In this document: positions 1-64,000 of the stretch, in pieces
Position numbering within the stretch: the first letter of the stretch is position 1
Layout of the letters: every line of letters starts with the position of its first letter
Assembly (NCBI GenBank): GCA_020723385.1
Contig: DYIZ01000006.1
Location: 1 to 64,000, forward strand
Source of the DNA: Candidatus Aquidulcis sp.
GTDB lineage: Bacteria; Chloroflexota; Anaerolineae; Anaerolineales; UBA4823
Reading direction: 5' to 3'
DNA length: 64,000 nucleotides
The notes under the pieces: model-generated
What the model was told of the DNA's origin: nothing
What the model saw: the letters and a program-made list of their open reading frames with translations, nothing else
The model's database searches: none
Translations under genes and position numbers: made by a program

Positions 1-223
1 TCGATACCCGCTGGCAAACCGCCTATAACTCGCCCCAAAACTGACATGCACACCGGCCCGTGAGTCTGGTTGACCGTCCCCCTGTTTTCCCGTAAAATAC
101 CTATATGCCCTGTGAGCAGTTACCGACCTTCGCCGCCGGTTTCTTTCGCACAGATCACGACCCACCGATGACAGTGATTAGTGATCAGTCATCAGTGATC
201 ATTTGACGCTGGATACCGATAGC
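1..223. other. 5' edge, no confident gene
   Basis: No complete gene is visible. A short open stretch in frame 3 (about 3-44) could be the C-terminal end of a gene entering from the left, but three frames end within 65 bases and none can be preferred. From about 166 to 205 there is a run of CAGTGAT-type units belonging to repeat family B. Confidence 0.4.
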
Positions 224-303
224 CGATACCTGATTACCCGATCACCTGATTACCTGATTTCCTGATTACCCAATCACCTGTTTACCTGATAACCGATTTA
301 CCG
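224..303. repeat. Tandem CCTGATTACC-like units before kamA
   Basis: About eight degenerate copies of a 9-11 bp unit (CCTGATTACC, CGATCACCTG, CCTGATTTCC) run head to tail and end just before the kamA ribosome binding site. Unlike most cassettes in this window, no inverted half is evident, so it may be half of a decayed hairpin. Confidence 0.6.
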
Positions 304-323
304 TTTCCCAACAGGAGTTCCTC

Positions 324-1658
324 ATGGCAAACACCCCTTTCCCTTCCAAGCGTGCCCCCATCTACGCCGATATTCCCGATGACAAATGGAATAACTGGCG
401 ATGGCAAATCTCCCATCGCCTCAATACGGTCGAAGAGATCGAAACGGTGCTGAAGCTGACCGAAGACGAGCGTAAAGCCCTCTCCGCCCCCGGCCTGTTC
501 CGGGTAGAAATTACCCCTTACTTCATCTCTCTGATTGATCCCAACGACCCCGACGACCCCATCCGCAAGCAGGTTATCCCCACCGACTGCGAAATGGTGC
601 CTTTCACGATGATGATGGAGGACTCGCTGGCCGAAGACCGCCACTCCCCCGTTCCCGGCCTGGTACACCGTTATCCCGACCGGGTGTTGATGCTCGTCAC
701 CACGCAATGCGCCTCTTATTGCCGTTACTGCACCCGCTCGCGCATCGTCGGCGATCCGTCGGCTACCTTCTCACGGCAGGAATTCGAGATGCAGATCGAG
801 TATCTCAAGCGCACGCCCCAGGTACGGGATGTCCTGCTCTCGGGCGGTGACCCGCTGGTGCTGGCTCCCAAAATCCTGGAGGAGATTCTCTCCCGGCTGC
901 GCGAAATCCCGCACATCGAGATCATTCGCATCGGCTCGCGCGTACCCGTTTTCATGCCCATGCGCGTCACCGACGAGCTGTGCGACATGCTGCAAAAATA
1001 TCACCCGCTGTGGATGAATATTCATGTCAACCACTCCAATGAGATCACTAAAGAGCTGGCGGAAGCCTGCGACAAGCTGACCAGGGCCGGCGTCCCGCTG
1101 GGCAACCAGGCCGTGCTGCTGGCAGGCGTCAATGACAACGTCCACATCCAGCGCCAGCTTGTGCAGGATTTGGTGCGCATCCGTGTGCGCCCATATTACC
1201 TGTACCAGTGCGATCTGGTGGAGGGCGCCGGGCACTTCCGTACGCCGGTGGCCAAAGGCATCGAGATCATGGAGGGGCTGCGCGGTCACACGTCGGGTTA
1301 CGCGGTTCCCACTTTTGTGGTGGACGCCCCCGGCGGCGGCGGCAAAATCCCGCTGATGCCCAATTACCTGCTCAGTATGTCAGATCACAAGATCGTTCTA
1401 CGCAACTTCGAGGGCTACGTCACAACCTACGAAGAACCCACCGACTACACCCCGGCGATGGCCGCCAAGTACAAAGGCGCCAAACGCCTCGAGCCGGGTC
1501 AGACCGGTGTGATGGGATTGCTCGACGGCGATGCGATGTTCATCAAGCCGGAAGGCTTCGATGAGACCCATAATCGCCACGGCATCCAGCACCGGTTGAA
1601 AGACGAGAAGAAATGGCAGCCGTTGGGCATCGGCTCTGGCGATAAGCAGGAGCCGTAA
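324..1658 (+). CDS. kamA: Lysine 2,3-aminomutase (radical SAM, PLP)
   Basis: 444 residues, the usual length of the KamA family, which interconverts L-lysine and L-beta-lysine using a radical-SAM [4Fe-4S] cluster and PLP. The cluster motif CxxxCxxC is at Cys129, Cys133 and Cys136. The glycine-rich PLP-lysine segment (VDAPGGGGK) lies near residue 341. The start is supported by AGGAG six bases upstream. A Thermus-type extended C-terminus follows the catalytic domain. No beta-lysine acetyltransferase (ablB) lies next to it, so the usual compatible-solute role is not shown here. Glutamate 2,3-aminomutase is a close alternative, but the VDAPGGGGK motif favours the lysine enzyme. Confidence 0.92.
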   Translation: MANTPFPSKRAPIYADIPDDKWNNWRWQISHRLNTVEEIETVLKLTEDERKALSAPGLFRVEITPYFISLIDPNDPDDPIRKQVIPTDCEMVPFTMMMEDSLAEDRHSPVPGLVHRYPDRVLMLVTTQCASYCRYCTRSRIVGDPSATFSRQEFEMQIEYLKRTPQVRDVLLSGGDPLVLAPKILEEILSRLREIPHIEIIRIGSRVPVFMPMRVTDELCDMLQKYHPLWMNIHVNHSNEITKELAEACDKLTRAGVPLGNQAVLLAGVNDNVHIQRQLVQDLVRIRVRPYYLYQCDLVEGAGHFRTPVAKGIEIMEGLRGHTSGYAVPTFVVDAPGGGGKIPLMPNYLLSMSDHKIVLRNFEGYVTTYEEPTDYTPAMAAKYKGAKRLEPGQTGVMGLLDGDAMFIKPEGFDETHNRHGIQHRLKDEKKWQPLGIGSGDKQEP

Positions 1659-1730
1659 CCTCTGGAAAAGGCGCGCTGAGCACAGTCAAAACGCCTCTAT
1701 TGGGCCTGACAATCGCCGGCCAATGAAAAG

Positions 1731-1765
1731 ACGATCTCCCCGCGAATGGCTCGCGGGGAGATCGT
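1731..1765. terminator. 14-bp hairpin between kamA and GT2 gene
   Basis: Perfect inverted repeat (ACGATCTCCCCGCG and its complement) with a 7-base loop. It has only a weak T-rich tail (TCTTG) and sits 18 bases before the next start codon. It is a terminator or attenuator candidate for kamA. Confidence 0.6.
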
Positions 1766-1783
1766 TCTTGAAAAGGCAGTGAT

Positions 1784-3268
1784 ATGGAACGGCAAATCTT
1801 GTTCGTCTTGAGCTGGCTTTATGCCATTACCAACGTTTTGCTGGCAATGGTCAGCTTCAACGCGCTGTTGCTGCTGCTGTTGGCCGTATGGCATCGGCAT
1901 CCCCGGCCTCCGGCGCAGCCCTACGCGTCAGAATCCGAATGGCCGACCGTATCGGTGCAGTTGCCGGTGTTCAACGAGCGGTACGTTGTCGAGCGGTTGA
2001 TTGATGCTGCTGCGGCGATGGATTACCCCCGCTCCCGCCTGCTTATTCAGGTATTGGACGACTCGACTGATGATACTGCCGCGTTGACGAAAACCAGCGT
2101 GGCTCGTCACCGCGCCAGCGGCTGCCCAATCGAATACATCCATCGCGATGAGCGCGCCGGTTATAAAGCAGGGGCGTTGGAAATGGGAATGGCAGCCGCG
2201 CCGGGCGAGTTCATCGTCGTCTTCGATGCTGATTTCATCCCGCCCCGGGATTACCTGCGGCGGATGATCCCCGAATTTCGCGCTGACCCCAAGTTAGGCG
2301 TTGTCCAGGCCCGTTGGGAGCATTTGAACCCCGAGCAGAACATCCTTACCCGGGTGGTGGCGTTGGCTCTCGATTTGCACTTCTCGGTGGATCAGATTGC
2401 CCGCAGCCGCAGCGGTTTGACCATGAATTTCAACGGGAGCGCCGGGATTCTGCGGCGGGCCTGCATCGAGGACGCCGGGGGCTGGCAGTACGACACGCTC
2501 GTCGAAGATACTGATCTATCTTACCGGCTCCAGCTTCGAGGCTGGCGCATCGGTTACTGCCCGGACATCGCGGTTCCGGCTGAGCTTCCGGGTTCTATTC
2601 TTGCCTTCAAACAACAGCAGTTCCGCTGGGCCAAGGGGGCCACCCAGGTTTTACTCAAAACAGGCTGGAAACTCATCACCTCAAAGGAGACGATCTTTCG
2701 CAAGATCGAAGGATTGCTGCACCTCTCGGGGTACATCGCCTCACCGTTGATGCTGGTCTCGTTGTTGTTGAGCCTGCCGGTCACGCTCCTGCACGGGTAC
2801 ACTCCCCTGAATTGGGCTGTGCTGGGATTGGCCGCCTTTATCCCCCCGTTGATGGTTTTGTGGAGCCAGATTCGCCTGGGGCGCCCCTGGCTCAAGCGCT
2901 GGATCAATTACCCGGTCCTATTTCTGGTTGGAATTGGGCTGGCAGTCAATAATTCGGCCGCGATCTGGGAAGCGCTGATTGGGCGGCAGAGCGCCTTCGT
3001 GCGCACCCCGAAATTCTCTTCAGCGGATCAGAAAAAGAGTGACTATGCCCTGTCTGTAGACTGGGCCGCCTGGGTAGAAGCGGCTTTGGCGCTGTATGCG
3101 CTGGCGACGGGGATCATCGCCGTCCGCGAAGCGCCGCTTTTAGCGCCGTTTATTTTTATCTATGCAGCGGGCTATGGGCTTACGGCGGCGTTCGGGTTTG
3201 GGGAAAACATCCGGATGCGCTCATTGCCCCGGAGCAGCCGGCCGGTCAAGGAAATCTCCCGCCGGTGA
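1784..3268 (+). CDS. Membrane family-2 glycosyltransferase
   Basis: 494 residues with one N-terminal membrane helix (about 4-38), a cytoplasmic GT2 domain and several C-terminal helices (about 317-395 and 420-475), the layout of processive cellulose-synthase-like enzymes. The catalytic series is intact: DDSTDDT near residue 91, DAD near 149, ED-TDL near 241 and QQFRW (QxxRW) near 279. It should transfer a nucleotide-sugar glycosyl unit at the membrane and possibly extrude a polymer. The product cannot be told: no PilZ domain or partner subunit is nearby. It is convergent with the following gene, from which it is separated by a double hairpin. Confidence 0.88.
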   Translation: MERQILFVLSWLYAITNVLLAMVSFNALLLLLLAVWHRHPRPPAQPYASESEWPTVSVQLPVFNERYVVERLIDAAAAMDYPRSRLLIQVLDDSTDDTAALTKTSVARHRASGCPIEYIHRDERAGYKAGALEMGMAAAPGEFIVVFDADFIPPRDYLRRMIPEFRADPKLGVVQARWEHLNPEQNILTRVVALALDLHFSVDQIARSRSGLTMNFNGSAGILRRACIEDAGGWQYDTLVEDTDLSYRLQLRGWRIGYCPDIAVPAELPGSILAFKQQQFRWAKGATQVLLKTGWKLITSKETIFRKIEGLLHLSGYIASPLMLVSLLLSLPVTLLHGYTPLNWAVLGLAAFIPPLMVLWSQIRLGRPWLKRWINYPVLFLVGIGLAVNNSAAIWEALIGRQSAFVRTPKFSSADQKKSDYALSVDWAAWVEAALALYALATGIIAVREAPLLAPFIFIYAAGYGLTAAFGFGENIRMRSLPRSSRPVKEISRR

Positions 3269-3284
3269 TCGAAGATGGCGGCTC

Positions 3285-3362
3285 ACCCCTATCCCCTATC
3301 CCTATTAAGGGACAGGGGATAGGGGGAGGGCGGTTGGCGCATTGACGCCTCCGCCCTCCCCC
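3285..3362. terminator. Double hairpin, bidirectional terminator
   Basis: Two overlapping hairpins share a G-run. The first pairs 3285-3302 with 3307-3325 and is a member of repeat family C (GGGGATAGGG units). The second pairs GGGGGAGGGCGG at 3321 with its complement ending at 3362. They lie between two convergent genes and are mutually exclusive. Confidence 0.7.
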
Positions 3363-3372
3363 ATCTCATTTC

Positions 3373-6300
3373 CTATCGGATGACAATTGGCAGGTAAATC
3401 TTCGGCGCATAGAAGATGTCGTCATACACAATGAACGACTCGTTGCCTGCCGCATCCCGGAATTGGATGTACACCCGGTAGATTTGCCCGGGGGCGCCTC
3501 CCAGCACCCAGGATTTTTGCATCGCCAACGGTTCCCAAACTGCCCCCTCGAAGCCTGGATCGTTGGAGATGCGCATCTCCACGCCTCCACTGATCGTGTT
3601 GTACTTCAATGCCAGCAGGCCTCCCAGGTGGGCGTTGGCCGATTCGGCCGCGCCGGGCAGCGGCGTGTCGCTCGAGCTGATATCGAGCGTGACGAACGCC
3701 GAAGCCGTTGTGGGAGCGCCGTCGTTGATCAGCATCGCCCCCGATGGCGGGTCAGGATCCTCTTTGGGCGTCACCGCCACCTGCTCGGTGTAATCCCCCA
3801 TGGCGTTGTCGAAGGCAGGCGCCAGCACCGCGTAGTATGTTTGATCGTTGACCACGCCTGTCATCGTGAACTGGCCACTATTGCCAATATCTGTGCCCAG
3901 CCCCAATGCATCGGGATCGGTGGATAGGTACAGGATCATCGTCGTGTAAGTTACCGGCGGCGTCCACCGGATGAGCAGCAATTGGTTGAGACCCTGGATG
4001 GTGAAGTGGCCAATCGGGCTGACCAGATCGTCGCGCGGCCAGAGAGGGTTGCGCCCCCCGAGGACTTCCGAGCCATCGCGCTCGCCGCCCCGGTCGGTAT
4101 CGGCGCGGCAGGGCAGTGTACCGTACTGGAATTCCTGGAGACTGTTTAATCCATCTCGGTCAGGATCCTCCAGGGCGTCATCCCGAGTCGTATCCAGCTT
4201 GCAGCGCAGCTCCCACGGGTCGGGCATACCGTCTTGGTCCAGATCATTGGCATCAGGGCCGTTGATCCAAAAACCGCCGTACCATTCGCGGGTCAGGAAG
4301 TTGAGGGAAGCATCCTGCCAGAAAGCGAACAGCCGTACGTTGTACGAGCCGCCAACGTTTGTCAGGCTGTAAAGGTTGGTGTAGATACCATCTCCGGCCT
4401 GAACGTCGGCATTGAGACCATCATCGAAAAGGAACAAGAAATCGGTTGTACCGGGTTTTTCGATGATGGCGAGCATGCCAGCCCCGGGAATCGCGCCGGT
4501 GCGGTCGAGCAGCACACCGACGATAGGCACGATATCGCCCGCCATGCCCTGGTTGTTGACGATGGGGAATAGGAAGCGGCCTTGCAGGACGATGTTCGTT
4601 TCCGCCGAGCCGTTCATCATCACGTCGTAGGGGCCGGCTGCAGGGGCGTCGCCCGAGCGGGGGATGCAGAAGGTGTGCATGGTACGCATCTGCCAGACGC
4701 CGGGGTCGGGGGCGGTGACGATGAGGACATCATCAAAAACGGAATTGCGAATGTCCCAATTGGCAGGGGGATTGCGCGGCGGGCTGATGGGGATCCATCC
4801 TTGCTGGGGATCAGCGCCCGGCGGCAGCACTTCGACATTCCGAATCGAGAAGGAGCAGCCTTCGTAATCCTCCTGCTTGCTGGCTGTGACCAGCCGCAGC
4901 ACATTGACGCTATCGTCAACGTATTGGGAAGCGTAGCGCCACTCGCCATCTGGGACTGAGATATTGTTGGTGTGGAATAGCCGCGCCGCGCCCTGGTTTT
5001 TGGTATCCAGGTAATCGTAAACGTTGTCGAGACCCAGGGGTCCGGGCAGCAGCTCAGCGGTGACGCGATCCACGAACTGCGGCGGCAGCCCCATACTCAA
5101 CAAAGTATTGATTTGATCCTGGCTGACCGGGGCACGCGTCCCGCCGGTGGTCGGTACAAAGGTGAAAGTCCCGCCGGTATCGGCGGCGATCTGCGCCAGC
5201 AGGGCGGCCGGTGACTCGCCGGAGAAGCCCACGGTGTCAATGACCACTCCTGAAGCGATCAATTCAGCCTGCACCGTAGCGTATAACGGGTTGACATTTT
5301 CTTCGCCGTCGCTGAGCAGAACAATGTGCTTGGGGTTGGTGTTGGCAGGCCCGGCTAAAAGCTGGTTTTTGGCGTCAACCAGCCCCGCGGCGATGGGCGT
5401 CCACGCACGAGCGGTGACGGCATTGATCGCCGTTTTGACGACGGCGATTGTGCCGGGCGTCACCACATCGGTGCGCGGCAGGTGAGTCTGGATGTCGAGC
5501 GGGCAGTTGCCATCCCCGCCGGGCAGACCGCAGCCGGGGGGATTGTCAATCCCCGAGAACGAGGTGACCAAAATCCGGTCGCCCGTGCGCAGCAGGTCGG
5601 CCATGACAGTTCCGGCTTTCTGCGCATTCACCAGCCGGGTGCCTTCACCAACGATGTCTTCCGTCGCCATCGAGCCAGAGCCATCGAAGACCAGGGCAAA
5701 ATCTGTATTGCCCGGATTGACGTACAGCAGCGCGTTGTTCTCGGTGTCGCACAGTGCGCCGTCCAGGCAGATTGTCAGATCCACGAAGGTGGTGCCGACC
5801 GTCTTGGTAGGCGGCAGCATAATCGCCCAGTATTCTTCGCCAACTTCCTGGAAAGACCCGTTGACGAAGGTGATCGGATCGCCCTCGGCGTTGGCAGAGA
5901 AGGAGGAGGCCAGCAGCCCCCGCACCGGCGCGCCGCCGCTGGTGACTTTGAAGCGCGACAGGAATGCAATCGGGCTGGCAGGCTCGCCCACCATGGCGAA
6001 GTTGGTCTGGCGCGGCTCGAGGATATCCAGCGCGGGGGTGACGCAATCGAAGCTGACATCGTATGTGTAGCTCGTGGCAAAGGCATTGACCGAGGCCACG
6101 ATACGGTCATAAACGCCAAAACCGGCAAACGTGCGGGCAAAGTCTTCGCCGATCCAGGCTGAGCGGAGAACGCTGGTAGACCCAAACGTGTCGGCGGCCA
6201 TCAAGTTGATGCCCAGGTGTGCGCCCGCCGCGCCGTCCACTTTAGCGGAGACGTAAGCGCAGCTCGCCTGCGGCTTCACCTGATAGTATTTGCCTGCCCA

Positions 6301-7455
6301 ATCATCGGGCGTGGTCTCACCGTTCCAGCTTTGCGGCCCAGACAGGGTGACATCCTGCGCCAGCGGGACCGCGCCGTAGGGATTGCCATTGTCGTCAGTG
6401 TAGACCAGCTCGGGCTGCGTGGTTGCATTGGCCCAATTCTTGGCCCAGTTGGCGGCGAAGAAGTTGACGAAGAACTGCTCTTCCGACACGCCAGGCTTCA
6501 AGGATGGGATCAGGGTGTTCATCACGTAGAGCGTGTCGGCGACATCGCAGGCTTCGTAGTGGTGGGCAAGCGCGTCCATGTGATGGTGCGGATCAGCGGG
6601 TGTCCACAGCACGCCGAGCTGTTCGATGAAGTATTTGTTGAAAATATTGCCGTAGGATTTGTCGTACATGCTCGTAACAGGGTTGTAAATATTACCCCCG
6701 TAGCCCACTGCATCCAGGGTGGCATCTACCGCGTCGGCCCCCAGGTCGGCGTAGCCTTCCACGAACTCGGCGTCGCCGGCGGCAGAACCGCTGTCATAAT
6801 TGGCTTGCAGGAAAGCGTAGCAACCACTGTCATAAGAATATTGGAGATAGTGCTGGAACTCGTGATAGACCGTCCACTGTCCCCCGCCGCCGCGGATGGT
6901 GGGTGAATCGATCCCGATCCGGCAGCTCCCGGAGGACGCCCAATAGGCGATGCCCGACCAACCGATGCCGTCTTCCATCTGGACGTTGATGCGGTCGCCG
7001 CAGCCGGTATCGTAGGGATGGTGGCCGAAAATTTCCCAGTAGCGCTGCCACGCTTCTCGCCCCCAGGCGGCCACTTGCTGAGCCTGGGCGTCGGTGTCAA
7101 TCCAGTGCATCAGCGTCACCGGGTTGCCATCCACGATGCGGGTAGCTGTAATGGGGTTGTTGGTATACCACACCCGAATGCTTTTCGAAGCGCCGCCGAC
7201 CATGAACGTTTCGATAAAACATTCGTCGAGGGTGACCCCGTCAATCACTGGGCCGCCGGCGCACGGTGCATCGGGCGCAGCGCCGCCTTCGGGTGTGCCA
7301 GCCGCCTGGACGACGGGTGGATCTATCGCCAATTGAGCCGCGCCAGGATCAGTCGCTGCCCGCGGCAGGCCCGTGATAAGGCCAATTGCGATGAACGCAA
7401 GAACAACCGCCGGGATGAGAAAGATCATGCGCGTTGATCGTTTACGAGTTGTCAT
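3373..7455 (-). CDS. Large secreted metalloprotease-like / VWA protein
   Basis: 1360 residues, exported by an N-terminal hydrophobic signal (about 8-30). In order: a zinc-metallopeptidase-like region with HEFQH near residue 198 and a downstream EGYAD that could supply the third ligand; a beta-rich segment; a von Willebrand A domain from about 580 with an intact MIDAS (DGSGS near 588, later LSDGEEN); a choice-of-anchor-like beta domain; Asp-rich thrombospondin type 3 calcium repeats ([17 protein letters not shown]); a fibronectin-III-like domain; and a final IYLPIVIR. Metallohydrolase followed by VWA resembles CLCA proteins. Start chosen from AGGAGG just upstream. Likely a cell-surface or released adhesin/protease; substrate unknown. 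Confidence 0.85.
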
Positions 7456-7862
7456 AGGATTCCTCCTTCACAATGTCAGAAATGGTTTGGTTTGCGGCAG
7501 TTCTCAGCGTGAAATCAAAATCACCCGCAAATGACCCACGAAAACCAATTCAGTGAATCACAAGTTCAGGCTTGTCGCGCGCGCTTTAGCGCAGGTAAAA
7601 GCGCTAAAGCGCATACTACGAACAGATTCGTGATTACTGAAATTGGATTTTGGCAAGCAGATCAATCGTGTATTCGTGCAATTTTCGGGGATAACTCTGC
7701 TGGCGCGAGTTTCATGTCGAGAAATGCTGGTAAATTGATGGCGGGGTCAAAGGAAACTTTTATACCCCAAGGTAATTGGATGTTAATTGTCCAATTATGA
7801 TAATCTTAGTCCTTTTTAATGCCTCTGTCAAGAAGTATTTAGAAATAACCCCCTCGCGTCCC
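7456..7862. other. Intergenic region with palindromic repeat
   Basis: About 400 bases, A+T-richer than the genes. Apart from the inverted repeat at 7581-7612, it holds an 89-codon open frame (7531-7800) that runs through the palindrome, has no clear ribosome site and no recognisable family, so it is not called as a gene. Confidence 0.5.
7581..7612. repeat. GCGCTTTAGCGC palindromic repeat, copy 1
   Basis: A perfect 12-bp inverted repeat: GCGCTTTAGCGC at 7581-7592 and its complement at 7601-7612. The flank reads GTAGTAT on the opposite strand. A second copy, with the same GTAGTA flank, is at 13744-13763, which marks a dispersed element. Confidence 0.75.
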
Positions 7863-7890
7863 TTGACAAATCCACAACTTTGTCTATAAT
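7863..7890 (+). promoter_or_regulatory. Consensus housekeeping promoter of the cysteine operon
   Basis: TTGACA (7863-7868) and TATAAT (7885-7890), separated by 16 bases: perfect -35 and -10 hexamers. Predicted start of transcription near 7897, leaving a leader of about 280 bases before cysM. Confidence 0.85.
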
Positions 7891-7914
7891 TACTACTAAA
7901 TTTGTCATAATAAT

Positions 7915-8097
7915 TCACTCACTGATGGAGCTTTGGCTAATGTTTACCTGCATGTGTCTGAGGCGGGGAGCGCAACCACCCGTCTCGTCAAGATAACTCT
8001 CCGGTACGCCGGACGGTCAACAGACTGACGATAAGGGTGGCCGCGACCCCGCTAAACAGAATGTTCGTTTAGCGAGCGCACTGACGCCGCCCTTTTT
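7915..8097 (+). ncRNA. Unassigned structured leader RNA (candidate riboswitch)
   Basis: The transcribed leader folds into several well-supported stems: an 8-bp stem 7960-7967/7979-7986; a 5-bp stem with a stable TACG tetraloop at 8000-8013; a possible closing helix GTCTG 7956-7960 with CAGAC 8021-8025; an 8-bp stem 8050-8057/8067-8074; and GGGTGG (8035-8040) with CCGCCC (8087-8092) followed at once by TTTTT, like a terminator. ACTGACG occurs twice (8024 and 8080 region). I could not match it to the SAM, TPP, cobalamin, c-di-GMP, c-di-AMP, glycine, lysine, Moco or T-box consensus. Its place before a sulfur-assimilation operon suggests control by a sulfur metabolite, which is inference. Confidence 0.5.
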
Positions 8098-8180
8098 GTT
8101 TACCTGTTGGCCGTTTTGGTTCAGGGAACAGCAGATCGGAAATGCAATATAACGGCTGCCGTTTCCCCGGAGAAAGCCTG

Positions 8181-9182
8181 ATGATTTCGACAACTACACA
8201 AACAATTTTGACCCAGCCGGCTGAGATCCGTTTTCGGATCGCCAATCTCCCGGTGAAGCCGTATCCCTATCAACCCACGCCGCTCGAAGCCGCGGTGGGT
8301 AACACCCCGCTCCTGCCGCTGACCCGCATCGGAGCCGGGTTGAAGCCCTCGGTGCAGGTCTTTGCCAAAGCCGAATGGTTCAACCCTGGAGGCTCGATCA
8401 AAGACCGCCCGGCGCTCAACATCCTGCGCACCGCCCTGGCCGATGGGTCGCTGACCCCCGGCAAGCGCCTGCTCGACTCGACCTCCGGCAATATGGGCAT
8501 CGCCTACGCCACCTTCGGCAACGTGCTGGGGGTGCCGGTGACGCTGGCCGTGCCTTCCAACGCCAGCCCGGAGCGCCTTGCCATTCTCGAAGCCCTCGGC
8601 GCAGAGATCATCCTGACCGACCCGCTGGAAGGCTCCGATGGGGCTATCCGCAAAGCCCGCCAGCTCGCCGCTGAATTTCCCGAACGATTTTTCTACGCCA
8701 ATCAGTACGATAACCCCGCTAACTGGCAGGCGCATTACTTCACTACCGGTCCCGAGATCGTCCAGCAAACCGATTGCGGCGTGACGCATTTCGTCGCCGG
8801 GCTGGGCACATCGGGTACCCTCACTGGCGTGGCGCGCTACTTCCGCACCTATAATCCCGCAATCCAGATCATCGCTGTACAGCCCGACACAGCTTTCCAC
8901 GGGCTGGAAGGGCTGAAGCACATCGCATCGGCGATCAAGCCGGGCATCTACGATCCCAGCCTGCCCGACCGCACGTTGGAAGTGGAAACCGAGGCCGCAC
9001 ATGAGATGATGCGGCGGCTGGCGCGTGAGGAGGGCTATTTCGTGGGCATCTCCTCGGGCGCGTCGGCCTGGGCGGCCATGCAGGTTGCCTCGGAGTTGGA
9101 CGAAGGCGTGGTGGTGACGGTCTTCCCGGATGCCGGGTACAAATACCTGAGCGATAAAGCGCTCTGGGAATCAGGCCGATGA
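8181..9182 (+). CDS. cysM: CysM-type cysteine synthase (OPS sulfhydrylase-like)
   Basis: 333 residues from the ATG at 8181, chosen over 8142 because GGAG lies eight bases upstream. PLP-dependent beta-replacement enzyme: the lysine is K74 in GGSIKDRPA, the substrate loop is STSGNMG, and the phosphate loop is GLGTSGTLTG. The segment YANQYDNPANW and the C-terminal PDAGYKYLS resemble mycobacterial CysM, which joins O-phosphoserine to sulfur held as a thiocarboxylate on CysO. The next genes encode a JAMM peptidase, a CysO-like carrier and MoeZ, which makes this route much likelier than free-sulfide O-acetylserine sulfhydrylation. First gene of the operon behind the structured leader. Confidence 0.9.
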   Translation: MISTTTQTILTQPAEIRFRIANLPVKPYPYQPTPLEAAVGNTPLLPLTRIGAGLKPSVQVFAKAEWFNPGGSIKDRPALNILRTALADGSLTPGKRLLDSTSGNMGIAYATFGNVLGVPVTLAVPSNASPERLAILEALGAEIILTDPLEGSDGAIRKARQLAAEFPERFFYANQYDNPANWQAHYFTTGPEIVQQTDCGVTHFVAGLGTSGTLTGVARYFRTYNPAIQIIAVQPDTAFHGLEGLKHIASAIKPGIYDPSLPDRTLEVETEAAHEMMRRLAREEGYFVGISSGASAWAAMQVASELDEGVVVTVFPDAGYKYLSDKALWESGR

Positions 9183-9226
9183 CGGTAGACCGTTGGCCGT
9201 CATCCGTCCACGGTCTACGGTCAGGA
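9179..9226. repeat. Family E hairpin between cysM and JAMM gene
   Basis: GACGGTAGACCGT is followed by an inverted copy, ACGGTCTACGGTC, with one mismatch, starting at the cysM stop codon. The same ACGGTC/GACCGT units recur at 44953-45040 and 59035-59125. Confidence 0.75.
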
Positions 9227-9233
9227 TTTTATT

Positions 9234-9668
9234 ATGACTCTCGAAATTGATGATCAAACCTTGAAAGCGATCCACGCTCACGGCGAGGAGGCCTACCCCG
9301 AGGAGGGAGCTGGTTTCCTGCTGGGAAAAAGTGATCCTGGCCGCAGGCGGGTGGTATCCATCCTTGGATTGACCAACGCCCGTGAAGATGCCGCCCGGCA
9401 CAACCGCTACCTGCTCACCGCCGCCGATTACCTGAAAGGCGAACTGGAAGCCGATCGCCAGGGGCTGGAACTGCTCGGGATTTTCCACTCCCACCCGGAC
9501 CACCCCAACCGACCCTCCGAGTTCGACCGGGAATGGGCTATGCCCTGGTTCTCGTACATCATCACCAGCGTTCACCACGGTCAGGCTGTCGAATCCCTTT
9601 CATGGCGGCTTTCCGATGATCGCGCGGCATTTGTCGAAGAAATAATTCAAGTTATCAGTCATCAGTAA
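9234..9668 (+). CDS. mec: JAMM/MPN+ metallopeptidase, Mec-like
   Basis: 144 residues. The JAMM zinc motif is complete: His85-Ser-His87, Ser95 and Asp98 (HSHPDH...PSEFD), with a glutamate in the N-terminal EEGAGFLLG strand as the general base. In the mycobacterial system Mec hydrolyses the CysO-cysteine adduct to free cysteine; related JAMM enzymes (QbsD, HcyD) trim residues after the C-terminal Gly-Gly of sulfur carriers. Both jobs fit here because the carrier ends GGCDA. It lies 51 bases after cysM, separated by a repeat hairpin. Little Shine-Dalgarno sequence is seen before the ATG. Confidence 0.88.
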   Translation: MTLEIDDQTLKAIHAHGEEAYPEEGAGFLLGKSDPGRRRVVSILGLTNAREDAARHNRYLLTAADYLKGELEADRQGLELLGIFHSHPDHPNRPSEFDREWAMPWFSYIITSVHHGQAVESLSWRLSDDRAAFVEEIIQVISHQ

Positions 9669-9747
9669 TCAGTGAACAGTGAACAGTAACCAATGTGCTA
9701 GTCACTGATAACTGATAACTGATAACTGATCACTGATCACTGATGAT
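9648..9747. repeat. Family B tandem-inverted repeat
   Basis: Seven-to-ten-base units reading CAGTGAACAGTAATCAGT are followed by the inverse, ACTGATAACTGATCACTGAT, able to form a long imperfect hairpin. The first units encode the last residues of the JAMM protein (VISHQ) and its stop codon. Confidence 0.75.
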
Positions 9748-9770
9748 TGGCAAAACCATAGGAGTAAAAA

Positions 9771-10061
9771 ATGTCCCTCTACTACGTCAAACACGAGCAC
9801 AGCGCTGAGACCTGCCCGGCCAAAGACCCGCAGATGGGCGCGATGCTGCTCACCCATATCAGCCCAATGAACGCCCGCAAGTTCGGCGTCAATATCCACG
9901 GCGATGCCGTCCTCGACGGAAAGCACACGTTTGTGCTCATCGTGGACTCCGACAACCCGGCCAATATCGAGAACTTCATGCAGCCGTTCAAAATGGCCGG
10001 CTCGGTCGAGATCATCCCCGCTTCGACCTGCGAGACGGTCGTCGAGCGCTCCGGGTGCTAA
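9771..10061 (+). CDS. 96-residue conserved-looking unknown in cysteine operon
   Basis: A strong ribosome site (AGGAG, 9759 region) precedes the ATG. The protein is soluble, alpha/beta, with no signal or membrane segment. It resembles small dimeric alpha/beta-barrel proteins of the DUF3303 type at its C-terminal half (a phenylalanine-rich helix followed by VEIIPAST), but this is a weak resemblance. Two cysteine-bearing segments (TCPAKDP and the C-terminal TCETVVERSGC) are notable in a sulfur operon. It sits between the JAMM peptidase and the sulfur carrier genes, so a role in sulfur delivery or carrier handling is possible but unproven. Confidence 0.8.
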   Translation: MSLYYVKHEHSAETCPAKDPQMGAMLLTHISPMNARKFGVNIHGDAVLDGKHTFVLIVDSDNPANIENFMQPFKMAGSVEIIPASTCETVVERSGC

Positions 10062-10063
10062 TT

Positions 10064-10142
10064 CGGTTGCAGGTTGAAAGTTGGCAGGTTGAAGGTTAGA
10101 ATATCCATCGGTCAATCTTCAACCTGCGACTTGCAACCTTCG
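10064..10142. repeat. Family D hairpin (AGGTTGAAAGTT units)
   Basis: GGTTGCAGGTTGAAAGTT-type units are followed after about 15 bases by their inverse (TTCAACCTGCGACTTGCAACC), giving an imperfect hairpin of more than 20 bp between the unknown gene and cysO. The same units recur in frame inside the heparinase-like gene at 60.8-62.9 kb. Confidence 0.75.
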
Positions 10143-10167
10143 CCATTATCCTTTGAAAGAATAGAAC

Positions 10168-10449
10168 ATGCCCGCACTCAAAATTCCCACTCCCCTCCGT
10201 ACTTATACCAACGGCCTGGCCGAAGTACTCGTACAGGGCGTCACAGTCGGCGATGCAATGCAGAGTCTGGTTGCCCAATTCCCCACAATGCGCCAATACT
10301 TGTATAATGGCGAAGGCCAGCTCCGCCCGTTTGTCAACCTGTTCGTCGGCGAGAACAACATCAAAGATTTGCAAGGACTTGAAACGCCGTTGAGCGATGG
10401 CGACAAGCTGTTGTTGATACCCAGCATTGCTGGAGGTTGTGATGCGTGA
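10168..10449 (+). CDS. cysO: CysO/ThiS/MoaD-like sulfur carrier, GGCDA tail
   Basis: 93 residues with a beta-grasp ubiquitin-like fold. It aligns by eye with mycobacterial CysO along its length (PTPLRTYTNG, FVNLFVGENN, LSDGDKLLLIPSIAGG). The Gly-Gly that must be adenylated and thiocarboxylated is at 89-90 but is followed by Cys91-Asp92-Ala93. The encoded protein is therefore a pro-carrier that should be trimmed before MoeZ can activate it; the adjacent JAMM peptidase is the obvious candidate. The product delivers sulfur to CysM. Confidence 0.88.
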   Translation: MPALKIPTPLRTYTNGLAEVLVQGVTVGDAMQSLVAQFPTMRQYLYNGEGQLRPFVNLFVGENNIKDLQGLETPLSDGDKLLLIPSIAGGCDA

Positions 10450-10552
10450 AACGTAAAGCGTCAAAGTAAAACGTAATCCGTAATCCGTAAAGAACACCTT
10501 ACGTGTTTACGTTTTACGTGTTTACGTGTTTCCGTTCCACGTTTTGCGATTT
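10450..10552. repeat. Family A hairpin (ACGTAAA/TTTACGT units)
   Basis: Units such as GTAAAACGTAATCCGTAA are followed by ACGTGTTTACGTTTTACG, pairing into an A+T-rich hairpin between cysO and moeZ. Other copies are at 12742-12811 and 48759-48828, with a similar central sequence (AAGAACACC, AAGGTGCTC, AAAGCGCC). Confidence 0.75.
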
Positions 10553-10568
10553 TGCACACGAGAAAATC

Positions 10569-11723
10569 ATGTTCCCCACTCTCTCACACGAAGAAATATT
10601 GCGTTACTCGCGCCATTTACTGATCCCCGAAGTCGGGCTGGAGGGGCAGCGCAAGCTGAAGGCCGCCTCCGTGCTGGTCATCGGCACCGGGGGGCTGGGA
10701 TCGCCCCTCTTGCTTTACCTCGCCGCCGCCGGCGTCGGCCACATCGGGGTGGTGGACTTCGATGTGGTGGATTACTCCAACCTTCAGCGGCAGATCATCC
10801 ACGGCACATCGGGGGTGAATACGCTCAAGGTCGAATCCGCCCGCCAGCGGATGCTCGATCTCAACCCCGACATCCAGGTGGATAGCTACAACGAGCCGTT
10901 CACCTCTGCCAACGCCATGCGTATAGCTGAAGGCTATGACATCATCGTGGACGGCACCGACAACTTCCCCACCCGCTACCTGTCGAATGACCTGGCTGTG
11001 CTCACCGGAAAACCCAACGTCTACGGCTCTATCTTCCGTTTCGAGGGGCAGGCCAGCGTATTCGACGCCACACGCGGCCCGTGCTATCGCTGCTTATTCC
11101 CCGAACCGCCGCCGCCCGGGCTGGTGCCATCCTGCGCCGAAGGCGGCGTGTTCGGCGTGCTGCCGGGCGTCATCGGCGCCATCCAGGCCACCGAAACGCT
11201 CAAGCTCATCCTCGGCGTCGGCGAGCCGCTCATCGGGCGGTTGATGCTGTACAACGCCCTCGACATGACTTTCGAGTATGTCAAGCTGAAGAAAAACCCG
11301 CACTGCAAAGTGTGCGGGCCGACCCCGGAGATCACCGGGCTGATTGATTACTTCGAGTTCTGCGGCGTCCCCGGATTCGACCACGATGAAGGGTCTGCCG
11401 GAGCCGGATGGGACATCTCCGCCCCCGAGCTGGCTGCCCGCCTGGGGAGCGGCATCCCCATCCGGCTGGTGGACGTACGCGAACCCCATGAGCTGGAGAT
11501 TTCCCGCATCGAAGGGGCAGAGTTGTTCCCCCTGGGGCAGTTGGCGTCGCGCCTGTCGGAGCTGGACAGCGCCCAGGAGATGGTCGTCTTTTGTAAAGCC
11601 GGCTCGCGCTCGGCGCGTGCCCTGGAGCTGCTGGTCAGCGCCGGTTTCCGCAAGGTAAAGAACTTGCGCGGCGGCATCAATTCCTGGGCGCGGGAGGTGG
11701 ACCCGAAACTGCCGGTGTATTGA
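10569..11723 (+). CDS. moeZ: MoeZ: adenylyltransferase-sulfurtransferase fusion
   Basis: 384 residues from the ATG at 10569. A frame-open stretch upstream (from 10503) is repeat family A and does not look like protein. An N-terminal ThiF/MoeB domain with the nucleotide loop GTGGLGSP and the substrate-grip segment GTDNFPTRYL adenylates the carrier's C-terminal glycine. A zinc-type pair CKVCG follows the CYRCLF segment, and a rhodanese domain (about 280-384) carries the active cysteine in FCKAGSRS near residue 341, which transfers sulfur to make the thiocarboxylate. Colinear with mycobacterial MoeZ. It could also serve MoaD-type carriers such as that at 36.7 kb. Confidence 0.92.
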   Translation: MFPTLSHEEILRYSRHLLIPEVGLEGQRKLKAASVLVIGTGGLGSPLLLYLAAAGVGHIGVVDFDVVDYSNLQRQIIHGTSGVNTLKVESARQRMLDLNPDIQVDSYNEPFTSANAMRIAEGYDIIVDGTDNFPTRYLSNDLAVLTGKPNVYGSIFRFEGQASVFDATRGPCYRCLFPEPPPPGLVPSCAEGGVFGVLPGVIGAIQATETLKLILGVGEPLIGRLMLYNALDMTFEYVKLKKNPHCKVCGPTPEITGLIDYFEFCGVPGFDHDEGSAGAGWDISAPELAARLGSGIPIRLVDVREPHELEISRIEGAELFPLGQLASRLSELDSAQEMVVFCKAGSRSARALELLVSAGFRKVKNLRGGINSWAREVDPKLPVY

Positions 11724-11736
11724 GTTGGCTGGTAAA

Positions 11737-11848
11737 ATGGTGGGTAAGTAAATAAGTAAACAGGTACACCGGTATACGAAGCTGACAGTTCTTGTTTACT
11801 TGTTTACTTGTTTACTTGTTTACTTGTCTACTTGTTTACTCACCCAGG
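11737..11848. repeat. GTTTACTTGTTTACTT repeat hairpin
   Basis: GGGTAAGTAAATAAGTAAACAGG is followed by an eight-fold TTTACTTG array that ends in ACTCACCC, so the ends pair. It fills the gap before the patatin gene and keeps an open frame, which makes the gene's upstream extension look falsely coding. Confidence 0.7.
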
Positions 11849-11856
11849 GAGGTCTT

Positions 11857-12741
11857 ATGTCCAAGAAGACGGCTCTGATTTTGAGCGGCGGCGGCGCGAA
11901 GGGCGCTTTCGAATGCGCTGCAGAGAAATATGCCCGTGAAGTGAAGGGCTACCAATGGGATATTATCGCTGGGGTGTCGGTCGGCGCGCTGAACGGCGTC
12001 ATGCTGGGGATGGAGAAATACGACCGGTTGTACGAAGTCTGGAATACCATCTCCAATGACCAGGTTTATACCGGCGGGTTCAATGTGTGGTCGGTGATCA
12101 AGATTCTCTTTGGGGCCAAGTCGTTCTATGGCAATGAGCCGCTGCGCCGCATGTTGATCCAGGAATACGAGCCAGGCAAGATCAAAGCCGATTTGCGCAT
12201 CGGCTCGGTCTCGCTCGTTTCCGGCGAGTACACCCAATTCACCCCGGATATGCCCAACTTCCTCGAGGCGGTGCTGGCTTCGACCGTCATCCCCATTATA
12301 TGGTCGCCGGTGGAAGTCTCGCCCGAATACCCCGGCATGGTGGATGGCGGGGTGCGCAACGTCAGCCCGTTGGGGGATGTGCTCGCCTCGGAGCCGGATG
12401 AGATCATCGTCATTAACTGCGATACCGAGCAATTGGCCCCCCAGCCCGATGCGACGAAGAATCTCCTCAAGATCGGCCTGCGCACGTCGGATATTCTGGT
12501 CAACGAGTTGTTCCGCGGCGACGTGAACGAGTTCATCCGCATCAACGCGTTGGTGAAAGAGGCTGCCGAGCAGGGAGTGATTTTGCACAATCCGGCCAAC
12601 GGCAAGCCCTACAAATATTACGAGTGCAAAGTTATCGAACCAGAGTCCCCGCTGGGCGACCCGCTGGATTTCTCTCAGTTATCAGTGCAACGCTCGCTCA
12701 AAGCCGGGTGGGAGCGGGCCAAGGCAGTGCTGGGAGCATGA
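11857..12741 (+). CDS. Patatin-like phospholipase
   Basis: 294 residues from the ATG at 11857, preceded by AGGGAGG. The patatin catalytic dyad is present: the oxyanion loop GGGAKGAFE near residue 11, the nucleophile serine in GVSVG near 45, and the aspartate in VDGGVRN near 168. It should be a cytoplasmic lipid acyl hydrolase; no signal peptide is seen. Upstream codons from 11800 translate the TTTACTTG repeat and are rejected. It follows moeZ and precedes the PIG-L deacetylase, each separated by a repeat cassette, so co-transcription is uncertain. Confidence 0.88.
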   Translation: MSKKTALILSGGGAKGAFECAAEKYAREVKGYQWDIIAGVSVGALNGVMLGMEKYDRLYEVWNTISNDQVYTGGFNVWSVIKILFGAKSFYGNEPLRRMLIQEYEPGKIKADLRIGSVSLVSGEYTQFTPDMPNFLEAVLASTVIPIIWSPVEVSPEYPGMVDGGVRNVSPLGDVLASEPDEIIVINCDTEQLAPQPDATKNLLKIGLRTSDILVNELFRGDVNEFIRINALVKEAAEQGVILHNPANGKPYKYYECKVIEPESPLGDPLDFSQLSVQRSLKAGWERAKAVLGA

Positions 12742-12811
12742 TGCGTAAAAAAGTAAACACGTAAAACGTAAGGTGCTCTTTACGGATTACGTTTTACGCT
12801 TTACGTTTTTC
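12742..12811. repeat. Family A hairpin, copy 2
   Basis: Starts at the patatin stop codon. AAAAAAGTAAACACGTAAA is followed after a short loop by its near-complement ending in TTTACGTTTTT. The terminal T-run could make it act as a terminator on the plus strand. Confidence 0.78.
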
Positions 12812-12820
12812 GAGGTATAT

Positions 12821-13678
12821 ATGGCTAACGATACATTCACACTCCTTTCCGTTCTTGCTCATCCCGACGATGAGTCTTTTGGCATGGGCGGCACACTGGC
12901 GCTGTACGCGCAGCGCGGCGTATCGGTTCATCTGGCGTGCGCCACACGCGGCGAGGTCGGCTCGATGGACGAGGACTGCCTGGAAGGCTTCAAGTCTATC
13001 GCCGAGCGGCGCGAATCCGAGCTGCGCTGTGCGGCCGGGGTGCTCGGTTTGAAGGGCGTTCATTTTCTCGGCTACCGCGACTCGGGGATGCCCGGCTCGG
13101 CCGATAACAGCCATCCCAACGCGCTGGCGGCGCAGCCCATCGAGACCGTGGCGGCTAAGGTCGCCCATCTCATCCGCGAACTGCGCCCGGAGGTGGTGCT
13201 GACCTTCGATCCCATCGGCGGGTACAAACATCCCGATCACATCGCCTGCCACCAGGCCACCGTGCGCGCTTTCCACCTGGCGGGCGACGCCAGCTTTTCG
13301 GATGATCTGCCCCCCTTTCAGCCGAAGAAACTCTACTTTCACGTGATTCCCAAGGGGCTGCTGAAATTCGGGGTGGCTGTCTTGCCGCTCTTCGGGCGCG
13401 ATCCTCACAAGTTTGGCCGAAATGGCGACATTGACTTGGTTGATTTGGTTCGCGACGGGAATTTTCCCATCCACGCCACGATCAATTATCGCAGCGTGTT
13501 GGACAAGAAAAACGATGCTTCAGCCTGTCACGAAAGCCAGTTGGGGGGCGGCGTGCCCCGCAATGGGCCAATAAGCTGGATAATGCGGCAGATCGGCGGC
13601 GGCACCGACCAATTCATGCGGGCTTACCCGGTTCCGAATGGGGGTAAACGCGAGCGGGATTTGTTCACCGGGGTTTGA
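12821..13678 (+). CDS. PIG-L/LmbE-family deacetylase
   Basis: 285 residues from the ATG at 12821. It carries the zinc and catalytic motif AHPDDE near residue 13 and the later HPDH (GYKHPDHIACH) near 146, typical of N-acetylglucosaminyl de-acetylases such as MshB and of bacillithiol-type BshB enzymes. A role in thiol-cofactor synthesis is attractive beside a cysteine operon, but no cognate glycosyltransferase or ligase is next to it, so the substrate is open. Frame-open upstream codons come from the family A repeat. Confidence 0.88.
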   Translation: MANDTFTLLSVLAHPDDESFGMGGTLALYAQRGVSVHLACATRGEVGSMDEDCLEGFKSIAERRESELRCAAGVLGLKGVHFLGYRDSGMPGSADNSHPNALAAQPIETVAAKVAHLIRELRPEVVLTFDPIGGYKHPDHIACHQATVRAFHLAGDASFSDDLPPFQPKKLYFHVIPKGLLKFGVAVLPLFGRDPHKFGRNGDIDLVDLVRDGNFPIHATINYRSVLDKKNDASACHESQLGGGVPRNGPISWIMRQIGGGTDQFMRAYPVPNGGKRERDLFTGV

Positions 13679-13853
13679 TTGCGCGCCAGATGTAAGGCCG
13701 GCTGTAACGCTTCGTGCTAGAATAAGATATTGATGCCTCGCTTGTAGTAGGCGCTTTAGCGCCTTGCATGAGCACGAATCAAAATCTGAATCATTCTGGC
13801 AGGGCAGGGGGATTGAAGGGGTTTGCCTGTCTGTAATAATCTAAGGAGCGTCT
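13679..13853. other. Intergenic with GGCGCTTTAGCGCC palindrome
   Basis: Holds the second copy of the GTAGTA-GCGCTTTAGCGC element (13744-13763, arms GGCGC/GCGCC) and, upstream of it, a possible -10 box, TAGAAT, near 13719. A good ribosome site (AAGGAG) lies just before the next gene. Confidence 0.6.
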
Positions 13854-15560
13854 ATGGAAACCAAAAAGTTATCTGTCTGGCTGATTGGGGTGGTTGTAGT
13901 GTTGATACTGGCCTGTCTGTGCTGTGTCGTCGTCGCAGCGGGCGGCTGGCTCTTTCGTGAGCAAATTCCGCCCCTGGCCGCGCTGCTGGCTTCGGCTACT
14001 CCCACTGTTACCAGAACTTCCACCGCCACCCCAACCCTCACGCCGACCCCCACTGCTACCGCGTCGCCCACGGCCACACCCACCAACACGGCGACACCCA
14101 CCCGCACGCCCACCATCACGCTGACGCCGACACCCACTCAGCGGCAGATTTTGGGGATAACCACCCACATCACGGCTGACGGCGTCGAGCTTCAACTGAT
14201 TGCGGTCAAACTGCAAGATGTCTATACTTCCGGCTCTGATCCAGTCTACCCTAATCCCGGCGAAACGCTGCTGGTCGTGGATGCGATGGTCTTCACTGAC
14301 AATACATTCGACATCTTCGACTGGAATAGCGCTGGCAGTTTGTGGGTCGTTGACGAAGATGGCAATACACGCTACTCAGGCACGACCTCGATTACCATCG
14401 GCAGCATCCCCGGAAACGCCACCTGGGTTTTCTCGGTGCCAAAAAGCTCGCAATCATTCACCATGCACTTCCCAGGCGGTTTCGCGATTGACCTGGAGCC
14501 GCTGCTCAGCGGTGAAATCCAGCCCGCGCCGACCGAAGCCACTGGCGGCGCAGGGCAGCCCGCCCCCACCGAAGCGATCGGCGGCCTGACGCTGCCCCCG
14601 CCCCTCGAGCCGATTACCTGCGGGTCGCGGCGCACCAATGATTTCTCTGACGCCGGTGATTTCGGCGTCTTCGACGAATCCTTCGGCAGTGCGGGCGTCG
14701 TGCTGGGCGAGTTCAGCCTGGAAATGAAAGAGGCTGATAGCTGGATTTGGTCTCTCGATGATTACGAATCATCCGACGCCGTTTATGAAGTAGATGTCCG
14801 TAGGGTCGCCGATGGAAGCGGGGCCTATGGGCTGGCTTTTGGCGCAGATTCGAACGACAATTTCTTTACCTTCGCCATTGATCCCTATGGCAATTGGGGG
14901 TTATACCGCCACACTTCCAGCGACGAATGGATTGCGTTGATTGATTTCCGGGAGTCCTTCTTGCTGGGTACCGATTATTACACCAATCATCTGCAAGTCG
15001 TTCGCAGCGGGGAAATGATTGCCGTGTACGGCAATGGGTTCCCACTGACTTCTGCGATTTACGACACTCACAACCTGGGAGATCGTGCGTCTGGGCTGAT
15101 TGCCTGGAGCAATGAAACCGCCGGGTTGGAGGCGCGCTTCGACGATTACTCAGTCTGCAATCTGGAGCAGCCAGCCTTTATGCCGGTATATCCTATGTCG
15201 GAGAGCAAGCTGCGCTGGTCGCTTGACCAACCCGCATACTTGAACTTTACCTGGGGCACGGTCACGGCAGCGCAAGCCCAATTATTCGCCGATTACGCCG
15301 ACATTACGATTTCGATTGACGGGCAAGAGTTCTACGGGCTGAAAGAGTATTGGGGAGCGGTGATGCCTTATCAGAACGGAAATGCTATCATGTGGAATTT
15401 GCCTCTACCCCCGCTCTCCAAAGGCGTTCATCGCATCGAATTCAGCCTCAGCCTGTCCGAGGGTGTCACCGACGGCTACGATGGAGACAATAATGGCAAG
15501 GAAGATATCTACGGCCCCGGCGAGGCGTTCTCAGGCTGGGTGGAATTGGATGTGAGGTGA
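13854..15560 (+). CDS. Membrane-anchored surface protein, Thr-Pro linker
   Basis: 568 residues. One N-terminal transmembrane helix (about 10-35, cysteine-rich) is followed by a Thr-Pro linker (about 45-100), then a DUF4352-like beta domain (about 101-215), a short proline linker with a duplicated QPAPTEA unit, a beta-sandwich resembling DUF1080/LamG domains (about 245-435, ending in a cysteine), and a C-terminal beta domain. It is an extracytoplasmic protein anchored by its N-terminus, probably carbohydrate-binding; no catalytic motif is evident. AAGGAG supports the start. A strong bidirectional hairpin follows. Confidence 0.8.
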   Translation: METKKLSVWLIGVVVVLILACLCCVVVAAGGWLFREQIPPLAALLASATPTVTRTSTATPTLTPTPTATASPTATPTNTATPTRTPTITLTPTPTQRQILGITTHITADGVELQLIAVKLQDVYTSGSDPVYPNPGETLLVVDAMVFTDNTFDIFDWNSAGSLWVVDEDGNTRYSGTTSITIGSIPGNATWVFSVPKSSQSFTMHFPGGFAIDLEPLLSGEIQPAPTEATGGAGQPAPTEAIGGLTLPPPLEPITCGSRRTNDFSDAGDFGVFDESFGSAGVVLGEFSLEMKEADSWIWSLDDYESSDAVYEVDVRRVADGSGAYGLAFGADSNDNFFTFAIDPYGNWGLYRHTSSDEWIALIDFRESFLLGTDYYTNHLQVVRSGEMIAVYGNGFPLTSAIYDTHNLGDRASGLIAWSNETAGLEARFDDYSVCNLEQPAFMPVYPMSESKLRWSLDQPAYLNFTWGTVTAAQAQLFADYADITISIDGQEFYGLKEYWGAVMPYQNGNAIMWNLPLPPLSKGVHRIEFSLSLSEGVTDGYDGDNNGKEDIYGPGEAFSGWVELDVR

Positions 15561-15571
15561 TGTGAAGAATA

Positions 15572-15626
15572 GCCAGATTTTGGGGTGTGTGGGCGGCTAC
15601 ACCGCCCACATACCTCAAAATCTGGC
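15572..15626. terminator. 25-bp hairpin between convergent genes
   Basis: GCCAGATTTTGGGG... at 15572-15596 pairs with 15602-15626 across a 5-base loop, with one or two mismatches. It lies between convergent genes and is likely a bidirectional terminator. Confidence 0.75.
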
Positions 15627-15691
15627 CACTTTCATGCTCACGCCGGAAGAGTCGAAAGGATAAAATTATCTGGAAACCAACGATGGGCAGC

Positions 15692-16891
15692 TTATAGCTG
15701 CCCGTCCTCTATTTTCTGAAGGATTGCCCACCCCAAGGCGTGCGCCCGCGCCAGCGATTCTGGCTGGAGGCGGCTGGCGGTATCGGTGAGGCGGTGCCAC
15801 TCGGGGAATAGCCGCTTCCCGCTCTGCCTTCCCAGGATGCACACCCCCTTCAGGCCGCGCTCCAACACGACGCCCATCTCGGTCAGCGCGCCCAGGCCAG
15901 CGATCCCCAGCGGGTGGAGCGAATCGGGGGGCGCGGCTTCCCGGAGCAGCCGTTCTACCTCGGGTGAGATGCGCTTGCGGCGCACGATCCCCTCCGCTTG
16001 CAGGTAAACCAGCTCGTCGCCGATCCCTACCATTTCGAAGTCCACAAACAGCGCCTCACGCAGCGTTTCGCCGTACTCATCGAGCAGCGCCGACATCCCC
16101 TCTGCGCCGGTCTCCTCGCATCCCGTGAAAGCCAGCCAGACTTCGGTGTGCTGGAGCGGCTCTTCACGCAGGCGCTCGGCCAGGGCCAATAACGTTCCCA
16201 CCGCCGAAGCATTGTCGTTCGCTCCGGGGGAATACGGCCCCAGGTCGGCGGTGACGCCCGTGAACCAGGCGATAAAATGCAGCGCGGCGAAGGGCAGCGC
16301 CGCCCAGGCCAGCGCTGGCAGGTGCGCCAGCCCGGCCAGCGCATATAAAGCAGGAGACAGGATGATGCCCGCCATCACCGCCGGGGTCGAAAGCAAATAG
16401 AAGACTGTCAGCGCGTCGGTAGCATACCACCATGCGGCGCGATGGCTGTCGAGATGGCCGACGAAGACGATGCGGCGGCGAGTCTCGGCCGCGGGGGGCA
16501 GCACCGCCAGTACGTTTTGACTCGGCCCGTGGGGGAGGGCCTCCTGAAAGGGGAAACGGCGATAGGTGTATTTGCGCCACAGGAGATACCCGCCAAAGCC
16601 GAACGCCAGCGTGGACAGTATGATCTCAACCCACACGCCGAATGGGGCGCGCAAGAGCCAATACGCGGCGTGGCCGAGCAGAACGAACCCGAAGGCCAGC
16701 GCGAGGAACAGATAATCGGAACGCTGACCGTCGAACGGCTGGGTGCGAACATCGGTCACACCGAGTCTGGCAAGCTGCTGGCGAACGGTTTCGGCGGCCT
16801 CGGTCTCGGCGCGGGTGGCCGAGCCGCGCCCGGTTTTGGTTATAGTTTGAGCATAGGAGAGGGCGCGTTCGCCCCAGGGAATGGATGTCAT
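15692..16891 (-). CDS. M28-family metallopeptidase, membrane
   Basis: 399 residues from the ATG at 16891; a longer frame to 16957 is rejected because a -10 box ends seven bases before this ATG. An M28 aminopeptidase fold has zinc ligands in GHLDSH, GANDNASA (Asp), CEETGAEG (Glu-Glu), DFE and WHRLTDT (His). Two blocks of membrane helices interrupt it: about residues 62-115 and an insertion of about 165-215 between the first and second zinc motifs. This makes it an integral membrane peptidase whose catalytic domain is split by transmembrane segments. Specificity is unknown. Divergent from the SNF2 gene. Confidence 0.85.
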   Translation of the reverse strand: MTSIPWGERALSYAQTITKTGRGSATRAETEAAETVRQQLARLGVTDVRTQPFDGQRSDYLFLALAFGFVLLGHAAYWLLRAPFGVWVEIILSTLAFGFGGYLLWRKYTYRRFPFQEALPHGPSQNVLAVLPPAAETRRRIVFVGHLDSHRAAWWYATDALTVFYLLSTPAVMAGIILSPALYALAGLAHLPALAWAALPFAALHFIAWFTGVTADLGPYSPGANDNASAVGTLLALAERLREEPLQHTEVWLAFTGCEETGAEGMSALLDEYGETLREALFVDFEMVGIGDELVYLQAEGIVRRKRISPEVERLLREAAPPDSLHPLGIAGLGALTEMGVVLERGLKGVCILGRQSGKRLFPEWHRLTDTASRLQPESLARAHALGWAILQKIEDGQL

Positions 16892-16898
16892 GGCTCGG

Positions 16899-16904
16899 AT
16901 TCTA
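16899..16904 (-). promoter_or_regulatory. -10 box of a leaderless transcript (M28 gene)
   Basis: TAGAAT on the minus strand ends seven bases before the M28 start codon, so transcription should begin at or next to the ATG. No Shine-Dalgarno sequence is present. Confidence 0.6.
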
Positions 16905-16968
16905 GCATGAGTCCGGCGATTCAGCATTTCTCCCGCATACCACTTTCGATGCGGCAAAGCGCCAATAG

Positions 16969-16974
16969 TATAAT
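16969..16974 (+). promoter_or_regulatory. -10 box of the SNF2-addB-addA operon
   Basis: TATAAT 49 bases before the SNF2 start, facing away from the M28 promoter. The -35 region is poor. GGAGG lies at 17014-17018. Confidence 0.5.
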
Positions 16975-17023
16975 TGTATGTGTAGCTTGTTTGTCGTTAG
17001 AAAATATCCAATTGGAGGCTCTC

Positions 17024-19858
17024 ATGCCCACTGACTTACAAGAACAAATCGAGCGCCGCCGCCAGCGTTCGCAGGAAGAAATCCTGAAGGTTGCCAACAA
17101 GGGCAGCCATCCGCTCTTCAGCCAGTTCGAGGTCAAATCTGTTTCCGGGCGCGCCTACCGGGTGGAAATCCGCTCGCTCGACGAGATGCAAAATACCTGC
17201 ACCTGCCCCGATTACAAGACCAACCTGATCGGCACCTGCAAACACATCGAAGGGGTGCTGATCCACCTGAAGAAAGAATACGCCGACCGCCTGAGTGAGC
17301 TTGTCAAACAGCGCCCACGCGGCGTCAAAATCTACCTGCATTACGGTGTGGAAATCACCGTGCGCGTCGAGCTGCCGCTGCCCGACCGGGCGCCCATCCG
17401 TGACCTGCTGATTCGCTACTTCGACCCATCCGGGATGCTGGTCGGCGCGCCATCGCAAACCTTGCCAACCTTGCTGGCGCTCATCGAAAAGCTGCCGCCG
17501 CGCGAGCGTGTCCTGGTTGTGGTGGATGAGGCCGTGCGCCAACACCTGGAATTGCTGCAAGACCGCCAGGAAATCTTCAAGCAACGAGAATGGTTCGTTG
17601 ACCAGGTGAAGCGCGGGCGTCGCAGCCTGGAAGTGCTCTCCACCCGCCTTTATCCTTACCAAGAGGAGGGCGCTATGCACCTGGCCTTCGGGCGGCGCGC
17701 CTTGCTGGCCGACGACATGGGGCTGGGAAAAACCGTCCAGGCCATCGCCGCCGCGGCTCTGCTCAAAGAGCTGCGCGACATCCAAAAGACGGTTATCATC
17801 TGCCCGGCCTCGCTCAAGCACCAATGGGCGCGCGAAATCCGCCGTTTCACCTCTTTGCCCGTTACCATCGTGCAGGGCGGCCTGCTCGAACGCCGCAAGT
17901 TATACCGCGAGCCTGGTTTCTTCAAGATCATCAACTACGAGCTGGTGCGCCACGATCTGGACGAGCTGCTCAAGCTGCGTCCTGACCTCATCATCCTCGA
18001 TGAAGCCCAGCGTATCAAAAACTGGCGCACCAAGACCGCCCAGATGGTCAAGAGTCTGCCCAGCCGCTACGCCTTCGTGCTCACCGGCACCCCGCTCGAA
18101 AACCGCATTGACGAGTTGTATTCGATCTTCCAGTTCCTCGACCCGCGCATCCTCGGCCCGCTGTGGCACTTCAACGACCGTTTCTACGAGCTGGAGCAGC
18201 GTCCCAACGGCTCGTATAAAGTGCTTGGCTACAAGAACCTGAATCAACTGCGCGCCATCATCGCCCCGTATTCGCTGCGCCGCACCCGCGCCGAAGTGCT
18301 CACCGACCTGCCGCCGCGCACCGACAACAACTTCTTTGTCGAAATGACCGATCCGCAGTGGAAGGTGTACAACGAATACAAAGAGAGCCTCGCCAAACTG
18401 ATCTCCATTGCCCACCGCCGCCCGCTCACCCCCAAAGAGCGCGAAATCCTCATGCTGTGCCTGATCAAAATGCGCCTGATCTGCGACGCCCTGGCCCTGC
18501 ACGACAAAGAACTCTCCCCCAAGGACCGCGAGCGCACCGGCCCCAAGCTCGGCGAGCTGGAAGAAATCCTCACCGAAGAAATCGCCTCGAACGGACACAA
18601 AGCCGTTGTCTTCAGCCAGTGGGCCAACATGCTGGCGCTCACCGAACCCATCATCCAGCGGGTCGGCCTGGGCTACGTCAAGCTCACCGGCGATGTGCCC
18701 TCCGCCAAACGCGGCGAGCTGATCGAAAAATTCTTCAACGATCCCGCCTGCCGCGTCTTCCTCTCCACCGACGCCGGCGGCGTGGGCCTCAACCTGCAAG
18801 CCGCCAGCCTGGTGATCAACCTCGACCTGCCGTGGAACCCCGCCGTGCTCGAACAGCGCATCGCCCGCGCCCACCGTCACGGCCAGCCCTCCTCGGTGCA
18901 GGTCATCAACCTGATCGCCAAAGACACCATCGAAGAGCGCATGTTGGATACGCTGGCCGCCAAGCGTAACGTCTTTGCCAGCGTTTTCGGCGCGGAGGAT
19001 GCCCCCGCCACGATCCATTTCGAAGACACCGGCCAGGGATTGCTCAAACAATTGGGCGAGCTGCTCAAGACCCCGGCAGAAGTGGAACTCGATCTCGCAC
19101 CGGCGGCGGCTCCTGGCCCCGAGGATGCCGCGCTGCCCGCAGAGCCGTCCCGCCCTGCCCCCACCCTCAAAGGCTTCGCCGACCTGCTGCTGGATCGCCT
19201 GCCCGGCAAAGTGCTCGTCGTCCGCAAAGCCCCGGTGGGTGATGGCATCCTCGTCGTCGTTACCGGCGCGCCCGCCGAACTACGCCCCGTGATCGAGACG
19301 GTGCTTTCCGAGCATTATGTGGAGTCCCTGCCTGTCCTGCACCTCATGGAAGCCGAGGGCTACCAATCGCTGCTGGCCTTCCTGCCGCCTGCCGCCCGCC
19401 CCGAAGAAGAGGCCTTCCATGCTGTCGCCATGCCCCGCCCCGAGCGCGGCGACCCATTTGCCGCCCGGCGCAAGAAAGCCAACGAAGGGCTGGCCTTCGC
19501 CGAAAAACGCCTGGCCCTGGCCGAAGTGGTGCTCCAGGGCGGCTTCCCCGAAGAGATGCTGCGCCCGATCCGCGAGAGCCTGGGCTGGGGGTTGACCTCG
19601 CTCCTGGCCTTGTATCACGATCACGATCCCGCCGCCGACTTGCCCTCGCCGCGCCGCATCCACGCCGATTTGGTGGAACCCGGCCGCCTGTCCGACGAGC
19701 TGGCCTCCCGGCTGGCGCGTGTCCGTGAGCTGACCGCGCCCCCCGAACCCGGCGACGAAGCTCCACCGCCCTCCCTGCAAACCGGCGAAACCCTGGCCGC
19801 CGCCGTGCGCGATCTGCTGGATCTGGCGCGGGAGCAGGTTGTAAAGGTAGGGTTGTAA
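17024..19858 (+). CDS. SWIM zinc-finger SNF2-family ATPase
   Basis: 944 residues from the ATG at 17024, with GGAGG six bases upstream. The N-terminal SWIM finger is CxCx10CxH (Cys59, Cys61, Cys72, His74), a nucleic-acid or protein binding module often paired with bacterial SNF2 proteins. The Swi2/Snf2 motor follows: Walker A in DDMGLGKT near 229, the motif II box DEAQ near 326, and the second RecA lobe with GGVGLNLQ and QRIARAHRHGQ near 590-620. About 230 helical, charged C-terminal residues are not recognised. It is likely a double-stranded DNA translocase that remodels DNA-protein complexes. The stop is 13 bases before addB, implying a shared operon with recombination nucleases. Confidence 0.92.
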   Translation: MPTDLQEQIERRRQRSQEEILKVANKGSHPLFSQFEVKSVSGRAYRVEIRSLDEMQNTCTCPDYKTNLIGTCKHIEGVLIHLKKEYADRLSELVKQRPRGVKIYLHYGVEITVRVELPLPDRAPIRDLLIRYFDPSGMLVGAPSQTLPTLLALIEKLPPRERVLVVVDEAVRQHLELLQDRQEIFKQREWFVDQVKRGRRSLEVLSTRLYPYQEEGAMHLAFGRRALLADDMGLGKTVQAIAAAALLKELRDIQKTVIICPASLKHQWAREIRRFTSLPVTIVQGGLLERRKLYREPGFFKIINYELVRHDLDELLKLRPDLIILDEAQRIKNWRTKTAQMVKSLPSRYAFVLTGTPLENRIDELYSIFQFLDPRILGPLWHFNDRFYELEQRPNGSYKVLGYKNLNQLRAIIAPYSLRRTRAEVLTDLPPRTDNNFFVEMTDPQWKVYNEYKESLAKLISIAHRRPLTPKEREILMLCLIKMRLICDALALHDKELSPKDRERTGPKLGELEEILTEEIASNGHKAVVFSQWANMLALTEPIIQRVGLGYVKLTGDVPSAKRGELIEKFFNDPACRVFLSTDAGGVGLNLQAASLVINLDLPWNPAVLEQRIARAHRHGQPSSVQVINLIAKDTIEERMLDTLAAKRNVFASVFGAEDAPATIHFEDTGQGLLKQLGELLKTPAEVELDLAPAAAPGPEDAALPAEPSRPAPTLKGFADLLLDRLPGKVLVVRKAPVGDGILVVVTGAPAELRPVIETVLSEHYVESLPVLHLMEAEGYQSLLAFLPPAARPEEEAFHAVAMPRPERGDPFAARRKKANEGLAFAEKRLALAEVVLQGGFPEEMLRPIRESLGWGLTSLLALYHDHDPAADLPSPRRIHADLVEPGRLSDELASRLARVRELTAPPEPGDEAPPPSLQTGETLAAAVRDLLDLAREQVVKVGL

Positions 19859-19871
19859 CTGATCTTTTCTG

Positions 19872-22800
19872 ATGCCCACCCTTCTCCTCTCCCCCGCCGG
19901 CTCCGGCAAAACCGCCCACGTCATCCAGCGCATCGCCCAGTCGAAGGCCGCCGACCCGCTGGCCGCCAGCCTCGTCATCGTTCCCAACCAACTGCAAGCC
20001 GCCGATTTTCGCCGCCGGTTGGCCGAGGCCGGCGGCGCGCTGGGGGTGGAGATCGTCACCTTTTACACACTCTACGCCGATATTTTAGCCCGCGCCGGGA
20101 AACCCATTCCCGCTCTGCTCGGTCCCGTGCAAATCCGCCTGCTGCGCGCCATCGTGGATGATCTGTGTGCGCGCGGCGTCATGCGCCACTACGCCGCTTT
20201 GCGCGCCCGTCCCGGCTTCGTCATCGCCCTGCGCAACGCCATCCAGGAATTGAAACGCGCCCGCGTCTTCCCGGAGGATTTTGCGGACGCGGTTGGAGGG
20301 GCAACCCGCTCTTCCCCGGCGGACTCAGCCCTCAGCAATGGCGGGTCGCCCCTGCACGCGCCCGGCGATGGCGGGCCGCACTTACGTGAATTGTCTGCCG
20401 TCTACACCGCCTATCAGGATTGGCTGCAAAAGGAAAATTGGGCTGACCCGGAAGGCCGCGGCTGGCTGGCGGCGATTGCCCTGGATGAGAATCCAACCTT
20501 GGGGCGCGACCTGCGCCTGCTGGTGGTGACCGGCTTCGACGAATTCAATCCCACCCAATTGGGGGTGCTCGCCCTGCTGGCCCCCCGCGCCCGCGAGACG
20601 CTGATCACCCTCACCGGCGATGCCAACCGCCCCGCGCGCTCCGCTCACCGCCGCTTCCACCGCGCCCGGCAGGCCCTCGCGGCTGCCCTCGATCTTCATC
20701 AAGTCGAGACGCTCCCCGTCAAACCGTTCCTTGCCCCTGCCCTCGCCCACCTCGAAGCCAACCTGTTCGAGCCTGCCAAGACTTCGGAAGGCTCTGAGCC
20801 TTCCGAAGTCTATTTCGTGGAAGCCCAAACCCGCGCCGTCGAAGCCCGCGCCGCCCTGCGCTGGATCAAAGCCCGCATCGTGCGTGACGGCCTGGCGCTG
20901 TCGGATGTGGCCGTCATGGCGCGCAGCCTGGAACCGTACCGCCCCTTTCTCGAAGAAACCGCCGCCGAGTTTGGCATCCCCTTGCGCATCGTCGGCGGGC
21001 TGCCGCTGGCGCAAAACCCGGCGGTCGCCGCACTGCTCTCACTGCTCTCACTGCCCGCCGAGCGGTGTTCTGTACCGCCATGGCCGCGCCGCCCACTGGT
21101 CGAAGCCTGGCGCAGCCCCTATTTCGACTGGTCTGCCCAGGGTATCACCCTCGCTGACGCCGCCGCGCTCGACGCCGCCTCCCGCCAGGGCCGCGTTGTG
21201 GCCGGGATTTCCCAATGGCGAGAAGCCTTCGATCTGCTGGAGCGCCAGAAGACGTGGGAGAATGTGGACGAGGATGGCGCGTTGGCGCGTCAAGGGAAGG
21301 GGGATAGGGGATTAAGGGAAAAGTTCGACGCCTTTGTGGCCCTGCTTACCCCTCCCGCGACCGCCGCCGTGCGCGACAGTGTAGCCTTCATCGAGAATCT
21401 CATTGGCGACGATCTTCTCTTTGTTCCCAATCCCCAATCCCCTTTCGAGCGTGAGAATGGTTTGAACGTCACCGCCTGCGCCCGCGCCAATGCCACTACC
21501 GCCGGCCGTGACGTGGCTGCCCTGCGCGCTTTCAAGGATGTGCTGCGCGGTCTGACGCTGGCTGAAGCCGCCCTTGGCAGCCCACCGCTGGATTACGCCG
21601 CTTTCTACGCCGAACTGCGCGGCGCGGTGGAGGCTGCCACGTACATTGCCGCATCCAGCGCCGGAGTGTTGGCAATTTCAGTGCTGGATGCGCGCGGCCT
21701 GACCTTTCACGCGGCCGCCCTGCTGGGCTTGTCGGAGGGCGAATTTCCCAAAGCCGAACGTGAAGATCCATTCTTGAGCGAGGCCGACCGCCTGATGTTG
21801 CGGCAGCGTGGTATCCCGCTCGAATCGCGTTTGCGCGGCGACGAGGGGACGATCTTCTACCAGGGCGTTACCCGCGCCCGCCAGCGCCTGCTGCTCACCC
21901 GCCCCTATCTGGCAGACGATGGCCAGCAGTGGGAAGCCTCACCCTTTTGGGAACAGGCTCACCATCTGATGGGCGATCCCCCTGTTCGCCGCGTCCGCCC
22001 CGAGGATGCTGTTTCCCCGGCGGAAGCTGCCTCCCTCGTCGAGCTGCCGCAAATCAACGAAACCATCCATCGGGGCAGGGCGGCCCTGCACGCCCGCCTG
22101 TCGCCCGCCGCCGCCGGGTCTTATGAAGGCGAGCTGCACGGGCTGGCCCAGGCGCTTACCGCCCGTTACCCGGCCTCGTTCGGCTGGAGCGCCAGCAAGC
22201 TCGAAGCTTATGGAACCTGCCCGTTTTATTTCTACACAGCTTATGCCCTCGAACTGGAGCCGCGCGCCCTGCCCGAAGAAGGTTACGATGTGCGCATGCT
22301 CGGCTCCATGCTGCACAAAATTCTCGAGGATACTTACGCTCAGGCCGCCGATCCGACCGATTTGGACGATTGCCTGGCCCGCGTGGGAGAAATCGCCGCT
22401 GATGTGTTTGCCGCCGCCCCCGCCGAATATGGCTTTCGCCCCACTCCCCTGTGGGCGCAGCAGCAACAGGAATTGGGACGCGTCTTGCGCCAGACCATCA
22501 CCGCGCTGGCCGAACAGGCCCAGGGTTTCGCTCCGCGCTACTTCGAGCAAAAGTTCGGCATGGGCAATCCCTCGTTAGTGCTATCCACCGAGATTGGCGA
22601 GATTCGCCTGCACGGTTACATTGACCGGGTGGACGCCGACCGCGCCGGCCGCCTGCGGGTGGTTGACTACAAGGCAGGCGGCGCGGCAATTACCGCCCGT
22701 AATCTCGACGAAGGACGCCGTTTGCAGCTTCCGCTTTACGCCCTTGCGGCGCGTGACGCCCTGAGGCTGGGCGAGATCGCCGGAGGGTTCTATTGGCACA

Positions 22801-23006
22801 TCCAGAAAGCCGAGGCCAGCAGTCTGAAGCTCGAAAACTACGATGGCGGTGTGGAATCGGCTTGCGAAATGGCTGTCCAGCACGTCACCCGCCACGTGGC
22901 GAACATCCGTGATGGGCAGTTCCAACCGCAACCGCCCGCCGACGGCTGCCCCAGCTATTGCCCGGCAAGCAGTTTTTGCTGGCGTTACAAGTCGAAAGGA
23001 TTTTGA
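19872..23006 (+). CDS. addB: AddB-like helicase-nuclease subunit
   Basis: 1044 residues. A Walker A-like SPAGSGKT near residue 8 opens a UvrD-like fold. The C-terminal RecB-type nuclease has VVDYKAGG (PD-(D/E)xK) near 930 and the cysteines for an Fe-S cluster: one in YGTCPFYF near 781 and three in CPSYCPASSFC near 1026. This matches AddB, which with AddA processes double-strand breaks for homologous recombination. Three repeat cassettes are carried in frame: 20296-20354, a perfect 16-bp palindrome at 20779-20811, and a GGGGATAGGG stretch near 21286-21320. Its stop TGA overlaps the addA ATG. Confidence 0.87.
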   Translation: MPTLLLSPAGSGKTAHVIQRIAQSKAADPLAASLVIVPNQLQAADFRRRLAEAGGALGVEIVTFYTLYADILARAGKPIPALLGPVQIRLLRAIVDDLCARGVMRHYAALRARPGFVIALRNAIQELKRARVFPEDFADAVGGATRSSPADSALSNGGSPLHAPGDGGPHLRELSAVYTAYQDWLQKENWADPEGRGWLAAIALDENPTLGRDLRLLVVTGFDEFNPTQLGVLALLAPRARETLITLTGDANRPARSAHRRFHRARQALAAALDLHQVETLPVKPFLAPALAHLEANLFEPAKTSEGSEPSEVYFVEAQTRAVEARAALRWIKARIVRDGLALSDVAVMARSLEPYRPFLEETAAEFGIPLRIVGGLPLAQNPAVAALLSLLSLPAERCSVPPWPRRPLVEAWRSPYFDWSAQGITLADAAALDAASRQGRVVAGISQWREAFDLLERQKTWENVDEDGALARQGKGDRGLREKFDAFVALLTPPATAAVRDSVAFIENLIGDDLLFVPNPQSPFERENGLNVTACARANATTAGRDVAALRAFKDVLRGLTLAEAALGSPPLDYAAFYAELRGAVEAATYIAASSAGVLAISVLDARGLTFHAAALLGLSEGEFPKAEREDPFLSEADRLMLRQRGIPLESRLRGDEGTIFYQGVTRARQRLLLTRPYLADDGQQWEASPFWEQAHHLMGDPPVRRVRPEDAVSPAEAASLVELPQINETIHRGRAALHARLSPAAAGSYEGELHGLAQALTARYPASFGWSASKLEAYGTCPFYFYTAYALELEPRALPEEGYDVRMLGSMLHKILEDTYAQAADPTDLDDCLARVGEIAADVFAAAPAEYGFRPTPLWAQQQQELGRVLRQTITALAEQAQGFAPRYFEQKFGMGNPSLVLSTEIGEIRLHGYIDRVDADRAGRLRVVDYKAGGAAITARNLDEGRRLQLPLYALAARDALRLGEIAGGFYWHIQKAEASSLKLENYDGGVESACEMAVQHVTRHVANIRDGQFQPQPPADGCPSYCPASSFCWRYKSKGF
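20296..20354. repeat. In-frame inverted repeat in addB (GGGGCAACCCGC)
   Basis: GAGGGGCAACCCGC at 20296 pairs with GCGGGTCGCCCCTG at 20341-20354 with one wobble. It encodes a Gly/Ser/Pro-rich stretch (about residues 142-161) that looks like an inserted linker. Confidence 0.7.
20779..20811. repeat. Perfect 16-bp palindrome in frame in addB
   Basis: AGACTTCGGAAGGCTC, one T, then the exact complement. It encodes the hydrophilic residues KTSEGSEPSEV (about 303-313) without breaking the frame. Confidence 0.85.
21286..21445. repeat. Family C units in addB
   Basis: GGGGGATAGGGGATTAAGGG (about 21296-21315) and, 110 bases on, an inverse-oriented CCCAATCCCCAATCCCC (about 21428-21444), both in frame. 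They may be the two halves of one split cassette flanking about 110 bases of real coding sequence. Confidence 0.5.
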
Positions 23007-26000
23007 TGTCCCTCCTTTCGCATCTCACCTTCAAAGGCCGCCAGGAGCTTGCCGCCGCCGCCGATAACCCGGCTATCGCCGTCACCGCCGGGGCCGGATC
23101 GGGCAAGACGCGCACCCTCACCGGGCGCTACCTGCACCTGCTCGAACAAGGCCACCCGCTGCGCGCCATCATCGCCATCACCTTCACCGAAAAAGCCGCC
23201 CGCGAAATGCGCACACGCATTCGCAGCGAAATTGAGAAGTGGGCGGATACTCTCTCTCACCCCCGGCCCGTCTCTTGGGGAGAGAGTGGGGACGCATCTC
23301 CCTCACAGGGGGAGGCGATGGGGGTGAGGGAGCGTATCGATTCTGCCCGTATCGGCACCATCCACAGCCTGTGCGCCGAAATCTTGCGCGCCCACCCCGC
23401 CGAGGCCGGTATAGACCCTGCCTTCACCGTGATCGAGGATGGCCTGGCGGCTGCCCTGCGCGCCGAAGCGGTGGACGCCGCTCTCGCCTGGGCCGCCAGC
23501 GACCTCGAAGCGGCGATGCTCTTCGCCCATTTCAAAGAAAACGAGCTGCGCCGCCTGCTCACCGACCTGCTCAATCGCCGTCTCGACCTGCAACCCTGGC
23601 TCGAACAAACGACGGACGACCGACACTTCGGCTACGCTCAGTGCAGGCGACCGGCGACCGACGACTGGCGACTGGCTCTCACCCACTGGCTCGATGAGCA
23701 ATTCGCCGCCCCAGCCTGGCAGGATTCTCTCGCTGACCTGGCCCGCTCGCAATCGAGCAATCCCGACGACAAATTGGAGATTGCCCGCCGCGAGGTGCTG
23801 GCGCGGTGGGATGAAGCCCGCGCCCAGATCACCGCCGCCCGGTGGGATTCTGCTTTCCTAGCTCTCGCCGCCCTGCGCAAGGTCATCTCGGCCACAGGGG
23901 GCAGCAAAACCAACTGGGACGCCGCCGACCTGGATGCAGCCCGCGCCGCCATGCGCGCCCTCAGCGGTCATTACGACGCGCAGATCAAGCCGCTGGTCAA
24001 TAAAAGCCGCTGGGCGCTCGATATACAGGCTGCCGCTCTGCTCCCGGCGCTGACCTTGCTCGTCGAACAAACTCTCGACGGTTATGAGCGCCGCAAAGAC
24101 GAGCAGCAGGCTCTCGATTTCGACGATCTGGAAGGCCGCGCGGCTCGCCTGCTGGCCGAACATCCCGCTGTGCGCGCCCGCTGGCAGAACGAGATCCACG
24201 CCGTGCTGGTGGACGAATTTCAGGACACCAACGACCGCCAGCGGCAGATCGTGTACACGCTCAGCCAATTTCAGCCGCCCTCTGCCAGAAATCCCCTGTC
24301 CCCTGTCCCCTATCCCTTGAAAAACGATCAGGGGATAGGGGATAGGGGAGATAACCCCCCTTCCAGCCTCTTCATCGTTGGCGACGCCAAGCAGTCAATC
24401 TACAAATTTCGCGGCGCGGATGTGACTGTCTTCCGCCAGGTGCAGGCGGATATTCGAGCCGCCGGCGGCCTGCCGGTTGACCTCGACCTGACCTTTCGCG
24501 CCCACAAACCGCTGCTCGACCTGCTCAACTCGCTGCTGGCGTCCATTCTCGGCGCGGCTGATGATCCTGCCCATCCCTATCAGGTCCCGTTTGCTCCCCT
24601 CCAGGCTGACCGGCAAACCCCGAAAATCGCCCAACCGCCCTTTGTCGAATGCCACATCGGGATCGGGGAAGACGCCGACGAAGGCCGCGCGTCCGCCGCA
24701 TCCGCCCTGGCTGGCCGCCTCTACGAGCTGCGCAACGAGGGCTTCGGTTGGGGAGACATGGCGCTGCTTTTCCGCGCCTCCACCGGTTTCGCCGCCTACG
24801 AAGACGCGCTGGAGCGCGCTGGCATCCCGTTCGTCACGATCGCCGGACGTGGCTTCTACAACCGGCCTGAAATCCGCGACCTCCTCAACGCCTTGGCCGC
24901 CATCGCCGATCCCACCGATGACCTGGCGCTGGCCGGGCTGCTGCGTTCTCCCGCCCTGGCTCTGCCCGACGACGATCTCTACCATCTGCGCTTTCCCTCG
25001 CCCCTCGGAGGCAGGGCGGGAGGTGATGGTTTATGGCTTGCGCTGCAAACCTCACCATCCCCCTTCCACCGCCGCGCCGCCGCCATCATCACCGAGCTGC
25101 ACGCGCTCTCTGGCCGCGCCCCCGCCGCCGAGGCGCTCAAGCGCTTCCTCGACCTCACCGGTTACCGCGCCATCCTGAGCGCCGCGCCGGGCGGGAGCCG
25201 CATGACGCGTAACGTGGACAAATTGCTGGCCGACGCCCACCGCAGCCAGTTGGTGGGGCTGGGCGAGTTTCTCGAATACGTTCAAACCTTGCGCGACGTG
25301 GGCCTGCGCGAGGGCGAAGCGCCGGTGGATCCTTCGGCAGGCCCAGGAAGCGGGGCGGTGCAACTGATGACCGTCCACAAATCGAAGGGGCTGGAGTTTC
25401 CGCTCGTCGTCATCGCCGACGCGGCTTACGAGCCGCGCCCGCCGGCTGCCGGGGCGCTGCTGGATTCCGAATTAGGCTTGCTGCCCGGCCTGAAGGACGA
25501 TGACGACAACCGCCCGGCGGCCTGGCGGCTGGCTTACCTGCGAGAGGCCGCCAAAGACGACGCCGAAGATCGCCGCCTGCTGTATGTGGCCGCCACTCGC
25601 GCCAGAGAAAAGCTGCTGGTGAGCGGGTACGGCAAGCTGCTCAGGTCTGGGAAGCTCGGTCTGCGGGGGTGGCTGGCGGATTTTGGGAAAGTGTTGGGGA
25701 TGGATGAAGTGGCGGTCGAGGGGGACTTGATGGGCGTGCGGGAATTGGCGGCGTCTTTGCCCTCGGGGGGGGATCCTATCCCGTGGGTGATGTACCCCCC
25801 TGCGGTTCCCGTCGGCCTCCTCCCCCTGGAGGCCGCGCAACCCCCGGAATCAGAAGCCTCCCCGGTAGACCTCGTTGCCCCGCTGCCGCCGCCATCTCCC
25901 GAAAAATTAGACGAGCGCACGCGTTCCCGCGAAACCGACCCGCCCGACCGGGTGTGGCGCGTCGTCCCGAAAGCGAAAAAACCGAGCGGCCCGGCGTGGG

Positions 26001-26461
26001 TGGTGGGCAAGCTCGTTCACGAAGCGCTGCGCCGCTGGCGGTTCCCTGCGGACGACGATTTTCTGCGCCCCTACGCCCTCGAAGCCGGCCTGGCCGACGA
26101 AGCCGAAATACGCGCCACGCTGGGCGCGGCGCGGCGGCTGTTGGAGCGTTTCCACGCCCACCCCCTGTGCGCCGAGGTCGCCGCTGCCGAGCGTTATCAC
26201 GAGCTGCCTTTCGTGCTGGCTGAGAGCCGCGGGGTCATTGATTTGCTGTATCGCGCCAGCGAGGGGTGGGTGATCGTGGATTTCAAGACCGACGAGACGC
26301 GCTCGGAAGCCGAAGCGCGGGAGATCATTGCGCGGGAGGGGTATGACGCCCAAGTGCGGCGTTACATGGAGGCCGCCGCGCCCTGGTTGGGGGCGCGCCC
26401 GCGCGGGCGGCTGGTTTTCTTGCAGATGAGCGGGGGGATCGGGGTGTTCGAGGTGGAATGA
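23006..26461 (+). CDS. addA: AddA-like helicase-nuclease subunit
   Basis: 1151 residues from the ATG at 23006, which overlaps the addB stop (TGATG), so translation is coupled; AAAGGA precedes it. UvrD/PcrA-type motor: Walker A TAGAGSGKT near 30, motif II VDEFQDTN near 406, QSIYKFRGAD near 462, motif V MTVHKSKGLEFPLV near 793, motif VI YVAATRAREK near 865. The C-terminal nuclease has VIDLLYR and VDFKTDE near 1095. With AddB it forms the end-resection helicase-nuclease. At least three repeat cassettes are encoded in frame (23249-23332, 23610-23678, 24291-24352), all between conserved motifs, plus a more doubtful one near 25000. Confidence 0.9.
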   Translation: MSLLSHLTFKGRQELAAAADNPAIAVTAGAGSGKTRTLTGRYLHLLEQGHPLRAIIAITFTEKAAREMRTRIRSEIEKWADTLSHPRPVSWGESGDASPSQGEAMGVRERIDSARIGTIHSLCAEILRAHPAEAGIDPAFTVIEDGLAAALRAEAVDAALAWAASDLEAAMLFAHFKENELRRLLTDLLNRRLDLQPWLEQTTDDRHFGYAQCRRPATDDWRLALTHWLDEQFAAPAWQDSLADLARSQSSNPDDKLEIARREVLARWDEARAQITAARWDSAFLALAALRKVISATGGSKTNWDAADLDAARAAMRALSGHYDAQIKPLVNKSRWALDIQAAALLPALTLLVEQTLDGYERRKDEQQALDFDDLEGRAARLLAEHPAVRARWQNEIHAVLVDEFQDTNDRQRQIVYTLSQFQPPSARNPLSPVPYPLKNDQGIGDRGDNPPSSLFIVGDAKQSIYKFRGADVTVFRQVQADIRAAGGLPVDLDLTFRAHKPLLDLLNSLLASILGAADDPAHPYQVPFAPLQADRQTPKIAQPPFVECHIGIGEDADEGRASAASALAGRLYELRNEGFGWGDMALLFRASTGFAAYEDALERAGIPFVTIAGRGFYNRPEIRDLLNALAAIADPTDDLALAGLLRSPALALPDDDLYHLRFPSPLGGRAGGDGLWLALQTSPSPFHRRAAAIITELHALSGRAPAAEALKRFLDLTGYRAILSAAPGGSRMTRNVDKLLADAHRSQLVGLGEFLEYVQTLRDVGLREGEAPVDPSAGPGSGAVQLMTVHKSKGLEFPLVVIADAAYEPRPPAAGALLDSELGLLPGLKDDDDNRPAAWRLAYLREAAKDDAEDRRLLYVAATRAREKLLVSGYGKLLRSGKLGLRGWLADFGKVLGMDEVAVEGDLMGVRELAASLPSGGDPIPWVMYPPAVPVGLLPLEAAQPPESEASPVDLVAPLPPPSPEKLDERTRSRETDPPDRVWRVVPKAKKPSGPAWVVGKLVHEALRRWRFPADDDFLRPYALEAGLADEAEIRATLGAARRLLERFHAHPLCAEVAAAERYHELPFVLAESRGVIDLLYRASEGWVIVDFKTDETRSEAEAREIIAREGYDAQVRRYMEAAAPWLGARPRGRLVFLQMSGGIGVFEVE
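23249..23332. repeat. In-frame CTCTCACCCCC repeat in addA
   Basis: CTCTCTCACCCCCGGCCC at 23251 is balanced by GGGGGTGAGGGAG ending at 23332, with GGGGAGAGAGTGGGG inside. It encodes about 28 Pro/Ser/Gly-rich residues (about 82-109) between motif Ia and the next conserved segment. Confidence 0.75.
23610..23678. repeat. In-frame ACGACCGAC repeat in addA
   Basis: Family E-like units (GACGGACGACCGAC, ACCGGCGACCGACG) surround CTTCGGCTACGCTCAGTGCAGG, which resembles the CTTCGACAGGCTCAGGGCAGG word seen inside the heparinase-like gene. In frame, residues about 202-224. Confidence 0.65.
24291..24352. repeat. Family C hairpin in frame in addA
   Basis: CCCCTGTCCCCTATCCC is followed by GGGGATAGGGGATAGGGG after a 14-base loop: a complete cassette with both arms. 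It encodes residues about 429-449, just before the QSIYKFRGAD helicase motif. Confidence 0.85.
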
Positions 26462-26500
26462 CCCGGATAGCGGCTTATCGAGCCTTGTCGCCTTCCCATC

Positions 26501-28678
26501 TCAACCGGCTTGAGAGGCCAGGTACACCAACCGCAGCAGCTTCAGCTCATCGTAATTCACCCCGCCTTCGAGTTTATCGAACACCGGTTTGAGATAAGCC
26601 GCGCCAAGCTCATTGAAAGCGGCCAGGGCAGCTTCTTGTTTATCCACCGGGGTGGTAATCATCGCCCGCAGATCATCCCCGTCTCGCAGGCGATTTCCCG
26701 CGGCGGCGTAGCGCATCAAATGATCGAGGATGGTCCCCACTGTCACGGCGTAGGCTGCCATCAGATCCTCGATGCTCTCCCCCTCGTTGTAGGCTTCGCC
26801 AACGGCAACAAAGCGGCGGCTTCCCTCCCCCCTATCCCCTTTCCCCTCAGAAGATGCCCGCAGGCGAGGCCGTTCCTGCAACCCCTTCTGCTCGCAAAAC
26901 GGCCGGATGACCTCCAAAAACGCCTCGCCGTACTGGCGCAGTTTCACCTGCCCCACGCCAGAGATTTCGAGCAAGGTTTCCAGTGATTGCGGAAAATATG
27001 CTGCCATTTCGACCAGCGTCTTGTCGGAGAAAATCACGTAAGGCGGCACCTCGGCCGCATCGGCAAGCTCTTTGCGCTTTTGCCGGAGCAAGCCGAACAG
27101 CGTGGCATTGTAGTCCAGCTCGGTTCGGCGGGCCTCTCTGTTGCTTGGGCGCTCCTCGGCTTCCTGCAACTGCCCCATGATCGGGCTGCGTTTGCGGAGG
27201 GCATCCATGGCTTTATCGGTCAGGCTCAGGGTGTGATATTCGCCTCCCTGGTCGAGATACCCCATCTGGACGAGTTGCCGGGCGAGGTGCATCCACTGTT
27301 TTTCGGTCAGATCCGCGCCGATGCCGTAGGTCGAGAGCTTATCGTGCTCCCATTTCAATACCTTTTCGCCCTTCGAGCCGCGCAGCACGTCAACGACATG
27401 CCCCGCGCCAAAGCGTTCGCCGGTGCGCTTGACGCAGGAGAGGAACTTCTGCGCGGGGAGGGTGATGTCGATCAGAACCGGCGCGGCGGCGGTGCAGTTG
27501 TCGCAATTGTTACATTTTGGGGTGGTGTACTGCTCGCCGAAATAAGCCAGCAGCGGCTTGCGGCGGCAGTTGATCTCGTCTTCGGCGTAGCGCACGATGG
27601 CGTCGAGATGCTGGATCGCCACCCGGCGCTCGTCGCCTTCCTTCTGGTCAATGAAATAACGCTGTTTGGCAACGTCGGAATAGTTGTACAGCAACAGGCA
27701 GAACGCCGGCAGCCCATCCCGCCCGGCGCGGCCGATTTCCTGGTAGTAGCCCTCGATACTTTTGGGCAGATCGTAGTGCAGGATGAAGCGCACGTTGGGC
27801 TTGTTGATACCCATGCCGAAGGCGATCGTCGCCACCATGATCTGGGCGTCGTCCCGGATGAAATCTTCCTGGTTGCGGCGGCGCTCATCGTCCTCCAGCC
27901 CGGCGTGGTAGGGGCGGACGGAGAATCCCTTCTGAGACAGATAGGCGGCCAGCTCGTCCACCTGTTTGCGCGAGAAACAGTAAATAATGCCCGATTGATC
28001 TTTGAATCGCTCCAAAAAACGCACGGTCTGTTTGATCGGGTCGCGCTTGGGGGCGACCTCGATGTAGAGATTCTCTCGATTGAAGGAGGCGACAAACTCA
28101 TTGGATTGCGAAAATCCCAGGCTGGCCTTGATATCGGCGCGAACCCGCAGGGTGGCGGTTGCCGTGAGAGCCAGGCAAACCCCTTGGGGGAAACGGCGGC
28201 GCACCTCGACGAGCTGGCGGTACTCAGGCCGGAAGTCGTGCCCCCACTCCGAGATGCAGTGCGCTTCGTCAATGGTCAATAAATCCACCTGCGCCGAGTC
28301 GAGCAGCCCGAAGATGCGCGGCGTGAGCAGGGTTTCGGGTGCGACGTAAAGCAGCTTGACCTCCCCGCGGCGGACGGCATCCATATTTTCTGCATAGTCC
28401 TGCGGCGAAAGCGTGCTGTTGAGAAACAACGCCGGGACGCCAACGGCGCGCAACTGCTCCACCTGATCTTTCATCAACGCAATCAGCGGCGAGACGACAA
28501 CCGTGAGGCCGGGCAAGAGCATCGCCGGTATTTGATAGCACAAAGACTTGCCGCCGCCGGTGGGCATAACCGCCAGCGTATCGCGCCGGGCGAGCACGTT
28601 TTCGATCACCTCGCGCTGTAGCGGGCGGAAGGTGTCGTAGCCGAAGGTGTTTTTGAGGACGATAACGGGGGTGGTCAT
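26501..28678 (-). CDS. recQ: RecQ-family ATP-dependent DNA helicase
   Basis: 725 residues. The full RecQ layout is visible: motif 0 (FRPLQREVIENVL, residues about 17-29), Walker A MPTGGGKS near 40, DEAH in IDEAHCISEWGHDFRPEY near 137, motif VI QEIGRAGRDG near 320, a four-cysteine zinc site (CRRKPLL then CNNCDNC, about 374-398), the RQC winged helix, and an HRDC domain near 515-590. A 3'-5' helicase for recombination and fork repair. A family C fragment (26823-26848) encodes the linker after the HRDC domain, about 610-619. Convergent with addA, 39 bases apart. Confidence 0.95.
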   Translation of the reverse strand: MTTPVIVLKNTFGYDTFRPLQREVIENVLARRDTLAVMPTGGGKSLCYQIPAMLLPGLTVVVSPLIALMKDQVEQLRAVGVPALFLNSTLSPQDYAENMDAVRRGEVKLLYVAPETLLTPRIFGLLDSAQVDLLTIDEAHCISEWGHDFRPEYRQLVEVRRRFPQGVCLALTATATLRVRADIKASLGFSQSNEFVASFNRENLYIEVAPKRDPIKQTVRFLERFKDQSGIIYCFSRKQVDELAAYLSQKGFSVRPYHAGLEDDERRRNQEDFIRDDAQIMVATIAFGMGINKPNVRFILHYDLPKSIEGYYQEIGRAGRDGLPAFCLLLYNYSDVAKQRYFIDQKEGDERRVAIQHLDAIVRYAEDEINCRRKPLLAYFGEQYTTPKCNNCDNCTAAAPVLIDITLPAQKFLSCVKRTGERFGAGHVVDVLRGSKGEKVLKWEHDKLSTYGIGADLTEKQWMHLARQLVQMGYLDQGGEYHTLSLTDKAMDALRKRSPIMGQLQEAEERPSNREARRTELDYNATLFGLLRQKRKELADAAEVPPYVIFSDKTLVEMAAYFPQSLETLLEISGVGQVKLRQYGEAFLEVIRPFCEQKGLQERPRLRASSEGKGDRGEGSRRFVAVGEAYNEGESIEDLMAAYAVTVGTILDHLMRYAAAGNRLRDGDDLRAMITTPVDKQEAALAAFNELGAAYLKPVFDKLEGGVNYDELKLLRLVYLASQAG
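26823..26848. repeat. Family C half-cassette in frame in recQ
   Basis: CCCTCCCCCCTATCCCC and CTTTCCCC units, only one arm of the hairpin. They encode the hydrophilic residues SEGKGDRGEGS in an interdomain linker. Confidence 0.65.
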
Positions 28679-28699
28679 TGGGGAGATTCCTGTTCGAGA

Positions 28700-30109
28700 T
28701 CATCTCATCGTCAAGCTCATCAGAAAATCGAACTCCACAAAACCATTCACCAGCAGCACCCCCGGCTCGCCAGCCGTTCCCAGCCACAACTGCGGATGGG
28801 ATGCGGTACCCGTGAAATACAGGAATTGATGCGCATCCAGCCAGTAGATTCCGGCGGCATCCGTCACGGCATCCGAGTCAGGATCGTCCCACTCTCCCAC
28901 GAATAATTTGTACTGCCGGTCACGCCAAAAGGTAAAATGCTGCGAATCGGGCGCCCAGCCTGTAAAGCCCACCTGCCCAACGGCATAAATTGTATCTTCT
29001 GACAAATCAATCGTTGCCAGGTGAAGCTCCAGCCGGCTGCCGGTGGAGTCGTAGCGCCCGTAGGCCAGGCGCGACCCATCGGGCGAGATCACCACGCGGC
29101 CCTCGAATGGCTGGTGGACAACCTGTGACAGCGTCGCCGGCGGCGCGCCGTCAAGCGGCAGGCGCCAGATCGTGGTGGGCGCGGCGGGATCGCCGAGCGG
29201 ATCCACCGGCGGGATGGCCACAACCAGCGATTGTGAGTCCGCGGCCCACAACGGCTGGGCGTAATACTCGAACTCGCTGTACGTGAACACCGGCTCGTAG
29301 GATAGCAGCGTTTGCCGGTTTCTACCGTCGGCGGTCATCACGGCGATCTCGGAGGGAGTCACACAGGCAATACGAAGCCCATCCGGCGAAGGGTAGCAGG
29401 CTCCGCCCAGGCCGGGAGGCGCAAGTGTTTCCCACTCGCCAGTATCGGCGTTGGCCCGATGGAGGTCGTCAGTGAGATCGAGGCCGTATTCCATCCGTTT
29501 CACCGTGTTGAACAGTAAATCGTGTGTGCCGGGTATCCAGCCAAAACGGTAGAGCCGCACACCGGGGTCGAGCGGCTCCATCTGGGCAAAATCCTGCCCG
29601 CCGACCAGTTGGCGCACGCCGCTCCCGTCGCGCGCTGCCACCCACAGGGAATCCCCTTGCTGGAAAGCGATCAGTGTTCCGTCATCAGAAATGTCTGGCC
29701 GGGTGATGCTGGCGGTGATAGTATCCGATGTGGTGATGGCGACCGTCGTCGTGATGCCGTTTTGCCAGACGATGAGCCGGTCTTCCCAGGTGTAAACAAT
29801 GGACAGCGAAGCGAGCAGGTCGGGTGAGAGCGTGGGCGTGGGCCGCGTGGGGGATGGCGACAGGGTGGGAATCGCCGTCTCGGTGGGGGCAGGGGTGCGC
29901 GTGGGCCGGAGCGTGGCGGTGAGCGTTGGGGGATGGGTGGGGGCCGGCGTCCAGGTGGGGGGCAGCTCAAAGCGGGGCACATCGGTAGCGCGAGGCATGG
30001 TGGGGGTGGCAACGACAATCGGGACAAGAGTCTCCCGCTGGGTGCAGGCCCCCAACAATGCCAGGAAAAGGGACAACCAAATCAATCGGGAAACGATTTT
30101 CGTGTTCAT
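28700..30109 (-). CDS. Lipoprotein with beta-propeller (WD40-like) repeats
   Basis: 469 residues. A lipoprotein signal (LLGAC, lipidated Cys22) is followed by a long Thr-Pro linker (about 30-95) and then TolB/WD40-like strands such as PDISDDGTLIAFQQ, SPDGLRIACV and SPDGSRLAYGR that form a propeller. It is anchored to the outer face of the cytoplasmic membrane. No catalytic residues are evident; such propellers bind proteins or polysaccharides. A -10 box ends seven bases before the ATG and no ribosome site is visible, so the mRNA is probably leaderless. Confidence 0.85.
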   Translation of the reverse strand: MNTKIVSRLIWLSLFLALLGACTQRETLVPIVVATPTMPRATDVPRFELPPTWTPAPTHPPTLTATLRPTRTPAPTETAIPTLSPSPTRPTPTLSPDLLASLSIVYTWEDRLIVWQNGITTTVAITTSDTITASITRPDISDDGTLIAFQQGDSLWVAARDGSGVRQLVGGQDFAQMEPLDPGVRLYRFGWIPGTHDLLFNTVKRMEYGLDLTDDLHRANADTGEWETLAPPGLGGACYPSPDGLRIACVTPSEIAVMTADGRNRQTLLSYEPVFTYSEFEYYAQPLWAADSQSLVVAIPPVDPLGDPAAPTTIWRLPLDGAPPATLSQVVHQPFEGRVVISPDGSRLAYGRYDSTGSRLELHLATIDLSEDTIYAVGQVGFTGWAPDSQHFTFWRDRQYKLFVGEWDDPDSDAVTDAAGIYWLDAHQFLYFTGTASHPQLWLGTAGEPGVLLVNGFVEFDFLMSLTMR

Positions 30110-30155
30110 CCTATTAATTGTACCCGATGACTGGCTATCGGGCTATAATGGCGTC
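30110..30155. promoter_or_regulatory. Compact divergent leaderless promoter pair
   Basis: Only 46 bases separate two divergent start codons. TACAAT (minus strand, 30117-30122) ends seven bases before the lipoprotein ATG, and TATAAT (30144-30149) ends six bases before the VanZ ATG. The upstream element of each promoter overlaps the other's -10 box, so the two should compete for polymerase. Confidence 0.65.
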
Positions 30156-30551
30156 ATGCGCCTGCGCCGTCTTTGGTTGTTGCTGTGGATCATCGGAATT
30201 CTGTTCCCGATGGCGTGGCTGCGGCAAAACCCTGCTTTTCGCCGCGCCTTCGACGCCGTTTTCAGCCCGGATTGGATGCATGTGATCATGCACGCTGCGT
30301 TGTACACCGGGTTGGCGATTCTATTGTTTATCGTGTTTCGGTGGAAACCGGGCTGGCGCACATTGGGATTTACGCTGCTGGCCGCGCTGGCGGTGGGCAT
30401 CGTGCAGGAGGGGTTGCAATCCATCAGCCAGGGTTATTGGCCGTGGTGGGGGATTGGCTTCGATTTGGTGGTGGATATGACAGGCGGGGCAGCAGGCTGG
30501 CTGCTCATGGTTCTACTGAAACGCCGGCAGGGGTTTCGAGAAAACCTATGA
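30156..30551 (+). CDS. VanZ-like membrane protein
   Basis: 131 residues from the ATG at 30156; codons upstream to 29799 lie inside the divergent lipoprotein gene and are rejected. Four predicted membrane helices with short loops. DWMHVIMHAALYTGLA and the later QSISQGYWPWWGIGFDLVVDMTGG match the VanZ family (H...E/D signature, DxxxNxxG-like end). The molecular role of VanZ proteins is unclear beyond teicoplanin resistance in enterococci. Confidence 0.82.
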   Translation: MRLRRLWLLLWIIGILFPMAWLRQNPAFRRAFDAVFSPDWMHVIMHAALYTGLAILLFIVFRWKPGWRTLGFTLLAALAVGIVQEGLQSISQGYWPWWGIGFDLVVDMTGGAAGWLLMVLLKRRQGFRENL

Positions 30552-30809
30552 CTTCAGGCGTGTTGACACGCGTCCAATATTAATCCACAATTAGGCTCAG
30601 TAAATGAAAATTCTGGCTCAAGCCGGATGACAATTCGGCAGAATCGGGGATGCCGGTTGCTTTGCAACCGCTTCGTCCCCTTGGAGCGTGAAATTTTCAC
30701 CCACTGAGGCTGACATCTCTGAATCCAAGAAGTGTCACGAAAACGAGAGGTGGACGATACCTTTCGGGTATAGTGATTCAAATTCCACACTCAACTAAAG
30801 GAGAATGCC

Positions 30810-32243
30810 ATGAAAGCCAAACTGTTCCTCGTCGGTGCGATCACTCTGGCGGCTTTGCTGTTAACTTTCGGGCTAAGCCGCGCCCAGACTCTCGGCGAAG
30901 CCGCCCTGATTCCCGCAGGCGGCCCGCCGCTCAACGACACCTTTACTTACCAGGGGTCGCTCACTGAAAACGGCGCGCCCGCCAACGGGCTGTACGACTT
31001 CCAGGCAGCCATCTGGGATTGGTCCGGCGGGGGTAATAAAAAATCCGACTGCGATACGGGCCTCACTCAAAACATTACTGTGGATCACGGTCTATTCTCG
31101 TTTGTATGTTCACCCACAACGGTCTACGGGGTATTCGATGGCGGCGACCGGTATATGGAGGTCAAGGTCAAGAAAGACAGCGCTGGCGCGTACACCACCC
31201 TGCCGCGACAGTCCATTACGCCTGTGCCTTACGCCTGGGGACTGCGGCCCGGCGCGGTTGTCAAAGATGACACCACCTCAGTCAGCCTCAATTATTATTT
31301 AAGTATCTTTGGCTTTGATTTCAAAGACGGTTTGCAGGTCCTGGCTACCGACGAAGCTGATGGCGTCTACGGGATCTTTGCATCGGCTACGAACACCCAA
31401 ACCGTTGGCGATGCTTATGGCGTGTACGCTACCGCCGAAGTTCGTAATAGCGGCAGCGCCTACAGCATATATGGTTATGGCGACAATTCCAATACAGTCA
31501 GCGGCTTCTTCACCAACACAGCCGGCTTAAGTTTGCGCAGTGAAAGCGACAACAATCATGCCATCGAAGGCGTACGCTACAGCGGTTCTGAATCATCCAT
31601 CTATGCCTACACTTACGGCACCGGTGACGCGTTTTATGGGGGCAGTGTGGGTGGCTATGGGATTAACGCCAGAACCTATCTCGCCTCCAACAATTATGGC
31701 ATCTACACGCCCGATAATCTCTACTCGTTGAACTACAATCTGCGGGGATCGGTGATGCGTGTGGTGCAGAATGGCAGCGCAGAGCCGCTGGAGGCGGGCG
31801 ACGTGGTGGTATTCAGCGGGATTGGCGAGGCGCTGGACGCGGACGGTTTGCCGGTGATCCAGGTGGCACGCGCCGCCTCGGCCAACAGCGCCGCCGTCGC
31901 CGGGGTGGTGTACAGCCGTTTCGACCCGAACGCGCTGCCCCAGGACGGTTCAGACGTACACCCGGCCGGGGTGGAAGTCACCCCCGCCGGTGCGGTGCAG
32001 CCCGGCGAGTATCTGCTGCTGGTGGTGGAAGGCCCGGCGCTGGTTAAGGTCAGCGCATTGGGCGGCGGCGTGCAGCCCGGTGATCTTCTGTCCACCTCCG
32101 TGGAAGCCGGGTACGCCGAAAAAGCCGCCACGGTGACCCTGAATGGCGTCAACACCCCCATTCCAGGGACGATCTTCGGCAAAGCGCTCGAAGCGTTAAC
32201 CGAGGGCGCCAAAATGATCTATGTTTACGTGACCCTGCAATAG
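30810..32243 (+). CDS. Secreted repetitive (fibre-like) protein
   Basis: 477 residues with a signal peptide ending at SRAQ (about 1-26). The N-terminal half has the motif TYQGSLTENGAPANGLYDFQ common in bacterial secreted proteins; the middle (about 165-310) repeats short GVYG/GVYA/SIYAYTYG motifs typical of beta-stranded fibres. The C-terminal domain (about 315-477) contains AGDVVVFSG, AGVVYSR, GGGVQPGDLL and a closing MIYVYVTLQ. AAAGGAG precedes the start. The stop overlaps the ribosome site of the next secreted gene, so the two are co-expressed. Function unknown; a surface appendage or spore-coat-like fibre is possible. Confidence 0.75.
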   Translation: MKAKLFLVGAITLAALLLTFGLSRAQTLGEAALIPAGGPPLNDTFTYQGSLTENGAPANGLYDFQAAIWDWSGGGNKKSDCDTGLTQNITVDHGLFSFVCSPTTVYGVFDGGDRYMEVKVKKDSAGAYTTLPRQSITPVPYAWGLRPGAVVKDDTTSVSLNYYLSIFGFDFKDGLQVLATDEADGVYGIFASATNTQTVGDAYGVYATAEVRNSGSAYSIYGYGDNSNTVSGFFTNTAGLSLRSESDNNHAIEGVRYSGSESSIYAYTYGTGDAFYGGSVGGYGINARTYLASNNYGIYTPDNLYSLNYNLRGSVMRVVQNGSAEPLEAGDVVVFSGIGEALDADGLPVIQVARAASANSAAVAGVVYSRFDPNALPQDGSDVHPAGVEVTPAGAVQPGEYLLLVVEGPALVKVSALGGGVQPGDLLSTSVEAGYAEKAATVTLNGVNTPIPGTIFGKALEALTEGAKMIYVYVTLQ

Positions 32244-32253
32244 GAGGTGAGCC

Positions 32254-32526
32254 ATGCGCAAACGATTGCTACTCTTGCTCACGCTGCTCACTTTGCTGAC
32301 GCTGTTCGTGAGCGTGGCGCGTGCCGCTGACAGCTATGACATATCCTGGCATGTTATCGGCGGGGGAGGCGGCGGGCCGGTCTCGGCGGGCGTCTACACG
32401 CTCGATGGAACCATCGGCCAGCCGGTAACGTGGACGGTCAGCAATGGCGCTTACGAACACTGCGCCGGCTTTTGGTGTACGGTGAATAACTTTTTCGGCA
32501 TTTTCTTGCCGATTATCCGGCGCTAA
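32254..32526 (+). CDS. Small secreted protein with FLPIIRR end
   Basis: 90 residues: signal peptide (about 1-25, leucine-rich), a repeat-type strand pair ISWHVIGGGGGG...GVYTLDGTIGQPV, a CAGFWC segment with two cysteines, and a C-terminal FFGIFLPIIRR. The perfect ribosome site AGGAGGTGA overlaps the upstream stop codon. The terminal FLPIIRR mirrors the IYLPIVIR end of the large VWA protein. Confidence 0.8.
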   Translation: MRKRLLLLLTLLTLLTLFVSVARAADSYDISWHVIGGGGGGPVSAGVYTLDGTIGQPVTWTVSNGAYEHCAGFWCTVNNFFGIFLPIIRR

Positions 32527-32582
32527 AACGGTGGCTTTTCAGGGGCGGGTGATAGCCCGCCCGCCCCTGCTTGCCTTGCCCG

Positions 32583-33422
32583 TCAGGTCGCGGTCATCCC
32601 CCCATCGGCTGCCAGCGCTTGCCCGGTGACGAATGACGCCGCGTCCGAGCACAGCCACACGATCACCTGGGCAATCTCTTCCGGCTCGCCATGCCGTCCC
32701 ATCGGCTCGATGAAATTGGTCATGGCGTTGGTGAACCAGGCCTGCCGCGACAGCAATCCGCCAATCGCTCGGCTGACCACTGACCGCCTCATTTCGGGGA
32801 ACATGGCAGTCAGATCCATTTGATGCAGGGTGCGGTCAATCATCGGCGTGTGGATCACGCCCGGACAAACAGCATTGACGCGGATGCCAAGCTTGCAGTA
32901 TTCCGCGGCTGCCGTGCGCGTGAGGGCAATGACGCCCCCTTTGGCTGCCGAATAGGCGGGGAAGCCGCGCTCAGCCACCAACCCGGCCACCGAAGACACG
33001 TTGACGATTGCCCCGCCCCCTTGCTTCAACATCTGCTTTAACTCCGCTCGCATACAAAGCCACACGCCCTTGAGATTGACAGCAATTGTGCGGTCCCAAT
33101 TTTCCTCGCTGCAATCCGCGCAGGGTGACATTTCCCCTTCGATACCGGCATTGTTGGCAGCGCAATCCAGGCGGCCATAGGTCTCGACCGCCCTGGCCAC
33201 CATCGCCTCCACAGCCGCCGATTGGGAGATATCACAGTGAACGAAGATGGCCTCCCCGCCCAATTGACGGATGTGCGCTGCAACCGCTTCCCCTTCAGCG
33301 TCGAGCACGTCCGCCACGATGATCTTGGCCCCCTGGGCGGCAAACGCCAGAGCGGTGGAACGCCCAATACCTTGCGCCCCTCCGGTCACCAGGGCGACTT
33401 TATCTTGCAGCAATTCTGTCAT
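32583..33422 (-). CDS. Short-chain dehydrogenase/reductase
   Basis: 279 residues, a classical SDR: cofactor motif TGGAQGIG near residue 14, NNAG near 90, catalytic Ser in NVSSVAG and YSAAK (Tyr and Lys) near 157-161. Asp38 in the VADV segment after the second strand suggests NAD(H) preference. An insertion of about 25 residues around 205-235 (MRRSVVSRAIGGLLSRQAW) is longer than in FabG-type enzymes and may shape the substrate pocket. GAGGAGG upstream supports the start. Substrate unknown. Confidence 0.88.
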   Translation of the reverse strand: MTELLQDKVALVTGGAQGIGRSTALAFAAQGAKIIVADVLDAEGEAVAAHIRQLGGEAIFVHCDISQSAAVEAMVARAVETYGRLDCAANNAGIEGEMSPCADCSEENWDRTIAVNLKGVWLCMRAELKQMLKQGGGAIVNVSSVAGLVAERGFPAYSAAKGGVIALTRTAAAEYCKLGIRVNAVCPGVIHTPMIDRTLHQMDLTAMFPEMRRSVVSRAIGGLLSRQAWFTNAMTNFIEPMGRHGEPEEIAQVIVWLCSDAASFVTGQALAADGGMTAT

Positions 33423-33465
33423 TGGTCTACCTCCTCAGTTTTGATTACCACGCCATCGCGATTAT

Positions 33466-34737
33466 TTACGGGCTGGCCCCCACGAAATCCAGGGCGCTCT
33501 TGGCGTCGGCGCTGTTGGGGTTGGCTTTCAATGCGGAGCGCCAATCCCCGATGGCCCCGTTCAAATCTCCTTTGCGATACAGCGCCCAACCGTGCCACAG
33601 CAGCGCCTCCTCCGAGTTTGGGGTGCGCTGTAATGCATAGTCGGTCAACGCCAGCAGATCGTCAATTCTTTGAGATTGAAAGTAGGCGAAGAACGGCCCA
33701 AACTGGTAGCGTAACATGCGCTGCGGCAGGCTGAGATTGCGGGCGGCGTCGTAGGCGTCTGCGGCGTCGCTGTATCGCTCGAAGTACACCAGGTTACTGC
33801 CCAGGTTGAACCAGGCGAAGGCGTCGTCGGGGTTTGCTTGCGTCTCGGATTGAGCGGTATCCAGCGCGTGCTGGCGGTTGGTGTTTTCGTCCCAATCGGA
33901 GCCGAATATCTCCCGGAGGGTTGGCTCCCCGGCGGGCGAGTAAACGAGGATCATCAACCGGTTGAAGATGCGCCAATCCTCGTCGAAACGGGCGTAAGCG
34001 ACTTTTTGATTGGGGCCATGATAACTATCCTGCCCGAGAAACACTTGGCTGGCATCATCGTAACCGGTGAGCAGCAGGTAATGCGCCGCCCACAGGTCGT
34101 CGTTGGGCCAGTATGGGTCATCGAAATAGAAGCTCTCCTCGATCATCACCGGGAAGCCCGCCGCCAGCAGCCGTTTGAGCAGGTCGAGATCGCCGCCCAC
34201 GCGGAAGGTGGCGTTGAGCCAGCCGGCGTAATTGCGCACCCAATACACCATCTCTTCCGGGTTCACGTTGCGGTCCTCGGGGATGGGCTTGATCACGTTC
34301 GAGATGTCGTATTGATCGCCTTCCCAGCCATAGTAACGGAGGTACATTGACAGCGAAGCCGGGCCGCAGTTGTTCATATCCTGCTGTTCCCAGGCGGGGG
34401 CGGAGAGGGCGATGGATGGAGGAAGAGGGGTGGGCGTATCAGTAACAGTGATCAGTGTGGCGGTTGACGGTTGACGGTTGACGGTGGGTTGAATCGTAGG
34501 GATAGCGGTCGGCGTTGGCGGTTCGACGGTCGTTGGTCGTCCGTCATCGGTCGGCGTTGGCAGTGGGGTGGGCATCGGCCCGGCGGGATTGATGACGCCC
34601 CGCAGGTAGGTCATCGCCACCTCCACGCGCCACGCTAACCGGCGATGAACCGGCGGGATTTGGTAAACCAGCCAGGCGGCCAGGATTAAACCGGGTAAAA
34701 GTAACCAGAGTGAAATAGTCGTCTTTTTCTTGCGCAT
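33466..34737 (-). CDS. C39-like peptidase with TPR repeats
   Basis: 423 residues from the ATG at 34737. An N-terminal membrane anchor (about 8-27) is followed by a proline/threonine linker (about 55-115), a papain-like C39_2 domain with NCGPAS (Cys near 132), AAHYLLLTGYDD (His) and GQDSYHG (Asp), then tetratricopeptide helices (about 290-420). The linker is largely encoded by repeat families E and B (34438-34565), so a repeat cassette appears to have been adopted as a spacer. A -10 box ends seven bases before the ATG. Extracellular cysteine peptidase by family; substrate unknown. Confidence 0.83.
   Translation of the reverse strand: MRKKKTTISLWLLLPGLILAAWLVYQIPPVHRRLAWRVEVAMTYLRGVINPAGPMPTPLPTPTDDGRPTTVEPPTPTAIPTIQPTVNRQPSTATLITVTDTPTPLPPSIALSAPAWEQQDMNNCGPASLSMYLRYYGWEGDQYDISNVIKPIPEDRNVNPEEMVYWVRNYAGWLNATFRVGGDLDLLKRLLAAGFPVMIEESFYFDDPYWPNDDLWAAHYLLLTGYDDASQVFLGQDSYHGPNQKVAYARFDEDWRIFNRLMILVYSPAGEPTLREIFGSDWDENTNRQHALDTAQSETQANPDDAFAWFNLGSNLVYFERYSDAADAYDAARNLSLPQRMLRYQFGPFFAYFQSQRIDDLLALTDYALQRTPNSEEALLWHGWALYRKGDLNGAIGDWRSALKANPNSADAKSALDFVGASP
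34438..34565. repeat. Families B and E in frame, C39 gene linker
   Basis: CGGTTGACGGTTGACGG units and an inverse block (GACGGTCGTTGGTCGTCCG, CATCGGTCGGCG), with a CAGTAACAGTGATCAG family B word at one end. All are read in frame as a Thr/Pro-rich linker. Confidence 0.7.
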
Positions 34738-34744
34738 GGCGGCT

Positions 34745-34750
34745 ATTGTA
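34745..34750 (-). promoter_or_regulatory. -10 box of a leaderless transcript (C39 gene)
   Basis: TACAAT on the minus strand ends seven bases before the ATG at 34737, with no ribosome site between. Confidence 0.55.
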
Positions 34751-34832
34751 ACATTTTCTGTTATACTTGCCGAACGAGCCATTTTGGCAGGAGGCGGCAT
34801 ACGATCGCCATTCCTCGGCCTGGTTCTGTACA

Positions 34833-34931
34833 ATGAAATTCGCTATCCACCCTCTAACCCCCGAACTGTGGCCTGCACTCGAAAACCTGTTCAGCCAACA
34901 GGTAATGCACGTTGTCAGGCCGAAAATCTAA
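34833..34931 (+). pseudogene. GNAT acetyltransferase 5' remnant
   Basis: A 32-codon frame starts MKFAIHPLTPELWPALENLF, a typical opening of GNAT-family N-acetyltransferases, then loses resemblance after about residue 23 and stops. No acetyl-CoA binding motif follows. It looks like a gene cut off by a deletion or replaced by the low-G+C gene that starts two bases after its stop. Confidence 0.55.
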
Positions 34932-34932
34932 C

Positions 34933-35262
34933 ATGAAAGCATTCACTGACCTTACACGAGAAGAAAAATACCAGTTTTGGGCAGACCGGCAGGATGAAGC
35001 CCGCCAGTTGATCGAAAAATTTGCCAATCGCGTCAACGAGCAAGTGACGGCTGAGGCGTTTGATTTTATTTCTCATAATGAATATGTCATTGCCACAGAT
35101 TTGGTAATTGGCGTGATGGTTGATAATGAGCAGTTATTTTTACCCGACGAGATAGCTGGAGTTATCGGTTTCTATCAGAGGGTCGGGTTCTCCCCAGAAA
35201 AGCTGGCCTTATTAAGAATCACGCTCGAGAGCAGTGGGAAATCCTCGAAACCGGTTACGTAA
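34933..35262 (+). CDS. Hypothetical 109-residue protein
   Basis: The start is the ATG at 34933. No family recognised. The protein is helical and charged at the N-terminus (about 1-40), then has a hydrophobic ATDLVIGVMV strand and a GFYQRVGF segment. Base composition is noticeably A+T-richer than its neighbours, and it directly follows a truncated GNAT gene, both signs of acquisition. Past the final codons another frame (cga-gag-cag-tgg onward) stays open into miaB and reads protein-like, so a recent frameshift near 35220 is possible. Confidence 0.5.
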   Translation: MKAFTDLTREEKYQFWADRQDEARQLIEKFANRVNEQVTAEAFDFISHNEYVIATDLVIGVMVDNEQLFLPDEIAGVIGFYQRVGFSPEKLALLRITLESSGKSSKPVT

Positions 35263-35366
35263 AGGGAACTGATACAGGCAACCTGCCCTACTCGATGCCG
35301 GGGAAGGCTGAAACCTTACGGCTGATTTTGACCTTTATCATCCCGTCTTGCAACTCTTCTGAGTGT

Positions 35367-35372
35367 TATAAT
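35367..35372 (+). promoter_or_regulatory. -10 box of a leaderless miaB transcript
   Basis: TATAAT ends six bases before the miaB ATG at 35379. TTGCAA at 35348 is too close (13 bases) to be a good -35 element. Confidence 0.55.
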
Positions 35373-35378
35373 GCGGAT

Positions 35379-36728
35379 ATGAAATATCATATTTGGACCG
35401 AAGGCTGCCAGATGAATGTCGCTGACTCACAGCGCGTGGCCTCCGCCCTCGAACACCTGGGCTACACCGCCACGCCCCGCGCCGAGGCCGCCGATGTGAT
35501 CGTGCTGAACACGTGCGTCGTGCGCCAGAGCGCCGAAGACAAAGCCTATGGCCGCCTGCAATCACTCAAACCATTGAAGCAAAGCCGCCCCGAGCTGGTC
35601 ATCAACCTGATGGGCTGCCTGGTGGGCGTCAAAAGCAACGGCAAACTGCGCCAGCGCTTCCCGTTCGTGGATGTGTTCTCGCCCCCCTCCGACCCCAGCC
35701 CGCTCGTGGCCTATCTCACCCAGGATGAGAGCCGCGCCCTCGAAGAATCCGAAACCCAACAGCGCTTCGCCCTGCAAGACGGCGAGCTGACCCTGCCCGA
35801 GCACGAACGCGGCAAACTGATCGCCGCGCATGTCCCGGTGGTGCTGGGCTGCTCGCACGCCTGCACCTTCTGCATCATCCCCTACCGGCGCGGGATCGAA
35901 CGCTCCCGCCCGGCGCAGGAAATTCTCGCCGAGGTGCGCTCCCTGGCGGACCAGGGCGTGCGTGAGATCACCTTCCTGGGGCAGATCGTTGACCGCTACG
36001 GCAAGGATTTCCCCGATGGGCCAAATCTCTCGTCGTTGCTGCGCATAGCTCACGATGTCGAGGGCATCGAGCGCATCCGCTTCCTCACCTCCCATCCCAC
36101 CTGGATGACCGACGAGTTGCTCGACACAGTCGCCGAATTGCCAAAAGTCATGCCGCATATCGAAGTGCCGGTGCAGGCCGGGGACGATGAAGTGCTGGCA
36201 AACATGAAACGCGGCTACACCGCCGAGGATTACCGGCGACTGGTGGAAAGAATTCGGGGCCGGTTGGGGTCTGGGTTTCCGGGAGTCTCGATTGCCACCG
36301 ACGTGATCGTGGGCTTTCCCGGCGAGAGCGAGGCGCAGTTCCAGCGCACCTACGATCTGCTGGCTGACCTGAAGCTGGATGTGGCGCACCTGGCGCGCTA
36401 CTCGCCGCGCCCCGGCACCGTGGCCGAGCGCCGCATGCCCGACGATGTGCCCGCCGCCGAGAAGATGCGCCGCTTCCGCGTGTTGGAGGCCCAGCAAGAG
36501 CAGATCGCCGCCGAGATCAGCGCCCGCTACCTTGGACAGACGGCGCCGGTGCTCTTCGAGGAAAAAGTGAAGTCCCGATGGCGTGGGCGCACCGGGACCA
36601 ATAAGCTGGTGTTCGTGGAAACCGACGAGAATTTACGCGGCCAGACGCAGCCGGTGACGATCACCTGGGCCGGGCCGTGGTCTATGATCGGGAGCCTCAG
36701 CCCCCGCCAATCACCGCCATCAGCTTGA
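35379..36728 (+). CDS. miaB: tRNA-2-methylthio-N6-isopentenyladenosine synthase
   Basis: 449 residues from the ATG at 35379; upstream frame-open codons lie before the promoter. N-terminal UPF0004 domain with cluster cysteines (TEGCQMN, NTCVVR, MGCLVG), radical-SAM CxxxCxxC in CSHACTFCIIPYRRG near residue 162, and a C-terminal TRAM domain. MiaB adds a methylthio group to A37 of tRNAs reading UNN codons. YRRG and the N-terminal spacing favour MiaB over MtaB or RimO. Its 3' end overlaps the convergent MoaD-like gene by 32 bases. Confidence 0.93.
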   Translation: MKYHIWTEGCQMNVADSQRVASALEHLGYTATPRAEAADVIVLNTCVVRQSAEDKAYGRLQSLKPLKQSRPELVINLMGCLVGVKSNGKLRQRFPFVDVFSPPSDPSPLVAYLTQDESRALEESETQQRFALQDGELTLPEHERGKLIAAHVPVVLGCSHACTFCIIPYRRGIERSRPAQEILAEVRSLADQGVREITFLGQIVDRYGKDFPDGPNLSSLLRIAHDVEGIERIRFLTSHPTWMTDELLDTVAELPKVMPHIEVPVQAGDDEVLANMKRGYTAEDYRRLVERIRGRLGSGFPGVSIATDVIVGFPGESEAQFQRTYDLLADLKLDVAHLARYSPRPGTVAERRMPDDVPAAEKMRRFRVLEAQQEQIAAEISARYLGQTAPVLFEEKVKSRWRGRTGTNKLVFVETDENLRGQTQPVTITWAGPWSMIGSLSPRQSPPSA

Positions 36729-36921
36729 CCACATCCCCCTCCTGCAAGACATAATCCTTCGATTGGTGCTCATCATTAACCAGCACCAAAGCAGCGATTT
36801 CGGGCGGCATGTCGAATGCTACCATCGTCTCGCGAATGGTGCGCCCGGCGGGTACAGCAATCTCGTGCTGCCCGCCGATGTATTGTTTGAGCATCCCCAT
36901 TGGGCGAAAAGTTACGGTCAT
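36697..36921 (-). CDS. MoaD/ThiS-like sulfur carrier of the AOR cluster
   Basis: 74 residues from the ATG at 36921; a longer frame to 36987 runs through the 25-bp hairpin and is rejected. Beta-grasp fold (HEIAVPAGRTIRE, ALVLVNDEHQ, LQEGDVVKLMAVIGGG) ending in three glycines, so unlike the CysO-like carrier it needs no trimming. MoaD-like proteins next to aldehyde:ferredoxin oxidoreductases are thought to supply the dithiolene sulfur of the tungsten pterin. It follows the oxidoreductase gene across a strong hairpin, and its 3' end overlaps miaB. Confidence 0.82.
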   Translation of the reverse strand: MTVTFRPMGMLKQYIGGQHEIAVPAGRTIRETMVAFDMPPEIAALVLVNDEHQSKDYVLQEGDVVKLMAVIGGG

Positions 36922-36942
36922 AATAGCATCTATTACGGAGAG

Positions 36943-36995
36943 CCGAAAATTTGATGTTCGTGCGTGCGCAGCACGCACGAACATCAAATTTTCGG
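36943..36995. terminator. 25-bp perfect hairpin, family F
   Basis: 36943-36967 (CCGAAAATTTGATG...) pairs perfectly with 36971-36995 around a GCA loop. On the plus strand it is followed by TTTTT. It lies between the oxidoreductase stop and the MoaD start on the minus strand, so it may limit read-through into the carrier gene. A related copy is at 39395-39460. Confidence 0.8.
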
Positions 36996-37005
36996 TTTTT
37001 CTCTT

Positions 37006-38832
37006 TCAATTCACGAATGTGTCTAAATTGAGCTTCTCGATGGTCGCCGGGGTGGGCATCCCGTTCGCGTCCCACCCGCGCTGCTCGTAGTACATATCCA
37101 GCAGGCGGTTGACATCCTCGAGTTTGGTGATCTGCCCGGCTGTGGCGCCGGTCTTGGGGGGTTCCTCGTAGAAACGGGAAGCGGGCATATCCCAGGAGCG
37201 TCCGAAATCTTCGTTCTCCCGCGCCCAGTACAGGCGGGTCAGATTCCAGATGCGGTTGCCGACCGCCTCCAAATCTTCCCAGGTGCGCTCGATCCCGGTG
37301 ATGGACTCCAGCAGCGGCTCGTACAGCGCGCGGTCAATGCCCAGTTCCACCCATTGCAGGCGGCAGGAACCGAGCACGTCGAACATCGGGCGGAAGTTTT
37401 GCAGCCAGATGACCCGCGCCACTTTTTCGGGGACGACTTTATCGCGTCCCACCTGGAGATCGTAGGTGATCGCCCACGAACGGTTGTGGTGCGCGCCCAC
37501 GTCGCAGGTCATGTAGGCGAGCAGCATGGCGGTGGCGTTGTGGGTGGCGTAAGCCGACTGTTCCATGCCTTTGACCTGGATGGCGAACTTCTCGCTGCCC
37601 TTGCCGACTTTCTGGGCAGCCTTCTTGACGCCCTCTGCCAGCAGCGCCCCAAAGCCCTGCTTCCTGGCGATCTTCTCAATAAGGGCAAACACTGCTTGAA
37701 CGTTGCCCCATTTCAGGTCGAGGCCGTCCGTATCTGCTTTGGTGAGAATCCCCTTCTCGTAGGCTTCCATCGCCCAGCCGATCACGCCGCCCGCTGAGAT
37801 GGTGTCAATCCCCAGGTCATCGCACAACAGGTTGGCTTGCGCCACATCCTGGATGTCAGAGATGCCGATGTTCGCGCCCAGCAGGCCGATGGTCTCGTAT
37901 TCGGGGCCTTCGACGAAGCTCTTGTAGCGCTTCATGCTGGAGTATTTACCGCACGGGCACGGGCAGCCGAAGCAGCCCTTGTCGGTGATGACGATCTGCT
38001 CGCGCATGACCGGGCCGTAAAGGGTCTTGCCGCCCTCGAAGGAACCGGCGGTGAAGTTGCGGGTGGGCAGCGCGCCGACTTCGTCGCACCAGCTCACCAC
38101 GATGGTCGTACCGTAGCGTGTCCATTCCTTCAGGCCTTCGGCATCCTTGCAGGCTTTGTACAGCGCCATACCCGCTTTGCGGTAGGTTTCGACATTCGCC
38201 ACCGGCACCGACTTGGTGCCGCGCAAAACGATAGCCTTGACTTTCTTGGCGCCCATGACGGTGCCCACGCCGCCGCGCCCTGCCTGGCGGCCGAAATCGT
38301 GATTGATGTGCGCGAAGGAGACGCCATTCTCGCCGCCGGGGCCAATCACGGCGATCTGGAATTCCTCGCCGAATTTCTCTTTGAATTCTTTTTCAACCTC
38401 GAAGGTGCCTTTGCCCCAATAGGGAGCGGCGTCGCGCAGCTCGATCTTGTTATCGTCAATGAACAGGTACACCGGCTTGGGGCTGATGCCTTCCAGAATA
38501 AGGCTGTCAATCCCGGCGTATTTCAGCTCGGCGGTGAACAGCCCGCCCAAGGATGCGCTGGCGTACCCGCCGGTGAGCGGTGACTTGGTGGTGAAATCGC
38601 ACTTGCCGCCGCCCACAGCCAACATGCCCGATAGAGGGCCGGACGAGATGATGAGTTTGTTCTCCGGCCCCAGGGGATCCGCACCCACAGGGACCTCTTT
38701 GGTCAGGAAATAAATGCCAAAGCCGCGCCCGCCGATGAAATCGCGTGCCACATTGGCTGGAGTCGGTTCTTTCGTGAATTTGCCGGTCGTCAAATTGACC
38801 CGCAGAATGCTTCCACCGTATCCGTTTAACAT
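37006..38832 (-). CDS. aor: Tungsten aldehyde:ferredoxin oxidoreductase
   Basis: 608 residues, the standard AOR length. The N-terminal domain (MLNGYGGSILRVNLTTGK) holds pterin-binding segments; the [4Fe-4S] ligands are CxxCxxxC in KGCFGCPCPCGKY near residue 288, with the fourth cysteine in GSCRLQW near 487. The family oxidises aldehydes to acids with ferredoxin using a tungsten bis-pterin. The next gene upstream encodes a four-cluster ferredoxin with a 9-base gap, matching the two-subunit AorAB-type enzymes. The MoaD-like gene downstream completes the set. The aldehyde substrate is unknown. Confidence 0.92.
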   Translation of the reverse strand: MLNGYGGSILRVNLTTGKFTKEPTPANVARDFIGGRGFGIYFLTKEVPVGADPLGPENKLIISSGPLSGMLAVGGGKCDFTTKSPLTGGYASASLGGLFTAELKYAGIDSLILEGISPKPVYLFIDDNKIELRDAAPYWGKGTFEVEKEFKEKFGEEFQIAVIGPGGENGVSFAHINHDFGRQAGRGGVGTVMGAKKVKAIVLRGTKSVPVANVETYRKAGMALYKACKDAEGLKEWTRYGTTIVVSWCDEVGALPTRNFTAGSFEGGKTLYGPVMREQIVITDKGCFGCPCPCGKYSSMKRYKSFVEGPEYETIGLLGANIGISDIQDVAQANLLCDDLGIDTISAGGVIGWAMEAYEKGILTKADTDGLDLKWGNVQAVFALIEKIARKQGFGALLAEGVKKAAQKVGKGSEKFAIQVKGMEQSAYATHNATAMLLAYMTCDVGAHHNRSWAITYDLQVGRDKVVPEKVARVIWLQNFRPMFDVLGSCRLQWVELGIDRALYEPLLESITGIERTWEDLEAVGNRIWNLTRLYWARENEDFGRSWDMPASRFYEEPPKTGATAGQITKLEDVNRLLDMYYEQRGWDANGMPTPATIEKLNLDTFVN

Positions 38833-38841
38833 GGCAGCCTC

Positions 38842-39231
38842 CTAGTTTCCGATCCAGAGCGCGCTCGTGCCGCAGACTGCCACGCAGTCGCCGCACAGAT
38901 CGCATTTCCAGGCATGATTGGCCAGCTCGGCGCGCACGAACATGACGCTCTCGGGGCACTCCGGGACACAGGCTTCACACAGGTTGCATTCATCAACATC
39001 CACGTAATAGCCGCCGCGCTCGTTGAGTTTGATGGCTTCCGTGGGGCAGGCTTGCGCGCAGTCGCCGCATTGGGTGCAGACTTTCATCTCGTACACGCCC
39101 GGCGCGGGGAAGTGCGGCATTAAATTCAGCGCCGCCTTTTTAGGATTGTTTTCTTGGAACAGATTGAGCGAACAAGCGACCAGGCACGCCCGGCACCCGG
39201 AACACTTGCTGCTATCTACATAAAGTCGCAT
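38842..39231 (-). CDS. Four-cluster ferredoxin, AOR electron-transfer subunit
   Basis: 129 residues from the ATG at 39231, with GGAGA upstream. Sixteen cysteines fall in four CxxCxxCxxxC-type motifs ([44 protein letters not shown]), so four [4Fe-4S] clusters are expected. This HycB/AorA-like polyferredoxin would pass electrons from the tungsten site to another carrier. Only 9 bases separate it from aor. Confidence 0.9.
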
Positions 39232-39504
39232 TGCAATCTCCTTTCGAAAAGTGGGATCCGGCAAAGGGATTCTACTGATGCAAGGTTAAGGTTACCTCAT
39301 TTGGCGTCCAAGGGGTAGCGATAACCATCATCTTTTCTGAGGGACAGGTATCCTGTTTTTGATGATAAATCATCCCCGCCGTCATCTTTTCCGAGATAAT
39401 AACGAAAATTCGATGTTCATGCCAGCAATGCTCGCACGAACATCGAATTTTCGGATTATCCTTTGGGCTGAAGCCCCAGGGGGAGGTGAATCCCCCGGTT
39501 TTGG
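39232..39504. other. Intergenic with family F hairpin
   Basis: The leader of the ferredoxin-aor operon. It contains two direct AAAAGATGA words on the minus strand and the family F inverted repeat (39403-39418 with 39438-39453, extended outward by GATAAT/ATTATC). I see no match to the Moco/Tuco riboswitch, though the leader is long enough for one. Confidence 0.5.
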
Positions 39505-40731
39505 CTACCGCCCGTGGCCGTTCAACCCGGCTGCCTGACGCAGCGCGTCGGCTTTGTCGGTGCGCTCCCAGGGCAGGTCGAGGTCGTCACGACCAAAATG
39601 GCCGTAAGCCGCCGTCTGCCGGTAGATTGGGCGGCGCAGCTTGAGATCGCGGATGATCGCGCCGGGGCGCAGATCGAAATGTTGCGTAATCAAGTCGGCG
39701 ATCTGGTCATCGGGGATGTGACCGGTGCCGAAGGTCTCGACGTTGACGCTCAAGGGGTGGGCGACCCCGATGGCATAGGCTACCTGGATTTCGCAGCGGT
39801 CGGCGATCCCGGCGGCGACCACGTTCTTCGCCGCCCAGCGGGCCGCGTAAGCCGCCGAGCGATCCACCTTGGTGGGGTCTTTGCCGCTGAAGCAGCCGCC
39901 GCCGTGACGGCCCATCCCACCGTAGGTATCTACGATGATCTTGCGCCCGGTCACTCCGGCGTCACCCTGCGGCCCGCCGATGACGAAGCGCCCGGTCGGG
40001 TTGACGTAGATCTTTAGCTCGGAATCCAGCAAGTCAGCCGGCATGGTGGGCATGATCACGTTCTCGATGACCGTCTCGCGGATTTCAGCGTGCGATACAT
40101 CGGGAGTGTGCTGCGTGCTGACCAGTACCGTATCAATCCGCTTCGGCTTGCCATAGCTATATTCTACGGTTACCTGGCTTTTGCCATCCGGGCGCAGCCA
40201 GGGGATGCTGTTATTCTTGCGGACTTCAGCCAGGCGGCGGGTGAGCTTGTGCGCCAGGTAGATCGGCATAGGCATCAAGGTTGGGGTTTCGTTGCAGGCA
40301 AAGCCGAACATCATACCTTGGTCGCCGGCGCCAATCGCCTCGATCTCGGCCTCGATCATCTCGCCGGACTTGGCTTCCAGAGCCTTATCCACGCCCATGG
40401 CGATGTCGCCGGACTGCTTGCAGATGGCTACCAATACACCACAAGAATTGCCATCGAAGCCCTTTTTGCTGTCATCATATCCAATGTCTGTGATAATTTT
40501 GCGAACCAGGTCGTCGAAATTGATCTGGGCGCGGGTGGTAATCTCGCCCAACAAGGCGACGAACCCGGTTTTGGTCGCCGTCTCGCAGGCTACGCGGGAA
40601 TATGGGTCCTGCTCGAGGCAGGCATCCAGCACGCCATCGCTGATCTGGTCACATAGTTTGTCGGGATGCCCCTCGGTCACCGATTCGGATGTGAACAGCA
40701 AGCGGGGCGACTGCATAAACGTGTTGCTCAT
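39505..40731 (-). CDS. metK: S-adenosylmethionine synthase
   Basis: 408 residues. Makes SAM from methionine and ATP. Signature segments: [18 protein letters not shown] near residue 14, [16 protein letters not shown] near 127 and [19 protein letters not shown] near 272. GGAGGT six bases before the ATG fixes the start. Directly controlled by the SAM-I riboswitch and terminator upstream, so it should be switched off when SAM is abundant. Confidence 0.97.
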
Positions 40732-40753
40732 ATTACCTCCAGAGTAAAAGAAA

Positions 40754-40779
40754 TTGCCCTTTCAAGCGAGAAAGGGCAA
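40754..40779 (-). terminator. Riboswitch-controlled terminator before metK
   Basis: On the minus strand, TTGCCCTTTC pairs with GAAAGGGCAA across a 6-base loop and is followed by TTTCTTTT. It is the expression platform of the SAM-I riboswitch. Confidence 0.9.
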
Positions 40780-40799
40780 GATAAGACAAAACGGTTGCC

Positions 40800-40974
<175 letters not shown>

Positions 40975-41043
40975 CGCCGCAAGGGTATAAAGTTGTTGTG
41001 GGCGATAATACCACGAGTGCTAGGAGATGTCAATTTTCAAAAA

Positions 41044-41862
41044 TTATAGCCACAGGCTCGTGATCATATAATATCCGATGACCGCCGCCCACAACCAGGA
41101 ATCCACCCGGTCGAAGACGCCGCCGTGGCCGGGCAGCAGATTGCCAGAATCTTTCACGCCCACCTGGCGTTTGATCATACTCTCGCCGAGGTCGCCCAAA
41201 ACGGGAAAGATGCCCATCGCCAGGCCAATGATGGCGCCTCGTCCGGCTGTAATCGCTGTCCCAGGGCCGGCGCCGATCTGCCACAGGAAGGCCAGCAGCG
41301 CTCCGCCCAACACACTGGCAACCACACCGGCTAAATAACCTTCCCATGTCTTCTTCGGGCTGAGGCGCGGACTCAGTTTGTGCCGCCCCCATTGGCGGCC
41401 GATCAGAAAGGCGAAGGAATCGGCAAACCACACGGCGGGCAGCGCCAGCAGCACCCACCATTTACCCTCCGGCAGGTCGCGCAGCGATATGAAATACGCG
41501 CCGATCCACCCCAGGTAAAGCGTACCCGCCAGTGTAATCGCCAAATCAGTGGCTGCTTTGTCTCTGCCGCGTTCATACGCCGATAGGTGATAGGCCATAC
41601 CAGCTAACACGATCAGGCTGATGATCCAACCCCCGCTCTCGAATCCGTTGACCGTTCGCCCCACGGCAATCAGTAATACCCCTCCAATAACCAACGCACC
41701 AGCGGGTTGATACCCGCCGGCGCGAAATAATTTCACGTATTCCCAGGCTGCCAGGCAAAGCGCCAGCGTTATGAATGCCTGGTAAGGCCATCCTCCGAGA
41801 GCGATCAAAGCCAGCCCGACCGGCAGCAGGATGATGGTGACCAGCAGTCTACTGACAAACAT
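41044..41862 (-). CDS. cdsA: Phosphatidate cytidylyltransferase
   Basis: 272 residues, about seven membrane helices. It makes CDP-diacylglycerol from phosphatidate and CTP for phospholipid synthesis. The CDS signature is near the C-terminus: GDLGESMIKRQVGVKD...PGHGGVFDRVDS (residues about 220-253). The start overlaps the uppS stop region by 14 bases, so translation is coupled in the frr-uppS-cdsA operon, a common bacterial order. Confidence 0.93.
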   Translation of the reverse strand: MFVSRLLVTIILLPVGLALIALGGWPYQAFITLALCLAAWEYVKLFRAGGYQPAGALVIGGVLLIAVGRTVNGFESGGWIISLIVLAGMAYHLSAYERGRDKAATDLAITLAGTLYLGWIGAYFISLRDLPEGKWWVLLALPAVWFADSFAFLIGRQWGRHKLSPRLSPKKTWEGYLAGVVASVLGGALLAFLWQIGAGPGTAITAGRGAIIGLAMGIFPVLGDLGESMIKRQVGVKDSGNLLPGHGGVFDRVDSWLWAAVIGYYMITSLWL

Positions 41863-42613
41863 TGCTACCGGGGCCTTCTTGGCCTTTGCCTTTAGTGTTC
41901 ACCAACCCATAACGGCGATCCCGGCGGTTGAATTCAAACAAGGCGCGGCGCAGTTCTTCCTTATCGAAATCAGGCCAATATGTGGCTGGAAAATACCATT
42001 CGGAATAAGCGCCCTGCCAGATCAGGAAATTGCTGCCGCGCAGTTCGCCGGATGTGCGGATGATCAGATCGGGGTCGGGCGTTCCGGCAGTGAACAAATA
42101 CCGGCTGACCAGCGCTTCGTTGACATCCTCAGGCTTCACACCCTCGCATAGTATGTGTTGGATGGCGCATACGATCTCATCGCGCCCGCCGTAATTGAAA
42201 GCCACATTCAACACCAACCGCGTGTTGTTTTGGGTCTTTTCGACCGCCCGGAGCACTTTCTCGCGCAGCGATGGTCTGAGTTGATCGAGGCGGCCAATGT
42301 GACGCAACTGCACCCCCTGATCGTGCAGCTCTTGCAGCTCACGATCCACCACATCTTCAACGATTTTCATCAGGCCGAGCACTTCATCTTCGGGGCGGCC
42401 CCAATTTTCGGTGGAAAAGGCATAAATCGTCAGGTATTGAATACCAAATTCGATGCACGCCCCGATCACGCGGCGCAGGTTCTCGGTGCCGGCGCGGTGA
42501 CCCGCCAGCCGTGGCAGGCCGCGCTGTTTTGCCCAGCGCCCATTGCCATCCATGATGATGGCAACGTGAGTGGGGATTTTCTTGGGTAGTTCAGGAGGTT
42601 GTTTGGATTTCAT
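41849..42613 (-). CDS. uppS: Isoprenyl (undecaprenyl) diphosphate synthase
   Basis: 254 residues of the cis-prenyltransferase family. IMDGNGRWAKQRG (residues 20-32, catalytic Asp22), HRAGTENLRR, and the C-terminal RTSGELRGSNFLIWQGAYSE hold the substrate-binding residues. It supplies the polyprenyl carrier lipid for cell-wall and glycan assembly. About 21 bases after frr. Confidence 0.95.
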   Translation of the reverse strand: MKSKQPPELPKKIPTHVAIIMDGNGRWAKQRGLPRLAGHRAGTENLRRVIGACIEFGIQYLTIYAFSTENWGRPEDEVLGLMKIVEDVVDRELQELHDQGVQLRHIGRLDQLRPSLREKVLRAVEKTQNNTRLVLNVAFNYGGRDEIVCAIQHILCEGVKPEDVNEALVSRYLFTAGTPDPDLIIRTSGELRGSNFLIWQGAYSEWYFPATYWPDFDKEELRRALFEFNRRDRRYGLVNTKGKGQEGPGSNVCQ

Positions 42614-42634
42614 GGCAGGTTCTGGGAGCAGGCC

Positions 42635-43192
42635 TTACACTTCCAGAATTTCCTTTTCCTTGCGCGTCCCGACTCCATTGACCTCTTCAATGTATCGGTC
42701 GGTGATCTTCTGCAGCTCTTCCTCGCCGCGCTCGAGATCGTCTTCGGAGATGAGTTTTTCCTCTTTGAATTCGCGCATATCCTTGATGCTGTCGCGGCGA
42801 ACGTTACGCAGGGCGACGCGGGCTTCCTCCACCCTGTTGTGGACAACCTTCACCAGGTCGCGGCGGCGCTCCTCGGTGAGGGGCGGCAGGTTGAGACGAA
42901 TTACCTTGCCGTCGTTGTTGGGGGTCAGCCCTAAATCCGACATCTGGATCGCTCGCTCGATGGCTCTCAACGATGAGGCGTCAAAGGGCCGGATGACCAG
43001 CGAGCGCGCTTCTGGGACGCTAATCGTCGCCAGTTGCACCAGGGAGGTGGGCGCGCCATAATATTCCACCGACAGGCGCTCAACCAACGCCGGGCTGGCG
43101 CGCCCGGTACGAATGCCTGACAAATCTTCTTCCAAAGCTTGAATGGCGCTCTTCATGCGGGTTTCAGCGTCTTTGTAGAGATCTTTGAGCAT
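42635..43192 (-). CDS. frr: Ribosome recycling factor
   Basis: 185 residues, the exact family length. It splits post-termination ribosomes with EF-G. Signature TGRASPALVERLSVEYYG near residue 30 and the long charged C-terminal helix with VRRDSIKDMREFKEEKLISEDD. AGGAGG upstream. First gene of the frr-uppS-cdsA run, preceded by a family B repeat block. Confidence 0.96.
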   Translation of the reverse strand: MLKDLYKDAETRMKSAIQALEEDLSGIRTGRASPALVERLSVEYYGAPTSLVQLATISVPEARSLVIRPFDASSLRAIERAIQMSDLGLTPNNDGKVIRLNLPPLTEERRRDLVKVVHNRVEEARVALRNVRRDSIKDMREFKEEKLISEDDLERGEEELQKITDRYIEEVNGVGTRKEKEILEV

Positions 43193-43203
43193 AGCGGCCT
43201 CCT

Positions 43204-43299
43204 GGGATTAGCGGTCAGCGGTCAGCAATCAGCGGTCAGCCATTGATCCTTTGCTTTACGGCAACTGATTACTGTTCACCGTTCACTGATAACTGCACT
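43204..43299. repeat. Family B tandem-inverted repeat upstream of frr
   Basis: AGCGGTCAGCGGTCAGCAATCAGCGGTCAGC-like units, then the inverse series AACTGATTACTGTTCACC, TTCACTGATAACTG. The two halves pair imperfectly. Confidence 0.72.
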
Positions 43300-43383
43300 T
43301 CCCTAAGGATACTCGAAAATGCGTGGAGAGAAAAGGGGCAATTTAAGGCACGGACTGCAAGCTGGGATCCAAGATAACAATCT

Positions 43384-43414
43384 CCCCACTCCCATTTTGG
43401 GGAGTGGGGAGTGA
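43384..43414. terminator. GGGGAGTGGGGAG hairpin after GH25 gene
   Basis: CTCCCCACTCCC pairs with GGGAGTGGGGAG around a short ATTTTGG loop, just downstream of the GH25 stop on the minus strand. Confidence 0.65.
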
Positions 43415-43429
43415 GGTGAGGGAATTTCC

Positions 43430-44491
43430 CTACGCCGGCTTCATGAATTTCATGCCCACCCAGCGCGACTCCACGGGATCAATCCGCCCAAAGCCGTTGG
43501 CAATCTCGTAGACCATAACCTCGTCGCCTTTGAACAGGAACTTGCCGGTCTCGGTTTCTTTGAGCACGTCGGGCCGGCTGCGAATGTGAAGCTGCCCGGT
43601 GGTGCAGATAAAGCGCACACCCACCGGCTCGGGCTGTTCTTTCTCCTCAGATTTCCCTTTTTCTTCCGTCTTTTCTTTCTCGTCAGGCTGATTTTTCCCG
43701 TCACCCGCAATCCCGCCCGGCTGGCCGCCAAAGCGGGCGTGAAACTCCTCGGGAGTGCCGTTGTAGACGTTCAAATCAATGTTGAAGTGGGTCGGATATG
43801 GCGGGGGCAAGTACAGCTTGTCAGCGCCCCATTGCCAGAACAGCCATTGATTCGCGCCGGGCGGCATACGATCCCGGATCATCTGCTCGGTCAGCCCTTC
43901 GCGCAGCGCCATGAACTCATCCCAGCTTTGAACGAAGCGCGGCGGTTTTTCGTAAGGATAGGCTGCCAGCCATAGTGGAAATTCGTCAAGCCATTCACTC
44001 ATTGGCTTGGCATAAGTTTTTACAAACCAGTCGGCGGTGTAATTCAACAACAGCTTGTGCGGATAGCGATCCCGCAGCAACCGCATGAACTGCCGGCCTT
44101 TGGAGCTGATCTGATCTGGCGGGATGATGGCCTCCGACATAGGGATGTCGCCCGACTTGGCCTGATCGCGCAGTTTGCTGCTTTTGTAGACTTGTTCGTT
44201 GTCCACCACAATGATGGGCGGGTCGAATTTGTCAATTACCTGCGCAAAGGTGTCCAACTGAGGCTGCAATTGCAGCGTAGGCCAGAACCAGTGATACACG
44301 CCCAATACCAGCCCGGCCTGCTGCACGGCGGCGATGTGCTGTTCGTGACGCGAGTCGAACGCGGCGCCGTCTGTAACCTTGACGATTACGAAGGATGGTT
44401 TGAGCTTGATCAGCGGGCCATAATCAATGATCGGCCCGTCTTTGGATTGGACATTCCAATGGGATACATCAAAACCCCAGGCTCGTTTCAT
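43430..44491 (-). CDS. GH25-family protein with EK-rich linker and SH3-like tail
   Basis: 353 residues from the ATG at 44491 (AGGAGG nine bases upstream). The N-terminal region reads like a GH25 muramidase barrel: GFDVSHWN near residue 5, IVKVTDG near 38, GVYHWFWP near 68, IIVVDNE near 94 (catalytic Asp/Glu pair in the DxE position), LLLNYTADWF and WQWGADKLYLPP near 220. A Glu-Lys repeat linker (about 262-285) leads to an SH3-like domain (about 290-353, RSRPDVLKETETGKFLFKGDEV). No signal peptide is visible, unusual for a wall hydrolase: it may act in the cytoplasm, leave by another route, or be released on lysis. Confidence 0.82.
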   Translation of the reverse strand: MKRAWGFDVSHWNVQSKDGPIIDYGPLIKLKPSFVIVKVTDGAAFDSRHEQHIAAVQQAGLVLGVYHWFWPTLQLQPQLDTFAQVIDKFDPPIIVVDNEQVYKSSKLRDQAKSGDIPMSEAIIPPDQISSKGRQFMRLLRDRYPHKLLLNYTADWFVKTYAKPMSEWLDEFPLWLAAYPYEKPPRFVQSWDEFMALREGLTEQMIRDRMPPGANQWLFWQWGADKLYLPPPYPTHFNIDLNVYNGTPEEFHARFGGQPGGIAGDGKNQPDEKEKTEEKGKSEEKEQPEPVGVRFICTTGQLHIRSRPDVLKETETGKFLFKGDEVMVYEIANGFGRIDPVESRWVGMKFMKPA

Positions 44492-44565
44492 AGGTAAATC
44501 CTCCTTTGGCTTGATTATAGAGGTGAATGGCCGATAAAGCAAACAATCCCGGTGGGTTCGAGTGT

Positions 44566-44642
44566 ACCGCAAAACTATCGGATGAGACACCCGGAGTTTC
44601 CAAAACTCCGGGTGTCTTTGCCGTTACCGACGGTTTTGCGGT
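44566..44642. repeat. Nested inverted repeats upstream of the GH25 gene
   Basis: Inner hairpin GACACCCGGAGTTT (44586-44599) with its perfect complement at 44603-44616; outer arms ACCGCAAAAC (44566-44575) with GTTTTGCGGT (44633-44642). It lies between two genes on the minus strand and may terminate the small membrane-protein gene. Confidence 0.75.
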
Positions 44643-44656
44643 TTACCTCGATGATT

Positions 44657-44938
44657 TCAAATCGCCGGGGGCAGCGGCTCGTTGATATTCGCCGGGGGCG
44701 CAGGTTTCCGCTGCCAGGCGAAGAAGATCACCAGCCCGGCGATGACCACGAACCCGATGCCCACACACAGCGCGGCGAACCCGATCAGTGAGGTTGGATC
44801 GCCGCTGCCGGTAGCAAAGTCGAAACTACCCCCCTGGGGGGCGGCGATCGCTCCGAGCAGGCACAGCGACAACCCTGGGCAAGCGCACAGCATCGCGCTG
44901 GCAACGGTGAGGGTGATGGCGAGGGTTTTTCGATCCAT
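44657..44938 (-). CDS. Small two-helix membrane protein
   Basis: 93 residues, hypothetical. Two hydrophobic helices (about 5-33, containing two cysteines, and 48-75) with a glycine-rich loop between them and a proline-rich tail. AGGAG precedes the start. No family recognised. Confidence 0.6.
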   Translation of the reverse strand: MDRKTLAITLTVASAMLCACPGLSLCLLGAIAAPQGGSFDFATGSGDPTSLIGFAALCVGIGFVVIAGLVIFFAWQRKPAPPANINEPLPPAI

Positions 44939-44952
44939 GGGGACTCCTTTGA

Positions 44953-45040
44953 CGGGTGACGGTAGACCGTAGACCGTAGACCGTTGCCGCCTTGTCCGCG
45001 ATCAACCGTCAACGGTCAACCGTCGTCGGTCGGCGTTTGG
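44953..45040. repeat. Family E tandem-inverted repeat
   Basis: GGTAGACCGTAGACCGTAGACC units are followed by CAACCGTCAACGGTCAACCG and CGTCGGTCGGCG. It fills the gap between pheT and the small membrane-protein gene; the last part abuts the pheT stop codon. Confidence 0.72.
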
Positions 45041-47677
45041 TCAACCTCTTAGCTTCGCTCCCACCGTCTGTTCCAGCCGCCGCACAATCCGCGTGCGGAA
45101 GCCAGCCACATCTTTGTCGGTGAGGGTTTTATCAGGGGCCTGGTAGGTGACGCTGTAAGCCAGGCTTTTCTTGCCTGCCCCGATTTGTTCGGAGCGGTAC
45201 ACATCGAACAGGCGCACGGCGGCGACGATCTTCCCGCCAGTTTCGCGGATGACGCGTTCCACTTCGGCAGCAGGCAGCGCTTCGTCTACCACCACCGCCA
45301 GGTCTTCGAGCACCGGCGGGAACTCGGGGACGGGGGCCACTTCGTACAGCCAGGGGATCAACGCCAGCAGCGTGTCGAGATCGAGGTCGGCGGCCAGGAT
45401 GGGCGCACTGGCGAAAGCGGTCGGCCAGTCGTAACGCTGGCGCACCAGCGGGTGCAGCTCGCCGAACACTCCAATCTGGCGGTCGCCGCTCCACACCCGG
45501 GCGCACTTGCCCGGATGGAAGGTCGGATGCTCGCCGGGTTCGTAGCGCACCTCGGGGATGTGCAGCCCGTCGAGCAGCGCGGCCAGGAGGCCCTTCAGGT
45601 CGTAGAAATCCATCGGGGTCGAGTCAGCTTTTTGCCAGCCGGGCAGGGTGCGTGGGCCGGTCAATACGATAGACAGCCGCTGGAATTCGTCGGGTAAGGC
45701 GCCCGCCTCGGAAGCCATGAAAATCGGCCCGATCTCGAAGAGCGCCAGCCGCTCGCGGATGCGGGCATTGCGCTCGGCATTTTCGAGCACGCTGGCCAGG
45801 GCGCTGTGGCGCAAAACCGCCTTGTCGCTGGAGATAGGGTTGAACAGCCGGAGATAGGGTTTACCATCTTCCGATGACTGCGCCGCTTGAGCCTCCGGCG
45901 GCAGCCGGCGCGCCTCCCGTTCGGGTGTGGTCAGGCGGTAATTGACGACCTCCTGCAAACCCTGGTAAACCAGCAGGTCGCGCACCCGCTCTTCCTTGTC
46001 GAGTGTGGGATTGCCAAGCTGCGGCGGCAACTCGTCAGCCATGCGCGTCTCGGGGATGCGCTCGTAGCCATAGATGCGGGCAATCTCCTCGACGATATCA
46101 GCCTTCCCGGTGATCGGGTCGCGGCTGATGTCGAGACGGTGGGGTGGACAGTGAACAGTGATCAGTGACTGATCACTGTTCACTGATGACTGATTACTGG
46201 CTACTTCACAGCGGAACTCCAGCGCTTCGAGCACTCTCACGATTTCCTCGACGCTCAAGGAAATCCCCAGCCAGCGGGTTACATCTTCCGGGGTGATCTC
46301 CACCACAGGGTCAACCGGCGGCAGCGGATAATTATCTACCAGCCCTTCGGCGACCAAGCCGCCCGACCACTGGCGCATCAGTTCAAGCCCGCGGCGCACG
46401 CCTATCTCGGCCACTGCCGGGTGGACGCCGCGCGAGAAGCGATACGACGCCTCGGATGGCAGGTTTTGTGTGTGAGCCGTCTTGCGGATGTTGATGAAGT
46501 TCCACGCCGCGCCTTCGAGCAGGATGTTGCGCGTCGTGGCGCTGACCTCCGACTCCGCGCCGCCCATCACGCCCGCGATGGACAGCGCCCCGGCGGTATC
46601 GCAAACCAGCACCGTCGAAGCATCCAGCGTTCGCTCGACGTTGTCCAGGGTGGTCAGCTTTTCGCCTTCGGCGGCGGTACGGGTGATGATGGTGGGCGTT
46701 TTCCCGCCGGCCCGTTTCAGCAGCACATCGTAATCGAAAGCATGCAGCGGCTCGCCCATCTCGAGCATGGCGTAATTGGTGGCGTCCACGATGTTGTTGA
46801 TTGGGCGCATCCCGGCCAGTTTGAGGCGCAGTTGGATTTTGTATGGGCTGGGGGCGATGGTAATACCCTCGATGAGGCCGGCGACGAAGCGCGGGTTCAT
46901 CGAGGGGGCGGTGATTTCAATGGAGACGAATTGCCCGACCGGCGACCGCTGACCACCGACCGCCTCGGTCTGCCGTCTGCCGTCCGCGGTCGCTTTCAGC
47001 TTCTTCCCGGTGATCGCGGCGATTTCGCGGGCGATGCCGTAGATATTGGCGCAGCGCGCTGTGCTGGGCAGAATGGAGACCTCCAGCACCGCGTCGCCGA
47101 GGTAGTCGGCCAGCGGCATCCCAACTGGGGCGTCATCGTCGAGCAGGATGATGCCCTCGTGCTCGTCGGAGATGCCCAATTCTTTCTCGGAGCAGACCAT
47201 CGAGTACGACTCAACGCCGCGAATCTTGGCGCGTTTGAGCGTGGTCAGCACCTGCCCTGGCTGGTGACCATCGTAGATCTGCGCGCCCTCTTTGGCGTAG
47301 GCCACCTTCAACGGCTTGGGCAGCGGACCTTTGCCCTTGAACTCGAACAGGTTGGGCGCGCCAGTCAGAACCACGTGTTCCACTTTTCCGTCGTCCAGCT
47401 TGCACAGCACCAGCCGGTCGGCATTTGGATGCGGCATCACTTCCGAGATCGCGGCTACCACGATTTTATCGGGATCCCATCCAATGCCAGAAATGGCGGA
47501 GGCCATCTGCTGGGCGTGGCCGCTCGTCCAATCGCCGGAATCCGCCTTCGGCATCGGTAATCCCACGTAATGAATATCTTCAACTTCCAGCCCGGCCATG
47601 GTCATCTTGTGAGCCAGCTCCGGGATGGGAAGATCAATGTCAACGAAATCTTTGAGCCAGGAAATAAGGACTTTCAT
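45041..47677 (-). CDS. pheT: Phenylalanyl-tRNA synthetase beta subunit
   Basis: 878 residues from the ATG at 47677, longer than the usual 790-810. EMAP/tRNA-binding domain near 40-150 (HPNADRLVLCKLD), B3/B4 editing region, B5 domain and a C-terminal anticodon-binding FDX-ACB domain (about 785-878). The extra length is largely two in-frame repeat cassettes: residues about 227-248 (family E, ATADGRRQTEAVGGQRSP) and about 491-510 (family B, SNQSSVNSDQSLIT), both between structural modules. Eleven bases after pheS; the pair is controlled by the T-box. Confidence 0.96.
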   Translation of the reverse strand: MKVLISWLKDFVDIDLPIPELAHKMTMAGLEVEDIHYVGLPMPKADSGDWTSGHAQQMASAISGIGWDPDKIVVAAISEVMPHPNADRLVLCKLDDGKVEHVVLTGAPNLFEFKGKGPLPKPLKVAYAKEGAQIYDGHQPGQVLTTLKRAKIRGVESYSMVCSEKELGISDEHEGIILLDDDAPVGMPLADYLGDAVLEVSILPSTARCANIYGIAREIAAITGKKLKATADGRRQTEAVGGQRSPVGQFVSIEITAPSMNPRFVAGLIEGITIAPSPYKIQLRLKLAGMRPINNIVDATNYAMLEMGEPLHAFDYDVLLKRAGGKTPTIITRTAAEGEKLTTLDNVERTLDASTVLVCDTAGALSIAGVMGGAESEVSATTRNILLEGAAWNFINIRKTAHTQNLPSEASYRFSRGVHPAVAEIGVRRGLELMRQWSGGLVAEGLVDNYPLPPVDPVVEITPEDVTRWLGISLSVEEIVRVLEALEFRCEVASNQSSVNSDQSLITVHCPPHRLDISRDPITGKADIVEEIARIYGYERIPETRMADELPPQLGNPTLDKEERVRDLLVYQGLQEVVNYRLTTPEREARRLPPEAQAAQSSEDGKPYLRLFNPISSDKAVLRHSALASVLENAERNARIRERLALFEIGPIFMASEAGALPDEFQRLSIVLTGPRTLPGWQKADSTPMDFYDLKGLLAALLDGLHIPEVRYEPGEHPTFHPGKCARVWSGDRQIGVFGELHPLVRQRYDWPTAFASAPILAADLDLDTLLALIPWLYEVAPVPEFPPVLEDLAVVVDEALPAAEVERVIRETGGKIVAAVRLFDVYRSEQIGAGKKSLAYSVTYQAPDKTLTDKDVAGFRTRIVRRLEQTVGAKLRG
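46148..46203. repeat. Family B cassette in frame in pheT
   Basis: CAGTGAACAGTGATCAGTGA followed by its inverse CTGATCACTGTTCACTGAT: both arms are intact and no stop arises in the coding frame, although in other frames the unit yields TGA. Confidence 0.85.
46934..46996. repeat. Family E cassette in frame in pheT
   Basis: CCGACCGGCGACCGCTGACC and CCACCGACCGCC units are followed by inverse CGGTCTGCCGTCTGCCGTCC and GCGGTCG units. Confidence 0.75.
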
Positions 47678-47688
47678 TTTTGCTCCAC

Positions 47689-48750
47689 TCAAAATTGTTC
47701 GAGGAACCGCAAATCATTCTGCCAGAACAGGCGGATGTCGTCTATGCGGTTCTTCAGCATGGCGATGCGCTGCGGGCCGAGGCCGAAAGCGTAGCCGGTG
47801 TACCGTTTGGGGTCGTAGCCGCCATTGCGCAGCACGACCGGGTGAACCATCCCGCAGCCGCCGATCTCTAGCCAGCCCGAGCCTTTGCACACGCCGCAGC
47901 CCTCGCCGCCGCACAGGAAGCATTCGATGTCGAACTCAGCCGACGGCTCGGTGAAGGGGAAGTACGAGGCGCGGAAGCGGGTGCGGGTGGCCTGCCCGAA
48001 GAGACGGCGGGCCATGTCGGCCAGGGTGCCTTTCAGATCGCCGAAGGTGATGCCGGGGCCGACCGCCAGCCCTTCGAGCTGGTCGAACTGCGTCTCGTGG
48101 CGGGTGGTCACCTGCTCGTAGCGGTAGCACATCCCCGGCAGGACAATGCGCACCGGCGGGGGGTTATCGGGATTCATGGCCGCATAGGCGCGCATGGCAT
48201 GGATTTGCCCCGGCGAGGTGTGGGTGCGCAGGACAACGGGGTTATCGCCGCGCGGCGCGCCGATAGCCACGAAGTAAGTGTCCTGCATATCCCGCGCCGG
48301 GTGGCCGACCGGGAAGTTGAGCAATTGGAAGTTGTACTCATCGGTCTCGACTTCGCGCGAGCGAAAAACCTGGAAGCCCATCTCGCCGAAGACGTGATAC
48401 AGCTCCCGCAGGGTTTGTGTGTCCGGGTGCAGGCGGCCGAGCGGGGCGCGGCGGCCCGGCAGGGTGACGTCCAGCCGCTCGGAGGTCAGCGAGCGCGCCA
48501 GGGTGAGCTGCCGCAGCGTCTCCGACCGGGCGGCGAACGCGGCTTCTATGGCTTTCTTGACCTCGTTGGCGCGCCGGCCCACGGCGGGGCGCTCCTCTTT
48601 GGCAAGCGTCCCGAGCTGGTCGAAGACCTGCATGAGCGGCGCGCTGCGTCCGAGGTGGGCGACGCGCCACTGTTCGATGGCGGCCTCGTCTTGCGCCGCT
48701 TCGAGCGCGGCGAGGGCGGCCTGTTCAACGTGAGTGAGTTGTTCGAGCAT
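47689..48750 (-). CDS. pheS: Phenylalanyl-tRNA synthetase alpha subunit
   Basis: 353 residues with GGAGG before the ATG. N-terminal coiled coil (about 1-85) binds tRNA; the class II catalytic core follows, with HTSPGQIHAMR near 180, motif 2 CYRYEQVTTRHETQFDQLEG near 210, and motif 3 GLGPQRIAMLKN near 325. The cysteine-rich loop CFLCGGEGCGVCKGSGW (about 275-291) is common in bacterial PheS. The catalytic subunit charging tRNA-Phe. Confidence 0.97.
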   Translation of the reverse strand: MLEQLTHVEQAALAALEAAQDEAAIEQWRVAHLGRSAPLMQVFDQLGTLAKEERPAVGRRANEVKKAIEAAFAARSETLRQLTLARSLTSERLDVTLPGRRAPLGRLHPDTQTLRELYHVFGEMGFQVFRSREVETDEYNFQLLNFPVGHPARDMQDTYFVAIGAPRGDNPVVLRTHTSPGQIHAMRAYAAMNPDNPPPVRIVLPGMCYRYEQVTTRHETQFDQLEGLAVGPGITFGDLKGTLADMARRLFGQATRTRFRASYFPFTEPSAEFDIECFLCGGEGCGVCKGSGWLEIGGCGMVHPVVLRNGGYDPKRYTGYAFGLGPQRIAMLKNRIDDIRLFWQNDLRFLEQF

Positions 48751-48758
48751 AATGCCTC

Positions 48759-48828
48759 CGTAAAAAAAAACGTAATGCGTAAAACGTAATCCGTAAAAGC
48801 GCCTTATGTTTCACGGCTTACGTTTTTC
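48759..48828. repeat. Family A hairpin, copy 3, in the pheS leader
   Basis: AAAAAAAACGTAATGCGTAAAACGTAATCCGTAAA pairs with CACGGCTTACGTTTTT around GCGCC. It sits between the T-box terminator and the pheS ribosome site, so it is part of the untranslated leader. Confidence 0.75.
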
Positions 48829-48878
48829 ACAAAGTGTAAGGGTGCAGTTGGATGTTGCGCGCTCCCTTTCACAAAAAA

Positions 48879-48906
48879 GCTCCCATCCCAACGAAGGGAC
48901 GGGAGC
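48879..48906 (-). terminator. T-box terminator hairpin
   Basis: 11-bp stem 48879-48889/48896-48906 with one mismatch and a run of six T on the minus strand (48873-48878). Confidence 0.92.
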
Positions 48907-48974
48907 ATAGACGATAAATCCCGTGGTACCACCCAACTTGCCGCGTTCTACGGCCACTTCGACCAACAGCAGAA

Positions 48975-49030
48975 GGTAGTCTGAGAGTCGAGAGTTTGAT
49001 GGTCTGATAGGGTTGCTATAAGACTATCTG
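48975..49030. repeat. Family H repeat inside the T-box leader
   Basis: GTCTGAGAGTCGAGAG and GGTCTGATAGGG are opposed by CTATAAGACTATCTGACTC and TAGACGATCCGAC. It lies in the variable region between stem I and the T-box sequence. It resembles the hairpin in the SAM riboswitch of metK. Confidence 0.65.
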
Positions 49031-49236
49031 ACTCTAGACGATCCGACTAATTCCGCGATTGGCTGTTCGTGTAACGGTGAACTTCCGGCCCGGACTAATA
49101 AACGTGGCACGTATAACGTGACACGTCATTCACCCAGGCAGCTCGGGAGGGAACTTCGGTCGGGTTCTGCCGGGCCAGTGTCTCAGTCAGCGCCCTGGCT
49201 TCCCTGTCGGCTTTCGCCGGCCTACTTTCCTCCGTC

Positions 49237-49353
49237 GTGGCTTTTGTTGTCAAGGTCAATTGTTGTTGCTGCCGCCAGTTTGCGGCGGTAAGCCTTATTA
49301 TCGGCAAAAAGGCAGAACTGTCAAGAGAGCGGTAAGCTTTCAGCAGTCAGCAT
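49237..49353. other. Upstream region of the T-box
   Basis: Promoter region expected for pheST; TTGACA on the minus strand lies near 49251-49256, with no clear -10 before the predicted leader start. A family B fragment (TCAGCAGTCAGCATTCAGCG) follows near 49338-49368 at the end of plsC. Confidence 0.4.
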
Positions 49354-50031
49354 TCAGCGATCAGCTGAAGCTGGCCGCTGCGCCAACAACTCCTTCAACC
49401 TTGGATGTTCAGCATACGCGCCGTGATATTGGGGCGGGAGCAGGGCGGCAATCCGGCACATGATTTCATCGGTATTGCGCTGCAAGCCGGCTTCGCGTTC
49501 ATTCCGGTCAATGGGCGGGAGCATGAAAGGCTGGCCAAAGACTACTTTGATACGCGGCCGTTGGAGGAGCACCACTCTTTTTAGATTGCCTTCAGTGCCG
49601 GTGATCGCAATGGGGACAACCGGCACGCCAGATTTGTCGGCCATATAGGCAGCGCCGGTTTTGGCCTGGATCAACGCGCCGGTGCGGCTGCGCGTGCCTT
49701 CGGGGGCGATGCCCAGCAACCCGCCCTTTTGCAGGTAATCGCGCGCCACGCGGATCGCGTGTGTGTCTGGCTCGTCGCGATTCAGCCAGATTCCCCCGGC
49801 GCCGTTGATCAGCCAACGCAGAATGGGGTTCTTTTGGTGTTTCTTGGCCGCCAGGGCGGTGAAATCTTCTCGATCCACCAGGAAGAAGATCAGAGGGGCA
49901 TCCATGATCCCAAGGTGATTGAGACACAGGATGGCCCCGCCGGAGGGGATATGATCCAGCCCGACCACGACACGGGTGAGCAGGCGGTAAATAATGCCAA
50001 ACATTTTGTGGAGGAGTCTTCGAATGACCAT
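49354..50031 (-). CDS. plsC: 1-acyl-glycerol-3-phosphate acyltransferase-like
   Basis: 225 residues. Catalytic motif NHLGIMD (Asn38, His39, Asp44), FINRD-equivalent WLNRDEPD near 83, and the phosphate-binding PEGTRSRTG at 110-118 define the PlsC family, which acylates lysophosphatidate to phosphatidate at the membrane. A partial hydrophobic segment lies near the N-terminus. Phosphatidate is the substrate of CdsA in this window. No ribosome site is visible. The last codons enter a family B repeat. Confidence 0.88.
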   Translation of the reverse strand: MVIRRLLHKMFGIIYRLLTRVVVGLDHIPSGGAILCLNHLGIMDAPLIFFLVDREDFTALAAKKHQKNPILRWLINGAGGIWLNRDEPDTHAIRVARDYLQKGGLLGIAPEGTRSRTGALIQAKTGAAYMADKSGVPVVPIAITGTEGNLKRVVLLQRPRIKVVFGQPFMLPPIDRNEREAGLQRNTDEIMCRIAALLPPQYHGAYAEHPRLKELLAQRPASADR

Positions 50032-50075
50032 TGGTTTGCCTTGAAATCAGCCGCGGGCGGCCTGGGATACGCGGG

Positions 50076-50081
50076 TATAAT
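50076..50081 (+). promoter_or_regulatory. -10 box of a leaderless transcript (PPIase gene)
   Basis: TATAAT ends seven bases before the ATG at 50089; no ribosome site in between. Confidence 0.6.
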
Positions 50082-50088
50082 CTGCGGG

Positions 50089-51000
50089 ATGACTTCGAAA
50101 ACATTTCGATCAATCCAAATTATAATCTTTCTGTTAATTCTGGGTGGAATCCTGTCTGCCTGCGGGGACGATAAATCACCTGCGCCGCCGGCAACTGCCA
50201 CCCCTCCGGCCCCAACGGCGGGAACACCTCTACCCCCAACCCTTTCTCCAACGCCCATCCCCCCCTCGCCTACACCGATCCCCCTGGCGGCAACCGTTAA
50301 CGGTGAGCCGATCACGCTGGCTGAGTTTCAGATCGAACTGGCGCTCTATCAGGCGTCCGGCGTGAATCTTGCATCGGATGCCGAAGAGATTGTACTGAAC
50401 AATCTGATTGACCTGACGCTGTTGGCGCAAGCAGCTCGGGAAGCAGGTTATTTTGTGGATGATGCAACCCTCCAGGCGCGTATTGACCAGTTAGGGGCGC
50501 AGGCAGTCGCAGATTGGGCGGCAGCCCAAGGATACACCGATGCTGATTTCCGCCGGGAGTTGGCAAGGGAGATTACCGCAGCCTGGATGCGGGACAAAAT
50601 CACAGCAGAGATTCCTGCCTCCGCCGATCAGGCACACGCCCGGCAGATTTTGCTATATAATTCTAGTGACGCCGATCAGGTGTTGGCTCAAATTCGTTCA
50701 GGCGCGGACTTTGCCAATTTGGCAGCGGCTTATGACCCGGTGATGGCTGGCGAGTTAGGATGGTTCCCGAGAGGCTACCTCACCGAGACGGCGTTGGAAG
50801 ATGCCGCGTTTGCCCTCCAACCGGGTGAATACAGCAGTGTGATTCAAACCCGGCTGGGGTACCACATTTTGCAGGTGATCGAGCGAGATCCGCAGCGCCC
50901 GCTCTCGCCCGACGCCCGGCTGGTTCTTCAAGAAAAAGTGTTACACGACTGGCTGGCCGAACGCCGCAGCCAAAGCCAGATACAGATCATAATTCCGTAA
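50089..51000 (+). CDS. Parvulin-type peptidyl-prolyl isomerase lipoprotein
   Basis: 303 residues from the ATG at 50089; codons upstream overlap plsC and precede the promoter. Lipoprotein signal with lipidated Cys25 (ILSAC), a Pro/Thr linker (about 32-65), a SurA/PrsA-like helical N-domain (VNGEPITLAEFQIEL, NNLIDLTLLAQAA), and a parvulin rotamase domain near 185-275 (ARQILLYN, GADFANLAAAYDP, GELGWFPRG, GYHILQVIE). A membrane-anchored extracytoplasmic foldase for secreted proteins, of which this window has many. Probably co-transcribed with the next gene, 23 bases on. Confidence 0.9.
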   Translation: MTSKTFRSIQIIIFLLILGGILSACGDDKSPAPPATATPPAPTAGTPLPPTLSPTPIPPSPTPIPLAATVNGEPITLAEFQIELALYQASGVNLASDAEEIVLNNLIDLTLLAQAAREAGYFVDDATLQARIDQLGAQAVADWAAAQGYTDADFRRELAREITAAWMRDKITAEIPASADQAHARQILLYNSSDADQVLAQIRSGADFANLAAAYDPVMAGELGWFPRGYLTETALEDAAFALQPGEYSSVIQTRLGYHILQVIERDPQRPLSPDARLVLQEKVLHDWLAERRSQSQIQIIIP

Positions 51001-51023
51001 AATTCTCCCAGGGGAGAGGCTGT

Positions 51024-51773
51024 ATGGATGCATTTGACTATTCTGATGTCGAAAGACCCCGCTCTTCCAGAGGCGGCTCCGGTATGGTGTGGAATATTCT
51101 GACTATCCTGGTGCTGCTGACGATCGCCTGTGTGGGGTTGGTAACGCTGTTGATTTTTGTGAACCCCAGGGTGGCCTTCAATCCCTTCCCGCCGCCGACT
51201 GAGATACCGACAGTGGTGATTCCCACGGCTACTAACACCCCGTTGTTCAATTTGCCGCCAACCTATACGCCCACGATGACCCGTGAGCCAACCAGCACAG
51301 ACACACCGCGCCCCACCTGGACCCCACTCATCTTATTCACTGATACTCCTGTGGGAGGCGCTGTAACACCACAGCCGGGTGGCTGGGGTTTCGTCGTTCA
51401 GCAAGGGACGCCTGTGGCAATGAATGCCATTGTTTACCATCCTGAGATCGTTTGTGATTGGATGGGGGTGGCGGGGCGAGCTTTTGGACTTAACGGCGAG
51501 CCGGTTCCGCTATTGCTTGTGCAGCTTGGGGGCACTCTGGAAGGGCGGTTGATTGAAACCCAAACCTCGATGACTGGCGTTGCGAACAGTATTTATGGAC
51601 AACCTGGTTTCTTTGAGTTTACAATCGCCAACCATTCCATTGCTTCTCAACAAACTCTGTGGATTCAATTGGTAGATCAGCAAAACTTACCCTTGTCGGA
51701 TAAGATCTATTTCGATACCTTCGATGATTGTGAAAAGAATCTCATTCTCATCAACTTTACCCAGGTCAAGTAG
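51024..51773 (+). CDS. Membrane-anchored protein with Thr-Pro linker
   Basis: 249 residues: a charged N-terminus, one membrane helix (about 22-47), a Thr/Pro linker (about 55-115) and a C-terminal beta domain (about 120-249) with two cysteines (EIVCDWMGVAGRAF, DDCEKN) that may form a disulfide. AGGGGAGAGG precedes the ATG. The same anchor-linker-beta-domain plan is seen in the protein at 13854, but the domains are not obviously related. Function unknown. Confidence 0.75.
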   Translation: MDAFDYSDVERPRSSRGGSGMVWNILTILVLLTIACVGLVTLLIFVNPRVAFNPFPPPTEIPTVVIPTATNTPLFNLPPTYTPTMTREPTSTDTPRPTWTPLILFTDTPVGGAVTPQPGGWGFVVQQGTPVAMNAIVYHPEIVCDWMGVAGRAFGLNGEPVPLLLVQLGGTLEGRLIETQTSMTGVANSIYGQPGFFEFTIANHSIASQQTLWIQLVDQQNLPLSDKIYFDTFDDCEKNLILINFTQVK

Positions 51774-51828
51774 TTGACTGATTTTCGCCAATTTTTGTTA
51801 TTGCGTTTTTGAAACCTCAAAATTGCAT

Positions 51829-51898
51829 CTTAGGAAGGTAGGAAAGTAGGAATTGTGCGTTTTTTTCCGTTTTCCTGCCTTCCTAAGCGTTTTTAAGC
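51829..51898. repeat. Family G hairpin (AGGAAGGTAGGAAAG)
   Basis: CTTAGGAAGGTAGGAAAGT near 51829 pairs with TTTTCCTGCCTTCCTAAG ending near 51896. A T-run lies in the loop. Probably the terminator of the preceding operon. Confidence 0.75.
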
Positions 51899-52125
51899 CA
51901 AATCCGAAAAAGGCGAAACTCCAGTAATTGATACGTTTTCCGAGTCTCCGTTTCCAGAGTGGGTACAGCTTGTTCCGAGGGTTAAAATGAGCGCGAGCCT
52001 GTCTGCACAGACGCGCAGGCAATGAAGGCCGCAATGGCCAGTTTAAGACCGCGAAGGAGCAAATTTTGGCGTCTCCAGCTACCTGGACAGCCGACTCGAT
52101 AGCGAGGTTTCCTTTAACAATACCA

Positions 52126-52184
52126 GTCCCATATATGGGGGTAGCCTGTTATTTTTGCCCCTTCACCCCATATCTGGGGGGTGT
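52126..52184. repeat. Paired CCCCATAT-GGGG palindromes
   Basis: CCCATATATGGGGG near 52127 and ACCCCATATCTGGGGGGT near 52166, about 26 bases apart with the same polarity. They look like two operator half-sites or a duplicated small hairpin, upstream of the dnaA promoter. Confidence 0.5.
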
Positions 52185-52320
52185 AGGGCGGCCTTCCCCC
52201 ACTAGTTGGCTGGCGGATACTTAGAACGCACGTTTTGATTATTGAATCCGCGCGGGTATCACTTTAACATTGGCAACCTTAACGTATCAGTTTTTTTTAG
52301 ACTCCCGTAGGTTAATCGTA

Positions 52321-52350
52321 TTGTGCAATCTGGCAATTATTTGCTAGAAT
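52321..52350 (+). promoter_or_regulatory. Candidate dnaA promoter
   Basis: TTGTGC (52321-52326) and TAGAAT (52345-52350) with an 18-base spacer, about 185 bases before the dnaA ATG. The leader contains a small hairpin (CCTTGCCGAATTGCGAGGCAGGG). Confidence 0.5.
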
Positions 52351-52535
52351 GCTGATGCAAACGAACCGCTCCCTGGTATTTGTTGGGGGCTGATGTTTTT
52401 CAACCAGCGGTAAGATTTCTCACAATCGTTTCGCCCAAAGTGAGTGTTTGCGCTGCCCCTTGCCGAATTGCGAGGCAGGGAGGGTTTGTATCTTATTATT
52501 GGTAGAAAATCTTGGAGAAGAGGAGGATGCGAAAT

Positions 52536-53879
52536 ATGAAAGCCGAGCAAGCCTGGCAGGCCGCATTGGGCCAGCTCCAGATGGAAATGCCGAAAGCCAC
52601 CTTTGATACCTGGGTGCGTGACGCCGAATTGGTCACTTATGAAGATGGGGCCTTTGTCATTGGAGTCCCCAACGCTTATGCCCGCGATTGGCTGGATGGT
52701 CGTTTATCCAGTACCGTTACACGTTTACTCACCGGAATAATGAATCGCACGGTCCAGGTGCGTTTCATTGTCTATCAGAATGGCGGCGAGCCAGTTGAAA
52801 GTCAGGAAGAGCCAGAATATACCCAAAACGTTCAACCAGGCGTCGCCAGTGCAAATTTGAACAGCCGTTATACCTTCGACACGTTTGTGGTCGGCGCAAG
52901 CAACCGCCTGGCTCATGCGGCTTCGATGGCTGTCGCCGAACGCCCCGCGCAAACTTACAACCCACTGTTCCTCTATGGCGGCGTCGGGTTAGGCAAAACT
53001 CACCTGCTACACGCCATCGGTAACAGTTGTGAGCATCGCGGCCTGTCGGTTTTATACGTTTCTTCAGAAGAGTTTACCAACGATCTTATCAATGCCATCC
53101 GAAATCACACCACCCAGGCTTTTCGAGAGAAATACCGCCGGATTGATGTGCTGCTGATTGATGATATTCAGTTCATTGCCGGGAAAGAATCCACTCAGGA
53201 GGAGTTTTTCCACACTTTCAATACCCTTCACGGGCAGGACAAGCAGATTGTCATCTCGTCAGACCGCCCGCCGAAGGCGCTGGTTACCCTCGAAGAGCGT
53301 CTGCGCTCCCGGTTCGAATGGGGGTTGACTGCCGATATCCAGCCGCCTGATTTCGAAACCCGTGTCGCAATATTGCGCTCGAAAGCCGAGCGCGCCGGGT
53401 ACAAATTGCCTCCTGAAATGATGGAAATCATCGCCCGCCGGGTGCAATCCAATATTCGAGAGCTGGAAGGGGGATTGACGCGTATCGTTGCATTCGCGGA
53501 GTTGAGCAGCCTGCCCTATACCCCTCAATTGGTTGATGTGGCCCTGGCAGACCTGCTGCCCCGCAACCGGCGCGAAGTTCATTTTGACGATATCGTTCGC
53601 TCAGTGGCCGAAACCTTTGGCGTGACGGTGGATCGCATTCTGGGCCGTGACCGCAGTCAGGAGGTGGCACTGCCTCGCCAGGTCGCCATGTATTTGATGC
53701 GTGAAGAAGCCAATTACTCGTTGCCCCAAATTGGCGAGGCCCTGGGCGGGCGCGATCACACCACGGTGATGTATGGCTGCGATAAAGTGGCCGATTTGCT
53801 CGAACGGGATGACCGCTTGCGCCGCCAGGTGATCAAAGCTCGTGAGCAAATCTACGGGCACGCCAGTTACGCCCCCTGA
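52536..53879 (+). CDS. dnaA: Chromosomal replication initiator DnaA
   Basis: 447 residues from the ATG at 52536, nine bases after AGGAGG; the frame extends to a TTG at 52512, which overlaps the ribosome site. Domain I at the N-terminus (about 1-80), AAA+ domain III with Walker A GGVGLGKTH near 150, Walker B LLIDDIQF near 211 and the sensor segments, and domain IV with the DNA-binding signature GRDHTTVMYGCDKV near 408-421. It opens the replication origin. dnaN and recF are not adjacent, so the usual dnaA-dnaN operon is broken up. Confidence 0.97.
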   Translation: MKAEQAWQAALGQLQMEMPKATFDTWVRDAELVTYEDGAFVIGVPNAYARDWLDGRLSSTVTRLLTGIMNRTVQVRFIVYQNGGEPVESQEEPEYTQNVQPGVASANLNSRYTFDTFVVGASNRLAHAASMAVAERPAQTYNPLFLYGGVGLGKTHLLHAIGNSCEHRGLSVLYVSSEEFTNDLINAIRNHTTQAFREKYRRIDVLLIDDIQFIAGKESTQEEFFHTFNTLHGQDKQIVISSDRPPKALVTLEERLRSRFEWGLTADIQPPDFETRVAILRSKAERAGYKLPPEMMEIIARRVQSNIRELEGGLTRIVAFAELSSLPYTPQLVDVALADLLPRNRREVHFDDIVRSVAETFGVTVDRILGRDRSQEVALPRQVAMYLMREEANYSLPQIGEALGGRDHTTVMYGCDKVADLLERDDRLRRQVIKAREQIYGHASYAP

Positions 53880-53906
53880 TCTGAAATTCTCTCACCTATC
53901 CCCTTC

Positions 53907-53946
53907 ACGCCCTCTGCTGTGCTTGCCTTCCCACAGCAGGGGGCGT
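53907..53946. terminator. 15-bp hairpin after dnaA
   Basis: ACGCCCTCTGCTGTG (53907-53921) pairs with CACAGCAGGGGGCGT (53932-53946), one wobble, between convergent genes. Likely bidirectional terminator. Confidence 0.75.
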
Positions 53947-53958
53947 GGCTTTTAGTTA

Positions 53959-55176
53959 TCAGCGGCGGCGTAACCGCCACCAGGCCTGTACCCGCCGCCA
54001 TAGCTTCCCAAGGAGCGGAAATTCAACCGGGCGGGGGGCGACCCCACGTGGCTCAGGCCACGGTTCCTGGTCGAACATTTTGCGCAGCACGTATCGTCCC
54101 ACCAGGGAAAGCGTCGCCAGCACAGGGGCCGCCAGCACCACCCCCACGATCCCGATCAGGCTCGCTGCAATGATAGCAGCCACCAAGACTGCCGCCGGGT
54201 GTACTCCCAATGATTGACCCATCACGCGCGGCGAAATCAGGTTATCGAAGATCTGATCAATGACCAGGGCCGCCACCACTACAATCAGCGTAAACAGCCA
54301 GGGCCGGAAGTTGAAGTTATTGCTGCCCTGGAAGAAAGTCACCAGGCCCATGACCGTCCACGTCACTGCCGGGCCGACGTAAGGCACGAAGCGCGCCGCG
54401 CCAGCCAGGAGAGCAATCGCGATGGCGTAGCGCACACCTAGAATTGAAAATAGCGCTGTATAAATGACAACCACCAGGCCGACGATGATAAGCTGGCCGC
54501 GCAGGAAAGAGTTCCAGATGCGCCCAATTTCGGCAGCCATACGGCGCAAATCGGCATCGTACCCAGGAATCTGGACGAAATCACGCAAATCCGGAATTCG
54601 GCCAATATCGGCCAGGACGAAATATGACACAATCAGCACGAACAGTCCCCACCCGGCGGTGGCTGCCGCGCTGGTTGCCAGGGTACCCACAATCGAGCCG
54701 AGCCGCCCAATCAAGGGCTGGATGGCGCCAATGAGCTGATTGCTCAATGTTGCCAGATCCATGTATTGGCTCAAATCAATTTGGAATGGGCCAATGACAA
54801 AAACCTGCGAGGACAATTGCTCGATGAGTTTTGGCAAGTCAGTGATGAACGTGTCAACAACCCGAATCAGGCTTTGAATCTGCTGGACAACCGCGACCCC
54901 AGTGGCTGTGCTGGAACCGATCAAGAGCAGCAGCAGTACCAGGAAGATGACGTTTACCGAAGCGCGCCAGCTCAACCGGGTGAGCGTGCTCAACCGGGCG
55001 GCCATGGGGTGGAACAAATAGGTCAGGATGAAAGCCAGCAGCAGCGGGCCAATGAGCACGCGGAAGCTGTATGCTAAGGCGGCAATAATCCCCGCCAGGG
55101 TCAACCCAACGATCAGTTTTGTGGTCGAATTCCACTTGGGTGATTTTGCGATAGAAGGGGTTTCACTACTTGACAT
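53959..55176 (-). CDS. AI-2E/PerM-family permease 1
   Basis: 405 residues, about eight membrane helices with the family's large loop after helix 2-3. Signature segments: LAFILTYLFHPM near 50, IPGYDADLRRMAAEIGRIWNSFLRGQLII near 200-228, and ALVIDQIFDNLISPRVMGQSLGVHPAAVL near 312-340. Members export small molecules or act as Na+/Li+ antiporters; substrate cannot be told. It begins 11 bases inside the end of the paralogous gene upstream. Confidence 0.9.
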   Translation of the reverse strand: MSSSETPSIAKSPKWNSTTKLIVGLTLAGIIAALAYSFRVLIGPLLLAFILTYLFHPMAARLSTLTRLSWRASVNVIFLVLLLLLIGSSTATGVAVVQQIQSLIRVVDTFITDLPKLIEQLSSQVFVIGPFQIDLSQYMDLATLSNQLIGAIQPLIGRLGSIVGTLATSAAATAGWGLFVLIVSYFVLADIGRIPDLRDFVQIPGYDADLRRMAAEIGRIWNSFLRGQLIIVGLVVVIYTALFSILGVRYAIAIALLAGAARFVPYVGPAVTWTVMGLVTFFQGSNNFNFRPWLFTLIVVVAALVIDQIFDNLISPRVMGQSLGVHPAAVLVAAIIAASLIGIVGVVLAAPVLATLSLVGRYVLRKMFDQEPWPEPRGVAPRPVEFPLLGKLWRRVQAWWRLRRR

Positions 55177-56323
55177 TGGCTATTTGCTCCTTCTTCGAAC
55201 GTTTCCACCATTGCGGGTTGGGCGGCGGCAAGGGAGTAGCCAGACTTCCGGCGAAGGGATCGAGATCGAAAAGGTAAGCGTACACATACCGCCCAATCAC
55301 ACGCGCCGATGCGATGGTTGGCGCTGCCAGGGGGATGCCTAAAACACCCGCCAGCACCGCGCCCGATACGATGCCCAGGATTACCACCAGCGGCGGCAAA
55401 TGGACCCGCCGCCCGATGATACGCGGAATCAAGTAGTTCAGATCGAACTGCTGGAAGAAGATGTGCAGACCGATCACAATGATCGTGAAAGCCCAATTGG
55501 GCAGCGGAATCCAGGTCGAGCCGAGTGACAGCGAGAGCAGTGTGGCGATAGCCAGCCAGATTCCGTGCCCGATGCTGGGCAGAAACTCCAACAGACCCGC
55601 CAGAACGCCCATCGCCAGGGCAAATGGCAATCCCAGGATGAAACCGATGACCGTGAAAATGGTGGTGACAGCCAGGCTCAAGACGATCTGGCCGCGGAAG
55701 AACGCTGCCCAAATCTGGTTGATCTCCTCCCGCAGGCGGCTGAAATCCTCCCGGTATGCCGGCGGCGGCAGCTTTTCGAACCATCCCCACAGTGTGGCGC
55801 TGTCTTTGACCAAATAAAAAGAAATCACGACGATGAAAATCACCCACACCACCGAAGAGATGATCCCTACCGCCAGGTCGAGCGTGCGCCCAAAGATGGG
55901 TTCCAACAATTGCTGAAACGACCCGGTAATCTGTTCGAGCAGCGCGGAAATATCAATCACCTGACCGGCGATGATATATTGCTGGCCCAGGAAATTTTTG
56001 GCCTGTTGGATAACCAGTTGGATGTCAACGTTTAGGTCGGTGAGCTGGTCTGCCAGGGTGGGGATGATGACCAGCGGCAGTGCTGCCGCGACAGCCAGCA
56101 GGATCAGATAGCTCAAGAAAATTGCCAGAACCCGGTGGAGATGCAGCCGCTCCTGCAAAAAATTGACCACAGGTGAAAGAATGTAAGCCAGGATCACCGC
56201 AATGATAAAGGGCGGAATCACCACGCTGAATCGGAAGAGCAGGTAAACGAAAAGTGCCAGCAACAAAATGCTGACGAGAAGTTTGATTTGCACAGGCCAC
56301 CGGGGGCGAAAGATCGGTTCCAT
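55166..56323 (-). CDS. AI-2E/PerM-family permease 2
   Basis: 385 residues, paralogous to the next gene: the same layout, with ILAYILSPVVNFL near 42, FSRLREEINQIWAAFFRGQIVLS near 195-217 and FQQFDLNYLIPRIIGRRVHLPPLVV near 296-320. The genes overlap, so they are co-expressed, perhaps as a hetero-oligomer. A -10 box ends six bases before the ATG, predicting a leaderless mRNA. Confidence 0.9.
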   Translation of the reverse strand: MEPIFRPRWPVQIKLLVSILLLALFVYLLFRFSVVIPPFIIAVILAYILSPVVNFLQERLHLHRVLAIFLSYLILLAVAAALPLVIIPTLADQLTDLNVDIQLVIQQAKNFLGQQYIIAGQVIDISALLEQITGSFQQLLEPIFGRTLDLAVGIISSVVWVIFIVVISFYLVKDSATLWGWFEKLPPPAYREDFSRLREEINQIWAAFFRGQIVLSLAVTTIFTVIGFILGLPFALAMGVLAGLLEFLPSIGHGIWLAIATLLSLSLGSTWIPLPNWAFTIIVIGLHIFFQQFDLNYLIPRIIGRRVHLPPLVVILGIVSGAVLAGVLGIPLAAPTIASARVIGRYVYAYLFDLDPFAGSLATPLPPPNPQWWKRSKKEQIANVK

Positions 56324-56329
56324 ATCCCC

Positions 56330-56335
56330 ATTCTA
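56330..56335 (-). promoter_or_regulatory. -10 box of a leaderless permease transcript
   Basis: TAGAAT on the minus strand, six bases before the ATG at 56323. Confidence 0.55.
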
Positions 56336-56479
56336 GCCAGTTTGGTTAGAAATGGCAACTGGCTTTAATGACTCGCTGTGATTTTTCGAGGCAAGCTCGA
56401 TTTTGGAATACGCGCCCGGAACGGATGAGGCAATGTAATTACCCCACCCGTTCCGGGCGTCCCTATCGTGTATTTGGAT

Positions 56480-56674
56480 TTACCGAAGGAAAAACGAGAG
56501 CACAATCAGAATCGTGATGAACGAGCCAGCCAAGATGCCGATGCGGCGCAAATCTTTCACTACTGGGCCGTAATCCGGGTTGAAATCCGAAGGTTTGCTA
56601 AGCTCGCTACTTGCGGATGTGGAAGGGTCAATGCCAGTTTCTTTTCGTATTTGACGCTTGTTTTTAATTGCCAT
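56480..56674 (-). CDS. Small single-helix membrane protein
   Basis: 64 residues from the ATG at 56674 (GGAGA upstream). A basic N-terminus (MAIKNKRQIRKETG), a polar middle, and one C-terminal membrane helix (about 45-63, GILAGSFITILIVLSFFLR). Tail-anchored layout. No family recognised. It lies between the sortase and the permeases on the same strand. Confidence 0.6.
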   Translation of the reverse strand: MAIKNKRQIRKETGIDPSTSASSELSKPSDFNPDYGPVVKDLRRIGILAGSFITILIVLSFFLR

Positions 56675-56757
56675 GAAACTATCTCCGAGATGAGGATTGC
56701 ACAATTTTACCGCAGAAAATTAAAGACAGGCTTCGAATTTATCGCTTGTGCCTCCCC

Positions 56758-57672
56758 TTACCTATCTGCAGCTTGTAACACCGCCCGCACAATGATGCGT
56801 TTATTGTCCACCATATACGGATAACAAGAGATCAAGGTCACAATGGCTTCGTCGGTAGGGGCCATAACCTCCACCTTATTCGGCGGGACGATCTCACTGC
56901 CGGTCACAACGTACGTGTAGGATCGCTGACTGGTGTATAAAATGACTTCATCGCCTGCTTCGAGTTGGTCAAGATCGCGGAATATTTGTCCAAAAACGTC
57001 ATTGTGCGCGGTGAGCACCACATTATTCTTATCCCCCGGGTTAGCCGAGCCAATGTGCTGCGCCACGCCTTTCTTCAACTGTTCCCAATCATCTCCCTGG
57101 ACGATCGGCGCATCCACCCCAATCGCCGGGATACGGATGCGAATGGCTTGCGCCGGCCCTGGCGTTGGGACAACCACTTCGAGCATGGACTGCATCAACG
57201 GCCGGAGATGCTCGGGGATTTCAGCCTCATTGGGCTTCGCGCCTCCCGGAGAATCGGGCGGCGTGTGCCCCGAGGGGAGCACCACAGCGATGATGAGCGG
57301 TGTGGGGGTCAATGTGGGCTGCTCCAACCCCTTGGCAAATTCCTGGTTGGAGCCAATCCAGATCGAAACCCAGGCCAGGATGATAAATCCCAATCCCGCC
57401 ACGCCTAAAATTTCCACCATCAACAATAGGGTCTCGAAGAACCGCCTGGGCCGCCCCAAAGCCCGGCTCTGAGGAACCATCTCATCTTCCAAAAGCGATT
57501 CCACCCCCGGGCTGTCGAGCGACGGCGCAGCCATGTCAGAAGCCAGCGTCACCACCCGCCCGGTGCGCCGGAACGTCTCCAGGTGTTCCTGGCGAGATTT
57601 GCGGCGCTTCTCCACCAGCAGGCGGCGCAGCTCGTCAATAGATAAATCCTGGGGGGTAGATTTCCGTGGCAT
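56758..57672 (-). CDS. Sortase (class D/E-like transpeptidase)
   Basis: 304 residues. A long charged cytoplasmic N-terminus (about 1-75), one membrane helix (about 85-112), a Pro/Thr linker, and a sortase barrel with all three catalytic residues: His in VVLTAHNDV near 224, Cys in TLISCYPY near 283 and Arg in NKRIIVRA near 292. It should link proteins to a cell envelope amine. No LPxTG/LPNTA-like substrate with a membrane anchor is seen in the window. A -10 box lies seven bases before the ATG. Confidence 0.9.
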   Translation of the reverse strand: MPRKSTPQDLSIDELRRLLVEKRRKSRQEHLETFRRTGRVVTLASDMAAPSLDSPGVESLLEDEMVPQSRALGRPRRFFETLLLMVEILGVAGLGFIILAWVSIWIGSNQEFAKGLEQPTLTPTPLIIAVVLPSGHTPPDSPGGAKPNEAEIPEHLRPLMQSMLEVVVPTPGPAQAIRIRIPAIGVDAPIVQGDDWEQLKKGVAQHIGSANPGDKNNVVLTAHNDVFGQIFRDLDQLEAGDEVILYTSQRSYTYVVTGSEIVPPNKVEVMAPTDEAIVTLISCYPYMVDNKRIIVRAVLQAADR

Positions 57673-57679
57673 GTCAGCG

Positions 57680-57685
57680 ATTATA
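57680..57685 (-). promoter_or_regulatory. -10 box of a leaderless sortase transcript
   Basis: TATAAT on the minus strand, seven bases before the ATG at 57672. Confidence 0.6.
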
Positions 57686-57742
57686 CCTTGATCTCACGAC
57701 CCTAACCCAAACAAGCTGGAATTAAGAAAAATCAAGGGTTTT

Positions 57743-59029
57743 TCATGAGGCGGGCGACTCAGAGAACTGCTCCTCGATAGATTTCCCCCGCCCGCCCAGG
57801 GCGAACAACCCAAATCCGGCCAGCCGCAACACCGCGCTCACCAGCAGCGCGCCGCCCGGCTCAATCTGATCAGCTAATAAAGTTCCAATCATTGGCGCGG
57901 CAATCGTCGAGAGATATTGCAAGCTTTGCGCCAGCGACACAAACGTGGCGCTGTATTCGATGGGGACCGTTTTCATCAGCTCGTCGAAGAAAACCAGGTC
58001 CAACCCCGCCTGGAAGATGCCGGCAATACCCGCAAATAATGCGATAAGCCACACCCGATGGGTTAGCGCCACCAGCGCCGGGTAGAAAGCCATCGCCAGC
58101 GTCGTACACAGCAGCACAAACCGCCCGCCTCGCCGCCGTGATACCCGCGGCCACAAGAAATACCCGATGAGCAAGATGAACGTCTGCGAAGTGGTGATGA
58201 AACCGATCCATGCATCGGAGGCGTTCACCTCCCGCACGAAATAGATCGGGAACAACGGAGCAGCCAGCGCTACCCCCGACAGGTAAACGAACCGTTTCGC
58301 CGCGAACGCGGTGAACGCTGGCTGGCCGCGGATCAACAGAACGTAATTTTTGACCCCCTGGGTGAGCATCCGGCCCAAGGGGCGCGGTGAGCGCGGCGGC
58401 TGGGGCACATCCGGCAAATTGATGCGGCTGGAAAAATAATAGCTGATCAGCCCGCCCAGCGACAACCCCAGGAACACCAACTGGTAATTGAGCGGGAAAC
58501 CGAGCAGGTTGAGCACCTGCCCCACGATGAGCGTCGTGACCGCGGTGGTCAGCCCCAACGCAGACCAGCGGCGGCTCATCAGCGCGTAGCGCCCATCCGG
58601 CCCGGCCACTGCATTCATCACCACCGAGAAAGCCACCGCCGTCATGGTTTGCGGCAGTGTGGCCGCCGCCCAGATCGCCAGCACAGCCAGCACACGATGC
58701 TGCGCAGGAACGATCAATGTCACGACCCCGGTCAGCGCATACGACGACACCACCATCAGCCGCGCCAGGCTGAACCACGGCACCACATTGCGCCGCGTTT
58801 GCAGGAAGCGTCCCACCACCAGCGCCAGGATCAGCCCGGTGACGCCCGGCATGGAAGACAACAGCCCCACCTGAACGTTTGTCGCCCCCAGGCGGGTGAG
58901 GAAGACCGGCAGGAAAGTCGCCGCCGCGCTGGCCAGGCCAATGCCCACCGCATCAATCTGCACGTTGCGGAAGTTGCGTTTCTTGACGGCGAGGGCCTCG
59001 TTGGATGATGTAAGGATTTTGTCGCTCAT
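57743..59029 (-). CDS. Major facilitator superfamily transporter
   Basis: 428 residues, about 12 membrane helices, from the ATG at 59029; the frame further upstream runs through a family E repeat and is rejected. MFS features: GATNVQVGLLSSMPGV near helix 1-2 and the charged loop LVVGRFLQTRRNVVPWF. The substrate is not evident from sequence. It follows the glycosyltransferase gene, so export of a glycan or glycolipid-related compound is possible. Confidence 0.82.
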   Translation of the reverse strand: MSDKILTSSNEALAVKKRNFRNVQIDAVGIGLASAAATFLPVFLTRLGATNVQVGLLSSMPGVTGLILALVVGRFLQTRRNVVPWFSLARLMVVSSYALTGVVTLIVPAQHRVLAVLAIWAAATLPQTMTAVAFSVVMNAVAGPDGRYALMSRRWSALGLTTAVTTLIVGQVLNLLGFPLNYQLVFLGLSLGGLISYYFSSRINLPDVPQPPRSPRPLGRMLTQGVKNYVLLIRGQPAFTAFAAKRFVYLSGVALAAPLFPIYFVREVNASDAWIGFITTSQTFILLIGYFLWPRVSRRRGGRFVLLCTTLAMAFYPALVALTHRVWLIALFAGIAGIFQAGLDLVFFDELMKTVPIEYSATFVSLAQSLQYLSTIAAPMIGTLLADQIEPGGALLVSAVLRLAGFGLFALGGRGKSIEEQFSESPAS

Positions 59030-59034
59030 AGGAT

Positions 59035-59125
59035 AATTGACCGTTGACTGTAGACCGACGACCGTCCATTCACGGGCTACCGTCATCGGTCTTCGGTCTA
59101 CGATCTACCGTCATCGGTCTTCCCT
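59035..59125. repeat. Family E repeat overlapping a gene end
   Basis: ACCGTTGACTGTAGACCGACG units and CGGTCTTCGGTCTACG inverse units. The 3' end of the GT4 gene, including its stop at 59070, lies inside the repeat, so about the last 17 residues of that protein are repeat-encoded. Confidence 0.75.
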
Positions 59126-60347
59126 GCAAGATGATATCTGCCAGCACTGTCTCCAACTGATCGGCCAACACAGCCCGGTCGAAGTGTTCTTCCACGTAGC
59201 GGCGGCCTCTCTGGCCCAGGGCACGCCCCCGGTCCGGCCGATCCCGCACGGCCCGGATGGCTTCCGCCAGGGCCGCCGCATCGCCCGGCGGGACGAAGAC
59301 TCCCGCATCGGCATCTTCGATCACCCGCCGGATCACGCCATCAATCGCCAGAATCACGGGTCGCCCGGCAGCCATGTAATCGAAAACTTTGTTCGGGTAA
59401 ACCGTGGCATAGAGCGGGATGGGCTTGAGGATGGCAATGCAGGCGTCGGCGGCGGCCAGCGCGGCAGACATTTCGTCTTTGGGGACGGATGGCAGAAAAT
59501 GCACATTGACCAGACCCATCTCGGCGGCGCGAGCGATCAACGCTGGCTTGTCTTTTCCATCGCCGAGCAGCACGCAAGCCACATCCGGCAGGTCGCACAG
59601 GCGGCCGGCGGCGTCGAGCACCACCCCCAGGTCGTTGGACATCCCGTGCGCCCCGGCGTACAGGGCGACGAACTTGCCCTCCAGCGCGTGGGCGCGGCGG
59701 AAATCGGCTCCATCCGAGGCAGGATCGAACATGCGCGGGTCGGCGCCATTGGGGATTAGCTCGATCCGGCGCGCCCCGCGCTCCGTGATGTGGGCGATGA
59801 ATCCGGGGGAGTTGACCATCATCCGGTCGGCGTGACGGTAGAGAAAGCGCTCCAGCCACTCCGAGAGGCGAATCAACAGCCGGTTGCGGAGCACCCCCAC
59901 CTCGATGGCGAACGCCGGCCACAAGTCGCGCACCTCGAACAGAAAGGGAACGCCTTTCAAGCGGGCCAGCGCCCAGGCTGTGACTCCCTGGAAGATCGGC
60001 GGCGACGTGCCCCACACGAGATCCACATTTTTGACGCCCAACCCCATCCAGAATGACGAAGCCATGAACGAGAGAAAGGAAAAAACGCGGTGGACGAAGG
60101 ATTTGTGCAGGGCGCGGTAAGTGTAGGCGCGCAGGATAGCAACGCTCCCCTCCCCCCTATCCCCTATCCCCTCCTCGGAAGGGATAGGGGATAGGGGGGA
60201 GGCATTACCCGTCAAATAGCTCACCGGGCTGGCGATGACGGTGACGTGGTGGCCTTTCTCGGCCAGGTAGCGCGCCAGCTCGTGATGGCGGGTGCCGCCG
60301 GGTTCGTCGAGTGCGGCAAAGGCCTGATGAATGAGGAGAATGTGCAT
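59070..60347 (-). CDS. Family-4 glycosyltransferase
   Basis: 425 residues with a GT-B fold: N-terminal HQAFAALDEPGGTRHHELARYLAEKGH (residues 6-32), RDLWPAFAIEVG near 135, the donor-binding segment AGAHGMSNDLGVVLDAA near 225, and YPNKVFDYMAAGRPVI near 315. It transfers a sugar from a nucleotide sugar to a lipid- or glycan-linked acceptor at the cytoplasmic face. A family C cassette is encoded in frame near residues 48-67, and the C-terminal tail (from GRPMTVDRR) derives from a family E repeat. Nine bases after the Nudix gene. Confidence 0.9.
   Translation of the reverse strand: MHILLIHQAFAALDEPGGTRHHELARYLAEKGHHVTVIASPVSYLTGNASPLSPIPSEEGIGDRGEGSVAILRAYTYRALHKSFVHRVFSFLSFMASSFWMGLGVKNVDLVWGTSPPIFQGVTAWALARLKGVPFLFEVRDLWPAFAIEVGVLRNRLLIRLSEWLERFLYRHADRMMVNSPGFIAHITERGARRIELIPNGADPRMFDPASDGADFRRAHALEGKFVALYAGAHGMSNDLGVVLDAAGRLCDLPDVACVLLGDGKDKPALIARAAEMGLVNVHFLPSVPKDEMSAALAAADACIAILKPIPLYATVYPNKVFDYMAAGRPVILAIDGVIRRVIEDADAGVFVPPGDAAALAEAIRAVRDRPDRGRALGQRGRRYVEEHFDRAVLADQLETVLADIILQGRPMTVDRRPKTDDGSP
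60146..60202. repeat. Family C hairpin in frame in GT4 gene
   Basis: CCTCCCCCCTATCCCCTATCCCC and its inverse GGGATAGGGGATAGGGGGGAGG around CTCCTCGGAA: complete and almost perfectly paired. It encodes a Ser/Pro/Gly loop (SPLSPIPSEEGIGDRGEGS). Confidence 0.88.
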
Positions 60348-60356
60348 AAATGGTGT

Positions 60357-60809
60357 CTATTGGTTTTCTGGCGATTCCGTCACTTGTAAAGGCTTGTCGG
60401 GCCAGCCGTTCCGGTGGGCGTGGACAACCAGTGCGGCCACAGGCGCGGGTAAAATATTACAACTGGGTATGTCTGCAATTGGCATCCATACCGGCTGGTA
60501 ATCGCCATCTTCCGGCGAGGGTTGTGTGTATTCCTCGCCCTGCCCGCTGCCAAATTCGCCGCCGGTCGCCCGGACGAGGAAATAATGCTGCAACTGGTCT
60601 TTGAACGATACAACGATCACGCGCTGCATCACCTCGACCGTCACGCCCAATTCTTCCTGCGCTTCGCGGGCTGCGGCGGCTTCCAGCGTCTCTCCAGGCT
60701 CGACGCCGCCGCCGGGAAAGGCAAAATAATGCCGCCCCAAACGGTGACGCTCGATCAAGGCGACCGAGTCGTTTTGGATGAGGATGACTGCGGAACGTGA
60801 TTTGTTCAT
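60357..60809 (-). CDS. Nudix hydrolase
   Basis: 150 residues from the ATG at 60809 (a TTG at 60815 is possible). The Nudix box is complete: GGGVEPGETLEAAAAREAQEELGV matches GX5EX7REUXEEXGU, residues about 34-56. It hydrolyses a nucleoside diphosphate linked to another group; which one cannot be told, though a nucleotide-sugar would fit the glycan genes beside it. It lies between the heparinase-like and glycosyltransferase genes with very short gaps. Confidence 0.9.
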   Translation of the reverse strand: MNKSRSAVILIQNDSVALIERHRLGRHYFAFPGGGVEPGETLEAAAAREAQEELGVTVEVMQRVIVVSFKDQLQHYFLVRATGGEFGSGQGEEYTQPSPEDGDYQPVWMPIADIPSCNILPAPVAALVVHAHRNGWPDKPLQVTESPENQ

Positions 60810-60815
60810 CGGCAA

Positions 60816-62912
60816 CTATTCTGGAAAGAGCCATTCACTGGTCAGACACAGCGGCAGATCACCTGTGGCTTCGACGGTCAGTGAAAGAGCGGGGATTTTA
60901 GTCCCATAGGTGGGGGATGTCCAGCCTTCGACCGGAGAGGCGGCGCCGAGGCCGTAAAGGCGTTCGCCGGCGCGGGAAAGGCGGATGTTGAAGGTGGCAG
61001 GTGGCAGGTTAGAAGGTGAAGGTTGAAAGTTGGGTTGAATGCCAGTTTTCAGGGTGATCCAGCCGAAGGGCGACAGGATTCGCAGGCTCAGAGCCTCGAC
61101 ATCCAGCTCATACGGCCAATCGGGGAGGAGCCAATTAAGGTTGTAGAGCCTGCCCTGAGCGGCGTTCTGGGTTGTGAACGCTTGCCTAAGGGTGGCAGGT
61201 TGAAGGTTCATACCTTTCAACCTGCCACCTTCAACTTTCAACAATTGATCTTCGATCAGCCAGCGCCCATCCCGGAAGGCTGTCACCGCCCGCTGGTGGA
61301 TAACGCCGAAGCGCCGGTAGCCGTTGTGCTTGGCAACCAGCCGCTCCCACTCGCCGCCGGGATCTTGCTCGTGAGCGATAATCCCGCCCTGCGCCCAATC
61401 CAACCACAGGAAACGCCCGGCATGCGTCATCTGGTCTCGCCCGTTGACCGTCACCGTGTTGTGAACTGCCGTCCGGGTGAGGGCGTTATCCCACGGCGGC
61501 GGCGCGTTGTACAGATAAGTTCCGGCATCCTGCGCCACGTTCAGCCCGCGCCACCACAGGTCGAGATGAAGCTGGTCGGCGTGACCGGGGCGGCTGGTGA
61601 ATTTTTCTGCTCGCAGATAAGCCCAGGAGGGTGAAGCATGGAGGGTGGAGGGGGGCGTCGGTTGAAGGTTGAAGAGCCTGCCCTGAGCCTGTCGAAGGGT
61701 TGAAGGTTGAGAACTAACCTTCAACTTGGAACTTTCAACCTTCAACCATAAGGCCATCTCATCCCACGCCCCCGCCTCGAATGCCGGTTCGCCCAGGAAG
61801 GCCAACGAGGCGGCTTGCAGAACCGGGCGGTAGTCACTGAATGGGAGCACGGTCAGCGGCAGGATGTACGCGCCGTCATTTGGGCCGAGGTTGGGCACGC
61901 GGCCAGTCTCTGGGTCGAGCAAGTCCAGCAGCCAACGCATGGCAGATGCCAATCTGGACCTGTAGAGACGCCCCGCCGGGGCGTCTCTACGCTGCCCATC
62001 CACAGCGCTAACCCACAACGCCAATTGCAGCATCAGCCGGTGATAATTTACGCTGTGCTGGCAGTACGCGCCATCGGCGGCGATCTGGTGTTGTAGCCCC
62101 CAGTCGAACCATTTGCGCCCCAGGGCCAGCCAGCGGGATGCCGCGGGATGATCGGGTAAAGCCAGCCCGGCGGTGATCAGCCCGGCGGCTTCGCTGAGAA
62201 GATGATTGTTATTCTGCGAGCGGGCGTAGGACAGCGTGGGGGGAATGCGCGCGGCGTGTTCGGCGATGGTCCCCGCCAGTCGCGCCAGCCGTTCGGGAGT
62301 GGTGGAACCTGATGGCGCAAACACCTGCCCGGCGAAGACGAACGCCATCAGCCGCAGCGCAACTTCCTGCGCCGAAATCCAATTCGGCCCGCGATTAACC
62401 GGGTTGGCGTCCCAGAACGTCTCCGCGTATCGCCAGAATGCCGCCGCGTAACGCTCATCACCGCTGAGGTGATAAGCCCGGCCGAGGGTAAACGCCCACC
62501 CGAAACGAGCCGGCTCCCAAATTAGTTTAATGTCAGAAGGTTGAAAAGCCTGCCCTGAGCGCGCCGAAGGGTTGAAGGTTTCATAGGCTGTCCAATGCTG
62601 GACAGGCCCAGGCGGAATCAATTCTAGCGGCACAGGGTCGCTGCCGAACAGTCGTACCTGCCCGGCGATAATCTCGTCTGCTTCGGCGATGAGCGCCCGT
62701 CTGCCCGCCTCGCCAAGCAGGGCCTCGAGCGATTCGCGGCAAGGCAATTCCAACACCCCCCTGATTGCTGATTGCTGACTGCTGACCACCGATCGCCATC
62801 GTAAAATTCCCGTGTGCAACCCCACCTGATACCACGCATACAGCGCCAGCGAGCGCGGGCCAAGCTGGCGGAAGGCTTTGAAAGCAAGGATGATACGGTG
62901 AAGGAGAGTCAC
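60816..62912 (-). CDS. Heparinase II/III-family polysaccharide lyase-like protein
   Basis: About 698 residues from a GTG at 62912; the frame opens at 62951 (GTG), but a -10 box (62942-62947) lies inside that extension. An alpha-barrel N-terminal domain (NNNHLLSEAAGL, HSVNYHRLML, RVPNLGPNDGAYILP) precedes a beta-sandwich with DLWWRGLNVAQDAGTYLYN and RTAVHNTVTVNGRDQM, the layout of heparinase II/III and alginate-lyase-like enzymes of envelope gene clusters. No signal peptide is seen. At least six repeat cassettes (families B, D and a GTAGAGACGCCCC palindrome) are encoded in frame, the densest case in the window. It belongs with the Nudix and GT4 genes. Confidence 0.85.
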   Translation of the reverse strand: MTLLHRIILAFKAFRQLGPRSLALYAWYQVGLHTGILRWRSVVSSQQSAIRGVLELPCRESLEALLGEAGRRALIAEADEIIAGQVRLFGSDPVPLELIPPGPVQHWTAYETFNPSARSGQAFQPSDIKLIWEPARFGWAFTLGRAYHLSGDERYAAAFWRYAETFWDANPVNRGPNWISAQEVALRLMAFVFAGQVFAPSGSTTPERLARLAGTIAEHAARIPPTLSYARSQNNNHLLSEAAGLITAGLALPDHPAASRWLALGRKWFDWGLQHQIAADGAYCQHSVNYHRLMLQLALWVSAVDGQRRDAPAGRLYRSRLASAMRWLLDLLDPETGRVPNLGPNDGAYILPLTVLPFSDYRPVLQAASLAFLGEPAFEAGAWDEMALWLKVESSKLKVSSQPSTLRQAQGRLFNLQPTPPSTLHASPSWAYLRAEKFTSRPGHADQLHLDLWWRGLNVAQDAGTYLYNAPPPWDNALTRTAVHNTVTVNGRDQMTHAGRFLWLDWAQGGIIAHEQDPGGEWERLVAKHNGYRRFGVIHQRAVTAFRDGRWLIEDQLLKVEGGRLKGMNLQPATLRQAFTTQNAAQGRLYNLNWLLPDWPYELDVEALSLRILSPFGWITLKTGIQPNFQPSPSNLPPATFNIRLSRAGERLYGLGAASPVEGWTSPTYGTKIPALSLTVEATGDLPLCLTSEWLFPE
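60984..61252. repeat. Family D cassettes in frame in heparinase-like gene (1)
   Basis: Two blocks: 60984-61034 (AGGTGGCAGGTTAGAAGGTG) and 61185-61252, where GGTGGCAGGTTGAAGGTT pairs with CAACCTGCCACC and AACTTTCAAC. Between them is a degenerate CCTGCCCTGAGC word near 61149. Confidence 0.75.
61637..61748. repeat. Family D cassette in frame (2), with CCTGCCCTGAGCCTGTCGAAGG
   Basis: GGTTGAAGGTTGAAGAGCC, then the CTGCCCTGAGCCTGTCGAAG word, then GGTTGAAGGTTGAG and inverse AACCTTCAACTTGG, CTTTCAACCTTCAACC. It encodes about 37 residues including STLRQAQGRLFNLQP. Confidence 0.82.
61962..61990. repeat. 13-bp perfect palindrome in frame in heparinase-like gene
   Basis: GTAGAGACGCCCC, GCC, GGGGCGTCTCTAC. 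It encodes RRDAPAGRLYR in frame. Confidence 0.85.
62531..62582. repeat. Family D cassette in frame (3)
   Basis: AGAAGGTTGAAAAGCC, CCTGCCCTGAGCGCGCCGAAGG and GGTTGAAGG: the same composite word as at 61637-61748. Confidence 0.75.
62754..62792. repeat. Family B units in frame in heparinase-like gene
   Basis: CTGATTGCTGATTGCTGACTGCTGACC units, read as SVVSSQQSAIRG. Confidence 0.65.
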
Positions 62913-62941
62913 CCGGGCGTCCTGAAGGCCATACTCCCGCG

Positions 62942-62947
62942 ATTGTA
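62942..62947 (-). promoter_or_regulatory. -10 box for the heparinase-Nudix-GT4 run
   Basis: TACAAT on the minus strand. It argues that translation starts downstream of the GTG at 62951. Confidence 0.4.
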
Positions 62948-62951
62948 CCAC

Positions 62952-63197
62952 GCGCCGAATCCACAGGCTTTTATTAAAATAGATGTTCTTTGGGACTTAC
63001 CGTGACGCACCGCCAGCGGTAGATCGGATTGCCAATCCGATCTACCCAATGCCGCCAGGTATGCTGGTCTGCCACGGCGATTCCCAATGAACCAAAATTG
63101 AAGCAGTGGGCTAAATCTGCCGCATGGCAGCGAATAATAATTGCAACCCCGGTGTTGTTCGTTGAAAGCAGGGATCGAATATCAGCTCGCCGTCAAC
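62952..63197. other. Intergenic with palindrome
   Basis: Contains GGTAGATCGGATTG (63018-63031), one C, and the perfect complement (63033-63046), a 14-bp inverted repeat of the type found dispersed in many environmental genomes. Nothing else recognised. Confidence 0.6.
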
Positions 63198-63731
63198 TCA
63201 GCCTTCGTTGCGGACTTTCATCACCACCAGCGTGTCCAGAAAAGTGCGGTTGAACAACATCGCCGGGGTCTCCACGCGAAACTGGGGATAAAGCGTGGAG
63301 ATCATCACAGCATTGTAGATTGCCAGGAATGGGCTGATCCCTTCCCCCATCATTACCGAGAAATCGAACCGGCCGGCCCATTCCACTGTGCCCTGCACCT
63401 CGTAATCCGGCGATGTGATCATCACCGAGATCGGGAAAATCCGCTCGTATCCCCCTCGTACTAATCCCGCCGGGCCGATGTGTTCGCGCTTGGTCAGGCA
63501 GACCGCTACCATTTGCTTCTTCACCACCCAGGTGAGCGGCGAGTAGTTGATAACTTTGTCGGTTGCATGGAGACGGGCGATGCTGGCATCGCTCACCTCC
63601 ATGTATGAACTATGAGGGTCGGTCAGAATACTCAACACCCCCTGGTTACCGACCCTCGTCTGGCCGAAGATATAATGGCTCGATGTGTAGAAATCAGCCG
63701 GGACGAACCGAGCGGTTAATGACTGCACCAT
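63198..63731 (-). CDS. Unknown 177-residue protein
   Basis: GGGAGGG precedes the ATG. Soluble, beta-rich in the N-terminal half (PADFYTSSHYIFGQTRVGNQGVLSILTDP) with a basic centre (TWVVKKQMVAVCLTKREHIG) and a hydrophobic C-terminal half; no signal peptide or motif I recognise. It lies 28 bases after the zinc-finger gene on the same strand and may form an operon with it. Confidence 0.65.
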   Translation of the reverse strand: MVQSLTARFVPADFYTSSHYIFGQTRVGNQGVLSILTDPHSSYMEVSDASIARLHATDKVINYSPLTWVVKKQMVAVCLTKREHIGPAGLVRGGYERIFPISVMITSPDYEVQGTVEWAGRFDFSVMMGEGISPFLAIYNAVMISTLYPQFRVETPAMLFNRTFLDTLVVMKVRNEG

Positions 63732-63759
63732 CTGGTGGCCCTCCCATGGAATGGATTAA

Positions 63760-64000
63760 TTAAGGCTGGGGTCGTCCCAGCCGTGGAAGATTGTTTTTAT
63801 GGTGAACAATGGGACGCTGCCCCGTTGACGGATGCAACAGTGTATTCAGCCAGTTGATTGCACGAGCATCGTATTCACGCCGCCCGCAAACATCGCAGAC
63901 CCAGGATGGAAAATTGGGGACAGTGATCAATTCCTGATTCAGCCAGGTAAAATAAGTCAAGTACCGCAAATTTAAAACACCCGCGTGGCATTCCGGGCAA
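63760..64000 (-). CDS. YgiT-type zinc-finger protein (5' end outside window)
   Basis: Partial: the frame stays open to the right edge. Reading in from the edge gives CPECHAGVLNLRYLTYFTW and, 25 residues on, WVCDVCGRREYDARAINWL, so two CxxC pairs form the zinc ribbon of the YgiT/MqsA family. About 80 residues are seen. YgiT proteins can be antitoxins, but no toxin gene of known type is adjacent. Confidence 0.72.
   Translation of the reverse strand, partial: CPECHAGVLNLRYLTYFTWLNQELITVPNFPSWVCDVCGRREYDARAINWLNTLLHPSTGQRPIVHHKNNLPRLGRPQP

Follow-up and report, generated by a model that had tools for sequence, protein, structure and literature searches.

The locus considered here raises the question of what a bacterial protein that joins a metallopeptidase-like segment to a VWA domain, in the manner of the eukaryotic CLCA proteins, may be doing. 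It lies in the window, a stretch of 64,000 nucleotides of contig DYIZ01000006.1 from Candidatus Aquidulcis sp., and an earlier note on this DNA had proposed that its product is a bacterial counterpart of CLCA that could be a self-processing adhesin. The reading favored here, with a probability of roughly 0.6, is that the protein would be a secreted zinc endopeptidase of the surface or matrix, whose CLCA-homologous half, made up of the VWA domain and the beta-sheet domain (BSD), would serve as a module for different peptidase heads.

Gene and Domain Organization

The gene is a single open reading frame on the minus strand, which starts with ATG downstream of an AAGGAGG sequence and encodes 1360 amino acids; recomputation of the frame gave exactly the limits previously assigned to it, 3373–7455. 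The N-terminus resembles a signal peptide and, read by eye from the sequence, has no lipobox cysteine; the protein is probably secreted. Its parts are listed in Table 1. Upstream of the gene, at 7581–7612, the arms GCGCTTTAGCGC and GCGCTAAAGCGC form a perfect inverted repeat of 12 bases around an 8-base loop, and another perfect 12-base inverted repeat, directly after the stop codon at 3322–3362, is terminator-like without a clear T run.

Table 1. Features of the gene and of the encoded protein, with positions in the window and the basis for each assignment.
Feature	Residues	Positions	Strand	Basis
Whole gene	1360 aa + stop	3373..7455	(-)	ORF
Signal-peptide-like N-terminus	1-35	7351..7455	(-)	Read from sequence by eye
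Metallopeptidase head (likely)	78-345	6421..7224	(-)	Invariant HExxH + EG; NF045524 in relatives; AF2 model
HEFQH	198-202	6850..6864	(-)	Invariance; helix 134-146 of AF2 model
EGYAD, E233 as proposed third zinc ligand	233-237	6745..6759	(-)	E and G invariant
Jelly-roll, PPC/collagen-binding-domain-like	360-471	6043..6378	(-)	Foldseek + VIA, Z about 7-8, weak
IPT/Ig-like beta domain preceding VWA	473-582	5710..6039	(-)	VIA Z 10.6 vs plexin IPT domain
VWA domain with MIDAS	583-770	5146..5709	(-)	PF00092; MIDAS invariant
BSD-like region C-terminal to VWA	824-1066	4258..4986	(-)	TIGR00868 in relatives; hhalign 99.4%; two beta domains in AF2 model
Choice-of-anchor X	1009-1042	4330..4431	(-)	NF041940 39.8 bits, cut-off 25
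Ca-type (TSP3-like) repeats	1071-1145	4021..4245	(-)	Invariant residues; TSP3_bac in relatives
FN3-like domain	1146-1232	3760..4020	(-)	AF2; fn3 in 3/30 members
C-terminal Ig-like domain	1233-1349	3409..3759	(-)	AF2
C-terminal tail	IYLPIVIR + stop	3373..3399	(-)	Sequence; [YF]LP tail in relatives; genome-wide motif

The main alignment holds 30 proteins, namely the window protein and a selection of 29 relatives of 25–62% identity, all complete or nearly complete frames, two of them (L067 and L074) open at the 5' end. Further proteins of the same kind with HExxH (L075–L078 and L080) and four truncated or split ones from the 15 loci of the species-wide collection described below (L047, L049, L050 and L051) were kept out of it, and L045, which has undetermined residues, was excluded from the structure alignments and the later profiles. 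Eleven residues of the N-terminal and VWA parts are invariant in all 30 proteins: H198, E199, H202, Q205, E233 and G234, followed by D591, S593, S595, T686 and D716, which we take to be the MIDAS residues. The same holds for the Ca-loop residues D1097, D1099, D1101, E1108, D1119 and D1121, which belong to a DxDxDGMPDxWE...DxDxDGL pattern; TSP3_bac matches 13 of the 30 proteins at E ≤ 1, the window protein not being among them. PF00092 recognizes the VWA domain of the window protein above its cut-off (residues 587–767, E 1.9e-7). The HEFQH...EGYAD segment, the VWA domain with intact MIDAS and the calcium repeats described previously are thus all present, with their key residues invariant. The FN3-like domain described with them stands as a set of beta strands in the AF2 model (approximately residues 1151–1230), but Pfam fn3 matches only three of the 30 proteins and not the window protein. 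The choice_anch_X profile matches 28 of the 30 (E ≤ 0.1). A search of PDB sequences with the single window protein gave no match, and the fold list for the AF2 model of the C-terminal part consists mostly of multi-Ig/FN3 proteins with poor TM-scores, with a VWA chain at rank 9.

The N-terminal part is matched in three of 61 genomes, own genome counted, and at 15 loci in a species-wide collection, one titled as Acidobacteria and the others as Chloroflexi groups. The N-terminal profile has matches in 43 of 396 class genomes, which, like the counts given below for TIGR00868 and for CLCA_N-type heads in 400 phylum genomes, is a lower bound because few candidates were scored per genome. HExxH is present in the matched frame in 28 of these 43 genomes, while five hold fragments or a split gene only and another five (six proteins) hold a matched frame without HExxH, all of which turned out to be of C39 type; two of the remaining five were later typed, as C39 (G202) and as subtilisin (G174). 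A conserved operon that might explain the function was considered and rejected, as only the gene itself and overlying shadow frames recur in at least three of 22 loci. Other shared neighbor frames link two loci each, mostly the near-twin pair L042/L043.

The N-Terminal Head

Gluzincins (MEROPS MA(E)) combine an HExxH motif with a downstream glutamate in EGxA. At the sequence level both elements are invariant in the window protein and its 29 relatives, with a spacing of 16–31 residues between H202 and E233, which fits the gluzincin motif, and the head would seem to be an MXAN_6640-type gluzincin. The profile of the MXAN_6640 family of putative metalloproteases, NF045524, matches 15 of the 30 proteins at E ≤ 0.1, with a best E of 3.1e-19; none of the seven relatives scanned singly reaches the curated cut-off, 140 bits. 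The window protein itself is unmatched: a profile search, which had been suggested as a check of the N-terminal domain, found neither NF045524 nor any peptidase family in it. A literature search for MXAN_6640 returned no papers. Likewise, the protein shares HExxH and the EGxA glutamate with gluzincins but has no significant sequence match to a solved gluzincin; the head profile matched four PDB entries, all at E 0.56 or worse, namely two Vip2 chains, MITD1 and an HtpX homologue.

A zincin fold of the head is likely from these motifs, and the head would bind zinc with E233 as the proposed third ligand. The AF2 model of residues 60–585 (mean pLDDT 76.4) bears on this only in part, since it places HExxH in a helix, but the region of the proposed glutamate ligand falls in a block of low confidence (pLDDT 29–40, approximately residues 220–269), so that the geometry on which the earlier note had made its peptidase assignment depend is modeled on one side only. 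No zincin was among the matches listed in fold searches of this N-terminal model, where the listed matches concern the two beta domains behind the head.

Relation to CLCA Proteins

By profile comparison, the VWA-BSD half and its counterpart in CLCA are homologous, and only for this second half is the likeness real. TIGR00868 matches 29 of the 30 aligned proteins (E ≤ 0.1), and in five of seven relatives scanned singly it does so as one stretch from the VWA domain through BSD, about positions 304–308 to 666–684 of the profile, while in the other two the best stretch is the VWA domain alone. The best single matches over VWA and BSD have E values of 5.4e-19 for a gluzincin-type and 1.2e-28 for a C39-type protein. 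The window protein itself scores weakly against TIGR00868 (22.3 bits) and is absent from a search at E ≤ 1e-9. An hhalign comparison of the VWA-BSD half with L152 and L153, two proteins from Chloroflexota whose head is of CLCA_N type with HEWGH...DEY, gave a probability of 99.4% over 370 columns; the MIDAS of these two proteins looks degenerate because they lack DxSGS. The VWA domain of human CLCA1 (6pyo) was second of the 32 solved chains listed, with an E of 3.1e-17. The alternative that the CLCA match is due to the VWA domain alone was rejected on the TIGR00868 stretches through BSD and the hhalign alignment.

The head is a different matter. The CLCA consensus given in passages of PMC3650047 is HExxHxxxGxxDEY, and a DEY-type motif after HExxH was found in none of the 30 aligned proteins. 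Against nine CLCA_N-type domains from Chloroflexota the head reached an hhalign probability of 13.5% over 19 columns around HExxH, and its identification as CLCA_N was rejected on these two grounds. PF08434 has no match in the window protein, which says little, as it also misses the CLCA_N-type heads of L152 and L153; in 301 genomes it gave no match, and its control likewise matched nowhere. CLCA_N-type heads were found in at least 20 of 400 phylum genomes, in 10 of them at E below 1e-30. In the same 400 genomes TIGR00868 has a match at E ≤ 1e-9 in at least 104, nearly all in the VWA domain only. Six of these matches pass position 500 into BSD, and five of the six proteins carry an HExxH head, three of gluzincin type and two of CLCA_N type, while the sixth (G125) is without one.

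The window protein has in common with the CLCA family (human CLCA1 and CLCA2; TIGR00868) a putatively secreted HExxH head, a VWA domain with MIDAS, BSD with its DDGxxAD...DGIY segment and a candidate FN3-like domain, but differs from it in a head without DEY, in the jelly-roll and IPT-like domains before VWA, in the Ca-type repeats that follow BSD and precede the FN3-like part and in its bacterial C-terminal tail. The CLCA-like order of metallohydrolase, VWA and FN3 that had been read from this gene is borne out as an order of metallopeptidase, VWA, beta and FN3-like domains with a homologous VWA-BSD half, but not as to the head, which is not the CLCA metallohydrolase.

Peptidase Heads on the VWA-BSD Half

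A profile of BSD only was searched against 234 class genomes, 76 of which contain a match at E ≤ 1e-6. Of the 69 matches that reach E 1.7e-14 or better, 62 were classified, each a frame in a locus of its own, with heads called at E ≤ 1e-3; G247, G284, G089, G102:C154, G081:C797, G081:C1, G227:C686 and all weaker matches were left unclassified. VWA and BSD occur together in 39 of the proteins, of which 16 have a gluzincin head, 12 a C39-like head, four a subtilisin head and one a CLCA_N-type head, while no head was recognized in six, two of them (L062 and L063) incomplete. Since 15 of the 39 had been in the profile that found them, the figures for the other 24 are given as well: seven gluzincin, six C39, four subtilisin, one CLCA_N-type and six with none. 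Heads were thus recognized in 33 of 39 proteins with VWA and BSD, in 18 of the 24 outside the search profile, and in none of 24 controls with VWA only, which come from the TIGR00868 search of the phylum sample rather than from the class and were taken with 1500-base flanks, beyond which a far-off head might be missed. The six TIGR00868 matches reaching past position 500 were not used as such controls. From the varied heads on related halves, and their absence from the controls, the VWA-BSD half of CLCA would seem to be a module that goes with peptidases and whose heads can be exchanged.

The C39-like assignment (L086–L091, L178–L181, L188 and L216) derives from the six proteins without HExxH, all of which match Peptidase_C39_2 at E 0.006 or better, two of them above the cut-off, and keep candidate Cys, His and Asp residues as judged by eye. 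Of the four subtilisin heads (L183, L187, L208 and L209), the two that were scanned with Pfam (L183 and L208) match S8 at 7e-30 and 2e-37 and both have a PPC domain; the other two were called by a profile built from these. Within the gluzincin type, the head and the chassis stay together: in 29 proteins of this type, head distances and VWA-BSD distances correlate with r 0.93, a value reached in 0 of 2000 permutations.

BSD is also found without VWA, in 23 proteins, one of which has a subtilisin-profile match. Six were scanned with Pfam, which found alpha/beta-hydrolase matches in five and nothing in one. The hydrolase domains of these five (L189, L198, L203, L205 and L206) are lipase- or thioesterase-like, and four of the five proteins have propeller-type repeats. 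A sub-cut-off match to the Lamin Tail Domain lies near the N-terminus in four of six Pfam-scanned C39-type proteins. L062, the copy in G224, is split across two overlapping frames.

Possible Function and Alternative Explanations

In the favored reading, the N-terminal gluzincin head would cut protein substrates, with H198, H202 and E233 as predicted zinc ligands and E199 as the putative general base. BSD and the VWA domain, the latter by way of a divalent ion at its MIDAS, may hold the target or position the head, the Ca-binding repeats may stiffen a stalk, and the beta domains with the short C-terminal tail may anchor the protein in the envelope or matrix. Different peptidase heads would have been joined onto the VWA-BSD half as a module. 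The sequences themselves show the order of the domains, the invariant residues, the homology of the VWA-BSD half and the variety of heads on related halves; we infer secretion, zinc binding, proteolysis, targeting by MIDAS and a surface location.

If the protein processes itself, as had been put forward, the head would cut the polypeptide it belongs to after BSD and before the Ca-repeat stalk, setting free a head-VWA-BSD portion that works as an adhesin or a protease. Self-cleavage is possible by analogy. Passages of PMC6851300 give the full N-terminal part of CLCA1 as residues 1–695 and propose that its CAT-VWA product cuts the mucin MUC2, and according to PMC10669480, cleavage of CLCA2 at 708 requires zinc and the glutamate of HExxH. 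Where a TIGR00868 match includes BSD, it stops at profile position 665–702, near the CLCA site, a comparison that is approximate because these are not residue numbers, and a variable linker follows REWxGxF at a roughly equivalent place. However, this linker has no conserved sequence and varies in length, the head is of a different family than CLCA_N, and the same half also bears heads of other catalytic classes, implying that self-cleavage need not be conserved. On balance, a self-processing protein of the CLCA kind appears unlikely.

The VWA domain with MIDAS is a known adhesion module, and the protein might be mainly an adhesin, in which binding by VWA is the function and the head is a structural, inactive zincin. 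The incomplete confirmation of the head fold by the model would agree with this, but an inactive fold would hardly keep HExxH and E233 invariant down to 25% identity, and peptidase heads of other classes recur at the same place, which makes such a protein very improbable. Equally little credence is given to convergence, by which the common VWA and Ig-like domains were joined by chance with no kinship to CLCA. VWA alone matches many families and the window protein scores low against TIGR00868, but the single matches over VWA and BSD and the hhalign probability described above argue for kinship.

Evolutionary Implications

In a tree of 40 VWA-BSD segments, whose root is not known and in which eight forks are left open and some rows, among them one C39 and one CLCA_N-type row, are marked for long branches, the 16 C39 and subtilisin rows group with seven gluzincin rows with support 96/94, and the remaining nine gluzincin rows fall apart from this set. 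This placement suggests that gluzincin heads were replaced by C39 and subtilisin heads.

Prokaryotic CLCAs, Chloroflexi included, were already reported by Lenart et al. 2013 (PMC3650047), passages of which describe replacement of the CLCA head by Peptidase_M10 in Teredinibacter or by CHAP in Methanosarcina and favor a transfer from animals to bacteria. The idea of a bacterial CLCA counterpart holds for the VWA-BSD half, and such counterparts were already known. The proteins described here come from the same phylum as some of those in that source and share the CLCA half with them, but carry gluzincin, C39-like and subtilisin heads; no report of these heads on the CLCA half was found in those passages or among the open-licence full texts listed by literature searches. 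What is new is the wide spread of the VWA-BSD chassis with varied heads, which weakens the argument from rarity in bacteria and does not settle the direction of transfer. A more tentative proposal, at less than even odds, sees the VWA-BSD half of CLCA as a bacterial chassis for peptidase control, to which four or more unrelated peptidases (of gluzincin, C39-like cysteine, subtilisin and CLCA_N type) were joined in Chloroflexota. Animal CLCA would be one such combination, and a bacterial source is then possible in place of the transfer from animals to bacteria. The varied heads in Chloroflexota reopen the question of which way the proposed transfer between bacteria and animals went, and one half bearing proteases of three catalytic classes makes it possible to ask whether it binds the substrate, restrains the protease or is the first substrate.

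The C-Terminal Tail

A [YF]LP motif is found near the protein end in 24 of the 30 aligned proteins, and in some Chloroflexota this tail may act as a sorting signal not yet described; a literature search for a C-terminal sorting signal in this phylum listed nothing to the point. In its own genome the pattern [YF]LP[LIV][VI]x[RK]-stop has 70 matches, compared with three for the reversed pattern, and a frame of at least 200 amino acids ends at the motif in 26 of the 30 loci looked at. Within the window it occurs in the present gene and at 32503–32526. Across 201 phylum genomes the tail is patchy, with 33 vs 4, 29 vs 3 and 18 vs 0 matches in some genomes and background numbers in many. Five of six C39-type proteins end like LFINIARYLAGM or LQVNLSYALGR rather than with the [YF]LP tail.

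Follow-up and report, generated by a model that had tools for sequence, protein, structure and literature searches.

A structured leader upstream of a cysteine operon

The window, by which we mean the whole 64,000-nt stretch of Candidatus Aquidulcis sp. DNA analyzed here, contains a thiocarboxylate-type cysteine operon preceded by a long leader (7863-8180). The coordinates of all features are collected in Table 1. The first gene of the operon encodes a cysM-like cysteine synthase, for which the ATG at 8181 (with a GGAG at 8169-8172) was preferred to position 8142, where the mechanically called ORF begins. Judging from gene order and spacing, the genes from 8181 to 11723 are probably co-transcribed. 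The DUF3303 protein is encoded between the JAB and the ThiS-like genes, and the intergenic sequence that separates it from the JAB gene (9669-9760) is repetitive and GATAACTGATCACTGAT-like.

The initial annotation of this region had described a perfect promoter, several strong helices and a terminator-like GGGTGG/CCGCCC stem with TTTTT 84 bases before cysM. All three are present: the promoter matches the consensus throughout, the segment 7897-8185 folds at -109 kcal/mol (z -4.6 relative to shuffles), and the stem with its U-tract (8093-8097) lies 84 nt upstream of the ATG at 8181. Its further statement that about 280 bases are untranslated was wrong, as a short ORF with its own Shine-Dalgarno sequence lies among them; it also overlooked a larger arm pair enclosing the terminator stem, a second U-tract, and an antiterminator that competes with the terminator.

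The leader had no match in Rfam at the gathering score, and allowing E-values up to 10 yielded only two hits at chance level, in agreement with the earlier remark that it fits no familiar riboswitch consensus. The only Rfam match in the window was a SAM riboswitch (RF00162) at 40800-40974 on the minus strand, with 83.9 bits.

Table 1. Positions of the leader elements and operon genes in the window, and of tandem leader copies in other genomes.
Feature	Position	Strand	Details
Sigma-70 type promoter, TTGACA-16-TATAAT	7863-7890	+	12/12 consensus match, 16-nt spacer
Putative Shine-Dalgarno GGAG of leader ORF	7927-7930	+	From sequence; 9 nt 5' of ATG 7940
Leader peptide ORF, MFTCMCLRRGAQPPVSSR	7940-7996	+	Stop 7994-7996
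Regulatory codons TGC-ATG-TGT (Cys-x-Cys)	7949-7957	+	Cys codons 7949-7951, 7955-7957
5' hairpin (1:2), GAGGCGGG : CCCGTCTC	7960-7967 : 7979-7986	+	95.9% of cells paired in alignment A1
Predicted antiterminator	7962-8053	+	-47.6 kcal/mol, z -5.5; compensatory changes
Antiterminator clamp GGCGGGG : CCCCGCT	7962-7968 : 8047-8053	+	
Antiterminator GCG : CGC	7970-7972 : 8042-8044	+	
Antiterminator CCACCC : GGGTGG	7976-7981 : 8035-8040	+	
Antiterminator TCGTCA : TGACGA	7985-7990 : 8026-8031	+	
Predicted terminator, two nested arm pairs, two U-tracts	8011-8117	+	8007-8118: -53.4 kcal/mol, z -7.2
Terminator outer arms ACGGTCAACAGAC / GTTTACCTGTTGGCCGT	8013-8025 / 8098-8114	+	
Terminator inner arms AAGGGTGGC / GCCGCCCTT	8033-8041 / 8086-8094	+	
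Terminator U-tracts	8093-8097 and 8114-8117	+	
cysM-like cysteine synthase, first operon gene	8181-9182	+	TIGR01138 cysM, E 4e-104, under the model's cut-off; PF00291
JAB (Mec-like)	9234-9668	+	
DUF3303	9771-10061	+	
ThiS/MoaD-like CysO	10168-10449	+	
ThiF-rhodanese (MoeZ-like)	10503-11723	+	
Tandem copies, L066	214-328 and 497-608		
Tandem copies, L086	4999-5111 and 5219-5329	-	
Tandem copies, G114:C103	29049-29157 and 29396-29508	-	

Distribution and downstream genes

Of 100 relatives examined by plain DNA search, not counting the window's own genome, 14 carried the leader. A covariance model built from 14 sequences (R1) detected it in 77 of 396 genomes sampled from the class and, in a search of the family, in 32 of 38 genomes. 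The leader stands before cysteine operons across Anaerolineae. When a further model (R2) was run on 400 genomes across the phylum, matches fell in the window's own class, with a single weak exception from another class (G789, E 2e-4). We also scanned named genomes with a sequence pattern, for which about 7 chance matches are expected from its information content. Among the 80 loci listed, 75 were confirmed by strong R2 scores, and almost all of these are in Anaerolineales, Anaerolineaceae, Ardenticatenaceae, Brevefilum or unplaced Chloroflexi. On this distribution, the window itself would most likely be of Anaerolineae origin. A pattern match in Natronococcus was recovered weakly by R2 (22.8 bits); those in Methylobacter, Ferruginibacter (twice) and Brocadiaceae were not confirmed at E 0.01 and were discarded. 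A search for paralogous copies of the leader in the window's genome gave none that were convincing.

We assembled 129 model hits and removed three that we took to be false (L090, L134 and L144), which left 126 copies in 109 genomes. The first downstream ORFs were grouped by similarity and one representative per group was identified with Pfam. Nearly all are sulfur genes: most belong to the cysteine synthase family (92 of 126 copies), followed by rhodanese (9), sulfite/nitrite reductase (6), DUF4395 (5), the O-acetylhomoserine sulfhydrylase type (MetY; Cys/Met PLP family; 4), serine acetyltransferase (CysE; 4), a sulfur transporter (PF04143; 2), a thioredoxin-domain pair (2) and a ThiS-rhodanese-ThiF fusion (1). 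One copy precedes an MFS protein, and the leader match there is probably false. Its presence ahead of cysK, cysE, metY, rhodanese and sulfite reductase genes as well shows that the leader is not confined to the thiocarboxylate carrier pathway. The fusion protein, encoded behind the leader at L060 697-2319, joins ThiS, rhodanese and ThiF in 541 aa. In three genomes the leader occurs as tandem copies before sulfite/nitrite reductase genes, an arrangement that recalls tandem riboswitches.

A short ORF with two conserved cysteine codons

The 126 copies share a short reading frame with two cysteine codons. The frame of these codons is open from an ATG through the first Cys codon in 119 copies, whereas the two alternative frames are open in 4 and 18, and the seven non-ATG copies begin with TTG or GTG; nearly all matches of the plain DNA search carried the same small frame. 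In the window a further in-frame ATG lies upstream, at 7925, and most family members have a GGAG at the place equivalent to that in the window. In family members conservation also extends to the -10 region and the initial transcribed region. The leader is thus probably translated, at least by its anatomy of GGAG, ATG, two Cys codons and stop.

The conserved core of the peptide is its end, C-x-C-x-x-R-G-x-stop. Variation affects the position between the two cysteines, the next two residues and the entire N-terminus, N-termini being unrelated between copies and the start position varying. Part of the uniformity of the core is built in, because sequences of this kind went into the search model, but that does not apply to the open frame, to the start codons or to the variability of the N-termini. 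At the first Cys position 112 copies have TGC, 13 have TGT and one has TGG, so that TGC or TGT is found in 125 of 126; at the second, every one of the 126 has TGT. In the long ORFs of the window TGT is the less used Cys codon, with 37 occurrences versus 127 for the other (37/164). The stop codon lies 24 nt past the first Cys codon in 105 copies and 21 nt past it in 10. In the window copy a CAA (7973-7975) replaces the usual TAA or TAG, making the ORF seven codons longer, with its stop 21 nt later. The TGG copy (L135, G111:C35) is a variant leader, MHAWTCKRRGL followed by stop, in which Trp replaces the first Cys, and lies upstream of a MetY-type gene.

Predicted mutually exclusive antiterminator and terminator structures

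The predicted antiterminator pairs part of the ORF's own coding strand with a distal segment, region 3. Its family form is an almost invariant clamp, GCGGGG:CCCCGC, then GTARCCACC:GGTGGTTGC and then CGTCA:TGACG, around an inner loop that varies freely in length and sequence. The compensatory changes named in the initial annotation as a mark of support were indeed seen: among 100 aligned copies (alignment A2), two-sided changes affect 18 of the 21 pairs, and 87.7% of antiterminator cells are paired. The two-sided-change cells number 220, against 63.6 +/- 11 in shuffled alignments and at most 55 with slid partners; as this alignment was fitted to the model, it leans towards the model's structure. 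A MAFFT alignment of 14 sequences, which is not structure-fitted, gave the same trend on a smaller scale (10 two-sided cells versus 4.0 +/- 2.1 shuffled). Outside the codons, the conserved bases are those of paired strands, not of an aptamer-like unpaired core.

A terminator preceding a U-tract was resolved in 103 of the 126 copies, with a median of -53 kcal/mol compared with -37 when its 3' half is shuffled. The window terminator shares 21 nt with the antiterminator, and region 3 belongs to both structures over at least 5 nt in 93% of the 103 resolved copies (mean 17), the control with shuffled terminator 3' half giving a mean of 8 nt and at least 5 nt in 70%. Computationally, then, the two structures appear mutually exclusive, with the choice between them predicted to be set by the position of the ribosome. 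In the other 23 copies our filter resolved no terminator behind region 3, and some of these may act otherwise.

The 5' hairpin (1:2) is kept in the family and folds more stably than shuffled sequence (median MFE -15.6 versus -10.6). We looked for two-sided changes in it in alignment A1 and found none, and at equilibrium it is minor once region 3 exists. We therefore rejected it as the chief control element and regard it as no more than a candidate protector.

To assess the effect of a ribosome, 123 leaders were folded to the end of region 3 with the ribosome at four places. Its footprint was assumed to be 15 nt from the P-site codon. With the ribosome at the first or the second Cys codon, regions 2 and 3 paired in 98% of copies (mean 15.7 and 15.6 pairs, respectively); with the ribosome at the stop codon this fell to 54% (mean 5.9 pairs). 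The shuffled control still paired in 72%, because GC-rich segments pair easily. At the stage when the terminator has yet to be transcribed, the leader folds most stably as the antiterminator even in the absence of a ribosome. Keeping basal expression low when the ORF is not translated would therefore depend on the order of folding, with the 5' hairpin forming first.

A proposed ribosome-mediated attenuator sensing cysteine supply

We propose, with a probability of about 0.88, that the leader acts as a ribosome-mediated transcription attenuator, with charged tRNA-Cys as its gauge of cysteine supply. The computed evidence comprises the conserved frame, the Cys codons, the compensatory pairing, the competing structures sharing about 17 nt and the sulfur genes downstream; stalling, termination, read-through and the signal itself we infer from the model. 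A ribosome would load on the leader ORF while RNA polymerase transcribes the leader. With ample Cys-tRNA it would clear TGC-ATG-TGT, arrive at the stop codon and cover the clamp and region 2 (7963-7990), leaving region 3 (8026-8052) free to join the terminator, and transcription would end at the U-tracts. With scarce Cys-tRNA it would pause when one of the two Cys codons occupies the A site; region 2, then free, would pair with region 3 as antiterminator and allow read-through into cysM and the rest of the operon. Against this reading counts the presence of only two Cys codons and not a long run, as does the displaced stop codon of the window copy.

The clamp starts 14 nt past the first Cys codon, at the expected front edge of a ribosome that has stalled there, and no indel was seen between this codon and the clamp. 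The invariant spacing and the retention of R-G would be explained by the clamp beginning at this assumed ribosome edge. A more speculative idea, which we consider rather unlikely, is that the clamp is a ruler for ribosome position, the two cysteines giving two strengths of read-through and thus a graded rather than an on/off sensor. The clamp would then close fully only with the ribosome on the first Cys codon (leading edge at about p+13) and be covered with the ribosome on the second (p+19); graded sensing would be served by the clamp itself, by its constant 14-nt distance and by the unvarying TGT of the second Cys codon.

Several other readings were weighed. The structures could control translation of the first gene instead of transcription termination, as might be suggested by the copies lacking a resolved terminator and by mycobacterial Cys leaders, which have no terminators (PMC1262725). 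The window and most copies, however, have a strong stem with a U-tract, and the cysM ribosome binding site lies outside the stem, about 50 nt past the last U-tract, which makes this reading improbable. It is also possible to see an arrest peptide in the C-x-C...RG nascent chain, sensing cysteine, sulfide, redox state or a metal and not Cys-tRNA starvation: the C-x-C is all but invariant and the R-G nearly so, and other sensing leaders exist, reportedly including copper-related translational control. Yet the clamp helix GCGGGG:CCCCGC can explain R-G, variation is seen at the position separating the cysteines, at the next two and throughout the N-terminus, and the roughly 4-12 residues present at the stall are short for sensing in the tunnel; we regard an arrest peptide as very improbable.

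The initial annotation had suggested a new leader sensing cysteine, O-phosphoserine or a charged-carrier state. What stands of this is a conserved regulatory leader, its signal being most likely cysteine in the form of charged tRNA-Cys; an RNA that senses a metabolite or carrier state is not supported, the core being made of a Cys-codon frame, a clamp and a stop. A riboswitch for cysteine, O-phosphoserine, O-acetylserine or a related sulfur metabolite would agree with a strong conserved structure before sulfur genes that is absent from Rfam, but the conserved bases outside the codons are paired, the inner loop of the antiterminator is free to vary, and the open frame (119 of 126 copies) and fixed stop codon would be left unexplained, so that we hold it to be highly improbable. 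We find least probable of all that the leader is a T-box, with a TGC specifier and an AGGGTGG-like element for direct binding of uncharged tRNA-Cys. The T-box sequence is AGGGTGGNACCGCG, which AAGGGTGGCCGCGACC at 8033 resembles; a TGC is present, and T-boxes are common in the class (100 of 100 genomes, with seven matches in the window's genome). However, the RF00230 model that finds them across these genomes matches neither the leader nor its relatives, and with this positive control in the same class we rejected the T-box. The resemblance is partial and confined to the window and close relatives, with no AGGGTGGNACCGCG bearing a free TGGN; many homologues lack the TGG element (e.g. GACGGCAGGACGACCCCGC) and keep the reading frame and stop, and a T-box could do without a start codon, a frame and a stop. 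In this class, T-boxes would exist side by side with leader-peptide attenuation.

Comparison with known systems

The leader has the computed features of an amino acid leader attenuator: a Cys-codon ORF, a terminator, an exclusive antiterminator and sulfur genes downstream. It represents no new principle; the leader is real, well supported as a cysteine attenuator and widespread in its class. Our full-text literature searches, covering one full-text collection, turned up no account of Cys leaders in Chloroflexota, and a survey of Rfam regulons including Chloroflexi gives, in its excerpted text, T-boxes and the SAM riboswitch and no Cys leader (PMC3766115). As far as could be searched, it is an undescribed, class-wide element with its own architecture, Cys-codon attenuation itself being already known, and provides the first evidence that we found for a cysteine attenuator in Chloroflexota. 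One RNA element would define a sulfur-gene regulon over a whole class of mostly uncultured bacteria, flagging genes of cysteine and sulfur supply that include the poorly known DUF4395, the ThiS-rhodanese-ThiF fusion and the DUF3303 gene of the window operon. It also indicates that lineages rich in T-boxes still employ leader peptides for cysteine. The leader model is specific enough for an Rfam family.

With the T-box (RF00230), which is abundant in the same genomes, the leader would share the control of amino acid genes by antitermination; it differs in lacking a model match and, judged by its anatomy, in being translated. The classical trp, his and leu attenuators likewise have regulatory codons, alternative hairpins and a rho-independent terminator, but they respond to other amino acids and are unrelated in sequence, and their Rfam families (Trp, His and Leu leaders) do not match our leader, in which the clamp puts the coding strand of the ORF itself into the antiterminator.

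Cysteine leader peptides have been described before the cys operons of mycobacteria, where a conserved terminator hairpin is missing (PMC1262725), and of other actinobacteria (Canestrari et al. 2020, as cited in PMC13236596). The actinobacterial leaders share with ours a Cys-codon peptide before cys operons and cysteine-responsive attenuation, but they carry several Cys codons in a row close to the stop and lack a conserved terminator hairpin, whereas the window leader has both terminator and antiterminator. In Rhodobacterales, the uORFC-8-2 motif is a short uORF with conserved Cys codons before cysS, with a 3' U run that fits an intrinsic terminator and a presumed ribosome-mediated transcription attenuation sensing Cys-tRNA (PMC8632094). 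The Cys-codon uORF, the terminator-like 3' U run and the presumed Cys-tRNA attenuation are common to both. That motif, however, is found only before cysS in Rhodobacterales, with tandem Cys codons at about positions 14-15 and two prominent stems. The window leader falls outside its definition, with C-x-C at positions 4 and 6 of the peptide, before cysM and in Chloroflexota, and is further set apart by the clamp at the ribosome edge, the nested double terminator and a sulfur regulon of many genes.
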